Below are positions 1-64,000 of a DNA stretch of 64,000 nt, piece by piece; positions within the stretch are counted from its first letter, which is position 1, and the number at the start of each line of letters is the position of its first letter. The stretch is from Watersipora subatra (Eukaryota; Bryozoa; Gymnolaemata; Cheilostomatida; Watersiporidae). A program made the position numbers and the translations under genes. Under the pieces are notes generated by a model. It worked only from the letters and a program-made list of their open reading frames with translations. It was not told where the DNA came from and ran no database searches. The DNA is taken from the NCBI RefSeq assembly GCF_963576615.1, contig NC_088708.1, positions 3,224,001 to 3,288,000 of the forward strand, given 5' to 3'.

Positions 1-519
1 TTAAAGTACATGCAGCAACAAAAGTTAACATTTTAAAAACAAATATTAACATTTTTAAAACAAAAAATATTAGCTGTTTGCTCAGCTAGTTGCGTTCTGA
101 TAGTTGCTGTTTGAAACCATTTCATGTTCTTCTGGCTGTTCACTACCTTCCACAATGTCTTCTGACCTCAACCCACTTCTGCACAGCTGAGCTAGTCGAA
201 CAATTATTTAGCAGAGCAAAACTTTTACGCGATGCTATTTGGAATAAAAGCTTGCAGCACAAATAACGAGAACCCGCGCGTAATCAAAATAGCCTCAAAA
301 TGTTAGCCTCAAAATATGTAGTAGCACATTTTTTATCGTACAGGCGAAAAACTTTTTTCCACATACATTTTTGTATCAAAACCGCGTTAAAAAGGAACTA
401 CTGTTACCCTGATACAGTTACTAATTATTTCTGTGGTGTTGCAATCAAAGGTTTTAACGAAAAAACCTAAAGACTCGGAGTTAGAAAACGGACTTCGATA
501 CAAACAGAAACAATAAACG

Positions 520-775
520 AATTAATTGTTGTTGATGTAATCGAGCCATTATTAGTAGGGTTTTGTGGACACTCTTTTACTGATCATTTTCTATAATGGG
601 TTTGTAAAGATTAAGAATGGCAAATAGTATCGGTCAAATAAAAGTGGCCTTCAAATAGAAGTGTCATTCAATTAAAGGGAGGCGCTCTATTTTTCAACCT
701 TTCTCCCATAGTGATGCTCAAATAGAGGTGATGTTCAAATAAAAGTGAAGGTCAAATACAAGTTTTACGTTATAT
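520..775 (-). repeat. Terminal part of an inverted-repeat DNA element (family A)
   Basis: Read on the minus strand, this stretch starts with TAACGTAAAACTTGTATTTGA and goes on through segments such as TTTGAACATCACCTCTATTTG. The same terminus and internal order occur on the plus strand near 6990-7440 and 23707-26016. The internal stretch around 540-620 is the reverse complement of about 7140-7210. The outer TACC(G/T)TAAAACC-like end is near 772. The other end of this copy is not clear, so it is probably truncated. No coding capacity is visible. It is a non-autonomous repeat of unassigned superfamily. Confidence 0.55.
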
Positions 776-784
776 AAATCTTCG

Positions 785-918
785 AGTTTGTTATTTGTCT
801 GTCACTCGTGTGTCCAGTTACGGTGATGAAGTTTTTGAAAAATTCACTTCGCACTGGATTTGAACTCAGCACCACCAGTTCTGGAGACAGGTGAGCTAAT
901 CCATTACGCCTCACGGCC
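785..918 (-). repeat. tRNA-derived SINE
   Basis: On the minus strand a tRNA-like head runs from about 918 to 848. It has an A-box-like GGCGTAATGGATTAG and a B-box-like GAGTTCAAATCCAGTG (around 853-868). An AT-rich non-tRNA tail follows. The stems do not pair well enough for a functional tRNA gene, and the tail continues as in a SINE. Source tRNA and family name are not assigned. Confidence 0.5.
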
Positions 919-1335
919 TGCTTACAACACGATGAAATAATTGTATATATACTTCTTACAACAGTTAAAATACGCATAATGATGTTGTGCGATGTGTAAT
1001 GTCACACAAGCTGGCTTCATGGCTCACGCTCTTATTATAACAAGTTTAGCAAGCTAAGTTACTAGCATAAGTTATTCAAATTACCGAATTTGTGAATTTT
1101 GCCATTGGCTAATTAGTCAACTTAACCAAAGGCCACTACATTACCTTCTACTGTCTATAAGCTGTTTTTAATTACCCGTGCAAGGCAGGGCATTAATCTA
1201 GTATTTGTTAAGGTTGGTAATTGTAATTGAGGGTAAAAAAATTTAAGAAGCCAAAACTATTCACTCTGGTAATCTCAAGTTAATCCAAGCCCTACAATTC
1301 ATACAATAAATAAATTTTTATCTAAATGTATCAGT

Positions 1336-2225
1336 ACAGTTATACCTCGACATACGAGTCCCCCAACATGCAAGAAAATCGAGATATGAGCAGAACTTTG
1401 AGCATATTTCTTCCTTTAAATTCGAAGAATCTTTGAAATACAAGCTTAAGAGCCGGTTCCCTAGATGTCCACTACAGTCATACCTCGACATACAAGCTTA
1501 ATGAGTTGTGAGACTGACCTCGTGTGTCAATTTACTCGGATCTCAAAACTTTATCTCTTATATAATATATAAAACATCTAAGTACAAATTAATCCATTAG
1601 CAAACTATGAAAAAAACACCTAAACAGGAAATTAGTATTACGGTGGAAAAGTGGGTTTTTAATTGTTGTAATTCAGTACATGCGCTAAAAAGCAGCAAAT
1701 ACATATTTATTGGTTATGATCTGCAATAAAATGTAACATCACTATGTACACTACTTTATGGAGTCCTACCTTCAGAGAGACGTTGCCGGCCGCCTGAGAG
1801 AGACTTGAGAGCAACGCATTTGGTACACTAAACTTTCGTAACTCTAGTGATAAAAACTTTGACTCTAACTTGAATGAATTTAGATTACCAAGCAGCCACT
1901 TGAAGCTAAGTTTCAATCTTTCACTAAGCTTACTTCAATTTTGTCGTCTCATTTTTTTGTATCTGCTTCCGGTTAGCCACGCTTTGTCTCGCATTCACTA
2001 TAACTTTTAGCCAACCTTTCAAAAACCATTTTTAAATTGATTTGAGGAAAAAGACCGAGTGATGCTGTTCTCGAAAGTGGCCTCTCGCATACTTGGCCAT
2101 ATAGGGGCCATCAACAACCGGCTTGTATCTCAAAGATTACTCGTATCTCAAGAAAAAAACTCGAAAGTCAGCCCGTATCTCGAGTTTCTTGTATATTGGG
2201 GCACTCGTATGTAGAGGTAAGACTG
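1336..2225. mobile_element. Tigger-like terminal fragment plus a complete 751-bp MITE
   Basis: A complete element occupies 1475-2225. It begins CAGTCATACCTCGACATAC and ends with the inverted version (GTAGAGGTAAGACTG), with a TA dinucleotide on each side (1473-1474 and 2226-2227). A second, very similar left terminus (CAGTTATACCTCGACATAC) lies at 1336, just upstream, and belongs to another partial copy. TA duplications and CAG..TATACCTCGA termini are characteristic of pogo/Tigger elements of the Tc1/mariner group. No intact transposase is present. Subterminal sequence near 2050-2130 matches 63895-63985. Confidence 0.65.
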
Positions 2226-2369
2226 TATATGGACAATATGGTAAGGTTTTTCTCCTTGAATCAGTTTGAACAAGTTTTAATAGGTTGGGTAAAAGCTTTA
2301 GTGAATGCAAGGTAAAAAAACACCAAACCGGAAACAGATAATACAAAAATTAAGATGAAAAAATTAAAG

Positions 2370-2800
2370 TAAATTTAGTAAAAGATTACCACTTAGCTTC
2401 AAGTGAATGTTTACTAAACTAAATTCATTTAAGTTAAGTTCAAAGTTTTTGTTATGTAGTGTCACAAAAATTTATGTACCGTACGCGCTGCTGCCAAGTC
2501 TCTCTTAGATTGCCATTAGCCACTACATCAGTCTTGAAGGTAAAAACTTACATAATGTTACATTTTATAGCATAGTTTAAATATAAAACTAAATAAATAT
2601 TTGTTACTCTGTTAGCGTAGGGACTGAATTACAACAACTTTTACCATCATAATACCTGTTTTATGTGGTTTTTTTATAGTATGGTAATGGATAAATTTGT
2701 ATTTAGCTATTTTATATCGAAAATAGTGCCTTGAGTCACAAATAAATTGACATACGAGCTAACTCCCAGAACGCATTAAGCTTATATTTTGAGGTATGAC
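2370..2800 (-). repeat. Inverted partial copy of the Tigger-like family
   Basis: This segment is an inverted, diverged counterpart of about 1475-1950. Its end near 2745-2800 (GACATACGAGCTAAC then TGAGGTATGACT) is the reverse complement of the 1475 terminus. Internal blocks such as the one ending near 2650 (GAATTACAACAACTTTTA) mirror 1650-1680. Part of the interior also resembles 50680-50920 inside the Tigger-like element at 49174. Confidence 0.5.
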
Positions 2801-4265
2801 TTTAAATTTTTTAGTGTTAATCAAGCCACATGTGCAACTATGACTGGATACAGGCAGTCAAATAAACAACTATGGCAAGGCAAATATCCCATAATAAAAC
2901 ACACTCGGTAGTTCAAACGTCTATGGTAAATACCAAAACACACTACTTATGTAGAGAGCTTCCCTTGCAACTTCAAATTTAGTGAGCAATCTAGAAGTAA
3001 CGTTGTCAACGAAGATAGATGAAAAATGAATTTTCGAACTGATATAACAAAATTAAAAAGCTGAAATTTATATATCCAATTGAGCTTAATTTTTAATAAA
3101 ACAAATTGGAATAGATTCTTAAACCAAACCTAGATTCTACCCCAACATGTTTGAAAATAATCGTTATGCGTCTTACATTATTGTCTGCATGACCTACAGG
3201 AAGCACATCACGCCCATACTACTAACCCTTTATTCTTTCAATAAAGGATAACGATTACTTAAGTATATTTCTAGATACCGCTATACAAAGACAATTTAAT
3301 TATATGAATATAGGACCTCGAACAATGCCAAAATGAGACACTATAATACACATGTACTGTGTTACCTTCTTAGCTAAAGCTATTACTGCATCGTAATTAG
3401 AAATAGTCGTCATACAGAGTTTCTGAAATTGTTCAGAATTATGAATGCACGTGTTAGTAAGTTATAAAATGAAAAAAATTATAAGTATGAAGGAAGAGAA
3501 CGTGTTCAATAAATACATGTAGTAATAAAAACATCTAAACTTTCATAGATATTGTGCATGCCAATTAACTATCATAATCAAATTTTTTTCTCATAACGTA
3601 TCTTTATCGTGACAGTTTAACAGAATAGCTATGAATATAAACTATGCTCAATTAAATCTCCTTGATCGAAGGTGAAGTGAAATGTCGGAAGTATTAAAGT
3701 GTTGCGAAGAATCGTAATTCCTACGCTTACTGACGCCAGTAAGTACTTCTATAGCTTAGATCAGGTTCTAACAAGTTAGTTTTAGCGTTTATTGGCATCC
3801 ATCTACATGTATATGCTTCGTAAGGTCAAAGGGCTTTCCTTTGGTATCTCACCTATCCAGGAAACTAGTCCAAAAACATTGGCTAAATGGGCAAGAAGAT
3901 CTCATAACGATGGTTTTACCTGCTATATATAAATGTTTTACTGATGGAGAAATTCTGAAATAACAGAAAATTAACAACCTTGCGTTTGTTATGATTATTT
4001 TATCGCTGTTTTGTATTTTCGTATGACTCCTTAAAGTAGCAGTTACCACTATATTGTGAAAGTATATCGTAGTTTTTAGCATTTAGTTACTCTGTATTTG
4101 CTGCTGGTTCTTCTCCGTCTTAATATAAAAATGGTACCACATTCGTTCAATTACTTCAGGTATTTTCAAATACTTTCCTTGAAGTAAAAATACAGGCATG
4201 CGTTTTGAACGCATCCTTTTAATTTTAGCATATTTTTTTATTGAATAATTTGCAACCCTGAGTTT
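2801..4265. other. AT-rich intergenic stretch, no gene seen
   Basis: No open reading frame resembling a known protein is present on either strand, and no clear terminal repeats were found. The short open frames here (under 90 codons) have no recognisable domain. Confidence 0.5.
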
Positions 4266-4269
4266 AAAA

Positions 4270-4830
4270 GCTGAAGGATTCGGATTATAGTCCAAACCTC
4301 GACGGGTTTGAAGCTCGACAAGTTTGTATATCGACAACGGTTGGTCCAATCTCGATAGCGGTTAGTGCCAATCTCGAAACGGGTTGATCACAAACACCAT
4401 ACACTATTAACCATGCTGATAGGTTCAATAATAGAATCAGTTCAATTATATTGTAGTCATGCATTCTTTCTTTAAGACCACAAAGTGGTTTTCAAGTTTA
4501 TCTTGATTTCTGCGTCCAATTGTGAGCTTTATATTTTTGCTTGTATTAATCTACCACAATGTAATTTGCCTTCTTTTTTTCCTGACATCAAAACGAAGCA
4601 TGTTGGAATTTGTTTTGTTGCAGTTCTTTGTGAAACATATACTCGCATCGAAAACAATTGGACAAAGCGTTTCCTAGCCGCTTTTTCCTATTCAGCCTTT
4701 CTCGATATTCAGACTAACCTTTGTCTAGATTCGGACCAACTTCTGTCGAGATTGGGGCTTGTCTAGGTTCAGACTGGTCGATGTTGGGACTGTTTCCCAA
4801 GGATTCACCGAGTACTATCTAGATTCCAAC
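4270..4830. repeat. Degenerate repeat rich in a TCGA-containing motif, inverted halves
   Basis: About 4270-4385 contains several diverged copies of a roughly 20-25 bp motif of the form GGTTGGTCCAATCTCGATA. About 4690-4830 contains similar copies in the opposite orientation (GATTCGGACCAACTTCTGTC). The arrangement suggests a transposon with tandem subterminal repeats, but no exact ends or target duplication could be defined. Confidence 0.3.
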
Positions 4831-5451
4831 CAGGACAACATCCGTCTTAGTTTGGCCATTCATTCGTATGTGCAGGTCACACTCCTTTCGGACCCAGTTT
4901 TGCTTTTTAAAGGTTTTGTATCGTCTAATAGTCAATGGTTATGCAGTGTTTTTGTTTGTGCGCAATACATAACAACAGTTACTTCGATTGCAATGTAAAA
5001 CTTGAAATTTAAAATTATTATTGCAATAACTTTAGCGAAATTTACAAGCTTGCTAATGGTGAACATTGCAACAAAGTAATCAGTAAACACCATTGGTAAT
5101 TTGTAGCCAAGCCTCCTATACTTTAAAATTTTGTCATTACTTTCTTTTACTTTATGAAAACTATTGACCATCGAAAACTAGCGAGTTTTGCTTGTATTTT
5201 CTTTATTATACATTAACTACGTTTTTGTTTACAAACTTTTACAAAAATGACATTTGTTGGTTGCTAGAAGCGTTGGTTAATAATAATGATTTTTGATATC
5301 ATTTGAACTAGATTTTAAAAATTTAGAGGAGCAGTGATTTATACAACCGCACCATGTGAAAACTGAGTATTTTTTGGCTTGTCAGTTATGTGATCTTCAG
5401 CATATTAATAATCAGTCAAATTTTTAAACTTTAAATAAAAGTTAAATAAGC

Positions 5452-6726
5452 TTTAAAGAATAGAGAAAGCATAATATTATTATGCTTTATTATTTATCTG
5501 GAGGTGTTGACTGATGTTCTAAAAAAAGAATCAAGGAGATTGACCAACCAGAAGCTGAGATATAGCCAGCCAAACACAGGTCTACCAAAAAACATAAGTG
5601 TTTTAGTAATCATCAATATATGACGTATGAAATCGACTTGTGTGCCATTGGTCAATTAAGCCAACTAATGCGCTCTCCTATAACAATCACGGCGTTTTAA
5701 TTGGTTTAATCCCTGGAAGTATAGAACAATCAAATTGGGCCTAACAAACATCGCTCCTAGAATTCCGAACCAGTCCCTCTGACGTGTAGATTAGTTTTAG
5801 CATAAAATAATTACACGCATCTATTATTTCGCAACATTTCGCTATCTTGCTAGTTCAGCTCAGTTTTGTTGTTCTCCTACTTAGCTTCCCTATTCAGACT
5901 CATCTTTAGCGTTGTTCAGATTTTTTAACTATAGCTAATAAATGGAATCGATTAAATCAATCATCAATCTCGGTTATCATTTGGAATTTTCTACAAATTA
6001 TATTAGTTACATCATTTATTCTATACGCAGTTATATTATTATTTTGTATAATATGCATTATGAATATTATATAAATCATAAAAATAATCATAGATAAGAT
6101 AATAGATCAATAGAAAAATCAAAGCAAAAGTTATCGTTTCTTTTCTTATAGCAAGAGCAGCACGGTCAAGTTAGTCTTTTTAATATTATGGCTGTAGTGA
6201 ACTTCCAGTCTGTTAATAGTGACGATAATCATGAAAATCAACTGAATGCTGCAGTAGATACACAGTAGAAGAATGCTGCAGTAGATACACAGTAGAAAAG
6301 TGATGAAGGAACAAAAAGTCCCATTCCTATTTCTTATTCTAAACAAACTGCAACTCGCGGATATCGCATATAGACTATACACGCGCCAATCGTTGAACAG
6401 ATGATCTTCGGAGCATATCCGTGGAGATCGAGTTAAAGTTTGAAGCACAATAGTCAAAATCTGCTCTTCTGCTTACAATCATTATACGTAACGGCGGTAA
6501 GGGTGCGCAACTCCGGCACATGACCATTAAGTCGATTTTATACGTCACAGTTTTCGGGATTTTCGAAGGGTTTTCCTCTCATTCTTTATTAGGTAGACCT
6601 GTGTTTGGCTGTCTATATCTCAGCTTCTAGTGGGTCAATCTCCTTGATTCTTTTTTTAGAACATCAGTCAACACCTCAAGATAACTATTAAAGCATAATA
6701 ATATTATGCTTTCTCTATTCTTTAAG
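5452..6726. mobile_element. Fold-back element with ~200-bp inverted repeats
   Basis: The outer 200 bp on each side are inverted copies. The left arm starts CTTTAAAGAATAGAGAAAGC and the right arm ends GCTTTCTCTATTCTTTAAG. Both carry the blocks GGTGTTGACTGATGTTCT and CAAACACAGGTCTACC and end inward near ATGACGTATGAAATCGACTT (left, about 5620-5640) and its counterpart (right, about 6525-6550). The central kilobase is AT-rich and includes a small tandem duplication near 6240-6300. The minus-strand open frame at 6146-6457 shows no transposase motif. Superfamily unknown. Confidence 0.6.
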
Positions 6727-6989
6727 GTTAAATACGATAGTTGTCATAAATAGATAACTTCCTTTGATGAGTTTTCATTGAGCTAAATCAATTAAATTCT
6801 CACAGTTTTAGCTAATGCAACATAAATATAAGTAAATATAAATTTGCAGATCGCTCATGAAGAGCGTCAAGCATAAAACAACATTGTAGCTGACGCGAGA
6901 GATTTTAGTCAAAAGTCATGTAATGTTAATATACTCAACTCGCAGAGTTAAGTGTTCTCTTTGTTTACTTAATTTCTTTGAAACGATAT

Positions 6990-7440
6990 AAATGAACATA
7001 TATAAACCCCAGAAAAATTCTATTTGATTGCCTCTTTTATTTCAACACCACTTCTAATAGAAAGCCACAATATGATTGAAAAATACATTGACACCCTTTA
7101 ATTGAACACCATCTCTGTTTGACCGCTACTTTGACATTCTTTGATCTTTATGAACCCACAATAGAAAGTGATCAGTAAAAAAGTGTTACAAAACGGTGCT
7201 AATAATGACTAGGTTACAGCAATAATTAATTCTTTCGGTGTTGCTGTAGTGGTTGCCATGACTTTAGTGACGAGACCTTAGAAGATCAATCATCATTCCT
7301 ACATTCTGATTCAAAATCAGTAAGGTCTAAATCCGATCTATTGTTTTCAGATTTGTTCAAGATTAGCTTTGGCTATACAAGTGACAAATGGTGTGTAGGT
7401 AGAGGTGGGAGACATACAGACCTAGTTTAACTTTGACCAT
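6990..7440 (+). repeat. Family A element copy (single-unit form)
   Basis: This copy carries TTTCAACACCACTTCTAATAG and ATTGAACACCATCTCTGTTTG and a downstream segment (about 7230-7340) that matches the two flanks of the minisatellite at 23942-25414. Here the minisatellite motif (GTTGCTGTAGTGGTTGCCATGACTTTAGTGACG) occurs only once, so this copy shows the probable unexpanded state. No coding sequence is visible. Confidence 0.5.
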
Positions 7441-8315
7441 CCAACTTTAACTTAACATAATTTGTTTATATTTTTTAGTCTTTTCATTTGATATGTTTTA
7501 CACTTTTCTCTAATTATTTATCAAGCCATTTAACATTTACTTGTTTCAGGTTTCTTTTGTCGTAGTGCTTTTTTCCTAAAATGGCTAATAAATGGCTATG
7601 TAAATGTTTTAAAAAACTGAACCAAAATGTATGTTCATGTTTTTTTGTAAATTTTTGTTTTAGTTTTACAAAGAGCATTGTGTTCTTCCTTTTGTCATCA
7701 TTACTACCAGCCGTATTAGCCTTACTAGTTTTAAACGATTTAAAACCTCTAACATGAAGGTATGACGCCCTGTTTAATATTGATTCAATATTATAAAAAA
7801 GTGATCCAAAGGGAAGCTGGTTACATAGGTATTGCTTTAAAAAACTGCAAAGTTTTGAGATACTGTGGACATTGTATGCCGAACATTATTTCGGATGTCA
7901 AGTCAAGCGTTTGCTGAAGTTTCATGTCATATGTCAAAAACTTTGTATAGTAAGGTGATAGCAAGTCAAGTTTTAGTTGTATTAGATTTTTGTGAGTTCC
8001 CTATGTATGGTTAGACACACTGGCAAAAACTCTATGTAGTTTACAGAGCATGTCTTCAAACACTTCTTTATACACAAAAAATTGACACGTTGTGTAATAT
8101 ATGAAAGATGGCAACTTTAAAAAATGGAACCCTTTCTCAACAAGATTATAGCTAGAAATTCCCCTGTCATACAGCCCACGACCAAAGTGATATTGGAAAA
8201 AAGAAGGTACTGATGGTTGAGAAATGCAATATTAGCAGTCAAATGGCACTGCAGTGCAATAGGATAACTGCAATGGTAGCTGTAATGTACTGGGTGTGGG
8301 CGTTATTATATACAA
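7441..8315. other. Intergenic, nothing recognised
   Basis: AT-rich sequence without a credible gene, repeat boundary or RNA gene. Confidence 0.4.
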
Positions 8316-8807
8316 CAAACAGCAATAATGAAAGGAAAAGATTATATGTTTATATCTCTCCCCCTGCAATAGGAGAAATGCAACATTGGCCAATATTAGA
8401 AGTAAAATGCACTGATATTATTAGAATAACCAATATTATTAATATAGTAATAATAGAAAATCAATGCACAATTTTGTTTACCATTCCAAACGTCATAGCT
8501 AACAATATCAAGAAGTTGTGATATTTATATAGATTTTTAGAAAATCTATTTAAAAAAGTGTTTGGTCATGACAAACAGCAATAATGAAAGGAAAAGTTTA
8601 TATGTTTATATCTCTCCCCCTGCAATAGGAGAAATGCAATATTAGTAGTAAAATGCACTGATATTATTTGAATAACCAATATTATTAATATAGTAATACA
8701 GTAATAATAGAAAACCAATGCACAATTTTGTTTACATTTCAAAACGTCATAGCTAACAATATCAAGAAGTTGTGATATTTATATAGATTTTCAGAAAATC
8801 TATTTAA
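8316..8807. repeat. Direct duplication, 256-bp period
   Basis: A block beginning CAAACAGCAATAATGAAAGG at 8316 recurs at 8572 with high similarity and ends near 8807. The copies differ by small deletions (a stretch around 8390-8410 is missing from the second copy) and single substitutions. The plus-strand open frame at 8213-8521 crosses the first copy and ends in it. It is not preserved in the second copy, so it is unlikely to be coding. Confidence 0.7.
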
Positions 8808-9300
8808 TAAAACTATTTAGAAAAAATAACAGTAACGTATTGCCCATCATCGATGTTGTTAGTGTGACTATAAGACTTCAATAGTCATCCAAACTTATAA
8901 TTAAATATTGTAATAATCTCATAAAGAATCATTAGAAGAAAATATCCTCATCATTTCCTTTACTTTCACTGCTTTGGACATCAGTTAGAATACCAAAGTA
9001 CTCAAAAGTTTCCAAAATGTCAGTTACTTTGAAATCGGCAAAAAAGAAACGATTTCTGTACTTCTACGTTAATTACAGAAACCTTTGGCAATTCGACAAT
9101 GCTATAGACGGGTGAAATGTGCACGTTATTTTTTCGTGAAATGCGCATGACTTAATGGGTCTATTCTCTGTCGCTCGGCGTTTTGTTTGCCGGTCTTAAT
9201 TTTGATAAAAGTAAGGCTTGGCCAGTTTTAATAAAGATTTTTGGCCAAATTAATCTGTCTATTTGTGTATAATCCGATCAGATGGGTAAGGTTTAGGAAT

Positions 9301-9714
9301 ATGTCGACAATTTTCAAAGACTTGGTAACATATTCAAATAGGCTTATATGTGTTTTGTATCGTTATTATACTTTAACGACTCTACAAAAAATGGTTAAAT
9401 TTGTTGATGAGATTTCGATACAAGGGTTTGCGACGTTGTTGATGAATAATTTTCGTAAGTTGTGTGCACATGCATTTATCATAAAAACTCTCAAACATTT
9501 GCTCCGCTCGTTAGGTCGTGGGAATATTTCTTTGTCTTGTGTAGAGGCAGTCTTATTTTTTTCTGTTAAATTTTTTATAACTTTGAAGAAGTGCTCTACA
9601 GTATATTATAATCTCTTGCCACACAGTTTTTGCAACGTTGTATTCTGCCTCCTAAGCCTGCTTGTTATACATATACGTACTAAACTGTTACATACCATGG
9701 ATGAAATAGCATGA
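9301..9714 (+). CDS. Unidentified open reading frame, 137 codons from ATG
   Basis: From the first ATG (9301) the frame encodes 137 residues beginning MSTIFKDLVTYSN. The frame is open further upstream to 9241 but without an ATG. The protein has a hydrophobic segment toward the C-terminus (about residues 95-130), no recognised domain and no obvious repeat homology in the window. It is the longest frame outside the recognised genes and transposon relics on the left half. Whether it is expressed cannot be judged. It may be a chance frame in AT-rich DNA, or part of an unrecognised element next to the fold-back at 9957. Confidence 0.15.
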   Translation: MSTIFKDLVTYSNRLICVLYRYYTLTTLQKMVKFVDEISIQGFATLLMNNFRKLCAHAFIIKTLKHLLRSLGRGNISLSCVEAVLFFSVKFFITLKKCSTVYYNLLPHSFCNVVFCLLSLLVIHIRTKLLHTMDEIA

Positions 9715-9956
9715 GCCACCTAGGATTTATGAAAATGAACATTTTTTTATGCACTAACATTAATTAGACGCAATTTAGAAACAGGTGAGAGTGCGATAGA
9801 TTGCAGAAACTGAAGACAAGTTGTATGCATAAGATTGTTCTATTCATTTTGATCGTGTCCAAGGTTATTATTGACAACTCCATAATAGAACATTAAAGTA
9901 TGAAGTTGGCAAAATATTAATATTTATTGTGAGTATTAGACTTGGTGATAGAATTA

Positions 9957-10842
9957 TTAAAGGTTGACTTGCAACAAAATTCACATTACAGTTATTTGGT
10001 ATCAAAAGATTCGCCATATCTTACTCTGCTGTGTTGTAGGTGCAAAATATGTGAAAATGTGATTACAAGCTCTTAAAAGCTAAAAAGCGAACAGTTAACC
10101 GCCGCCATCGCGAGACTGCCGTAGATTAAAATGTCTTTCCAAAACAGCTCAAATGGAACGCAGTTGTACAAGGTGGCTTCTGTTTACTCTTTCACGCAAC
10201 CTCATTCATCGAACTATTTTCACAAATATTCTTCACGCATTCAATAAAACCATGTCTATTGTTCTTATGCGTCTATTTTATCATCATTGTAATGCTGTCA
10301 CTTTCAGCACTGATATCTTATAACCTACCATGAAAATTCGTTTAATATTTTAACCTTAGCTCGAAGGAGTACATATCATTGTCTGATAAACATGATGAGC
10401 CTGTTGGTCACATGTGACAATCGAAAAATGCTGCAGAAATTATTTGCGAAGTATGGGTCACATGATCAGATTGCGACTAGACGATTAGACCAAGCCGAAA
10501 CAAAACTGTAAAGTAGCGAGCATCTATATTTGATACGGGGTCTTCAGTAAAACCCGAAGTGTTTTTCATTAACTAGTGCTACGAGAAGTTTCATATTGAG
10601 CCTTTTATTGGCCTTTCAATTCACATGAGAACATCACTTGACAAAACAATAACCAAATGTAATGACTACGTCAGAGAAATATACTGATTCCAATCTACGA
10701 CAGCTTTTCGTTTTTGAGCTTTTAAGAGCTTGTAATCACATTTCCACATATTTGGCACCTACAACACAACAGAGTAAGACATGGTGAATCTTTTGATACC
10801 AAATAAATGTAATGTGAATTTTGTTGCAAGTCAACCTTTAAG
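9957..10842. mobile_element. Fold-back element with long inverted repeats ending TTAAAGGTTGAC
   Basis: The left arm (about 9954-10110) reads TTAAAGGTTGACTTGCAACA, then a TTTTGATACC-type block, then GATTACAAGCTCTTAAAAGC. The right arm (about 10690-10842) is its inverted copy, ending TTGCAAGTCAACCTTTAA. The arms are about 150 bp and close to identical at the outer 30 bp. The interior (10110-10690) has no open frame of note. The terminal TTAA makes the target duplication (TA or TTAA) ambiguous. Confidence 0.65.
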
Positions 10843-11117
10843 TATGGATGCATGCTAAATCACTTCAGTGCATCTGCCAACCATGTGAGTGATTGAACGG
10901 TGCATAGAAAGTAGATTAAAAATGTGTCATTATACATTAAAATTGTATCTATTTTGAGCTGCCTAATGCATTATTATGTTTGACTTGGTGTCACTGCCTC
11001 TCAATTTGGTTAGCATGGCAGCCTAGTACTTATAATGAAGCCAAATGAAGTTTGTTTTACTGTAAGAGTTTATTTTATATGTTGAGAAAGTTGCTCGTAG
11101 CCTTCTTTACACATTAA

Positions 11118-11600
11118 CTAGCTGTACTACCCGGCATTGCCCGGGTATTAAAGATCAGCTTATAGACAATGAGAGGTAATGAGAGTTGCCTGCCACTTGC
11201 TATTAGCCTGGCACATTGCCAATAGATAATTTGAGTAAGCTTACTAATAGGAGCTACCAGTATTTCACGACGTTACACAATCACCCTGCGTAGTAACGGA
11301 AAGCCGTTGTGTATTTGCTCCCATATAGCGACATATATCGCCTAGGAATCTATTAAGCTTGTGTGGCGGAATTATTAAGGCCGTCGGACTGGCAAACTGG
11401 AGGGTCCGAAATCAAATCTTCTGCGATACGGATTTTTTATTGCAAGATTTTAATAGCTATAGCTGGAGCGCAGGGCTGTATTGTTCATTTTTAGGATGCC
11501 TCTGCCAATATATTGAGTAGCCTCCTTAGGCAACTTGTGAGGGCTGTAGATCCGAGCGGCCAACGGGCGGGTTCGGGAGGGGTGCAAGGCCCTCCCGAAT
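11118..11600 (+). repeat. Dispersed repeat with a tRNA-like (SINE) segment
   Basis: The stretch begins with a hairpin-forming ACCCGGCATTGCCCGGGT (about 11132-11149). Around 11362-11430 it contains a decayed tRNA-like region with an A-box-like TGGCGGAATTATTAAGG and a B-box-like GGGTCCGAAATCAAATC, followed by an AT-rich tail resembling that of the SINE at 55718. A GC-rich segment (11560-11600) follows. Likely SINE-derived. Boundaries are approximate. Confidence 0.35.
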
Positions 11601-14600
11601 ATCCATAAAAATTTTACAGAACGCACACAAAAAACCCTATATGAGAGCAGTTTTAATTGTATTATTGTAACTTATACAAGCAAGGATAGTGCTAGAAAAA
11701 TTTCTCAAAAATCATCAAGAATGCTGTGTATCACCTTCCGTACGAATTATTGAATACATATCATGTGGTATGTAAACTTGTGCCAGGGGTAAGAAAGCAA
11801 AATATTACGATTATTGATTAAGATTTGATAATAAACTCTAAACAGCAGATCTATAAATAAAAGACTAAAGATTATTTAAAATTGAATATTAGGTTTGCGA
11901 TTCTGCTGAGAAAAAATAATGGTAGAAAAATGAAACTAATTTGAGCTATCTAGATCTATAACAAGAGCACCAATTACTGAGTGACTCAAAGTTCAACGTG
12001 ATGTCAGAGCTCTTTCCTGAAGATTATTTAAATTTGAAGATGGTTGATTTTGAATTTAACGAAGTTAGAGATTCTTCTCACGCATTGGGTGATCAGGTTT
12101 GGTGCTAATGGTACTACCCTTACCCATGGATAAACAGGTTCAACGAGTGAGCATAAAATAAAAACTATACGAAAAATATTTCCATGCAAATATAGATAAT
12201 AATATACATGTAGCTCACTAAACAAACAAATTATAGACATATAATACGTGACTAGAGCTTGTCAAGCAGATATTAAAAAAAGAAAAACACAAAATTACAA
12301 AAAGTTTAAATCGGCTGTTACATGCATATAGCCTTAGAAAATCCTGAGTTGAATTCCATGCAATGGAGTAGATATTTTCACATAAAGAAAGTGTAGAAGA
12401 ATTAGCAAGCATACTCGATATATGAGCAGTAAGAAGAAAGCTCGCGGCAAATCTCTTTTTTTTTTTAAAGTTTCAAGATAGTTCTAAACACGTCTGCTTC
12501 ACGCAGCGTCGATATAACAAATATAATAATAAAGAAAACATTTCAAATATCATTTCCAAATTGTAATCAGTCAAGTGACTATCGTCAAAATATTTCGTAA
12601 AACTGCAATAAGGCTAATAAAGCCAACCAAGAATTATTCTACACGATTCCGTAAGTAATTGGCTTCCCATAACTATCAAAATATTGATCTTAAGTAGAAG
12701 TAAATGTTTTAAAAGTCCAGAATTTATGGTAGTCGTCAAAATCAAAACTCTTCGTCGGTTCAACAACGTCTAGCACATTAAAACTTAATCATTATCATTA
12801 AATATGTGAATCCAGAACGGACAAAACCGAAACGTCTGTTTTCCGTTCCATTCTCAGCAGTAAACAATGTTGTCGAAATGGATTCGCTAGGTTTGCAACC
12901 ACTAGTAATATTCTGAAAACAGGCTTCGCACGATACGTTCACACCTTTCGTCCGAACATTATCAACACTAAACAACAAGAAAATCACCGTTTGGCCGTTA
13001 TGGGTGCTGAAATTTTGCCTCTGCACAGCAGAGGCTGCCTCATAGAACAATACGGCCCTGCTAGAGCGACACACCAACATGGAAAAATATATATTGATGC
13101 CTCAATCACTCAGTTTTCAATATGCCACTAATGATATAATCGCCTTTGATTTTTTTTATTTCCAAATCTTATTGTTTTTAATGCAAAACTTTATAGAGTA
13201 TTTATAATTTCGTAGAGTTTCGTTATAAACTCTTATTTTAAGAGGTTCACTGATTTACCTGACAGTTTGAATGTTTTGTTAGAGTCTGAAAGGTGATATC
13301 AATTCAGAGTAGTTGCTAAAGAAACAAGGTTTATGTCATGTCTTGTAATTCAGATGCTTTGATTTAGATTCCATATCTGACAGTATAATATTATTATTTT
13401 TAAAATAATTTGTAAATCTAAAAAGTTATCTTATGTGTTGTTTATATGGAAGTTGATAATAGTATGTTGCTTATAGGTGCAGTTCAGACGCCTTGCTTTT
13501 TTCATAAGACCTAAAATAGTTCATTATTCATTTTCAGCTCATTTTGGATAAAATGGTTTTGTTTGAAATATTTATTGGAAGCATCTTTGTTAGATTCTGC
13601 AATTAAAGTTATAGTGTGCCACTCAAATAAGCGATATTGCGAAAGTAAAGTGACAGTTTTTCTTTTATCAAACGTCAAATATTTAATTTTTTACTACCAG
13701 TTGAATTAAACAGTTTGAGAGTTAGAATACTACGTGCTGTAGTGCTTAAAATACATCTTATTCATCTGTCAGCTCCAAAATCAACTCAATGCTTGTTTGT
13801 CTTGTTTAGTTACCAGCTAGTGATAAAGGTACCAAGACTGGATGTAGTTAACAGGCTATCACTGGCTGCAAAAGAAATACATGTGCTGACCTTTCAAGTA
13901 ACTGCTTTTCAACCAGGCTGCCCTTTGTAGCTTATGAAGACCTCACAAAAGGAACTGTCACTTTATGCATTTATGGTTTTGTGAATTTTTCTAATTAATG
14001 TTCCTACAACCCATCTGCCAATCATGGTTTTTGCTCACAGCTGTGTTAAAGCGGGATAATTTGAGTTTTTGCATAATGGTTTAGGTTTAGTTCAGTAGAT
14101 TAAAAAAAGAAATTCTCGGGCTAACACGTTGAACGTGTGCTTATAGTATGTGCACATAATTGCACATATAAAGAGGGTTTATAGAGCGCATTTTATATTC
14201 AACAATTGTATACTGAAGGAGGAAGTTATCTTTGTCTGACCTTCCTCATGCTATTGTATTGCATGAAATTTCTCCTCATTCAACTAGCAAAGTAGACCTT
14301 ATGCTCTGTTGTTGTAGAGCCATACCGAGTGAGGGTCTCATTTCAGCCTATTCTATATTGTTTGCTCGATACTTGAAGTCAGCATCATGTAGCTGCCATG
14401 TAGCATGTGTCAATAGGTAAGTCACATCGCTTAGTTTACTTTTCTCAAGCCGCAAGTTCAGTGAGTGATTATCTATGGCATCCTCTTCTTAGTCATCTAA
14501 ACTGTCTATCTTCATATAACTCAAATCACCTGTGACTCTCTTTTTCTATTATGCTTTGTACGCTCTGCTGCTTGGGACTCTTTGTTGTTACCTCACCCAC

Positions 14601-15620
14601 CTTGGCTGCTCGAGTATGAATTTATAGGTATGCCAATTTGGTCACAAGCCCCAAGATTTATTAATAGAGCTGCTTTGTGGATATTATAACTGATTTGCTG
14701 GTCAATGGTGGAAATGTATTGAGAGTCCGATCGGCACAGACCCCCGCAGTGTACATCTCTTCACGCTTTTCTACTGACTTTATATCTGCTAAGTACATAG
14801 ACGCAGTCAATAGAAAGCTGAATGGACATGAACCAAATCCTGACATCTTATGCCTGTAGGAAGTAATCTTGTTTGCACACTCCCGGATCAGCCTGGCTAT
14901 TACAGCTCCCTGGCATCACTTGATCACTTTGTGTGCAGCCATTTACAGGGACACTTGTCCTGCGTATTGCCATCATCAAATGGTGCTTCTGCTCATTCGC
15001 TCTCTTGTCCTTTTTCACATGTACGGACCAAAATTGGCGAGATTATCTCGTACTGCCATGTTAGAATACTCGAGAGTAAGTCTAGACACTGACTCCTGGA
15101 TAGATTATGAGACAGGTTGGTAAAGTGACAATTTAGGCGTGCAGTTTGCAGCAGGCAGTGTCATTTGTCAGAGGAAACTATTGGAGGAGAGAAAACTAGC
15201 TTGCACGATTCTAGCATTACCGCATGCTTTCATGTACCGATTGCTTGTTTTGCTTGCTGACTTGTTCATAGACATGGTTCGTGTTCATACTTTCTGCTTC
15301 GCTAGTGCTTCACTTCATTACCTATTTTCACTCTACGCATTCGCCTTTTTCATGTTTTTGATACACTACCCTTTCATCCTAGTTCGATGCGTTTAACCTT
15401 GACCCATTCGCAACTCATCCGCACACTCCTACACAAGAAAACTGAGGCGGAGCCTATGTCTCTCATTAGTGGAAGATAGCGGTAACCTTTAATTACCTGT
15501 GCAAGTTATTAGTATCAGAGCCTGATCTTCCCATTTGCTTCTACTCCGCACGATTCGCCGACAGTTATGTGCATTGCTGTGCTTTGTGTCTTTAATATTT
15601 GTTATGACATTCGGGCAGCA
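11601..15620. other. Intergenic region upstream of MRTF, no gene recognised
   Basis: No recognisable protein is encoded. The minus-strand frame at 12778-13080 (100 codons) lies in a locally less AT-rich patch but matches nothing known to me. A cluster of short overlapping plus-strand frames at 14677-15396 also lacks domains, although that stretch has more balanced base composition than its surroundings. The last part may contain the MRTF promoter or non-coding first exons, but no specific site can be defended. Confidence 0.4.
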
Positions 15621-15689
15621 TAGCTTGGCATTGTTGGTTGTGCGGAGGATTCCAACATTTCCATTTCGGATACAAAAAAATTGTTTACG

Positions 15690-16065
15690 ATGGAGACAGA
15701 GGTGATCAGTAAGCCAACGACATCGCATATACCTACATTCGCTGAGTTTCTTGCAGAGCGAGAGAACTCAAGGCAAGTGCCATCACCAACGAGATCTGAC
15801 GCATCGAGCACTGACTCTAGCAACTGGCCATCCCTCTATGGGAAACCGGTTTCAGCAGACCCTGAAAAGGAAGCATTCCTAAGTCAATACATACATAGGA
15901 TTTATTGCCGTGACTGTCGGGAGCAAGAAAACATGGCTGCTGCGCGTGGATCCTTACCGACCACAAGCAGTGGAACAGGGTCTCCCGGCTCACAACCTGA
16001 CAGCCCTCCACAGTATCAAATGGACCAATTGTCTATCGCTGAACACATGAATGCAAACAAACAGG
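15690..16065 (+). CDS. MRTF: MRTF exon 1 (N-terminal region)
   Basis: It encodes residues 1-125 (METEVISKPTTSHIPTF...), rich in Ser, Pro and Thr with two Cys near CRDC. It ends in phase 1 before a GTAAG donor at 16066. It precedes the first RPEL motif; this part is poorly conserved in the family. Because it contains ATG after an in-frame stop, it is the likely translation start of at least one isoform. Confidence 0.8.
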
Positions 16066-19000
16066 GTAAGTTATAGTACTACTTCCGTAGTAAGAAGACA
16101 GCAATGATTTTGTCTATCGCTAGTCTTATCGCTATTTGGATATTCTTTTTAACATGTTTTTAAGAGTCTGTCATAATTGCTTTTGTCTCTAGGACTTTGC
16201 GCTGTAGTCAGACACCAGTTGTAAAATTGGCATCCTGGCAATTTGTCTTTAAAAATGGGTGCTGAGTTAGGCCCATTGCTGAAAGCCTCTCAGGTGTAAA
16301 CAGCTCTAGGAAATAACTTCTACAGGACTTATGGAGAAACATTATGTTCTCATTAATCAGTGATTTATAGTTTTGTGTGTTTTTGAATTCAAAAGGTGAC
16401 ATTTGTTTGGTGAGATAGTGCTTAGTTGAATTCAGTATAATTTATTAAGTACTGCTGTAAGGGATCTTGCATTCTATTGTCTGCTTTGTTCTGGTGAATC
16501 GGCAATTAGACGCAGACATGCTGCATTAGGGGATGCAGCATGAGCCATGCTTTGCTGCCTAATTATACACATTATACGTGGTGAGCTAATCAACAGCCAT
16601 CTATTCAACCATCATGGCCTTTTTTCTATGTTCCAGTTCTCAACAGAAAACTGATGGTGAGGAGGTCTGTGCCAGAACTGGTGGATGCTGGGATTTATCC
16701 TCGTAGGTATTTTTGTCCAGGCTTTTGTTGCAACAGCCCAAGGCATTTGCTTTCCTTTTCTCCAACTGTCTTTTAACAAAAAGTATCATCAACTTATTAC
16801 ACTATATTCTTTCCTGTTTGTGGCATTGGATGGAGGATTTAGTCAACTGGTATTAATTTAGCAACTGATTGGCATGCTATGTAAAATCCCTAAAATTAGT
16901 AGCTTGTTTTGAACATAATGACTGTTTTTGCTTTCTATGTTCACCTTCTAATAGTTTGTTACTAATTTCTTTGAGTATACCCTAAGTAAGTTTCACAGTT
17001 GAGAGATACCGCTGACACCTCTCCTATGCTTTTCTCTGTTTTAGCATCTCCATACGCCTTTGCTGGACAAAGAATACTTCTGGAGAGAGCCAAGGTATGT
17101 GAAATTTTAGTTTTAGGCAGACTGTACAAAAATCATCTCACTGCCAAGAGAGACTGCACACAGCAAGACATTTCTGTAAAGTTTCTCTAGTGTTTGTTTA
17201 TGTAGTTGGAGTTGTACTTCTCTGACATTGTTAAAAAAAATCACCAGCAAGGCGAATTAATATGCTGTTGTATAGCAGAATGTATGACAGGTTAAAGTCA
17301 TTATATCATGTCTGCCTAGCTAACTAACCCTAGTTTTGCATTATTTTAAGCAACTAAACATCTCTTAACAATGACATGTTATAGTTGGCACTGTGGCTGC
17401 CATTGGAAGAATAATATGAACACAAAAGGATTAAAAGTTAACCGAGTTTATCGTGTGTTTGCTGTCTCAGACTAGATTTCGATTCAACTGTTGTGATTTT
17501 ATTCAGTCGTCATTCTTTTCGAATAAAGAGAGGGGTGTGGCTCTATTTTTTCCAAATTCTATTTTGAACAAATTTGAAAGAGGATACTGTAGTTTGAGTA
17601 GTCTTTTTAGATTAGTAGCATTTCTTCTTTAGCTTGGTTTTGACAATGTTTTGGGAATGCGAATTTGCATGTTAACTGACTGCTTATTAAATGGTGAAAC
17701 CTCTAGAAGGTGCAATGTGCTGTTTTGAGTTCATAGATACATTATTATGGTACAAAGCTGCTTGCACAGGCTTAGGAGCAATAACGGTAGAGACATCACC
17801 CATACACTTGGTCATTCAAACTTCTATAGATATTCTAGGTTCTCTATAGATTGGTGGGCAGCAGGATAGCAGATAAAGTGAACTGTGCAGAACCCAGTGA
17901 CATCGCTGTAAATCTTCTCTAGATTAGGTCATGACCTTGCCTGAAATGCTTGGAGCTGGTGCTAGCTAATGGTAGTGTTTCATGCATTTCCAACAGTTCG
18001 AGTTATAACTCACCTAGCGCCACCTGTCTTACGGATTTTCTAAATAGTTACTAGAAAAATTTCATGACGAGCAGCTGGCTGGAGTAGATTCCACTAAGCA
18101 GTGGCATCTTGCAACACTAGCCGGCATATCAAGTGCCGGCTCAGCGATGTTGCGTATGTTCAAGCGCTAGGCACACTCTACTATTTATGCGCAAGCAGGT
18201 TTCTCATATCCATACATTTCACCATCGGATAATAGGCACTGCTGCTGCCTAATTGCATTCACCTAATCTGTTTGCATAGGAGAGCATCTACTTTGTAGGC
18301 AAGCCTAAGACAGCTCTGCCCTTCCCTCGCTCTAGCTCTGCAAATGTAATCAATGAATGTTGAATGTGATATTGATAGTTCATTATTAAATATTTGTGTG
18401 TAGTATATTTTACACTAAGTCTGTGTGTTTAACATTCAATTTTGATATCAAAGTCTCAAATGGCTTTTGTAGACCGGCGATATCCTCAAACACAAGATAG
18501 AGCGTAGGCCTGCCCGTGATTTTCTCGTTCAGCATCACATCTTGGATGGTAAGAGCATTGCTTCATTACCATTGCCCCTCACATTTTTTTGTCTGCAATT
18601 TATGGCAACCGCAAAGCGAGAGTGCACTATGAGCATCACTCATTTCTTATTGGCCAATTTGCTTATCTATTTCGTATGGGGAACTGATGACCTGAGGTCT
18701 TGGATGAGCCTCATATATTTGCTTATAGGATGGGCACTGCATGTAAGTCGGTCATGCATCGCTTTATACAGAGGCTGGCCACATTTGGGTTTACAGGTCG
18801 TGGATGTGGCTTAGGTTTGCTGGTGAATTCTCAGTTCGTGGATGTGGCTTAGGTTTGCTGGTGAGATGCTGGCTTATGTATGCTCAGTGTTGCCATGTGA
18901 TGTTCGCATCGAAGCCTAGTGGGTGAGACAGTGAGCACTACTACTCTACTTTGCAGACTCAAATGTCGACCCATCACTGCAGAGCATGCAAAGGAAACTC

Positions 19001-22000
19001 AAAAAGGCCAAACTGACAGACGAGTTGAATGAGAAACTAGAACACCGGCCTGGCCCTCTCGAGTTAGTCACACAGAGGATATTAGAGGTTGACGACCCGA
19101 TTAAAACTGCCCTTGAAGGTACTGAATGAACCAATGCCATTTTAAATCCAAGCATATAGTCATCGCACTCAAAACTGTCATTCTGTATAGATTATGGCCC
19201 TTAGGTTTAGGTTATCATTTAAAAACTGGGTATTATGTACTTTAAAGTGAATAATCAACTTGACCGTTAAATTCAAAACACTAGGAAAAGTATAAGCTGT
19301 CTGCTGAATTTGTTCAGTATGTGGCAGTTTTAGCTGGCTATATAGAACAGCTTGTCCTAGATGACTCATCTAATAGCCAGCTCAATGAGAAGGTATTAAT
19401 GTCAAATAGCAATAATACAGGGCTGATGAGCTTGTTTGCTGCCCTCTAGATTCCACCCCCCCCCCCCTCCCCTTCACAACATTAATGATCACCACTTTCA
19501 GCTTTCATTGACTCGCTAACTTATTTATGCTTTGGTTCCAATCTGTGATTGAAATTCGCCGCCCCTGCACAAGGGCTGTTTATCTCAGAATATATAGGCA
19601 GATGCTGGGTGTGTTAAGACCCTTTACTAGTAATAACAAATGGATCAGGTGAAATTTGTCCTTGAAGGAATGCTTTTTTATGCTTTGTAGAAGGCAAGCT
19701 ACAATTTCAGAAAGCGGAGGATGCGGTGGAGACATCGAGTGTGGTGAAACAGCCATATGTGGTGGAGAGTCCCAAGTCTGGTCAGTCTTCGCCTGATCCT
19801 TTGGACTTTGACGATTCTAACAGTATTACTAGTACTTGCACTAGTTTTAATGCATCACAAGTGCCAAGCCCACCAGATATTTCTCCGTTGCTTAACAAAC
19901 CGACCACATTAAGCAGGACTATTGGAGGTCAAACTATTAGCATACCTCTCACCTCTCAGCCATCACAACCATTCCGCCCTCCAGGACAATTTGTGTTGCC
20001 ATCTCCACAGCAGCCGTACCCTACATCTTCCCGGTCGCAGCAGCAAGGTGCAATCTCTAGTCGACCAAACCGTCGCAACTCTCGTCACTCTCGATCTAAG
20101 CAGCAAACAAAGCAGCGAGTTATAAAGTTTCACGAATATAAGGGACCTCCGACATCCAAAGCTTCCAACTCAGTTGGCACCTTTGTAACTACAACTGGGC
20201 CGATGCAAAGACTTGACGGTTTGACAGCTCATGAGATGAGAGTGCACCAGCAGAATCTCTACCTTCAATGTCAAATGGAAGTGGAGAGCAAGGCAAATGC
20301 TCCAACTCTTCTCCATTCTGTCAAAGCATCACCTGCGACACCGCTCTCACAGTCACAGGTATCTGACATTCATGAAATGCAGGAACCACCAACGCCTAAT
20401 CCAGATTTAGCCCGGAGCCGACCTGAGACACCAAGCTTTTCCATCAGATCTCCACCGACGACAATATCCAGTAACAGCCACTCTGTGCTGCATGTCTCTC
20501 GCTCTCTCTCGCACCTCGAGGACCTCAAAGTGGCCGACTTGAAGCAGGAACTGAAGCGGAGGGATTTGACCGTTTCTGGCTCTAAGCCGCAGCTCATTGA
20601 GCGGCTAAGAGAGCACCAGCTGAGGGAGCTCTCAGGTAACATTGCCTTTTGCGATCTCTTTCGCGTCTATGTCAGAATACAGGTTGATGTCGAATTACAG
20701 CCTAGGCGACTCAACGACCTTAAATTTATTTTCTTTTGGTGAATTTTTTTTTTGTATAGGTTGAGATATTTTTGGCCACAAATCAATTTTTACCGTTTTT
20801 GCGGTAATGTATTGTCGATAAGAATGTTCGCCGATGTGAACAAAAAGACTGCTTGGAAAAATTTTATTTTGCATTGCATGTTGTATGTTTTTATATTTAA
20901 AGGGTGGCATAAATAGTAATATATATAACGGTTCGGCTTACATCCAGACCGGGTTAGGATGTGTCGGTCGGAACATAACGCATTCGCAAGTTAACAACGA
21001 CCTGTATCCAGTGTTACTTCCTATTGGAGTTACCTTCTCTGTTTTGTTGTGCAGCGCTATTGCATTTCATGGATTTAATGCTCATCTCTACTACCATCTG
21101 AACAGATCACCTCAGCGATAGTATATCAAGCCTATAAGCTCACAGTTTTAAATGCAAACTTAGTCGTGACATGATGAGCAGCTCTCAGTTATGACCACTT
21201 ATGCACTTCCTCAAGTTTTCCAAGTACAATCAAACCTCTTCCACTAGACCCTATATGTATGAACTTTTAGACATGTAATGAAAATTTAAGCAAATATGTA
21301 TCTCAGATTATGTGCAATGTAAGTTAAAGTAAGCTATGCCACGCATTTTTATCACTCACTCAACCACCAGTCATGCGCAATGCCAAGACTACACTTCCAT
21401 TCACGTGTTTCTATGGTGAAACAATGATAAGAACCTTTTTATTGATTAATAATTTTGTTTTCACATGTATTTTACGTTTTTAAATTAAAATTTTGTTTTT
21501 ATCCTTTTCTCTGTTTCAATGCTTTATGTAGATACTATTTAGTATTTATTGTTGCTTATTGGCTCTGGAATTAGACAAAATCTCATGTATTCTTGCCAGA
21601 ATATATATATATATATAAATTAGAAAATTAAATAGTTCACTTATCTTTTGCGCAGGGCATTCCTAATTGAACCTCTGCCACTGCGCATGTTGCCATTAAA
21701 CAAGACTAGTAAAAGGGATGTCTCAAAAATACAGTGAAACCTTAAAGTTGATCGATCCATCCAGATATTAGTTTTATAAATCGCAATATATATAAATCAC
21801 ATATACATGTATATATACATATATATACATGTATATATATATATATATGCATATATACATGTATATATATATATATTGCAATTTATAAAACTAATATCTA
21901 GATGGATCGATCAACTTTAAGGTTTCACTGTATTTTTTGAGACATCCCTTTTACTATTCTTGTTTAATGGCAACATGCGCAGTGGCAGAGGTTCAATTAG

Positions 22001-25000
22001 GAATGCCCTGCGCACTGCCCTCGCGCATCTATGCCTTGAAAGTGTGTGATGTATTTATTATTGTCTCTAAACAGCAAGCATCCCATCGGTCAGCACGGCA
22101 AGCCCTGCGCCCAGCTCAGAATTGAGTTATTCGGCTGCAACACCAAGCGTTCAGAGCTTCTCTGATGAAGTAATAATGGCACCACCCAGTGTTGCCAGCA
22201 TAACTAGTGTATCTGGCTCTGTTCTCCCTCCAAACATTAGTTCTCCTCCTCAAACTCCCAGCTCACCAATGGAGGACCTTTTAAAATCTCCTTCAATAAA
22301 TCCGGGAATGGAAACTGATGAGTCTACGAGGTAAGCGGTGGCCATCTTGTACCGCATGTGGTTCAGGAGTGATGCTCCTAGTAAATTTACTCACCAAATC
22401 TTAGGTGGATAAACAAGAGCAAGTAGCTAAATAGGTGCCAATCTTTTCCAATATCTCTTGGAATGTATATCAGCACGAAACAATCGGTGCTGAGATGATG
22501 CAAGGAGCTCTGCTTTTTCTGCTCAATGCTCTAATTATGCGAAGAAGTGCAAAGCAAGCGCTTGCTTTGTGATCTCATTGCACCAGCTAGACAGCTAGAC
22601 ACCGACAACTTTTGTTAGGCGCAGCAGCTATGCGGTCTTTGTTTTAGGAATAGAGACATTGCCTCAATTAGTTGTGCAGCTCAACTGCGTTAATTTGCTT
22701 CTCACAGGCTCCCAGTCGGGTTTATTAATCATAAAGAAATTAGCTTTGAACTGTAGGCATAATTGCACTGTTTTTACTAATCGTTGCTCCTGTACAATCT
22801 AACTAACAAGAATCGTTTCGTAACAATGCCTAGGCCAGTTCCTTTTATTCAATATTTCCTTCATGCAGCTTATTGATTGTTTCTTCTTTAGCCAATCAAG
22901 TAAGACAACAGCAGACATGCATAAGACTGTGCGTGCACAGGCCAAACAGATAGAGGTACTCACGGTAAGTTGTCTCCATTCTGGCTTCCTCTATAGCATC
23001 TCACAACTTTCTAGCCTCCATATCCCTAGAACTTTATAATGCTCAGTACATTCTTTTCAGACTAGATAGCTTAGAATCCACTCGCTTTGTGCCCTTGATC
23101 ATTCCAAACCACGTGTAATTCTCAATTATCTCTTTCTGTATCATTTTAGAGGCAGTTGATGCAATTTCAACAGCAATATCCAATGGTGCATCAGCCATTG
23201 GCTACTACACCAACTCCTGCACCTCAACAGACAGTATCTTCGCAGCAGGAGCAGGTACCCTCAGTGACACAGCTCCAACAGGTGCCCTCCGCTGTTCTGC
23301 CTCAGATGCAAGAATTATTACAGCAGAGCAGTCAACAACAGGGTCAAGAATTTTCACAGCATATGCAGCAGCAGGCAACTCCTATAAATATACCGGACAA
23401 GCAAGTATATCTTGCAACACCAGATGGTAAAATGACGGCATACAAGGTGATACTTCATACAGGAAACGGTGTCCTGCAGCAGATGATACCAAAACTAGCT
23501 ACACCTGATCAAATTGCGCCGTGAGTTCTTAGAATATCTTCAAGTCACCACAATATAGGCTGCAATGTTTAACGGTCATGCCACTTACCAGAGATAAGAC
23601 ATTCCTTGAAATTTCTAAGTGCTAGTTAATTTTTAGTCCCAAGGTTCGTTGCTAAAATATCATTGGATTGTTTGGTTCTGAGAGTTCCAACAATATAAAA
23701 TAAACTTACCGTAAAACCACTATTTGAACACCACTTTTATTTGAACACCACCTCTAATAAAATGCTACTATAGGAAAAGGATGAAAAGTGCCACCCATTA
23801 ATTGAATGTCACCTCTATTAAACCGCCTCTTTGCCATTATTTATGGTTGATTTTTACGAACCCCTAACAAAAAGTGATCAGGAGAAGTGTCCATAAAATG
23901 ATACTAATAATGACTGAGTTACATCAGTTAATTTTTTATTTTGCTGTAGCGTTGCCATAGTTTTAGTGACGGCGTATCTGTTTGCTGTAGTGTTGTCATA
24001 GTTTTAGTGACGATGTACTTGTTTGCTGTAGTGTTGCCATAGTTTTAGTGACCGTGTACTTGTTTGCTGTAGTGTTGTCATAGTTTTAGTGACCGTGTAC
24101 TTGTTTGCTGTAGTGTTGTCATAGTTTTAGTGACGGCGTATCTGTTTGCTGTAGTGTTGTCATAGTTTTAGTGACGATGTACTTGTTTGCTGTAGTGTTG
24201 CCATAGTTTTAGTGACGGTGTACTTGTTTGCTGTAGTGTTGTCATAGTTTTAGTGACGATGTACTTGTTTGATGCAGTGTTGCCATAGTTTTAGTGACGA
24301 TGTATTTGTTTGCTGTAGTGTTGCCATAGTTTTAGTGACGGTGTATCTGTTTGCTGTAGTGTTGCCATAGTTTTAGTGACGATGTTCTTGTTTGCTGTAG
24401 TGTTACCATAGTTTTAGTGACTGTTTACCTGTTTGCTGTAGTGTTGCCATAGTTTTAGTGACGATGTACTTGTTTGCTGTAGTGTTGCCATAGTTTTAGT
24501 GACGATGTACTTGTTTGCTGTAGTGTTGCCATAGTTTTAGTGACGATGTACTTGTTTGCTGTAGTGTTGCCATAGTTTTAGTGACGATGTACTTGTTTGC
24601 TGTAGTGTTGCCATAGTTTTAGTGACGGTTTACCTGTTTGCTGTAGTGTTGCCATAGTTTTAGTGACGATGTACTTGTTTGCTGTAGTGTTACCATAGTT
24701 TTAGTGACGGTGTACCTGTTTGCTGTAGTGTTGCCATAGTTTTAGTGACGATGTACTTGTTTGCTGTAGTGTTGCCATAGTTTTAGTGACTGTTTACCTG
24801 TTTGCTGTAGTGTTGCCATAGTTTTAGTGACGATGTACTCGTTTGCTGTAGTGTTACCATAGTTTTAGTGACTGTTTACCTGTTTGCTGTAGTGTTGCCA
24901 TAGTTTTAGTGACGATGTACTTGTTTGCTGTAGTGTTGCCATAGTTTTAGTGACGATGTACTTGTTTGCTGTAGTGTTGCCATAGTTTTAGTGACGATGT

Positions 25001-28000
25001 ACTTGTTTGCTGTAGTGTTGCCATAGTTTTAGTGACGATGTACTTGTTTGCTGTGGTGTTGCCATAGTTTTAGTGACGGTTTACCTGTTTGCTGTAGTGT
25101 TGCCATAGTTTTAGTGACGATGTACTTGTTTGCTGTAGTGTTACCATAGTTTTAGTGACGGTGTACCTGTTTGCTGTAGTGTTGCCATAGTTTTAGTGAT
25201 GATGTACTCGTTTGATGTAGTGTTGCCATAGTTTTAGTGACTGTTTACCTGTTTGCTGTAGTGTTGCCATAGTTTTAGTGACGATGTACTTGTTTGCTGT
25301 AGTGTTACCATAGTTTTAGTGACGGTGTACCTGTTTGCTGTAGTGTTGCCATAGTTTTAGTGACGATGTACTTGTTTGCTGTAGTGTTACCATAGTTTTA
25401 GTGACGATGTACCTGAGAAAATCGATTGTCACAATCATCAGAATTATCCTGATTCGAGGTCACTAAGGTGTAAATCCATTGTTTTCAAATTCGTTCATAA
25501 TATGGCTTACAACCTGACTGCAAGACTTTAAAGCGTTTTAATGAACATTGAGCATACTCTTCAGGAACATCGTACGGCGTAATAATAATAGTAGCCATTG
25601 GTATGGTATAATGAAGTCTTTTCTAAAGCTAAGAAAACTTTAAACGTTTTCTTTTTCGTTAAAACTTTAAACGTAACACCATCGAAATAATTGATAACTG
25701 CATCTATATAATGTTTTACTCAAAGTAGTTCCTTGTTTAACTTGGTCTCTTACTTCGTCATACATGAAAAATAGTTTAGTAAAAATGCTGAAGGCCAACG
25801 GCATTAACGTCGCTCTACTCGAAGGAGACTGCCAAATATAGGTGACATTAGCATCGCTTCATCCGTAAAAGGGTTATATTAATTTTCCCAAAATGTTGGC
25901 GAGCTAGTCGCAAAAATAAAGTTCTACAATTTATTTGAACGTCACCTCTAGTGCAACACCATTATGGGGAAATTAATGGTTAAAAAATATGGCGCTCAAA
26001 TATAGGTTTTAAGGTATTTACATGTACTAGAGATTAAGCGTGTGCCATTCTGTTAGAGTAAGTAATCGATGGTTGTATGCATGTCTTTTCAAGAGTGCAG
26101 TCAGTAGTCAGTAGTGAGCCAGGAATGAAGTACTCTATAATATCTTTCAAGAGTGTAGTTAGTAGTGAGTCAGGAGTGAAGTACCCTATAATATCTTTCA
26201 AAAGTGTAGTTAGTAGTGAGTCAGGAGTGAAGTACTCTAAAATATCTTTCAAGAGTGTAATCAGTAGTGAATCAGGAAAAAGTACTCTGTAATGTCTTTC
26301 AAGAGTGTAGTTAGTATTGAGCCATAGTGAAGCAGTCTACCCTACAGGACAATATTATTCACAGAGTTAGATTTTGCGAAAGTTGTCTTTTCATGCATTT
26401 TTGCGTTTTGTGGATTATTATATTCGCGGAGGAACACATATGCGAATAAATTAATTTGTGCGTCGAGCTATCAATAGAGTGCAAAACCCTAACATGCGTA
26501 TAGCAGTGTTTAACTCTATATAGGACTTTTTTATTCTATATTTAATCGTATCTGGAAATCAAATCATATACATACATTGTCTATTTTATCAACGTCGGTA
26601 TTAGAAGTTGTTGGAGGTGATTTCACAGTGAATAATTGCAAGACCAATTTTTGACAACACATGCTGAATTCTGAAGAAATTGTGCCAACCTTGAATAATT
26701 TTGTAAAGAGTTGTTATGCATTGGCATATGGCATGCATTGGTGCAATTCTGACCCCCAAGATGGTTACAAAAGTTTTGTAACCATCAGGGGTTAGAAGTT
26801 AGAACTTAGCTATATTTACTGGCCACGTCCGGTGACTAATTTTTAATTTTACCTAGCAGTTATTCTCCCCTTTTTTGAGAAAAGTTCCAACAACTCTGAT
26901 TATTCATGGATTTAATCTATTCGCGGGATTGTCTGCCCGCAAATTCACAAATTTTTAAATCCATTGAATATCATCCTGTAGGGTATCTTTTAAGAGTGTA
27001 GTTAGTGGTTAGTAGTGAGCCAAGAGTGAAGTAGTCTATAACATCTTTCAAGAGTGTAAGTTGAAGCCAAGCTTAGTTGATAACAAAAGAACATTTTTTT
27101 CAATTTTAACATTTTTTTCCAATTAGTTTGGAATGCCGATGTATTTATATTTTGAGGGAACAACTCCATATTGATTAAGTAAACATTACCTAAATCTTTT
27201 ATCATTGGCTCTATTATTAGACTACTTATTATCAACGAGATTGAGGTATAGGCCTTTTTAAAAAATTATCAGCAGTAAAAATTCATTTCAAGACATTAAA
27301 TGCTTCATAATTTACACAAAATCAGTAAAGTATTGTGGTACCTGCTGCCTATACATATGGTATGGTGACAAGTGTTTGGCTAGTGTATTTGCTCTCCAAC
27401 ATTCTATGTATAGATTTAGCCTGATTTTCTTTAAGGCTACCTTATTTTTGTTACTTTGTGCAATACGAGTTCATAATTATTTTCAAATCAGTTTCAAAGA
27501 CCTCATTCTTGGTTTTGAAATACATATATTTCTATTAATTGTTCTGTTGACGTAAAAAGTTCTCATTTCCACAGGAATTGAGTTTACTAGGAAAACCATG
27601 ATTTGACTAATTTGTAGCCGTAGTATATTTTACAATGGTTTACTAAGTAAATATTGGACTCTTACCCAGCATGCAGCAGCGATTTTTGTTGTCTTAGTGG
27701 AACTGTGATTCAATATTTTGTTGTTCACGTGTATTTAATTTAAATGATTACTCTAGGTTAATGCATTAAATCCCAGTGTATAACTGTTCACATCAAGCTC
27801 ATTAGAATGGTTTGCTTGCGAAACTAAAGATGGCCTTTCATTATCACACTTTTCGAAAATGGCAACAAACACAAACTGACTGTGGATTTGACCACTCAAT
27901 CTTATCTTTCTTTGTAGAACAACACTTGCAACAAGCTCACAGATATCTGGAGAGCAGACAATTTCATTGCCAAATTTTGCAGACATGGATGGGAAGGTAA

Positions 28001-30648
28001 CAATGCCTATTTCAGTTTTTGTTTACATTTATTACCTCTTCAGTCATTTATCCCATAAGTGTAGCAAGTGAAAATTCTGGGCCATTAATAAACTAGTTAC
28101 CCAACGTATTGTATTTTAGGGATTGTCATCATCGGCTCTGCATGAGAATGATGAACAGAGCATCAACGTTGGTGATGTTATTGATGTACTCATACAAACT
28201 GGAGGTAATATTACCTACATGTACATCCTCTATTTGTTCCTGTACCGCAACACCTTGCTTGCCAGTCTCTTTTTTAATCCGAATCCATGGCAAATCTTAC
28301 AACATCTTTTATAATACTACTTTTGTCATATGAATTTTAAAAACATTTTGATTAAACAAGAGCAAGGCTGCATCACCGTTTTTAAAGCAATAAGCAGACA
28401 AACATGTGTTTAAAGCCGATCGGTTATTTGACTAATAAATTATCATATTTAGTAAAAACAAAACTTCAACCTTGAATCAAGCGAGTTAAGAATTTATAAG
28501 TTAAGAAGTCGAATCTAGTATTTTACATATATAGTACTTGAATGTCACCATACTGTGAATGCTTGCTTGGATTGTACTGCGAATTGCAATAATGCTGCTG
28601 GAAATTAAATTTTTATTAGCTAGAGTAAAAACGAGGTAATTTGTGTAATACTGAATATGAATGATTTGATTGGTACAACTCAGCTTTGCATAACTGATCT
28701 AGTAAGAAGCTCCTGTTGAACTTCATCTTTGTTGATAATCTTCTTCGTAATTCATAATTCTTCCTCACTCGTAATTGGTGGGATTTCCCATTGCAACACA
28801 GCATTCTTATGCACAGTTGGTAACGGACTTTTTCACATGACATACTGTAGCATGCTTTTCAGTTATTTGAACATTTAATCTCAGATGATTGAAACAAAAA
28901 CTGAAAATTCAGCAAGCCATTGTTTAGGTGTGACAGCAGCCAAGTCAGCATTTTGTGAGCCATACTATTTCTCATAGAGAGATGGATGGTCATGTGTCAC
29001 GTTTGTGCACAAGCGGTATTGTAGGTCTGCCGTAAATTCAAATCGTTGTTTTAGATATGTAGCTGACTAAATATCACTGAAACAGCTGAATGCTGTCGGT
29101 AATACTTAATTAGAGGTTTGTTTAAGATAGTCTAAAATTCATAGCGAAAGCAAATTCTACTTCAAAAGTAGTTCGGGTACATTTTATAGTAGATAATTTT
29201 TCAAAAATGTACCGCATTGCTAAAGATTCAAATTTATTGTATGCTGCTATCCATTAACTCTTTCGCTACAGCAAGCCGATGTATCGGTTTTCGCGGTAAT
29301 ATAAGTACAGACCGTAAGCCGATGTATCAGCTTATCAATAGGGTTTCACTTTTCTATTCATTACGAAGCCCTCATATTAGCTAGACTAATCAAATTTTGT
29401 CTCCCATGAAACAACCTTGTTTCCAAGCACGTGCAACCAATAGAAAAAATTTTAGTTCAACAATCCATTTCTAATTATTTTTCAAAACGGCAAAACCAGA
29501 TCGTTATCGTCATGGCAATAAAAAACACGCCTCGTTAGTTCAACGCAAAGAAAGCGTCAGAAAAATTGCGAGAGTGAGGTTTACTAAACAATTTTACACT
29601 TATCTTGTAGAGAATTTTTTCCTGAATAAGATGCATTTACAGTAAAACGATATCTCATTTTATTCTCGAGATATTGCTTAAATAGTAGCGGTATATCAGT
29701 TTTTCGAAAATCCGTTTGAATGAATTTGGGCAGAATAATCGTTCGGTCAGAATTTAATGCGGTAGCGAAAGAGTTAATACAAGAAAAATTATACCACTAT
29801 TGCTATAGTTTCAGGGTCAGCAAATTTTATATTAGTTGCAGATTTGCTTTATGTAAAACACATTTAAATATTACAAAAACAAGTAAAATCACCTATTTCA
29901 ACCCACTCTAGGAATATCTAAACAGCAGATTGTTCTAATGTTTTGCAATATATGCTTATATGAAGTGCTAGGTAGGCAACAGTTAAAATGCATAAGTTAT
30001 CACCGTGTAAAATTCATGTTATGCGTTAGTCTTGTCACATATCATTATATTACTAGTTTAATTGTCTCAACCAGAGAATGAGACAAAGGTAAACCAACTG
30101 GTACGCTGTTTGCATGAAGAAGTTGTCGGTACCAGTGTCAAAACCTGACATTGAATAGATACAATTTTTACTTAGAAATGGATCCAGAGGCAGTGAGCAA
30201 TGAAGAGCAGAAGGGTGGAGAGCAAGTAGGTGAGGAAAGAATGGATGGTAATCAAACACGGCAGCTCAACAGTGAGACCATAGACCTCGAGTTACCTCTC
30301 TCACCCCTTGATATGGACTGGATAGACACTAATAGTAACAGCCACTACCCAGATGGGTTTAGCAGCCATAATGTTCCTACCACTGAGAGTTTCAGCTACA
30401 GTGGCCATAATGAGTTGGACTGGTTGTCAAATATGCATCTTGACATGGATCAGCCTAAGATAAACTCTTTGGATGATATTAACTCTAGTAGCAGGTCGCT
30501 GTCCACATCTGATCCTGTACTCTCACCAAAACCTCCTGATCTCATGAACATCTTTAATTTGGATGATTCCGATTTTAGAGTAGCCACAGATTCTGGATCT
30601 GATTATAATTGGGACAAACTAATCAGCCAGACTTCTCATAACTTATAG
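15690..30648 (+). CDS. MRTF: Myocardin-related transcription factor (MRTF/MKL), 12 coding exons
   Basis: This is an actin-regulated coactivator of serum response factor. In the known family, G-actin binds the RPEL motifs and holds the protein in the cytoplasm; release allows nuclear entry and activation of cytoskeletal genes. Exons: 15690-16065, 16637-16702, 17045-17094, 18473-18548, 18957-19118, 19691-20635, 22075-22330, 22892-22964, 23150-23520, 27918-27996, 28120-28204, 30176-30648. Every junction has GT/AG and the phases agree, giving 1003 residues. Three RPEL motifs lie at about 126-150, 165-189 and 209-232. A basic stretch is at about 366-395, a SAP domain at about 519-553 and a short leucine-zipper-like helix at about 650-675. 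A Gln-rich part and an acidic C-terminus follow. The start is ATG 15690, with an in-frame TAG at 15621 and no ATG between. An upstream alternative first exon cannot be excluded. The gene ends tail-to-tail with ATPSCKMT. Confidence 0.92.
16637..16702 (+). CDS. MRTF: MRTF exon 2 (RPEL motif 1)
   Basis: After a TTCCAG acceptor it encodes LNRKLMVRRSVPELVDAGIY, a recognisable RPEL repeat with the core R-x-V-P-E-L-V. Two GT donors are close together. The one at 16703 (GTAGGT) keeps the frame into exon 3 (reading P-P-S-P-Y-A-F). The one at 16707 would shift the frame. The first was therefore chosen. Confidence 0.8.
17045..17094 (+). CDS. MRTF: MRTF exon 3 (linker between RPEL 1 and 2)
   Basis: This 50-nt exon encodes SPYAFAGQRILLERAK, matching the family's conserved spacer between the first two RPEL motifs, which ends in the invariant LERA block. 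Acceptor TTTTAG, donor GTATGT, leaving phase 0. Confidence 0.85.
18473..18548 (+). CDS. MRTF: MRTF exon 4 (RPEL motif 2)
   Basis: It encodes TGDILKHKIERRPARDFLVQ followed by HHILD, a canonical RPEL motif with the R-R-P core. Acceptor TTTGTAG, donor GTAAGA. It enters in phase 0 and leaves in phase 1. Confidence 0.9.
18799..18864 (+). repeat. Short tandem duplication in MRTF intron 4
   Basis: The block TCGTGGATGTGGCTTAGGTT followed by TGCTGGTGA occurs twice, at 18799 and 18836 (37-bp period). Confidence 0.7.
18957..19118 (+). CDS. MRTF: MRTF exon 5 (RPEL motif 3)
   Basis: It encodes the helix LQSMQRKLKKAKLTDELNEK and then LEHRPGPLELVTQRIL, the third RPEL motif, with the R-P-G-P-x-E-L-V core typical of the third repeat in this family. 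Acceptor TTGCAG, donor GTACTG. The basic K-L-K-K-A-K before the motif corresponds to part of the family's bipartite nuclear import signal. Confidence 0.9.
19691..20635 (+). CDS. MRTF: MRTF exon 6 (basic region and SAP domain)
   Basis: The largest exon, 945 nt, encodes residues about 244-558. A Ser/Pro/Gln-rich part leads to a basic stretch (SRPNRRNSRHSRSKQQTKQR then VIKFHEYKGPP). This matches the B1 region that contacts SRF in the family. Near its end lies a SAP domain (LEDLKVADLKQELKRRDL, then TVSGSKPQLIERLREHQ). The donor GTAACA at 20636 interrupts an open frame that would run on about 36 codons, so intron retention would give a truncated protein. Confidence 0.9.
21650..22013. repeat. 364-bp near-perfect palindrome (MITE-like) in MRTF intron 6
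   Basis: The left arm (21650-21797) and right arm (about 21870-22013) are inverted copies of about 145 bp with only a handful of differences. They begin GCGCAGGGCATTCCTAATTG and end with its reverse complement. An AT-rich (TATA/CATG) loop of about 70-80 bp lies between them. The right end lies 61 bp before the exon 7 acceptor. No target duplication is evident. It could be a hairpin-type MITE or an inverted duplication. Confidence 0.8.
22075..22330 (+). CDS. MRTF: MRTF exon 7 (Ser/Pro-rich)
   Basis: It encodes about 85 residues of low complexity including SPPQTPSSPMEDLLKSPS, suggestive of proline-directed phosphorylation sites. Acceptor AAACAG, donor GTAAGC, phase 1 in and 2 out. Its acceptor lies only 61 bp after a 364-bp palindrome (21650-22013). 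Confidence 0.85.
22892..22964 (+). CDS. MRTF: MRTF exon 8 (leucine-zipper-like segment, first half)
   Basis: It encodes SSKTTADMHKTVRAQAKQIE then VLT. Together with the start of exon 9 (RQLMQFQQQ) it aligns with the family's dimerisation zipper, which carries a K-Q-I-E-x-L-T block. The zipper appears short and its heptads are less leucine-rich than in vertebrates. Acceptor TCTTTAG, donor GTAAGT. Confidence 0.85.
23150..23520 (+). CDS. MRTF: MRTF exon 9 (zipper end and Gln-rich region)
   Basis: After RQLMQFQQQ the exon encodes a Gln-rich region of about 75 residues and then a better-conserved-looking stretch (DKQVYLATPDGKMTAYKVIL). Acceptor CATTTTAG, donor GTGAGT at 23521, phase 2 out. The 4.4-kb intron that follows contains most of the MRTF transposon load. 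Confidence 0.85.
23707..26016 (+). mobile_element. Family A DNA element with expanded minisatellite, MRTF intron 9
   Basis: The element starts TACCGTAAAACCACTATTTG and ends, inverted, ATATAGGTTTTAAGGTA. Both ends contain the motif TTTGAAC-x-CACCTCTA. The internal order matches the shorter copy at 6990-7440: subterminal block, GTAGTGTTGCCATAG motif, then the TCACTAAGGT-GTAAATC block. About 1.47 kb of its 2.3 kb is the tandem array at 23942-25414. No transposase is seen. The copy is non-autonomous. Confidence 0.65.
23942..25414 (+). repeat. 41-bp minisatellite, about 36 units
   Basis: The unit reads GCCATAGTTTTAGTGACGAT then GTACTTGTTTGCTGTAGTGTT. Units differ at fixed positions (GACGATGTACTTG, GACGGTGTACCTG, GACTGTTTACCTG), and variant types alternate, hinting at higher-order units. 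The period was checked at 23954 and 23995. The array lies inside a transposable element and within intron 9 of MRTF. Confidence 0.92.
26083..26337 (+). repeat. 51-bp tandem repeat, about 5 units
   Basis: Units contain AATATCTTTCAAGAGTGTAG then TTAGTAGTGAGTCAGGAGTG. Starts at 26138, 26189 and 26240 give the 51-bp period. Further diverged copies occur at about 26986-27060, separated from these by the inserted element 26340-26983. Short open frames across this array on both strands are by-products of the repeat. Confidence 0.85.
26340..26983. mobile_element. 644-bp MITE inserted in the 51-bp repeat array
   Basis: The termini CCCTACAGGACAATATT and AATATCATCCTGTAGGG are imperfect inverted repeats. 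TA flanks both sides (26338-26339 and 26984-26985), the target duplication of Tc1/mariner-type elements. Copies of the 51-bp repeat continue on both sides, so the array existed before the insertion. No transposase is present. Confidence 0.7.
27918..27996 (+). CDS. MRTF: MRTF exon 10
   Basis: A 79-nt exon encoding TTLATSSQISGEQTISLPNF then ADMDGK. Acceptor TTTGTAG, donor GTAACA. It was identified by phase and by continuity with exons 9 and 11 rather than by a domain, so it is slightly less certain than its neighbours. Confidence 0.7.
28120..28204 (+). CDS. MRTF: MRTF exon 11 (conserved C-terminal motif)
   Basis: It encodes SALHENDEQSINVGDVIDVL followed by IQTG, and joins exon 12 to give I-Q-T-G-E. 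This resembles the family block D-L-F-D-I-L-I-Q-S-G-E in the transactivation region. Acceptor ATTTTAG, donor GTAATA. Confidence 0.85.
29258..29773. mobile_element. piggyBac-like MITE in the last MRTF intron
   Basis: A 516-bp element has inverted ends CTCTTTCGCTAC and GTAGCGAAAGAG, directly flanked by TTAA on both sides (29254-29257 and 29774-29777). TTAA targets are the hallmark of piggyBac transposition. A repeated block AAGCCGATGTATC appears twice near the left end. The plus-strand frame at 29720-29911 spans the element's end and is not a gene. Confidence 0.7.
30176..30648 (+). CDS. MRTF: MRTF exon 12 (acidic transactivation C-terminus)
   Basis: Terminal coding exon, 156 residues and a TAG stop at 30646-30648. 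It is acidic and rich in Ser and Asp, with short hydrophobic-acidic blocks such as LELPLSPLDMDWID, HNELDWLSNMHLDMD and IFNLDDSDF, typical of transactivation domains. Acceptor TTACTTAG. Confidence 0.88.
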
Positions 30649-31364
30649 GATGTCTTGAACAATTGGCAGCTAGTAATGTTCATGCTGTTGGCCCACCTGC
30701 TTCACTAACGCGATTCCAGATCCTGTACTGCTCAAACATGTAAATAGGCAATACTAATAGAGGCGCATGTTTTGGCATGCAGGTAGCCCATACGCTTCTA
30801 CAGTTTTTAATTAGCCAAGACTTTAGAACTGGTGCTAAATATGTCTGTCATCGGAATATCTTGGAGTAGAAACATATCTATTATTTTTGCGAAATACGAA
30901 ATCTCAATTCTGGAAGCTGCTATGTTCAATTTTAGCTCTGCGGTGTGCCACTATTTGCATCATTCTGTAGGTGTTTCGAATTGTTCTTATGGCTCGCCTA
31001 GGCCTTTGGCCTACACAGAACCTATTTAATTGCAGCATTTGTACTTGAGCAATATATATTACCACCCGCTGCGCTTGACCAAGTGTGACATTCCATGATA
31101 GAATGATGATTTTAGGTTGAGTTTATTGAAGGCTTGCTTACCATTTTCTTTATGCGCATTACAGGCATATTATAGATGGAGAATATTAAACTTTTTCTGT
31201 ATTCTTTAATTTATGTTTGCCTTCAAATATTTTTGTACTATTTTATGCATAACTGTAATTAAATTACTTGTAAAATACATCACAATTTCCTTCACAGCAC
31301 ATATATCTAGTTTACTATGATAATGCAAAAGCAATAATAATAATATGTTCATGTAAGAAACAAG
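30649..31364. other. Convergent 3' region between MRTF and ATPSCKMT
   Basis: About 716 bp separate the two stop codons. For MRTF, ATTAAA-type polyadenylation hexamers occur at 31185-31190 and 31258-31263. Both transcripts probably end in this interval and their 3' UTRs may overlap. The frame at 30832-31029 has no recognisable content. Confidence 0.45.
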
Positions 31365-32042
31365 TTACACAATTGTATCTGTTATCATCGATGTGCGATC
31401 ATAAACCCATACACGGTCAATTCCTTCGCCTTCTATCAAAACTGGCACCCAATTTGGTAACGGAAATCTGCAAGCAATAAGCACACCATTACTTTTCAAA
31501 TCGTGTTCTAACTTGCATTCCAACTCGGTCATCAAACCTTCTACCCCGAATACCACAATGTTATCATAAATTCCCAAATCAGTTTTAAATATGTCCTTCT
31601 TATAGAACGATACTGAGCCACTGGTGATGCTCCTTCTGTGCCGCCATTTAGAATACTTAGAATAGAGCACAAGCCATGGGTTTAATTCCACTCCATCAGC
31701 CTTCTCGATATTGAAGTCGTTATTTGATCCATTTGCTTTCATGACACTAAGGATAATTCTGCCATCACCGCTGCCTAGATCAACCAGCGCCCCGGATCTG
31801 CCTTTAAGACAGATGAGAATGTTTTGTATTTGTTTATCGGTCGCTGGTATATAAGGAAGGCAAACCTTTCTAAAACCAGGCAAGACGAAGGGAATCGCAA
31901 CACCATATATAATGGAGGCAATAGCTACTCCAAAGCCCAAAACAAACTTTGATGCTGAAGTAAGTCTGGGAGGTTGACTGATAGCAGTACCTTGACTGAT
32001 TTGCTCACATATATCACAGTCCAACTTTTTCGTTTCATTCAT
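31365..32042 (-). CDS. ATPSCKMT: ATP synthase c-subunit lysine N-methyltransferase (FAM173/ATPSCKMT family)
   Basis: This single-exon frame encodes 225 residues, close to the usual length of the family. In the known family the enzyme sits in mitochondrial membranes and trimethylates a lysine of the ATP synthase c-ring subunit using S-adenosylmethionine. A hydrophobic pre-methyltransferase segment lies at about residues 32-55 (VLGFGVAIASIIYGVAIPFV), followed by the family block VCLPYIPATDKQIQN. Motif I is LVDLGSGDGRI (about 87-97), followed by the acidic ELNPWLVLYSK (about 118-128). A later block, VLIACRFPLPNW, and the C-terminal GEGIDRVWVYD are strongly family-like. An in-frame TAG stands immediately before the ATG, so this start is the only one in the exon. 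The paralogue FAM173A (ANKMT) is a possible alternative. The N-terminal hydrophobic part fits ATPSCKMT better. Confidence 0.85.
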   Translation of the reverse strand: MNETKKLDCDICEQISQGTAISQPPRLTSASKFVLGFGVAIASIIYGVAIPFVLPGFRKVCLPYIPATDKQIQNILICLKGRSGALVDLGSGDGRIILSVMKANGSNNDFNIEKADGVELNPWLVLYSKYSKWRHRRSITSGSVSFYKKDIFKTDLGIYDNIVVFGVEGLMTELECKLEHDLKSNGVLIACRFPLPNWVPVLIEGEGIDRVWVYDRTSMITDTIV

Positions 32043-32058
32043 CTACAATATGAGAAAA
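32043..32058 (-). promoter_or_regulatory. Possible splice (or spliced-leader) acceptor abutting the ATPSCKMT start
   Basis: On the minus strand the sequence directly before the start codon reads TTTTCTCATATTGTAG|ATG, a pyrimidine-rich run ending in AG. This looks like a 3' splice site. It would imply a non-coding first exon upstream or a trans-spliced leader. It could also be coincidence. Confidence 0.3.
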
Positions 32059-32336
32059 TTCTCGCAACAGAATGCTATGATAGAATGCCCAGGACAACAC
32101 AATTATAGTATAAATGAATATTTGATGAAACAAGAATCATTCACAGAATTCGCTAGGTTTTTCATAGTTTGGCCGGTGGTGTGCCTTACACTATGGAGCG
32201 ACTTACGCGTGAAATTATTGGCACGTTATTACATGTATACAATTTCACATGTAATTTACGGATTAAACCGTTGCAGGTTTATGTTGATAATTTCAATGTA
32301 CCAGTAACTTTTAAAAACCACTGAGGAGTTAACAAA

Positions 32337-32943
32337 ATGGCACAGAAAAGAAATTGTACATATTCTGCAGATTACAAGTTACGACAATACCAGAATATGC
32401 AGCCGAAAACAATGATCAAACAGCAGATTATAAAATTGGAGTTGGCAAAAACAGAGTTTGCTCTTACTGAAATGAAGAAAACAAAATCGCCAATCGCAGC
32501 CTAAAGGCTAGGCAGCCATTTCCTCTATCTCTAGTGCTAGCATAGTTGAAAAGTGATGCCGTAGATGAAGATTTCATTGGATTACAGCTGCTACATATTT
32601 GGAGTGACGCAGATAGTATTGATAAATTTCTTATTATGTTATTTACGCTATAGTTACCAGAATAACTCTTAACATGTTACATTAACATACCGGTCACGTT
32701 CTCAGTTGTGGCATGTAGTGTAAGGATACCGTTCAGCCTGTTATTGCCTCCATATTTTTAAATTGTTCATTTTTTAGGTTTTAAATGACATGTCTACTTG
32801 ATATTGGACTTTATTAAATAAATTTTCATAAAAAATTCGGCTTATACTCCAGTGCGACTTATGTAAATAAGTATGCGATTGACATATTTTATGGTTCGTG
32901 CGACTTGCACTCAAGAGAGATATATAGTCTGGAAAATATGGTA
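32337..32943 (+). mobile_element. Internally deleted pogo-like transposon relic
   Basis: From ATG 32337 a frame of about 56 codons begins MAQKRNCTYSADYKLRQYQN, like the N-terminal helix-turn-helix of pogo-type transposases. It stops at 32502, and a shifted frame then reads NRSLKARQPFPLSL, again family-like. About 32550-32650 encodes an acidic tail (VDEDFIGLQLLHIWSDAD). The catalytic core is missing. The right end (32922-32943, TAGTCTGGAAAATATGGTA) resembles the right terminus of the 96-bp MITE at 48343-48438. A left terminus was not found. Confidence 0.45.
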
Positions 32944-34646
32944 TATGTAGCACAAAATAATCAATATCTACATTGCATTCTTTATTACTTCCTAAACATA
33001 CATTCTACTATCGCATCGAAAAGCGCTTAAAGCACATTAATTACATAAGTACTGTTTCAGCTTATTCGGGTTCTTCAGTATTTTGGCTTTCAAATGAGCC
33101 ATTGTTTGACATGGTTAGACAGACATTGGTTGATGTTTATAGGATTTCCCCAGAGCTCTACCGCAGAAATCTTCAATGGTATCAGCTCGGAAATTGAGAC
33201 GCCACAATTTTCATATTCGGTGTTGTGTGCTCTTACCACTTATTTTATTGCTTACCGCTTATATTTATCAACTACGATAATGACGCTAGTGGCAGGCGAA
33301 GGTAGGACAACTCCAGAGAACTAATGAAGATGACAAAGGAATCAGTGTCATTAGCTCTCCATGTACAGATTATTTCTATGATAAATAACTCAAATTCCAA
33401 GCACCATACTATGTTTTCCCGATGATATTATGTACTAGCCCTTTCTTTTTATTGTGATGTTGAGGAGCACGACTGAGACTAATTAATTTCAAGCATTGTG
33501 TGATCTCACGAAAGTGCAATTGACATGTAGTCCTAGGGCAACGACACTGCAGGTCACAATTTAATCGATGTGATTTCATTACTTTTATCAACGGCATTAT
33601 ATTTATTGAAGCATAATTAATTAACCCAAAACATGTGTTTGTATTGGTCGGGCATTACCATGATCCCCGGGCATTGTTGATTATCTAGAATCCTAGTTTA
33701 TTATTAGCGCTCTCTGGGTTTAACAGCACCGATTGTCACAGAAAAGCGCAGCCTCAATAGTAGCGAAAGGGATCGACGACCTAAGGATAAATAATAATTA
33801 TGACATAACATTGCGGCAACCGCAACCAAGTGTTTTTTCATTGCAGGACATACTTTTGACACCCTGTTTTTCATTTTTCTACTATTCTTTGTGTATCGAA
33901 TATAGGCTCATTTGAAAGCCAAGACTCCGATGTATTGAAATGCATAATAAAAAAATTATATAATTCATGTGCTTTAATACACACCGCATCCAGCAAAGAG
34001 GAATGACACCGAATCGTCAGAGTGTATCAAAACATTGAATGTTGCTGATATTTGTATAAATGTTTTGCTAAGACTCGGGTGGGATAAACAGCACAAGATG
34101 ATACCTTTGTCCTCGGCCCCATTACTATCAGCATACAATTGTTATTTGCCACTTAACAGTAGCATAACATTGAGCCCCTCAATATAAAATATTAATTATT
34201 CAACTACTACATAACCAAAACAAAGCTCAAACTTACATTGGGACAGTTAACCTTATATTTGTTTGAAGTATTTGTGCATCGGCGAGGTTTCACCACAACA
34301 TGTCATCTTCACACCAATTCTCAATCAAACAAAAAACACAGTCAGCAATCAAAACAATAAAAAATGTGATGAGCATAGCAAATGATCACTGATGGCATAA
34401 TAAAATGGAACTTAGAGGGCAATTACATTTGCATACTGAGCAACAGCGCGATGCCCCAAAGTATAAGACCAGTTGAATTGCCAATTACTGATCTAACTTA
34501 TCTAAAGAGGAAAGATAATTTGGTATTGGAGTGAAATTATAACATTGGCTTGAAAAATAGACTAGAAGTTAGTGTAAGACAGGGCATCTATGTTCAGAAT
34601 TTGAAATTTGTAAAAGATAATTGATATTAACTAAAAGTAGGAGCTT
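32944..34646. other. Intergenic, nothing recognised
   Basis: Several open frames of 60-76 codons (for example 32973-33197 and 33094-33324) lack any recognised domain and overlap in different frames. No terminal repeats or RNA genes were seen. Confidence 0.4.
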
Positions 34647-34909
34647 GTCCTGACCATAGAGTTATCTCCCCCTAGAGTGATAACTACACGAGGGTTTCCG
34701 GTGCCAACAAGGAGCGTTTAGGCCACGCCCCTTTTTTGTGCTAGTCAGTCGTAGTGATTGACTAGATCAATAACATCAGCCATGAAAAGGGTTAAACAAG
34801 GATCATGCATTTCCAGTTAAGATAGTAATTAATGTTCATATTAAAGAAATGATGATTATAGTTTATTACTCTAATATATGCTTATTATTTAAAGCAATTC
34901 AATACCTAC

Positions 34910-36237
34910 CAGGGATCGCTAAACATATTATGGAAATGTTTACTTTTCCATATCCATTTCCATAAACATAAATATTTCCATAATTTTAGGGAAATGGATA
35001 TGGAAATTTTATTTTAGAAATATGGAAATGGTATGGAAATGGAAATAATATGAAAATAAATTATGGAAATGCTATGGAAATGGAAATAATATGGAAATGA
35101 AGTAGGGAAATGTAATGGAAATAATATGGAAACGAATTATGGAAATACTATGGAAATGAAGTAGGAAAATGTTATGGAAATGAATAATGGAAATGAATTA
35201 TGGAAATGGAATTAATATGGAAATGAATTATGCAAATTTTATGGAAATGAAAATAATATGGAAATGAATTATGGAAATGTTATGGAAATGGAAATAATAT
35301 GGAAATGAAGTAGGGAAATGTAATGGAAATAATATGGAAACGAATTATGGAAATACTATGGAAATGAAGTAGGGAAATGTTATGGAAATGAATTATAGAA
35401 ATGAATTATGGAAATCGAATTAATATGGAAATGAATTATGCAAATTTTATGGAAATGGAAATAATATGGAAATGAATTATGGAAATGTTATGGAAATGGA
35501 AATAATATGGAAATGAAGTAGGGAAATGTTATGGAAATGGAAATAATATGGAAATGAATTATGGAAATGTTATGGAAATAGAAATAATATGGAAATGAAT
35601 TATGGAAATGTTATGGAAATGGAAATAATATGGAAATGAAGTAGGGAAATGTTATGGATATGAATTATGGAAATGTTATGGATATGGAAATAACATGGAA
35701 ATGAAGTAGGGAAATGTTATGGAAATAATATGGAAATTAATTATGGAAATTTTATGGAAATGAAAATAATATGGAAATGAATTATGGAAATGTTATGGAA
35801 ATGGAAATAATATGGAAATGAAGTAGGGAAATGTTATGGATATGAATTATGGAAATGAAGTAGGGAAATGTTATGGATATGAATTATGGAAATGTTATGG
35901 AAATGGAAATAACATGGAAATAAAGTAGGGAAATGTTATGGAAATAATATGGAAATTAATTATGGAAATTTTATGGAAATGGAATTAATATGGAAATGAA
36001 TTATGCAAATTTTATGGAAATGGAAATAATATCGAAATGAATTATGGAAATGTTATGGAAATAATATGGAAATGAATTATGGAAATGTTATGGAAATGGA
36101 AATAATATGGAAATGGATTATGGAAATGTTATGGAAATTGAATTAATATGGAAATAAATTATTGAAATTTTATGGAAATAAAAATAATATGGAAATGAAT
36201 TATGGAAATGGAAATTGTGACATACACGTAATCCCTG
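34910..36237. mobile_element. hAT-like element composed mainly of a TATGGAAATG minisatellite
   Basis: The element begins CAGGGATCGCTAAAC and ends ACGTAATCCCTG, giving a short inverted end CAGGGAT/ATCCCTG. ATACCTAC is duplicated on both sides (34902-34909 and 36238-36245). Between the ends about 1.25 kb is a tandem array of TATGGAAATG, GGAAATAA, GAATTATGGAAATG and similar blocks with higher-order units of some 40 bp. The right arm of the surrounding palindrome retains the empty site with a single GTAGGTAT (37553-37560). No coding capacity is present. Confidence 0.8.
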
Positions 36238-36417
36238 ATACCTACATGACTTGCAAAGGCACTGAATAGATAGTGTTAAGTAAGTGAGTTAATGCAATCA
36301 GTTACTCATAGATAAGATAGATAGTCATACTGGGGTTGTATTACATTAGTGTGATGGGAAGCGAATCCACTGCCATCAACTATGAGCTGTACTACTCGAG
36401 TTATAAAAAAGTCTTTG

Positions 36418-37210
36418 GACAGAAAATTTATTTTTATATAACATTTATTTACCATTCTAACTTTTAAACTTCATAACATGAGAAAATATTTTTAAGCATT
36501 TTAAAAGAATTAAGAGGAAAAAGAAAACAACTGTAAAGGTTTTCAAGCTTTTTCAAACAACTACAACTTTTAAATTTAATATCATGAAAGAAGTGTTTTG
36601 TTGAAATACATGTAAATTAGGAAGAAAAATAAAACTGTAAATGTGTTTAAATGTAAAATAATTAGCAAGTAATGGCTAAATATAATCTGTTTAGCTGTGA
36701 TTACAATGAAAAATTATTTAATAAATAAGGTAATAAAAAAGTCTATTTTATTTTCATATAATTATAATTTGGTATAATTAAGTATAATTTATTTTTATTT
36801 AACGCATAACAACATTTGCCACTTTAACTTTCAAACTACATATTATGAGAAGTGTTTTGTGTAATTGAAATAAATGGAGAGAAGAGAGAAAACAAAAACA
36901 ACTGTAAATGTTTTCAAGCTTTTTCAAACAACTACAACTTTAAAATTTCATATCATGAAAGAAGTTTTTCGTTGAAATGAATTAGGAAAAAAAATGAAAC
37001 TGCAAATGTGTTTAAATGTGAAATAATTAGCAAGTAATGGCTAAATATAATCTGTTTAGCTATGATTACAATAAAAAAATGATTTAATAAATAAAGTAAT
37101 AAAAAAGTCTATTTTATTTTTAAATAATTATAATTTAGTATAATTAAGTATAATTTATTTTTATTTAACATATAACAACATTTGCCACTCTAACTTTCAA
37201 ACTTTTTGCT
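36418..37210 (+). repeat. Two direct repeats of ~371 bp at the centre of the fold-back element
   Basis: Blocks such as TTTTCAAGCTTTTTCAAACA and GCAAGTAATGGCTAAATATA recur with a 371-bp offset (for example CTGTAAA at 36531 and 36902). A partial third start (CATTTGCCACTCTAACTTTC) is at about 37180. Very AT-rich. Confidence 0.7.
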
Positions 37211-37455
37211 TGCTTACATCAAGCAAGGATGACCACTAACTAGTGGACATCCTTGCTTCAAGCTAGTCTATGCATTTGATTGATATGTATCAAAATCTAA
37301 TATTACATGCAAGGGCTGTTTGTGGACTGTGGTGTCAATGAATCACTCTATCACCATACAATGTCAATACTTTCAGTTGATGGCAGTCGATTAGCTTCCC
37401 ATCACACCAATGTAATACAACCCCAGTATGACTATCTATCTTATCTATGAGTAAC

Positions 37456-37499
37456 CAATGATATACAGCCCCACCCATGTGGGTGGCTGTATATCATTG
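37456..37499. repeat. 44-bp hairpin inserted in the right arm of the fold-back element
   Basis: CAATGATATACAGCC and GGCTGTATATCATTG are perfect 15-bp inverted repeats around a CCACCCATGTGGGT core. The corresponding left arm (about 36290-36310) lacks this segment and reads straight from GCAATCA to GTTACTCATAG. Confidence 0.65.
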
Positions 37500-37815
37500 A
37501 TTGCATTAACTCACTTACTTACACTATCTATTCAGTGCCTTTGCAAGGCATGTAGGTATTGAATTGCTTTAAATAATAAGCATATATTAGAGTAATAAAC
37601 TATAATCATCATTTCTTTAATATGAGCAATAATTACTATCTCAACTGTGGAAATTCATGATCATTCTCATGGCTGATGTTATTGTTCTGTCAATCACTAC
37701 GATTGACTAGCACAAAAAAGGGGCATGGCCTAAACGCTCCTTGTTGGCACCGGAAACGCTCGTGTTGTTGAAGGCACAGTTATCACTCTAGGGGAGATAA
37801 CTCTATGGTCCTGAC

Positions 37816-38475
37816 ACACTAAAGGTGGTAGGCTAATCACATATAATCCGGTTTTCTTCTTTACCAATATACACTAACATGTTTGTTTAGAGGTGACACA
37901 ACGATGGATCGACTACGTAAACGACGCATTCTGTTGGCGTGACAGTGTAACCACACTTCTAGAAGGGAAAAATAAGCTGTAATGATGGAGAGGGAAACAA
38001 AAAGTAGTAAAGTTTTGATGAGAATACAGAATGAAAAATGAGCACGAGAACGAGGAAACAAGTTGAGGGATACAAGTGTCATTCAGCTGCTACAGCTGGC
38101 TCATTATCTGCGGCGCCTCTACATCTCCCTCCGGCGTCAGCTTTGATGAAGCCGCTGGCGACAATTGACTGGAAACGACGTCTGCCCATAATTTCTTTTG
38201 TTGGTATTGCCAGTAATCGGCAATCACGGCAGGCGAGTAGTCAGGCATTGACGATAACAACTGTTATAAAATTCCAGAAGATGTGCGTGTACTAGTGCTG
38301 GGCACGGGTAATGACACCCGTTGAACTCGCGGGTTTATCTTCTCTCGAGTCTCGGGTAATAGAGATTATGAGTATTTCGATCTTGCAGGTTCGAGTTTTG
38401 GCTCGCAAGTTCGGGTTTTGGTACCCGGATCCGTGAGTAAAAGCAATAGAGATAATCAGCAAATTTCATTAGGAA
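37816..38475. other. Intergenic, GC-richer repeat fragment
   Basis: The plus-strand frame 38038-38295 (85 codons) has no known domain. From 38296 the sequence TAGTGCTGGGCACGGGTAAT begins a GC-rich stretch with repeated CGGGT/ACCCG motifs, resembling a hAT-type terminus. A matching right end was not found. Confidence 0.3.
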
Positions 38476-38710
38476 TTGTTGCCACATCCTTCCAAAATTC
38501 CTAATCATACACCTTTTGACTTCTACCTGTTTGGGCCTGTTAAGGAGTTTCTGAGAGAGGCCCACTTGAATAGTGATGATGAGGTTAAGATTACAGCATG
38601 TAACTTTTAAAAAAAATCAATCTAAAGATTTCTATGCTGAACGCATTCAAAAGCTGGTACCTCAATGGCAAAAGAGTGTGTCATTGCATGGAGAGTATGT
38701 TGAAAGATAA
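38476..38710 (+). pseudogene. mariner transposase C-terminal relic
   Basis: In the plus strand, 38479 onward encodes TPFDFYLFGPVKEFLREAHL followed by NSDDEVK, then a stop (about 38608). After a frame change it encodes NQSKDFYAERIQKLVPQW and KSVSLHGEYVER, ending 38710. These are the C-terminal blocks of mariner (D,D34D) transposases. The third catalytic Asp lies in DFYLFG. The upstream two-thirds of the gene are absent, and there is at least one stop and one frameshift. It is a dead fragment. Confidence 0.75.
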
Positions 38711-40890
38711 AAAAACTTGTAAGCTTCTACTTATAGCAGAACTCTTCTAATAAACCAATTCACTTCATTTATCGAATGGCCCTCGCATATTTGCTACCAT
38801 TTTTATACAAGAGCAGATACATACATATCAATACAAACAGCAACCTTGTTACTGTCTGACCTAACTGCTCTGCATACCACAACACAAGTCTGCCATCAAA
38901 TAACTTGGAATGACTAATTGATCGTTCATGTTGACGTACCAATAAAAACTTTCAGAGCTATGTAGAATCATGTTTCTATACTCTGTGGTTCATGGGTAGA
39001 TTACTTCACCTCATTGTATTTTATGAGTCAAAGAAAACTTATGTTCCTTGGAGTATACATAGTTATTTGCTTCCTGCTATAGAAACTAATGTATATTACT
39101 AAACTATTGGTGCTATTGCAAACACTCCATTCCTAATGTTTGTCTGCTTCTTGCCGTTATGTAAACAAGTGTTCAATGTACATTTGTTCCTTTCCACACT
39201 ATTCAATTACCATAATGGAACACAAACCAACAGTTTTACTCCTAAAAATGCAGCTAAAGGAAATGCCTACACAGATCTGTAGCCTATAGTTTGCGCCCTG
39301 AGTAGGTCGGCTACATAGGCTACAAATAACACTACAGTTTTCTTGTTGCATACTAGCAAGATCGTCTGGAAGACGTAGAGAGAGAAGTTGTCCAAGAGAT
39401 AGCAAGGTCATCATGAAGGTGGTGAGCGTTTGAGAGGCTTTTACGATCTTCTTTTGGAGAGATTGCTTCTGACAGAAATGAAATGCTTTGTGACAATACA
39501 AAGAATAAAGTCGAATGTATTGCCAAAAAGCCTTTTAAACATGACAGAAGATCTTGTCTGGCAGGTGCCACACCTTCGAGGATAATCTTGTCATCTCTAA
39601 AGCTACCTTGCTAGTATCCAGCAAGCAGGCTGTAGCCTGAACCGGTATTTCGGACAAAACAAAACTTCAAAGCAACATCCTTCAAATCCTAGAAAGAGCC
39701 TTTAACATATTAGAATTGTTATATGACAAATACTGCATTCTCACATACTGACTGCTATTCCTCTTTGTGGACAGATGGTACAAAGCAATAGGCTTTGATG
39801 ATATGTCTTTTTTTGTCTAGGGAGGTTACTTCTCCCCTTACCGCTGCTCTGGTGCCTGTTGTTGCATGTCACCTGTCCCATGTTATTTCAGAGAGTAGAG
39901 AGTATGTTGCTTATTTTCTGATTGAAAACTCCGAGTAAGTAGCCAGCCGATGACTTTTTTCTCAAGGGTAACTAGATCACGGTTTTCACTAGCTGTAAAA
40001 ATATTGGTTCCACGACCCTTCAAATTCTTGACAAAATACACAGCGTAATACTGGATCATCTCACTTTTATATGCAGTATAGGTTCTTATGAAGTTCTCAA
40101 ACAACATTAGCATGTTTCACAATATATGTGCAGAGGCTCGGGTACGCAAGTTGTTTAGCTTCTTTCAGCGCTCTATACACGAGGTGTTTTACTTAAATTT
40201 CAAGTATTATATTTGCCTGTTTATATTTGATGTGCCGCTCATAGTTGCATCAAAAATGTAAGCGCAAACTATAGACTACAGGTCAGCGTAGCCATTTTCA
40301 TAAGCTACCATTCTACCCAATTTAAAGACTAAAGCTTCGTGTCAGAGTTTGGCTCCCGGGTTACTGATGTTAATTCGAATATTTAAGGATCGTCGTTTAA
40401 CAGAGAACACATCTTTATTTTCAAAAGGTTCTGTAGTAGTCATGTATTGCTTCACGAGCTTCTATTCTGATTGTGACAATATGACCAACTTTGGCAACTG
40501 TCTAACTCATCTAGCCTTTAATCTAACCACATTATTGGCTAGTTTTGTTCAAGCAACACTGCTAATGCGGCACTTCTACTGCTGTGCTGCTACTGCCCCT
40601 CAGTTTTATTAGCATTTACCAGAGTGATCAAGTCTAGTCAATTTAATTAATTGCATTCGCCCCCAAATGGGACATTAGAGCGATATTTTTATTTAAAACA
40701 TGAGAAGATAACTTTTAGTTTATATTGTATATTGAGCTTTTGAAGTTAACAACAGGTTGGAGGTAAAAAGTGTTGGAAAGGGATTAAATGAGAGAATAGG
40801 GAAAATGTGAGTTAATTGTCAAGAACCCTTACTAAAGGAATGTTTTTTTTATGTTTGTGTTAATAGTTCCTTTGGTACTTTTGTGGCGTG
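38711..40890. other. Intergenic, nothing recognised
   Basis: Short frames only, on both strands (39199-39501, 39353-39571, 39883-40113 minus; 40349-40612 plus), without recognised domains. No inverted or tandem repeat of note. Confidence 0.4.
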
Positions 40891-40899
40891 TATAGTGTG

Positions 40900-41850
40900 A
40901 GTGGGCATTAGAGTAAGAATCTACAGAGATTGCAATTTCTTTAGTAATGATTTTATGTTTTGGTCAGAAGTTCTTCGACGCTCTGCAAGAGTGGCCCATG
41001 ACTACTCAGACATGAGGTCAAAAATCATGTCGTTTTTGTTAAACGCCCACATAAAAGCTTTCCTATTCAGTGATTTGAGAGAGTTAATGTGCTTTGATAA
41101 AATGAGGACCAGAAAGTTGACGCATACTAAAGGACTGGCGGCAGACGGTCCTAGAAGAAAGAGTTTTTGTTTAGGGTGAACAACTTTTTAGGGACCTCAT
41201 CAGCATGTATAGGATAGATAAAGACTTAGTTATGGTCTTTTCTATCTGGAGGTTAAAGTGGAGTTTGTTGTCAATGGTAACCAGGCCTGCCAACCCAAGA
41301 GTGGGGCAATGCTTGAGATTTGGTTTTGGGGCAATTGATGTATCAATGATAGTATATATAATATTGTGGAAATTGGGGCAAAAATTGCACGCATTTCTCA
41401 CTCATTTTTTTCTTTCGTGTGATTGCGTGAGTCTTACGCCCAATGCGTGAGAGTTGGCAGGCCTGATGGTAACTCTAAGGTATTTAAAATGGGTGATAAA
41501 TGTTAGTTGTTGGCCTATTAGTAAGTATTTGTGAAAAAGGGGCTTTCCTGGGACCTTACAAAAGAAGTTGTCTCACATTTAGTGATGTTAAATTCCATTT
41601 GCCATTTATCAGCCCAGTCTATCAGAGAATCAAGGTCTGATTAGACATTGGAGGTTTGCACAGTCATTATTTGACTCAATCGGTGAATACAGGAGAGCAT
41701 CGTCGGCAAAAAGTCTGAGTTTAGAGCTCTTTATTGCTGTTGGTATATTATTTATATAAAAAACGGTTATTAGTTTGTTCAAGTCACTCCTCCTAAACTG
41801 TCTTGGTAGAACACAATGATAAATAGCCTGCATGTCGACGTTTACCTACC
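40900..41850 (-). pseudogene. LINE reverse-transcriptase relic (minus strand)
   Basis: On the minus strand 41833-41640 encodes FYINNIPTAIKSSKLRLFAD with the polymerase FADD box, then LLYSPIESNNDCANLQ. After a frameshift it reads DLDSLIDWADKWQMEFNITK. Further on, 41270-41180 reads VTIDNKLHFNLQIEKTITKS, and about 41080-40950 reads LNRKAFMWAF and WATLAERRRTSDQN. This order is that of non-LTR (jockey/CR1-like) ORF2 downstream of the active site. Stops, frameshifts and the nested MITE at 41282-41465 make it a dead 5'-truncated copy. Confidence 0.7.
41282..41465. mobile_element. 184-bp hAT-like MITE nested in the LINE relic
   Basis: The ends CAGGCCTGCCAAC and GTTGGCAGGCCTG are perfect inverted repeats. 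ATGGTAAC occurs on both sides (41274-41281 and 41466-41473), an 8-bp target duplication. The reading of the surrounding LINE resumes after the element, so the MITE is the younger insertion. Confidence 0.85.
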
Positions 41851-42053
41851 ATAGACAAGTACAGTAGTACATACCAGTAATACTATTTGAAGCGCATAGC
41901 GAGGTACTCACGCTGGCCGGCCTCGGCGCCCTTGACCCAAATGTTTGTAGCTTTATAATCCATCTAGCAAAGACTGCTACTTTTATGACAAATAAAAATA
42001 CCGTACATATACGCTGAGGCTAAGCTTTTTGAAAAATTGTATGTATGTCGTTG

Positions 42054-42107
42054 ATTGGTCTAAGCAACGCGGTGTCACGCAATTGGCTCAGTTTCCAATT
42101 TATAAAG
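42054..42107 (+). promoter_or_regulatory. Putative PRDX6 promoter elements
   Basis: Two inverted CCAAT boxes (ATTGG at 42054-42058 and 42082-42086) and a TATAAAG at 42101-42107 stand 105-160 bp before the PRDX6 start codon. The spacing is reasonable for a core promoter, but TATA-like strings are common in AT-rich DNA. Confidence 0.3.
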
Positions 42108-42211
42108 TAAGCAAATCTACACGCTCAGCCTATTTTCCTGCGCGCTGTTGCACCTCGAAGAAGCTACAAGCCTTTCAATTACTTGAGATTAATCAGATTA
42201 TACTTGTCGTC

Positions 42212-42303
42212 ATGCCTGGTCTTAATCTTGGAGACGAATTTCCTAACGCTCAAGTAGAGACTACTAAAGGAAACTTCAAACTCCACGATTATATGGAAGA
42301 CAA
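42212..42303 (+). CDS. PRDX6: PRDX6 exon 1
   Basis: It encodes MPGLNLGDEFPNAQVETTKG then NFKLHDYMED. The start ATG opens the family's M-P-G-x-x-L-G-D block. The donor GTTAGT at 42304 splits the Lys31 codon (AA|G). Confidence 0.9.
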
Positions 42304-45300
42304 GTTAGTTTTTTTGCATCTTTTATAAAATCTAATATATTACTAGATATTGTAGGTGTGTAGAATAGCAACAGACAGAAGTATAATGCTAGCCATCACT
42401 TTAATAAGTTTTCGATCAATCAAGTTGGATGAGCAATGAAACACTCGCGGGAGGCACTCTTTCGTACGTTACTACTTATCCGGAAACATGCGTTCACTAG
42501 ATAGCATGCTTACATAGATCAGGAATGTGCTTACACATATTTCCAATCGTAGCAACTACCATTTGTTAGGATTTGTTTATGCAGCTGTTCATGGGCATGT
42601 TTAAAATTGTTTCTAACATTACCATGACAAATGTGCCAGCAATAGGCCTATATACAGGCAGAACTAAGTTACATGTTTAGATTAGTTAGCAGTGTTCTTG
42701 CATGTTTTACACTGATCTTGACATTTGTAGCAACAATTAGCTTTTAATCTGTGTGTTAGACCAATCCATTAAAAATATAATAGGATAGATTCGGATACGT
42801 TTTGTTATTATATATTTGTTTTAGTAATTAAGTTGTAGTTCATGGTCAACTTGATGGTGTTGATTGTTTAAAATGAAAATTTTTAATAAGGTGCAATTAA
42901 ACCATAACTGTCACGAACAACTTTTATCGTATTTACTAGGTAAATCAGACACGCTGATTCCGATTTTGTAATCAAAATAAAGATTAGGCCACCAACTTTC
43001 AGAGTAATGAAGGATTTTTTATAGCGTTTTAATATCGGTCTCGAAAACAACACGATCGGCATAACAAGCTCCGCCCATAAATACTTGACGTAACCTAGCT
43101 TTTTAGGAACAGAAGTTACGTAGGTATGTTTAGACCGATTTAGAATAATAGAGATGGGTGTTTTAAAATCCATTAATATCTAAATTCAGCCTTAAAAATA
43201 ATATCAGCCTTTTTAGAAAGGTAGATAAGCTATTTAGCAGTGCATATTTAAAAAGCGCGATAACATTGTGATAAAACCGCGCTTTTTGAGCTAATTTTTC
43301 TTGGCGTCCAGCCCATTTAAACGTCATGTAGCAAGCTGCGAGCAATTTTAAATAGTTTATATCCCTTTCATAAAAAACTGAAATTATTTTACAGGCTGGA
43401 TTTAGATAATAATGGGTTTTAAGACACCCATCTCTATTATTTTAAATCGGACTAAACATTCCGAACTTCCGTTTCTGAAAAAGCTAGGTTTCGTCACATA
43501 TTTATGGGCGGAGCTTGTAATGCCGATTGTGTTGTTTTCGAAACGGACATTGAAACGCTTTAAAAAAGCCTAAATGACTTTGAAGGTTAGTGGACTAATC
43601 TTTATTTTGAGTACAAAATCGGAATCAGCGTGTCTGATTTACCTAGGAAATACGATAAAAGTTGTTCGTGACAGTTATGGTTTAAACTATGGTAGGCAGC
43701 TTTCAGAGCTACTTACTACACAGCGTAATCATTCTTGCCTTGCGTTATGCACTTGGTTAATCATGGCATTACCAGGTATGAATAGTAATAGAATCCATGC
43801 TGCTGTCCCATTTGACAATGTTTGATTTTGCAGGAATTACTCTGCAATGATGGAACAAATACTGCATACTTAGTACTCGTAATGAGTATTCTGTGTGTAG
43901 CAAACATCAGTACCATTTAGGAGTACCTTCAAATACTTACTCATAGAAATACTTTTATGAAGTATTTGAATCAATGAATATACACGTACATAGCTCTATA
44001 TGTGCATGTCAAAGCGGATAACTCTAGCACAGTAATTTACAGTAAATCCCATGCGTTTTGTTACTGTTGTCTTAGAAGCTTATGAGACCAAGCTTATGAA
44101 GTATGGTCATTACCCAAGCAGTAAATTTAATAAAACATTTATATGCGTTGCAGAATCAAGTTTTTGTGTTGTAATGTATGAATATATTCGCAATCAAATG
44201 TTGATATTTTTCAGCAAGTAGGCATTGTGGAAGGCGTTATTTATGATGTATTCTTATAGTATTTTCTATCTGGACCAAAATTAATTTGCGTAACATGCTA
44301 GGAGTATGATTTAGGTGCTATGTGTCACTGTGAAGCTTTATTTTGTTCCAACCTGCCTTCGGCTTGCTTGTAATTTACTAGCACCGTGATTCTCCAACAG
44401 TTGAACGTTTCATGTTTCACCTGTAATATGCCTGCTTACCTATTCTCCAAGCAAATAAGATGAGGATTTGAATACTGTAGCTTAAAAGAGCTGCAGGCAT
44501 GAGCAAAGGTTACAAGCTATTTTAAGTGTAGGAATTTTTATCGTATTCAGAGTTTACACTCCCTCCAGAAGATAAGGAGGCTTTCACAGGTGATGCGTGT
44601 ATGTACACTATATCGAACACACTTGGTCACACTTGTCAGCCGTCCTTGCTAACCATTTTTATAATCTCTCGCAATTGGATGGCTTGTTAAGTGATGGGGC
44701 GTTACCTTTGCACAACTAGCGACTTGATAACACTGGCATAAAAATATAGTTTGTGAATACATGTGAAGTTAATGAAGTCTGTTGACAGGTGGCTGGTGTT
44801 TTGTTCCCATCCTGCAGACTACACACCAGTCTGTACCACAGAGTTGGGTGCGTTGATTGCACTCATTCCAGAGTTTGAGAAGCGGAATGTAAAAATTATA
44901 GCTCTTTCATGCGACGGAGTGGACTCGCATCATGGGTGGATTAAGGTAGAGATTTGTATTGTAAACAACAAAGTATTCGTACTCACTCAAACCTATACAA
45001 CTGAATTGATTCTCTCCTACAATTGCTTCACATGTTCAAATCTTTGTATGTTGGAGCAAATACTTCCATAAGAATAATTGTGACTCATTTATCTCATTCC
45101 ATAGCTTTAAAAACATAGGATAATGTCTTAATAAATAGTGTAGGTAGTTATACATAGTGTTAGCGTCAAAAATAAGGTTATATCTAGCATACAAAATAGT
45201 AAAGTAGTAGTGAATAAAAAGTGGCTTTTATTGTTACGTTATCTCATCTCATAGACATATCGAGTTGATTATAAGTAGGGGTTTGACTACGTTTTACTGG

Positions 45301-48300
45301 ATCGTTTAACTACCTGTGTCGCCATCCATTGTGCTTCAATGGATAGGCTATTAACTATTGTGCAGCGAATAAAATGCATGTTGCAAAGAAATGAAGCATT
45401 TAATGCTTTTTTTATCTCTTACGTAGCTTTTTTCATCGGTTATGTAGCAGTCGGACATGTATGCATAAACTGTTTGGGGTCAGAATGAAGTGTCAAAATG
45501 AACAAATCCAAGCAGCTTAAGGATTTTAAGTCCTAGCTAGCTGTTTTTATCTTTACAGTTGGTCAGCACTGCCATAGCATTCCTAACAGACTGATCGCAC
45601 TTAACTATTCATAGTTATTGTGGTAGCGTAATATTTATTTGTGTTTGTCTTGCACAAACAGTCTTGACAAGAGAGTAGAGTATGCCTAGGTTAGCGCTAC
45701 TTTTATAGATATGTATGAGAATGCTTAGTTAGCGCTTTGATGCACCAGGCATGCTCATTGATGGACTAGTAACACTGGAAGCTTTGCACAAACTGTCATT
45801 GCAAAGGCGCAGCCAGTTAAGTCCTCTCACCTTTTTCACAGGATTTGAATGCTCAGGCTGGCTGCCCGTCGAATGAGCTGCTATATCCTATCATTGCCGA
45901 CAAAGACCGGGAGCTGGCTGTCAAACTTGGCATGATTGATCCATTAGAAAAGGATGCCCAGGGCCTGCCTCTCACCGCTAGAGCCGTATTCATAGTGGCA
46001 CCAGACAAGAAGTTGAAGCTAAGCATTCTATATCCTGCTACCACCGGGCGCAACTTTAAGTAAGTGTGACAGCTGATCACGATCAGTTTGGCCTGTCTGG
46101 CCAGTTATTGGTAAAACGTGACTTTCGTAATACTATGCATTTTTATGAAAATTAACATTTTCTAGTTTGATAGCCTCACGTTTGATCATCTTACCGAGTT
46201 GTATGTTGCACAATGTCTGCTGTAAGATCATATGCATGTCTTCTCCGCTTTCTAAGCACGTACATTCAAGTCCTTAATGCTGATGCATTCTTGGCATGGG
46301 TTCAGTCATTTTAGTGACACACTGGACCTTCATTGAGGTTATTCCGTTGACAACTAGCTCAACTTAGCCTTTTTTTTCCTTTTATCCAAATTATTTCAGT
46401 TTTTATACCGAATTCTTTTCATGAATCGGTGTTGCATTCGCTGCCCTAAACCCATGGCTACACATACCGGCAAAATACATAGCCTTTGGCTATTCGAAGC
46501 AACTACGCTACATAATGGCACAGTGTGTCGATAAATAGATTGACCAATGAGAATTAGCCTAGGCTGGCTGAAGGCTGTCACACCTTACTGCTCTTAGTCA
46601 TTATTGAAGAATTGTCAGTATATTGATCTATTATAGATCATCAACAGTTTGTAATGACAGAGATGTCTAGGTAACTACTCGTACGGTTATGTTTGAGTTC
46701 AACAAAAATAAATCTAAATTTTGTCGATGAAAATCAGCCAACTGGGGAACAAGTTTATATACATGACATGAATAAACCAAACATTAAAAGAAAATTTGGT
46801 TTTCAAGAGGTTTACTCAGCTAAAGAATTATCTTGAAGTATTGTCTGAGCAGCTTTGATTGGCATACCTTCACATATTTATTACTAGTAAGGACACTTTG
46901 TCTATATATATATAGATGTTAGCGTAAAGCTATGTTATTGTTTTTGGAAAGTGATTCTCAATGGAACATGATTATATAAAAATGTAATTGGAGTTCTGCC
47001 CACCAGGGGATCAATTCTTTTGGGCAGTCACAGCTGTATCAATTTATGCTGTTCCAATGAAAACCAGTATGTTAGTCTGAACTTGTCACATCACACATTC
47101 GTCGGCCATGCGTTATCAAAGCATATGACACTTTTTGCATCTAGCCACAGCTTTTATTTCCTACATCTTACAGGCGAGTTAGAGCCGTCTTTTTAAGGGC
47201 ACCAAAAATGCATAATAATGGAAATGTTGGCTCCCTTCTCTTGAATAGTGACGCCAAATATACAGTAGACGCTCCTATAACGTAAATTCAAGATAACGTA
47301 AAAAAGTTTATGTGAAGTTTTTGCATCCTTAAAAATTCCTTATGTATAACTTACAGTGCCAAGTCAGGCGAGGCCTCAAATTCGATTTGAACATTAATTT
47401 ATGTCACAACACTTGCGAAAGAAAAAATTACGTGTGTATAGCGTTATACCGATTATATAGACAACTTTTGCAACAATCTAGTTCGTCGTGATAGATCGCC
47501 AGATGTGTCGACAAAACAAAGAATAGGGTAGCTGCGCATTGTTCATAAATACAAAGGCGATCGATTGGTGCAGGTGTTACAATGTCGATCCAGAAATCCG
47601 AATGTCACGAGTTGGAGTATCGTCAAAAGTTCTCTTTTATCCTAACCTTAGCCCATGGGGTACAAATAGACGACGAACAAGTAGTACCGCTTTTTGTAAA
47701 ATAATTTGTTGTTTTGCTTTGTTGCAGACATATAAAATATTTGTTATTAGTTTTACTCTGCTGAGTACACTTTGCTGTTTAAAAAAAAGCTGATCATTGG
47801 AAATGAAAGTCGAAGATGTGCTCTCCCCATCAACTTATTGTAGAATTACCGCAATAACCGTCTACAAAACCAGTGAGATTGGTTATAAAAAAGAGAAAAG
47901 TTGTCGATGCGAACTAATAATGCTGCAAGTACGGTACAGCCCACACATTGAAAAAGTTGAGTCGAGTTTTTCCTTTTTATATGGCCAAAGGGGTGAGTTT
48001 GGAAAGATCTTGGAATGCACAAGGCAATTTACATGTATTTTACTGTTCTTATAACGTATATTTTCTATAACGTATTGTTACTGGAACGAATTATTTATGT
48101 TGCAGGAGCGCGTACTGTACTTTTTATGAATCTGTCCAGTTTCTCAATTAAGTTGATGTATTTGCAGTGAAGTCTTGAGGGTCATCGATTCGCTGCAGCT
48201 GACCTTGCACAAGAAGGTGGCTACTCCAGTCAACTGGCAGAACGGTGGTGAATGCATGGTACTGCCTACAGTCAGTGCTCAGGAGGCATCCAGCCTTTTC

Positions 48301-51300
48301 CCCCAGCACAGAGTGGCAGAGGTAAGTATCATACATATCGGTTACCGTACTTTTCGGACTGTAAACCGCACCCTTATATAAGCCGCATGACTCAAATTAT
48401 CAGAAAAAGTAGCGGCTAATAGTCCGAAAAGTACGGTACTATTTTTCTTCATATCCTCGGTAAGACCTAGAAATGGGTCATATCTGAGAATATAACAACA
48501 TATGACTAATATAACAACATATGACTAATATAACATACTAGTCACATTAGTGTTCACAGCGTTCACAGTTGATTCATTGTTCAATAAAATCTTTCCCAAT
48601 GAATCGTAATTAGAAACTAAGAGACTTGTGGGCCAACTAGTTAGTGGATGTTGGTGTAGTTTCGTCCAGTCATATGGCGCTACAGGGGTCTTGACTTTAA
48701 ATCCCACTTGAAAAGTTGTTTGTTGAACGTATGCAAATTCAGTTGATATTGGCATTAGTATCTTACTGGATGGTATAACTTTGAAGATATTTAAATTTAA
48801 TAGATTTCATTTCCTGTCCCAGAGGCAGGCCAAACTAAACAAAACTGTTCATCTAATGTACCAACCATTTTTAAAATAAATTTCCATTATCTAATAAAAG
48901 CCTTCTCCACAATAACTAATTTCTACATAGCTAATTAGAATCTGCAAGATAAATAATGCGAGCGAATGGTAACACAATAAGGTCAACTGTTTTGTAGTTC
49001 ACAATTTGGTAAAGAACTATAAATTTGAAGTTGGCAGGTATCGTGTAGCTAAAACGTAGATGAAAATGGAAGAGCCTACTCTCCTTAAAAAGTTTGGCAA
49101 TTATTCTAAATGTGACTAATTGAATGCATTATTGAACAAGTAGTTTTGAGACTATCCTTTTATAACACAAGTACAGTGCACCCTCGAGATACGATTACCC
49201 TGATATACGATTTTTTCACCTTACGAAGTTAAATATTGTAATATCTTCACCTCGCTATACGAATTTTATTTCACCATACGAATTTGAAAAAAGTTTCGCC
49301 CGAGTTAAAATTTGGCCGTCGGTGTGCTCATAACACACGTCGAAATAAAAAAGACACCGAAATATAGTTTGCCGAAAACATTCTTAGAACGTTTAGAAGA
49401 GACACGATGATCGACTTCTCTCATGTCCGCGGGGAAAATTTCGTGTAAAATACACAAGCGAGAGCAAATATTCATTTGTAGCGTTATTATAGCTTTTACT
49501 ATAAACATTCAAGTCAGCATACGTATATAACTACAACTATCTACATTTAATTCGTTATCTATGGAATCTGAGACCGATACAAACGTTACAAAACGAAGGA
49601 AAAATGATTTCTATGTCAACAAAGTTGGATGTCGTAAATAAGAAGAAGGGACCCGTATTATTAATATTGTCAAGGAATATGATCGCAACCAATCAGCATT
49701 TGCAATTATTATTAAAACAAGAACTCCATTAAAGCAAGCACAAGAAAGAGCTTCCGACTGAAGATTTGAATGAGCTAGGTCATGCACGCGATCAGCATTC
49801 AAGAGGAGCAACCATTTTGTAAAGGCGAGGATTTAGAAAATACAGAAAATCCCACATTCGCAGAAATGTTTCAAGTGTTTAATTTACTGATGTGGACTGG
49901 TACATTAAAACAATGCATGTATAATATATTATTTATCTCTTGTGTGGCATGTTTTTCATATTTTATTCATTTTATTTGTTTCCTTTTGATTTTATGTTAT
50001 ATTTTCTTGTTTAACCATGTCTTTGCATATGGGCTTGTTATTTTCTACGTAAATACAATTCATCGTATGTATGTATGTAACTCATATAACTAGCTACTCA
50101 AGATAGTTGACGCATCGACATGACTTTCTGAAACTTGCTAAAGCCCTGTCCCCTCATAGGGTATAAATACGTACAAACTTTGTATGTATGGTTACATTGA
50201 TTCTTGTGTACATTTCGTACAAGACAAACTACTGTACCACATTCTCTGGATCCTTCTACAAGCGCTAGCTAGCAATTTTCTGCATTGCACCATCAATTTT
50301 TTCGTAAAAAAAATTGGACAGGAATGGACAACTTCTTTTAGTGTGCTAAAAAATTCCAATTCATTACGTTTTAAATTTATTTTCAAGTGTACAGCACCAT
50401 AATTAACATTGATACGTTTTTGCCTCTTCTCTGCTTTACCCGCTACATGTACCAGCTACGTTACTCCAAAGGTATGTACGTCCAGTATAGAAAATATAAT
50501 TTTATTTTTCTTTTCGGTAGCCTTTAAATGGTCAAGTGTGCGAGAAGCCGCTTTCTATAACTGCATCGCTCGGCCTTAATGATTTAAGTCGAAAAAGATT
50601 TCAACCAGATAGGCTAAAGTTTATAGTGAAAGTGAAGATAGGAACTGCTGAAGGATAAAATTTCGTAATAAAAAGTTGAAATTCAGTAAAATAGTTCAAA
50701 ATACATACTAAAACTTAGTTTTAAGTGTAGGCTTAGCAAGCTAAACTTACTTGAAGTGAATTCAAAGTTTATGTTATGGTACCTTTTGAAGGCAAGAACT
50801 CCTTACCGTACGTACTACATTTGGTACACACATTATAATTTTGCGTTTTATTGCAGATCATAACCATTAAAATACACTAAATACAATACAGTTACTGTAT
50901 AACTATAATTACTAAAGTTAACATACTATTTTGTTGCTAATTGTCAATATGTACATATTTTTATAAACAAAATTGACGATTTTCACCAGGGGGTGTTTGC
51001 ATTGTATAATTACAATGGTCGTTATACCCCGATATACGAATTTTTCACCATACGATGCCAACTCTGGAACGAATTAACATCGTATCTCGAGGGTGCACTG
51101 TATTCAAAATATGCTATGAAATGTCATGCTCCTTGGTTACGCAGTCATAAATAAAGTAATATGTATAAAAAGTGTCTAGTGTCTGCAACGGCTTGTTTCA
51201 GCAAAACCACTTTCAAAACAGGCCACATTGTTTCGACAAGACTTGGCATTCGTGAGAAAGTCATTTGTGTAGCCTGTGCATTGACATATATATGTGTGTA

Positions 51301-52376
51301 TTTGTATGTATATATATTATATATATCATATATATCATATTTTTGGTTCTAACTGATCTGTGAAGCCAATCAGCGTAAGTTAAAACTTTACATGAAGTCG
51401 TTCAGATAAATATGCATTAAATTAAATTTGGTGAAACACTTTTTCCATATTTTAATTCATGTTGTGGATCCAAATAGTTATTGTTTCTAGCTGCTTTTCA
51501 TCGGTGGTATATAGCATAGCGAATTATAGCGTAGGGAGAATTAGTAGCATAATGAAAAATATAGTGAATTGTTTCATATTACATAATAAGTATGCACACA
51601 TTACATAAACAGCAATAATGAAATCTTCTGCCAGAACACCATGGCCTTTACACAAATATGGCCAATTCTAACCTTTCATCATATTTGTCAGCGCAATTCA
51701 TTGTTTAGTAGTGTCCGTAGGCCTCGCATAACAAATATCTGCAATACGCGTCAGCTATGCATTTCATCGGTATCTGTAAGCAGACGTTACTAAGTGTTTA
51801 GGCGGTTTCAATGTATGGCATTGTTCATGAAGCCCTCTTATATTCACAATACTTTAGCAGTGCAGACATCAAATGTACACACAGCTCCACGAATGAGCGT
51901 CTTTATTTTGAAATTGCCACCTATAGACCTAACTATAGGCCTAACTTTACTTGAGTAAGTAATCTAAGAAGTGATATTATGTTGATGTGTTATGTTATGT
52001 TGTTATCTTTCGAACATACACATATTTATGTGCTATAAATAAAATGCGGTTAGTCTTTGCACCTGATAGAGCAAGAATCCTCATCTGATTTGACATTCAA
52101 GCTATATAGCATATTGCTATTTAACCTACTTATGTAAGCCTATTCGCCGTTTGTTTGATTCAATGGCATGTATCCTCTTTCTCCCATCATAAGTCAAATG
52201 AGAAATTTTTCCTTTTAGGCTATGTTCTCAAATTGCAAAAGCAGCAGTGTTACTAAATATGTTAGGATTTCGCATAGTGGCTGCATTGTCTTCCTTCATC
52301 AGACTTGTAATTTATACTGTTACAATTTTAGGTTCCCTCTGGCAAAGGATACCTAAGATTCACGCCCCAGCCATAG
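42212..52376 (+). CDS. PRDX6: 1-Cys peroxiredoxin (PRDX6 type), 5 coding exons
   Basis: This is a thiol peroxidase that reduces hydrogen peroxide and lipid hydroperoxides with one conserved cysteine, mainly cytosolic. Exons: 42212-42303, 44789-44945, 45842-46059, 48168-48321, 52332-52376. All junctions are GT/AG and phases agree, giving 221 residues (vertebrate PRDX6 has 224). The active-site block DYTPVCTTELG contains Thr43 and peroxidatic Cys46; Arg130 in TARAVF completes the site. The family C-terminus ends Y-L-R-F-T-P-Q-P. In the vertebrate acidic phospholipase A2 site, His26 and Asp140 correspond to His25 and Asp138 here. Ser32 of the G-D-S-W-G motif is Lys31 here (E-D-K-W-L), at the exon 1/2 junction. 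Phospholipase activity by the described mechanism is therefore not expected. Introns carry four transposon insertions. Confidence 0.93.
42897..43685. mobile_element. Fold-back element with ~290-bp arms in PRDX6 intron 1
   Basis: The left arm 42897-43191 (TTAAACCATAACTGTCACG...) and right arm 43395-43685 (...CGTGACAGTTATGGTTTAA) are inverted copies around a 203-bp spacer. Shared blocks include TTATGGGCGGAGCTTGTAAT and GATAAAAGTTGTTCGTGACA. Open frames within the arms (42883-43173 minus, 43574-43825 plus) mirror each other because of the inversion and show no known domain. No target duplication was identified. Confidence 0.75.
44789..44945 (+). CDS. PRDX6: PRDX6 exon 2 (peroxidatic cysteine)
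   Basis: It encodes WLVFCSHPADYTPVCTTELG, then ALIALIPEFEKRNVKIIALS and CDGVDSHHGWIK. It contains the catalytic Thr43 and Cys46. Acceptor GTTGACAG, donor GTAGAG, leaving phase 0. Confidence 0.93.
45842..46059 (+). CDS. PRDX6: PRDX6 exon 3
   Basis: It encodes DLNAQAGCPSNELLYPIIAD through KLKLSILYPATTGRNF, including Arg130 and Asp138. A cysteine (Cys91) falls near the position of the second, non-catalytic Cys of vertebrate PRDX6. Acceptor TTCACAG, donor GTAAGT. Confidence 0.93.
47263..48117. mobile_element. 855-bp Tigger/pogo-like MITE in PRDX6 intron 3
   Basis: The ends CAGTAGACGCTCCTATAACG and CAGGAGCGCGTACTG are imperfect inverted repeats. TA lies on both sides (47261-47262 and 48118-48119). 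Subterminal TAACGTA motifs recur at both ends. Two plus-strand frames inside (47539-47793, 47797-48054) have no transposase motif. The element ends only 50 bp before exon 4. Confidence 0.7.
48168..48321 (+). CDS. PRDX6: PRDX6 exon 4
   Basis: It encodes NEVLRVIDSLQLTLHKKVAT, PVNWQNGGECMVLPTVSAQE and ASSLFPQHRVAE, the family's C-terminal dimerisation region. Acceptor TTTGCAG, donor GTAAGT. The donor is followed within 22 bp by the hairpin MITE at 48343. Confidence 0.93.
48343..48438. mobile_element. 96-bp hairpin MITE just after PRDX6 exon 4
   Basis: TACCGTACTTTTCGGACT and AGTCCGAAAAGTACGGTA are perfect 18-bp inverted repeats at the two ends. The interior is short, with further inverted similarity (AACCGCACC and GCGGCTAAT). 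Its right end resembles that of the pogo relic at 32337-32943. It begins 22 nt past the exon 4 boundary. Confidence 0.8.
49174..51100 (+). mobile_element. 1.93-kb Tigger-like transposon, internally deleted
   Basis: The ends CAGTGCACCCTCGAGATACG and CGTATCTCGAGGGTGCACTG form a 22-bp perfect inverted repeat with TA on each side (49172-49173 and 51101-51102). On the plus strand about 49585-49740 retains KRRKMISMSTKLDVVNKKKG and VKEYDRNQSAFAIIIKTR (after frame changes), a psq-type helix-turn-helix of Tigger transposases. About 49740-49890 retains a C-terminal stretch KKELPTEDLNEL and EDLENTENPTFAEMFQVFNL. The DDE core is missing. It sits in the last PRDX6 intron. Confidence 0.8.
52332..52376 (+). 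CDS. PRDX6: PRDX6 exon 5 (C-terminus)
   Basis: A 45-nt terminal coding exon reading VPSGKGYLRFTPQP and TAG. It is too short to stand out as an open frame but matches the invariant family ending. Acceptor AATTTTAG. It follows a 4.0-kb intron holding a 1.9-kb Tigger-like element. Confidence 0.9.
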   Translation, partial: VPSGKGYLRFTPQP

Positions 52377-53970
52377 AGAAACGAGCAGCATCCCTTACTA
52401 TCATTTCAATGTTGTTGCATTGTGTTGAATCGTTCCACACCCTTGAAAACAATTCAACTGCGACTGCTTTATCATAATTGTCATCTGCTACTTTTCCTTG
52501 CTAGCATTCCTTTACAATAAGCATAGTCAATTTACATGTATGTATGTATGCAAGCCATTGTTCTTGTATAGAACAGCTTTTCTATCCGCTACTCAATGGA
52601 ACTTATAGACATCTTCCTGTGTGTTCTCCATCATGCTGACCTATTTTCACTATTGTATATTGCTGCAATCATTTGTTTGCCTTAAAATGTCAGCTGTTCT
52701 ATAAACTTGCAATGTATGCGAGGTATTTGTCTTAAAGACGCTGTTGCCCTTCTCCCTCGTTAGCTTGATGTAAAACATACATCGGCATGCAGGCATGCAT
52801 CGCTTTCCTCCACTTCTGTGTACCCAGGGTTGTAGTAGTGGTCATAGCCTCCATTCCTCACATACCACAAAACTTCAGCATTTGCAATTTGAGCATAGCC
52901 ACCTGGATTAATGGTTTTGAAAAGGCTTCAAATATGACAGCCACTATTACACTGCTTACCCTGGCTTCTATTTAAACCTTTTGAGGTAACAGTTTGAAAG
53001 ATCCGTGCTGTCATTTGTTAGGAACATATGGCACTCTGCATTGAGAACTGACTCACTTGAGACAAATGCTTTAGTTGACATCATCTAGGTAATAATTATT
53101 TATAATAATTATTTCCATAGATGATTATTACCATAAAGTGACATCTTTATACCGTTATATACCGTTATATACCGGTATACTGTAAATTGTCTTCGTTGTA
53201 AAAATAGTTTGTTCTGTCTAAATGTATGGGCAAGAAGTTGACAGACTGTTTGCCGAAGCCCTACAGCAAAGGTGCCAGAAATTGGCAGGCAAAAGTAACT
53301 CAACCAATTCTTTGAAGTGACTGCAGTGATGATTAGCACAAGGTTTAAGCCACTAATGCAGTGATTGTGCTTGGCCTCTTAATAATTATGTATGCTGCAA
53401 CACTGCAGGCGTGCTGTGCTGGGTTGAAGGCGTTACATGAAATTTAACAACTAGAGATAATCTGCGTATTTATTTGGATCTATGCAGAAACCTTTCATAG
53501 ATTTGCCTCTGATGTGCACTGTGTGGTCTATTAAAACATAGATGGCTGCATGTTTGAACTACTATTCATATTTGTACATAGAGGAAATAGTTTGGTTATT
53601 TTAATAATATTCAGGCAATGGAAAAGAACAAATTTAATTTGTACTATTTATATAACATTCAAATAAGTTCAAAAAATCTCACAACTTCAGACATAAGCTT
53701 CAGCCATTGCAATATTGATAAGCAACGCAATAGACTTCAATTTCTAAGTAATCTGCGTGTCTGAAGTAGGAGGAGAAATGAGCCAAAATTATATTGGTTA
53801 TAAGAATGGTGGAAGAGACGACATTTATCATTGCCCTGTGTTTGGCTCGCGCACAAACGTCCATCATAAGTTGGTTCACAAGGAAATTAAAGTTGTCTGC
53901 CCCACAAAAGTTGCTGTCACGCCTCCACGATTAAAAACCAAAAGCATTTGTTATATCCTATAGAGCTAGC
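52377..53970. other. PRDX6 3' flank and intergenic, nothing recognised
   Basis: No canonical AATAAA was noticed soon after the stop; an AATAAG is near 52516 and an ATTAAA at 53530. Short frames at 52787-52975, 53109-53339 and 53757-53963 have no known domain. A small repeat TACCGTTATA occurs three times near 53150-53175. Confidence 0.35.
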
Positions 53971-53973
53971 CAA

Positions 53974-54698
53974 ACCATGATTGTGATACGTCAATGTCCC
54001 AAACCATGATTGTGATACGTCAATGTCCCAAACCATGATTGTGGTACGTCAATGTCCCAAACCATGATTGTGGTACGTCAATGTCCCAAACCATGATTGT
54101 GGTACATCAATGTCCCAAACCATGATTGTGGTACGTCAATGTCCCGAACAATGATTGTGGTACGTCAATGTCCCAAACCATGATTGTGGTACGTCAATGT
54201 CCCGAACAATGATTGCGGTACATCAATGTCCCAAACCATGATTGTGGTACATCAATGTCCCAAACCATGATTGTGGTACGTCAATGTCCCAAACCATGAT
54301 TGTGGTACGTCAATGTCCCGAACAATGATTGCGGTACATCAATGTCCCAAACCATGATTGTGGTACGTCAATGTCCCAAACAATTATTGTGGTACGTCAA
54401 TGTCCCAAACAATGATTGTGGTACATCAATGTCCCAAACCATGATTGTGGTACGTCAATGTCCCAAACCATGATTGTGGTACGTCAATGTCCCGAACAAT
54501 GATTGCGGTACATCAATGTCCCGAACCATGATTGTGGTACGTCAATGTCCCAAACAATGATTGTGGTACGTCAATGTCCCAAACAATGATTGTGGTACAT
54601 CAATGTCCCAAACCATGATTGTGGTACGTCAATGTCCCAAACCATGATTGTGGTACGTCAATGTCCCAAACCATGATTGTGGTACGTCAATGTCCCAA
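53974..54698 (+). repeat. 29-bp minisatellite, about 25 units
   Basis: The unit is CAATGTCCCAAACCATGATT then GTGGTACGT. Variant units carry CGAACAATGATTGCGGTACAT. These occur at 54211, 54327 and 54501, spaced by exact multiples of 29 (116 and 174), which points to duplication of multi-unit blocks. No gene is nearby. Confidence 0.92.
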
Positions 54699-54699
54699 G

Positions 54700-55715
54700 C
54701 TTTAAATACATCAATAGAATCAGATGCTAAACCAGTCTAGATCCTTTTAAGCTTGGACGCTGGCCTTCAATATACCTTTTCATTATTTTAAAATCCAACG
54801 TAGTTGTTTAAGAAACAAGTTACTGATATAATTGAAATCACATCATATGCGTTGCTTATTGACTTCTTCTTGAGCATATAGGTACATGGGAATAATTATC
54901 TTCATAAGCTTGTGGAACAAGAAACATTGACTTGCAAGGTTAATATGTTTAGTGTCATGGTGAGATTAACGCATATAATGGTATATAAACATATAATTTA
55001 TATGAATATAAATAACGGTAGAGTGAAAAATAACAAAGCTGATTATTTTGCAATAAACAGACAACCTTTGTTGGAGGCTCAGCAGTGCTTCACTACATTA
55101 AATACAATTAACTAATCCCACGGAGTAAATCAAGCATGCCAACAGACTTTAGATTGATCTCGGGTACATCTTCATCCTCCACCAATGCCTCACATACAAA
55201 TATATATATAACATTTATTTTGGCAACACTGAAACCCTAAAGCATACACCGAAACCCTAAAACACACACCGAAACCCTAAAACACACATTAAAAGCATAA
55301 ATATACTGAAATGTCTTCAAACATCACGTAAGGTTGTACTTATGATAAGCCTACTTACTATTAATACCTACTACTTAATATAGTAGTAATATAGACCTAC
55401 ATGTAGTAGTAATATACTAGTTTCGCATAAAACTAACGACGCAGTGTTAAATGAAGCAAATACAATAATACATGTATGTACTATATTTAAATAAGTGTAC
55501 GCAAACAGTTTGTATGCTCTTGAAAACGCTTAATGAATAAAACATCTCACACCCTTCTTGTCACATTGTCACAAATATTGTAAAATTAAATACTTGTAAG
55601 ATTTTGGAGAATTATCTCTGGTGTTTGCAGTAAAGCAGCTTATTATAGCATCATTGTTTCAGCAATATATCGGAGAAAAGTAATCTTGGTGACAAAAGGC
55701 GATCGTGTAATGCTG
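54700..55715. other. Intergenic with a small 3-unit repeat
   Basis: At 55228-55292 a unit of about 20 bp (CCGAAACCCTAAAACACACA) repeats three times. Otherwise AT-rich DNA with no gene recognised. Confidence 0.4.
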
Positions 55716-55717
55716 TT

Positions 55718-55840
55718 GGTAGCCTGCGTGATTGGAGATCTGAGTAACTGGGTTTGATTCCTGTGAAGTGCAAATTTTTTCCTAACGCTTTTAGGGTGGC
55801 TTCGGAGGGATAGACACAGCTATTATTATAGTAAAGATTT
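55718..55840 (+). repeat. tRNA-derived SINE
   Basis: The head GGTAGCCTGCGTGATTGG resembles an A box. ACTGGGTTTGATTCCTGTGA matches a B box (GGTTTGATTCC). The body continues with TTTTTTCCTAACGCTTTTAG and ends GATAGACACAGCTATTATTA, a SINE-type tail. The tRNA stems do not pair properly, so it is not a functional tRNA gene. Confidence 0.55.
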
Positions 55841-58800
55841 CAAAGAACGAGTCACTTCTGTTTATGACTACAGTGACTCCGAATGTGCATATTTTTACCG
55901 CCATATAAAATAAAATGCTAACAATATTATGTTTAGAGATACACATTAGTAACATTTTGTTAACATCAAAAAATAAAATTACATACATCTGCCGCAGACC
56001 CATGCTATTCGAATTATGTAATTAATTTTTTTGCATAGACAAAATTGTCAACTTTAGAACATCTGTTGTATAACAAATATTCTTGTACCTATGGATTAAA
56101 GAATTTCGCTGATGTTGGTATTGCTGGCAACCAATAACCTTACTTCAGTTGCAACTTTTTAAATCCCTATAAGATTTTACACGGTTCAACGTGTATTATA
56201 GCAAGAGTTTAGTGCATAAATTGCATAAATTTAAACTTTATAGACGGTGCTAAACAAAAAACATTGAATTTATAGTTTTTGGTAACCCATGAATGCACAA
56301 GCTACCAATTTTAAAAAAAGTTCTAAAGTAAGCTTATATAAATTTTTACAAGGGTCTGTGAGACGCAAATTTGATTTTTCCGGTGCAAATTTTGAATAAA
56401 ATCATAATTCTGTACTTAAAAATGACTTAATAGCCTAAAATAAATGGCATCAATTAATAAGGTTGAACAACCCCTAGGTAAAAAGGTGACCTTAAAAAAA
56501 GCCATTCATTAAAAAGCCAAAAAATTCATCTCATTAGAATAAAACAAGAATTATAATTGGAATAAGACCAAATTTAAGGATCGTCACAAAGGTATGCTTC
56601 CACAAATGGATAGATATTGATCAATTTCAACTACCCTCAATAGAATTAATTTTGATTTAAAACAAATAAAACCAGAAGTTTGTGAAGAAACTTCAATTTT
56701 TGTCAAGTCCCGATATTCAGTTATAAGAGAATTCCTCACAGGCTTTGAAGTCAGTAGGTTTTCGGTTGCTAATCTGAAGAGATGGTAACCTCGGTTACCA
56801 GAGCCTTAATAAGTAACATCTGCGTTGTTTGACCATTTGAAGGGCAAGCAATTTATATTTCGTACTTATTAAACAAACACGTTATGTAAAGATAGCCCGA
56901 CAGTATTAGCAAAAACGGAACAATATATTAAAATTACAGCTGCGAGTCAAACAAAAGTATATGTAGTTTACACCAAGATACTGATTTCTAGGAAGTTACA
57001 TCACAACATCTACTTGTTGGCATCTCTCGAGAGTGTCAATTGCTGAATAAGGATAGCTAACATTTACAAATAAAAAACCGCAAAAGAACATTATGTTGTG
57101 GAAGTTGACAGAGAAGGAAAGACATAACATGCAGACAGAGGAGGCCACAGCCGAGAAAGACATATAGCCTAAGAGACAACGATATTTACAATATATCACT
57201 TAGGTTGCTTGACACTAATGTTTAGACTGGTACTTCGGAAATGATATTATATAACAAATGGCCTATTATTATAATTTCATTTGTTGATTTTATTATCACA
57301 GACATTATGTTATGTTTTGTAGAGTTAGGTATTTAAATTCCTATGTATGTTTATAAAATAGACTTTGAAATCTACTACCTTAAATACTGTACTATCACTC
57401 GAATTGAGATTATAATTATACTGAATAATGGTAGTTCTCTTTATGTTCTACTGCATCTCTTTATGTTATATTTCTATGCTCAGACAAATCAATAGCACTA
57501 AAAGGAAATTACTATGTTATTTTATGTTGCTCCATAAAATTTGTTGAGAACATATCTTGTTGTTTGCTAATTTACAACTCGCCCATACATTTTTTGAAAA
57601 GAAATTGTACGATACCTAATTGCATGTTAGCATTTTTATCATAACATATTAATCACAATTTAGTCGTTGTTACAGAAATGTTGAAAAGCAAAATCTTTCA
57701 CTAAATATTTGTTGATCATCAATGATGTTTTATCATCATTGATGGTCAACAATGTATGATGATTATACATAATCAACAACAGACCATCAACAATTGATGA
57801 TTTGGTGGCAGTGTATATTTCTGATGGTCATATACATTGCCACCAGAAGACTTGTAAGGTTTATTTGTAGTTATAACGTGATAGTGGTTAAATACATTGG
57901 ACCAGGTTAACCAGTTAATCACTAACTAGGCCACCCTAGGAATTCTTCACTGTTCCCTTATAGCATCAATAAAAGGGAAGAGCTTTAGAGCTTCAGGTAC
58001 CTGTTTAAAAGATTATTTAGTGTGTTCGGTTAAACAATTCAAAACACTGTTATAAATTATAGAGAGTTGCGACGACACTCTGGACAAATCATTTGATGCG
58101 CTGAGAATAATCTGCTCTTTATTATTCCTTGGAATTCTCCACTAAGGGTAGCGTAGGATTCTCCCTCTCGCATAAATCATGTTACGACCATACATGATCA
58201 GTTAATCAATTGTCAATTGTACCACAACCATCTTTGTAATTACATGTTCATCAGAACGGCTCGTTTGAAATTCCTCCTTCATTACAAACTTTATCAGCTA
58301 CATGTAAGATGGCAATGTAAAAACAAGTTCACGAGCTATTCATTTTGAGTGTTGTTGGAGAGTTTTCTTCTTTTGAATATCTGTGCCGAAAGCTCTTTCG
58401 TTTACTTTTGAGTTTACGGCGTATTACCTTATCGACCCGATAAGTCATGTATCAGTGGATACATGGTAACGCATCCTGAATCAAAATAGGAAGACGGAAA
58501 ATGACTGTCAAGTTATTTTAGTAGCTAATTTGATTCAATAATACTTATTCTGTATCTGTTGTGAGGTATGTTGCTTGATGTCAAAATATATACGTTATTG
58601 CAGTGGATGTATAACAGATTATCTATAGCGAGTTATTCATAAAGCCTTAATTTTCAGGAATCACAATAATAAATACTTAAGTGTGTATGGCCGTGCTGGT
58701 ATATTCAGATATCAGCAAAAGACATATGTGTTACAAACAACAAAAAATGGGCTGTAGTCTTTGCTAAAATAGATTTAAGATAATATTAAGTTTTTGTTAG

Positions 58801-60080
58801 GATTGCTTTTTCTTAGGAGGCCGATTACCTCTACCGACTCGATTCATTGATACATTAAACACCAAATGTAAATATGGGTGTGCGCTTAAGACTACGCTCT
58901 TTACCTGGAGTGTTGATTTTTAAAAAATAATCGTTGCAATTTTAAAGAACTGAAAAGTTTTAGAATAAGTATTACTATGGATCATGTTTTACATAGTACT
59001 CAGTGTAGTTTTACCTTGCTCACAATGAGAGGAACATCGTGGTGCTATCCTGGTATTTAGTGTTGTAATGTATAGGGGCAACTTCTGAAAAGTAACCGTT
59101 GTTCTTCTGGAGGTTGATCTTATTTTTTATATGAATGTCAATACGCTTTCAGTGCAGTTTTTTAATATAATCCAAGTTCTCTACAATAATAAGCCTCACA
59201 TAAAAATAGGGGTTATAGAAAAGGCAGCCATTTTAACAATGGAGCTCCCATTAGAAACCTGTTGTCAATTAAGCAGTCAGCTTGTTATCTATAAAAAGAT
59301 TCATAGGAACTAAAGTTAATCTAAGCGTTAGGTTTTACTTTAACTATGGCAGCTGCTGTTATTAACAATTAATGTTTGGTTAACCTGAATCTTTGTATAA
59401 ATTTGTTTAAACTTGCAGTCTCTGACTCTGCTGTGCATAGTTTCTGGTTATGATACAGTGTCATTCATATCAGATGAAAATTTTGTTATAGTTTTACATA
59501 GCTTTATCATTTTTATTAATGTATGTATGCTAGAAATACTGTTTGACATTTACACATGGCTTATATGTGCAGAGCAGTCTTGTCGATTTTGAATTTTTGG
59601 TTAAACTTCGGTTCATATGATTTAAACTTTTGAATACTTCAATATTAGTCTGCTTTGGAAGGGCATATGTTGTAGTGAGCTACAACAAAGTATGTTTCAT
59701 ACACTCAAGCAACCCTCATGATTCTTTGGATCATTCCACAAAGGCTTATTTATAAGTCATCAGGCAATTCATAGACCATCAAAAACTCACTCGTTAGCTA
59801 AAATAAATTTGGTTTTTTGGTTATAACGGATTGTGCTCTGTAGGCAGAGTTGCAGCACTTTCATAAAAGACTTACTTGGTTTCTGCCCTCTTAAGTTTTG
59901 GGTACTACACACAACATATAGGGTACTTTGAGATAACGAAGAAATTTTGAATATGTATAATGGTTGTTTAGAAAACTACATAAGAAAATCAAACTGCAGT
60001 AGTAGTGGTGGCAAGCAGCTGCATCAGTGGTGATATGCAGTAATGATAGCACTGGTAAGTAGCAGTAACCATATTGGTAG
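55841..60080. other. Long intergenic stretch, nothing recognised
   Basis: No coding region with a known domain is seen on either strand. Around 57705-57845 are short palindromic runs built from ATCATCAATGATG-like and TGGTGGCAGTGTATA-like motifs (inverted with CATATACATTGCCACC). No complete element was delimited. Confidence 0.4.
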
Positions 60081-60420
60081 ATAGTGATACTGGCAGTAGA
60101 TAGTGATACTAGTAGTAGGTAGTGATACTAGTAGTAGGTAGTGATACCGGTAGTAGGTAGTGATACCGGTAGTGGGTAGTGATAGCGGTAGTAGGTAGTG
60201 ATACCGATAGTAGGTAGTGATACCGGTAGTAGGTAGTGATACCGGTAGTAGGTCGTGACACTGGTAGTAGGTAGTGATAATAATGCGGATAGCAATGGTG
60301 GTAGTCAGATCAGTGCCGGTACCCAGAGCAGTTGTAGTAGCCAATACAATGATAGTAACCAGTGCAGTGGTGGTAGCCAGTGCTGTGGTGATAGCTAGTG
60401 CTGTGGTGGTAGCCAGTGCT
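60080..60420 (+). repeat. 19-bp and ~18-bp tandem repeats
   Basis: About 60085-60290 is a 19-bp tandem repeat (GTGATACCGGTAGTAGGTA), about ten units. About 60290-60420 is a looser GTGGTAGCCAGTGCT repeat. The overlapping open frames on both strands, which encode Thr/Ala or Tyr/Leu repeats, come from the tandem structure and are not genes. Confidence 0.8.
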
Positions 60421-60945
60421 GTATGTATGTATGTATTTATTTTCATTATTTTAATATACAACATAAAAGATAAGAAATTTGTAAAAAATGATGGTCCATA
60501 TGCGCAATAGCAGAGCTAATCATGGCGCCGAACCCAAGTCAGCAGACAAAGCAGCTAAAAGTCAATAGACCTAAGCTATCCCAGTAATCTAAGCAGATGT
60601 TGTTTCAAAGTCACTTTAAATTTGTGAGCATTGGCAATCAAGCGTAGACTGTCAGGCAATAGGTTCCAAGCCCGTGCCATCTGATAAGAGACCTGTCTAT
60701 GTCTACACGTAGTAGAAGAAGACAGGAGTGGAAGAGATAGTAATGAATGTCTAGTAGGGTAAGCTGGTTGTGATGAAGGACGGTTGTAGAATTTATTATG
60801 TGCTAGAATACAAATGCGTAAAGTATAAAGTTGATGAATAGGTAAGATGTTACTAAGTTTAAACAGTGAAGCAGAAGAATATGTGGGAGGTTTATGATAA
60901 ATGATTCTAAGTAATCTTTTCTGTATGGTAAGTAGGGGTAACCGG
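60421..60945 (-). pseudogene. 5'-truncated LINE, 3' end with microsatellite tail
   Basis: On the minus strand 60930-60576 encodes LPLLTIQKRLLRIIYHKPPT, then SLFKLSNILPIHQLYTLRIC and MARAWNLLPDSLRLIANAHK. This is the C-terminal end of a non-LTR retrotransposon ORF2 (beyond the reverse transcriptase). A 3' UTR follows, ending in an AATAAATACATACATACA-type tail at about 60421. The 5' part is cut off where the pogo-like element begins (about 60934-60945). Confidence 0.75.
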
Positions 60946-62790
60946 GGCACCGTTGGCCAAAATTCACTTATTTCACCATAACTTGTGTGATAGTAATTAC
61001 AACTTTCTGAAATTTGGACAGGCAATTCACATATATTTGATGTATTAAAACAGATATTTTCAAAAATCTAATACTGCTTTTGTTACCGGAAAAACAGATT
61101 ACAAAAGTACCTGGCTAATGGCCAAAGCTGCCCCGCATCTGGGGCAGCTTTGGCCACCACTGGGGCACAAATGGCCACTCTCGGAACTGTTCAGAATTTC
61201 TAACTACTGTTGCATATATGTATTTTTTGATTATTCAAACATATCAAGGTAACTAATTATTGTATTTAAAACATAATATAATATTCTTTGAACTAAAATA
61301 TGACATTTTTCATAAAATTTTTTGTCCATTTGTCAAGGACTTGCCTTGACAAATGGACGTATTTCTCTGGAACCACAATGGTGTCACTTGTAATAACTGT
61401 ACTCCACTGTATGAGCAACTAGGTTGATCTGATGGTATAGGCTGTTCCAGAGATAGGATCCCACACGATGCTGCATCTGGGTTTGGATGATCAGTTACAA
61501 AGGTGCCTAGAAACTCATCGTCAGCAAAAGCGTGTCTGTTAAATGGTGAATTTCCTGGACGTCTGAACCCTCATGTGATATTTGAGATAGTTATTGCTAG
61601 TGGGAATGATTTTCCTAATAGGCTAGAAACATCATATATGTAGACAGTCTGTCATCTGCGATTCAAGTGCTATGGGCTTACAGCATCATTTAAATAGCGT
61701 TTTAGAAGGCCATAAACCGTTATATCAAGTGATTGGAGTTTGTTTTACAATGGGGAAGGAAGGTTAACATTACCACACCATTCTGCTTAGCAAATTCAAT
61801 TGCTGCGACGTTTAGGTGGCTGTCTTGGTTGTCAAGTAATGACAGGGCAGGTGGTTCTCTTGAGCATCGACTATGGTTGATGAAGTGCTGAGGCCACTGT
61901 TTGAAGATCTCGGCATTAATTCACCCTGAAGGGTTCGCCGCACCAATAGTTTCAGTTGGTGCTCTTGAAAGCATGAGGAGAAATAGAAATGGTGAAATAC
62001 ATCCTCCAGAAGCATTTACTGCTCCGATCATAGTCGCCAGAATTCCACGCTCAGCAGATATTACTTGGACAACTTGGCGAGCTTTTTGGTCAGCTAAATT
62101 CTTGTTCCACGGCATAAACTAGTAGCCTCTGGCTTGTGACATGAAATATTTGAATGCCTCTTCAAGAAATCACTCATCCAGTAATCGCCAGCACATTTGT
62201 TAGTGTCCCACTGCGGTGGGTGGGCCCTGTCATTTCTTTTAGCTTATTCATATGCTAGCTCACGCGAATGTCGCTTTGTTAGCCCATGATGGTGCGTTGA
62301 CAACAGAAGCAGGTGATCCTTCGACTTTTCTTCTTGGTCTGCAGAGAAGACCTGTCTAGTGACATTTGACTTCACAAATTTTGTGTTGTCAAGCCCATTT
62401 AGTTTAGCTTCATTAACATAGTTGTGTAGTGAGGAATTTGGTATGCCAAGATCTTTTGACACCTGCCTTACAAAAAGTCTACCTTCCAACACATTATTGA
62501 CTGCAGTAAGCATGACATCCTCAGACGTCCATGTTGGTCTTTTGCTGGTATAAGTTCGAACCAAAGTGTCACACTCCAAAAATAACAGTAAACCCTATCC
62601 TTTAAAATACAATAATAATGTAGAAATCTAAGCAATAAAATGCATTGTTATACTAGTTAAAGCATAAAATTTTCAGAGTTAAATAATATCAGACAAGTAA
62701 CTTTGTATCGGGGCACATTTGGTCATGGCCAAATGTGCCCCGAACTCTGTGGCCAAAGCTGCCCCATCAGCTCATAATTGACAAAATACT
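60934..62790 (-). mobile_element. Decayed pogo/Tigger-type DNA transposon
   Basis: The left end GGGGTAACCGGGGCACCGTT, following TA, and subterminal GGGGCAGCTTTGGCC palindromes (about 61118-61160) mark one terminus. Related GGGGCACATTTGGTC and TTTGGCC motifs at 62708-62770 mark the other. The right terminus itself is not clear and is followed by another element. The transposase relic at 61390-62579 lies between. A 15-bp perfect hairpin (GTCCATTTGTCAAGG) is at about 61323-61358. Confidence 0.6.
61390..62579 (-). pseudogene. pogo/Tigger DDE transposase pseudogene
   Basis: On the minus strand from ATG 62579, about 111 codons encode an N-terminal helix-turn-helix (TSEDVMLTAVNNVLEGRLFV then RQVSKDLGIPNSSLHNYV) and KRHSRELAYE before a stop. 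Frames further on restore family blocks: YWMSDFLKRH, VISAERGILATMIGAVNASG, EIFKQWPQHFINHSR, SLLDNQDSHLNVAAIEFAKQ and GFRRPGNSPFNRHAFADDEF. The second catalytic Asp is in the L-L-D-N-x-D-S-H block. Stops and frameshifts make it inactive. Little of the coding length appears lost, so it may be fairly young. Confidence 0.75.
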
Positions 62791-62831
62791 CACTCACAAA
62801 TTACAAAGTGATTGGATATTGGCTTTGACTA

Positions 62832-64000
62832 CAGTCATACTTCAACTTACGAGCTTAATGCGTTCCGAGACTGAGCTCGTATGTCAATTTACTCGCATGT
62901 TAGTGCAATTAATTTATATATAGAACAATTAAATATATATCGATTGGTTTCCATACTCTAAAAAAAGGCAAATAAAACACTCAAAACAAGATGTTGTAAC
63001 AGAAAGAACATGTTGGCTATTGTCCTTACGTACTACATGCTTTCAAAAAGCAACAAATAAAAAATAATGCAAGGAAATGTGATTAATTAAAATGTAAAAT
63101 TAAATACATACAATAGCAGTTAACACTCGCATTTGCCAGGGAGGGAGATATAAGTTATCCTTCGTTACAACAGTTGACTTTGATAAATTTAGATTTTATC
63201 AAAGTGTTAAAAGACAAACTTAGAAGCAAACCTAAAAGCAAACTTTCATTTTCAACTAAACGTAATTAAAATTTCTTCGGCGTTCATAGTTTGAAATTTC
63301 TCACTGGTTAGCGAGAAATCTTTCCTTTTTTTCGCTTTCACGACTAGCCGGCCGTTTTAAGATAAACCTATCTAAGGACGTTTGCCTTTGTCGCCCTTGC
63401 AACATGTTGCGATTAGGACGAACACAGGTGTCGTCACAAATGGTTAACACACGATCACTAGCCAACTTGTCCGAATGTCTATTAAACAGTTTGGATAGAT
63501 AGCGCCGGCCTTTTCACATTGCATCGTTTCAGTTACGCTGTCACCGGCCAATTGTTTGTCCAATGCCATCAGCGGTCGTGAAGATCGCTGCACCGTTTAG
63601 AAACTATGGCTAGTCCTTTTGCGAACTAAATGCCCTGAATATAATCCTTCTGTTTGATAATTATGAATGTATTTCTGTCATATTGCCGAGCTATCTGAAT
63701 CACGCATACACATTTCGCATATTTTTCAATACTTTTCCGTTTAATATCGACTGTTATCATTTGCTTTTTCTTTGTATTATCTTTCATTTTACTGGCAAAC
63801 TTTCGGTCTACGCACAGTACTTTTAATTCACATAATTCTGCACAGAAAATCGTGCACAAAAAAACACGGTACAACAGTATAACCTGAGCAGTTGAAAAAT
63901 ACAGAGTGATGCTGTTCTAATAAAACACCTCCGGCATACTTGGCAACTTACTCAAGTGCTCGTATCTCAAACATGGCTCGTATGTTAGTGCTAAAACTTG
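62832..64000 (-). mobile_element. Tigger-like transposon running off the window
   Basis: The left end CAGTCATACTTCAACTTACG follows TA (62830-62831) and matches the termini at 1475 and, inverted, 2800. Near 63955-63995 the other subterminal region appears (GTGCTCGTATCTCAAACATG), so the end lies just past the window. On the minus strand 63790-63626 encodes KKKQMITVDIKRKSIEKYAK, then VIQIARQYDRNTFIIIKQK, a psq-type helix-turn-helix of Tigger transposases. About 63400-63310 encodes RQRQTSLDRFILKRPASRES, resembling the Tigger C-terminus. The DDE core between them is missing. Confidence 0.75.

Follow-up and report, generated by a model that had tools for sequence, protein, structure and literature searches.

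A very probable non-autonomous hAT transposon with a minisatellite body, nested in a fold-back element of the bryozoan Watersipora subatra

A minisatellite between transposon ends

The window analyzed here is a stretch of 64,000 nucleotides from the Watersipora subatra genome (contig NC_088708.1, positions 3,224,001 to 3,288,000, forward strand). It is characterized by a fold-back element whose left arm carries a second, nested element made up largely of a minisatellite. The features of this locus, in window coordinates, are:

34647..34654, + strand: left target duplication of the outer element, GTCCTGAC; the same 8-mer follows its right end
34655..37807, + strand: the outer element, a fold-back of 3,153 bp (nested insert included), CATAGAGTTATCTCC...GGAGATAACTCTATG
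34902..34909, + strand: left target duplication of the nested element, ATACCTAC
34910..36237, + strand: nested element with a minisatellite body, very probably a non-autonomous hAT element, 1,328 bp
34910..34938, + strand: left end of the nested element, CAGGGATCGCTAAACATATTATGGAAATG, at 757 places in the genome (reversed control 0)
34945..35006, + strand: left subterminal stretch; the repeat motif runs both ways here, with ATTTCC at 34956 and 34974
35017..36210, + strand: minisatellite array of TATGGAAATG-type units with periods of 24, 41, 82 and 208 bp, all in one orientation
36216..36237, + strand: right end of the nested element, TGTGACATACACGTAATCCCTG, at 697 places in the genome (reversed control 0)
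36238..36245, + strand: right target duplication of the nested element, ATACCTAC
37552..37559, - strand: empty counterpart, in the opposite outer arm, of the site filled by the nested element; located by pairing of the fold-back arms
37808..37815, + strand: right target duplication of the outer element, GTCCTGAC

The nested element opens with CAGGGATCGC and closes with CGTAATCCCTG, its terminal inverted repeat being an exact 7 bp (CAGGGAT/ATCCCTG). Ends of the CAGGG type are common in hAT elements. A sequence-only reading of the window had described the block between these ends as almost wholly array, and this is borne out by Tandem Repeats Finder, whose rows start at 35017, 35019 and 35039, stop at 36210 and cover about 90% of the element. 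The motif GGAAAT occurs in it 93 times, versus a mean of 2.0 and a largest count of 7 in 200 mononucleotide shuffles; its reverse complement, ATTTCC, occurs twice, both times in the left subterminal stretch. No stop-to-stop frame of at least 110 aa overlaps 34910-36237. The element is therefore comparable in its noncoding nature, inverted ends, high copy number and array body to the tandem repeat-containing MITEs. The same reading had reported an exact 8-bp duplication at the flanks, which is present, and an empty site in the opposite arm of the outer element. That arm indeed reads CAATTCAATACCTACATGCC without interruption and has a single copy of the ATACCTAC 8-mer, but the copy lies at 37552-37559 and not at 37553-37560.

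A boundary scan, which asked for an exactly duplicated 8-mer next to inverted ends of 8 bases (at most one mismatch), recovered the correct pair for this array along with one spurious pair inside it. The scan found no transposon ends around five other arrays of the window (within 600 bp) or around an array of 366-bp units (within 200 bp). The latter, with 1.9 copies, occupies 36512-37203 in the middle of the outer element; the other large arrays for which the scan found no ends include those at 23940-25412 (41-bp), 53970-54698 (29-bp) and 60077-60419 (19/18-bp units). Elsewhere in the window, a 358-aa open frame at 19666-20742 contains a SAP domain (E 9.1e-12), the one match above the cut-off when seven frames of the window were searched against Pfam.

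The outer element has the termini CATAGAG...CTCTATG, with the nested block sitting in its left arm, and its arm pairs are 92-100% complementary. Its ends number 1,185 genome-wide (at most two mismatches; reversed control 0). Below, L-numbers denote sampled genomic stretches and C-numbers contigs. All 38 sampled stretches with the outer flank and the left end of the nested element align to the window. Two of these (L003 and L035) are the window's own place and are left out of the other 36, in 34 of which the alignment starts at 34646-34655, starting further in for L012 and L030. Matching 8-mers flank the outer element in all three copies with both ends found (the window, L008 and L028). The consensus of its duplication is approximately GTYNRRAC, from 33 distinct left flanks; these leave out L012 and L030, where no outer end was found, and L018, whose 12-base flank is the same as that of L013. 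The target of the P element is GTCCGGAC. P elements are described as producing 8-bp duplications (PMC1562414), and we take a P-type identity of the fold-back element as a lead, not a finding. PF21787 has 175 matches in the genome, of which 150 were listed; among the matches listed, none was seen by eye to link a P-type transposase to the outer ends (100 of the 1,185, on C1 and the start of C2).

Two copies of the outer element, L013 (C2) and L018 (C6), lie on different chromosomes with an identical flank, and the outer element hence seems to be carried, in turn, by another repeat. A 44-base near-perfect palindrome (CAATGATATACAGCC...) lies at 37456-37499 in the right arm, where the left arm, by eye, has two bases; it looks like a tiny separate insertion, and 17-mers similar to it (at most two mismatches) occur in five sampled loci.

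Dispersed copies and transposase-bearing relatives

The sequence-only reading proposed a genome search for the same termini, and this search found further copies in abundance: the left end occurs at 757 places in the 784-Mb genome and the right end at 697, each with at most two mismatches and with 0 for the reversed control. Given the 757 left ends and the empty control, the boundaries at 34910-36237 are not a product of chance. A pattern joining the outer flank to the left end is found at 430 places, so that about 57% of all left ends belong to a single site of the outer element; this share is approximate, since 430 and 757 come from two different 29-base patterns, each allowing up to two mismatches.

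Exact left ends on C1 were sorted for the first 30 (L031-L060): nine are at the outer site; 14 in eight multi-headed elements, which have more than one left end; five in simple elements elsewhere; one in a transposase-bearing element (L036); and one (L053) is accompanied by the 5' region of that transposase element, without a second head in the stretch. Thirteen elements away from the outer site have both ends readable: 11 of these are flanked by exact 8-bp duplications, of 11 different 8-mers, and two by inexact ones (one mismatch in L060, two in L034). When 17 sites, four of them one-sided or inexact, are compared with the Hermes target preference nTnnnnAn, the fit is partial, T2 being present in seven and A7 in 11. 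The arrays run one way in all 50 copies compared, with reversed GGAAAT occurring 0 to 2 times in each. Individual copies have further peculiarities: the array element at CCTTGTAA in L039 (approximately 1520-2430) carries, by eye, some 0.9 kb of inserted inverted-repeat sequence close to its left end, and a copy in L041 (1772-1850) is inserted in another tandem repeat with a 17-bp unit containing CCTTGTAG, giving a minisatellite within a minisatellite.

These dispersed copies rule out a local growth of the array from outer-element sequence between chance 8-mers. Array lengths do vary between copies at the outer site, as such growth would allow. However, the same ends and array bodies recur at unrelated sites with different 8-bp duplications, the reversed-pattern controls are 0 for both ends, and paired uninterrupted arms point to outer elements that are empty on both sides; we accordingly give coincidental flanking 8-mers virtually no credence. 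That the array travels in a transposable unit, as had been proposed from the window, is thus upheld.

The transposase partner came to light at C1:7033810, where a right end lies about 600 bp after one of the weaker PF05699 matches. In L091 the order is a PF05699 exon (E 3.9e-12), 19 ATGGAAAT units and an exact right end; against the PDB, this exon retrieves four Hermes entries (E 2.2e-6 to 4.7e-6). A near-copy 176 kb away (L092) has a 98% identical exon and a changed last base. The 9.7 kb preceding the right end of L091/L093 yielded no left end. By a protein search, a relative was located in L036, downstream of the left end by about 3 kb. Together, L036 and L094 present a left end that differs little from the window's, a relic right end ACGTAATCCAAG at +104 to +116, noncoding DNA, broken transposase frames with the hAT dimerisation domain (PF05699, E 3.7e-15), and an array that begins at about +3467 and is still running at the end of the stretch. 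The 5' arm of L036 is nearly devoid of array, with 116 bp from the left end to the relic right end and two forward GGAAAT motifs; 5' arrays were seen only in the multi-headed elements and in L053.

The shared ends are thus divided between relatives, the left end being found in L036 and the right end in L091. Among the stretches read, no single copy combines both ends with the transposase and the array (the L094 stretch ends within the 3' array), and none of the transposase-bearing copies has arrays at both ends. No intact transposase frame was seen, the coding frames of L036/L094 being broken. A C-x2-C...H stretch is visible by eye in L036, where Pfam returned no BED zinc finger match; four of five middle and end pieces of L036/L094 had no Pfam match above the cut-off, and two more pieces likewise. 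The 30 best PF05699 loci, with 1.5 kb on each side, contain no left end; a loose resemblance to the right end was seen only twice there, neither time with a duplication. Right ends lacking a preceding array occur at 0 places (at most one mismatch), and a gene-only form was not found in this way.

Since both L091 and L036+L094 have the array after the hAT domain, the array is part of the hAT family, situated between its gene and its right end. It is thereby not exclusive to the element at 34910-36237, the transposase-bearing relatives carrying it too. Because array elements have their own 8-bp duplications elsewhere, and because transposase-bearing relatives share their ends and array, we are highly confident that 34910-36237 is a non-autonomous cut-and-paste element of the hAT superfamily, a MITE with a tandem-repeat body that depends for its movement on a hAT transposase supplied from elsewhere; the hAT-like identity suggested in the sequence-only reading is thereby strengthened. 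The hAT transposase would act in trans on the array element, and the short form may have arisen from a transposase-bearing relative through loss of the gene between arrays. Identities of tail and head do not discriminate between the parental arms as the source of the array.

One outer site, many array lengths

Arms of the outer element without an insert occur at 705 places in the genome, and 100 of these were listed, 58 of them bearing letters at a variable base. Twenty-eight of the 58 partner a filled arm, with C as the variable base in 26 and A in two. Two outer elements, inferred from positions to be empty in both arms, have A in all four arms; the other 26 arms are unpaired, with 18 A, seven C and one G. 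The pairing used all listed ends, on C1-C3 up to about 46 Mb: the 26 C and two A arms pair within 8 kb and 25 and two within 4 kb, while ends picked by eye gave 25 C and two A. Four further +/- pairs of uninterrupted arms are listed, without letters, on C4 and C5. The base C is linked to filled elements, with C/A counts of 26/2 versus 7/22 in the others (Fisher p 1e-7, with the single G arm left out; a rough value, the copies being related). This linkage is the reason for which we regard a single insertion into the fold-back element, subsequently multiplied with that element, as well supported. To the earlier picture of a transposable array this adds a mode of spread: the copies at the outer site most likely spread with the fold-back element and not by jumps of their own.

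Alternatively, the outer site could be a hot spot hit many times independently. The approximately 430 left ends at one site, the 26 different insert lengths, a multi-headed insert at this site in L028, and the two of 28 filled elements that carry A in place of the shared letter would all accord with recurrent hits. Against these stand the C shared in the other arm by filled elements (26 of 28, versus 0 of 4 in the doubly empty elements) and the left arms, which match the window's at 93-100% identity in 19 of 21 cases (90.6 and 73.2% in the remaining two); we hold repeated independent insertion to be very unlikely. The one orientation of the sampled outer-site copies was selected by the query, and has no bearing on the number of founders.

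The founding insertion was apparently followed by divergence of the array. The 38 stretches represent 36 distinct outer-site copies (L035 and L040 duplicate the places of L003 and L002), of which ten have no right end in the sampled stretch and 26 were measured; a stricter rule for the end leaves 21. The comparison of internal lengths, also proposed from the window, yielded inserts of 295-1,328 bp with no two alike among the 26, and the right duplication is exact in 22 of them. Because all 26 inserts at this identical site differ in length, the array changes after insertion, one of the possibilities that the sequence-only reading had named, and divergence of array lengths since the founding insertion is well supported. 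L016 and L009 are 100% identical to the 255-bp left arm of the window, with inserts of 501 and 600 bp, and only 96.3 and 95.7% identical to it over the right flank (163 bp); hence, arrays differ even between close copies, whose right flanks also carry base changes. Slippage, unequal exchange or gap repair may account for such changes in length. The outer-site copy in L028 (minus strand, 1530-1911) has a multi-headed insert, which suggests an exchange between elements or a second insertion.

Multi-headed forms, the repeat and related systems

The eight multi-headed elements among L031-L060 each combine a single right end with two or three left ends. In seven of these, the first part runs from a left end through an array and a relic right end (CCAAG/CCAAA) into transposase-element 5' DNA, which extends as far as GTACACAC; the second part, after GTACACAC, is a complete short element. 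In the eighth (L054-L056) the joint lies at ATACATAA, which is also sequence of the transposase-element 5' DNA. The GTACACAC joint is found at 70 places genome-wide. The simplest account of the double-headed form, and the one that its structure suggests, is nested insertion followed by a mispairing of ends: a short element would have landed in a transposase-bearing one, with the outer left end and the inner right end then being used. Unequal crossing-over between neighboring elements could also generate such forms. In its favor, the intermediate predicted by nested insertion, namely an array element at GTACACAC inside a transposase element, is found at 0 places genome-wide (at most two mismatches). 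However, the transposase element L036 has the sequence of the constant joint GTACACAC unbroken, as nested insertion expects, and each of the eight multi-headed elements, readable at both ends, is flanked by matching outer 8-bp duplications of its own. We consider unequal crossing-over unlikely, though still a contender, and retain nested insertion as the preferred account.

The GGAAAT repeat is a putative subterminal binding site of the transposase, and arrays of it may keep the gene-less element mobile. For several hAT elements, a requirement for sequence well past the tips has been reported, and the Hermes BED domain is described as binding subterminal repeats (PMC10368747). For Kat1, the abstract reports the subterminal repeats as important, while the text calls their effect a speculation (PMC4763223). 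In Galileo, transposase sites are described inside tandem repeats (PMC3688188). The array could instead be passive, a chance minisatellite within a hAT element with no part in transposition, and we put this at little short of an even chance. A passive array is compatible with the wide variation in insert length and with the transposase-bearing L036 being nearly without array in its 5' arm. It is less readily reconciled with the array's position in the subterminal zone of transposase-bearing relatives, where Hermes is described to have its BED-bound repeats (PMC10368747), or with the single orientation of 50 of 50 compared arrays. L036, almost without a 5' array, tells against an absolute need for the repeat. 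As a tentative and on balance doubtful extension of the active reading, putative transposase-binding subterminal repeats of a hAT family might have run away into same-orientation minisatellites at both ends; recombination between arrays would then delete the gene, in a manner comparable to the formation of solo LTRs, and yield mobile minisatellites of any length, with nested ends yielding multi-headed families.

Tandem repeat-containing MITEs of Donax trunculus, reportedly described by Satovic and Plohl in 2013, are said to be small non-autonomous elements with short inverted ends and a tandem-array body; we know of no hAT transposase partner with the same array described for them. The element reported here resembles several further systems in part:

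Hermes and other hAT elements. These share the 8-bp target duplications and subterminal repeats, and the dimerisation domain is related (E 2.2e-6); unlike the short repeats interspersed in the ends of Hermes, as described, the array here has some 90 copies of its motif (PMC10368747).
The Tetris and Galileo fold-backs. These likewise are described with variable numbers of tandem repeats inside a transposon (PMC4079207, PMC3688188); the Tetris repeats are reported to have become satellite DNA (PMC4079207), and some of the Galileo repeats to bind the THAP domain of the transposase (PMC3688188). Galileo, however, belongs to the P superfamily and has its repeats in long inverted arms (PMC3688188), whereas the present element is of hAT type with a one-orientation array.
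The Cg_HINE Helentrons of the Pacific oyster. These too are described as non-autonomous and as dispersing short tandem arrays, with uninterrupted sites found; they differ in belonging to the Helentron superfamily, in lacking a target duplication and in that the authors could not link an autonomous partner (PMC7492417).
BrickBuilt of Porphyromonas gingivalis. This is also presented as a minisatellite within a MITE, but is bacterial, with a 23-nt unit (PMC4596501).

The double-headed form, in its proposed origin, is comparable to the alternative transposition described for maize Ac, where the ends of two neighboring elements act as one unit (PMC4270019), and to the macrotransposition proposed for P-MITEs (PMC1562414); unlike in these cases, the double-headed unit seems to be a family of its own, with 70 joints. 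In the open literature searched, with Repbase, Dfam and most subscription papers outside its scope, we found no hAT element sharing a minisatellite body with transposase-bearing kin. The sources covered there describe tandem-repeat MITEs, Helentrons and fold-backs with arrays, and hAT appears only in two reference titles in the passages covered of a review of transposon-born repeats (PMC9659126). Tandem-repeat MITEs are already known, and we claim no priority for the hAT case.

The array element has apparently spread in two ways, through jumps of its own and as a passenger of the fold-back element. It offers a direct case of a minisatellite dispersed by a cut-and-paste transposon, with both an empty site and transposase-bearing relatives at hand. 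The outer site is, moreover, a natural experiment, with hundreds of copies seemingly derived from one insertion and different arrays in all 26 measured: the rates and modes of minisatellite change would thereby become measurable inside one genome, and it becomes testable whether such arrays are enlarged transposase-binding sites.
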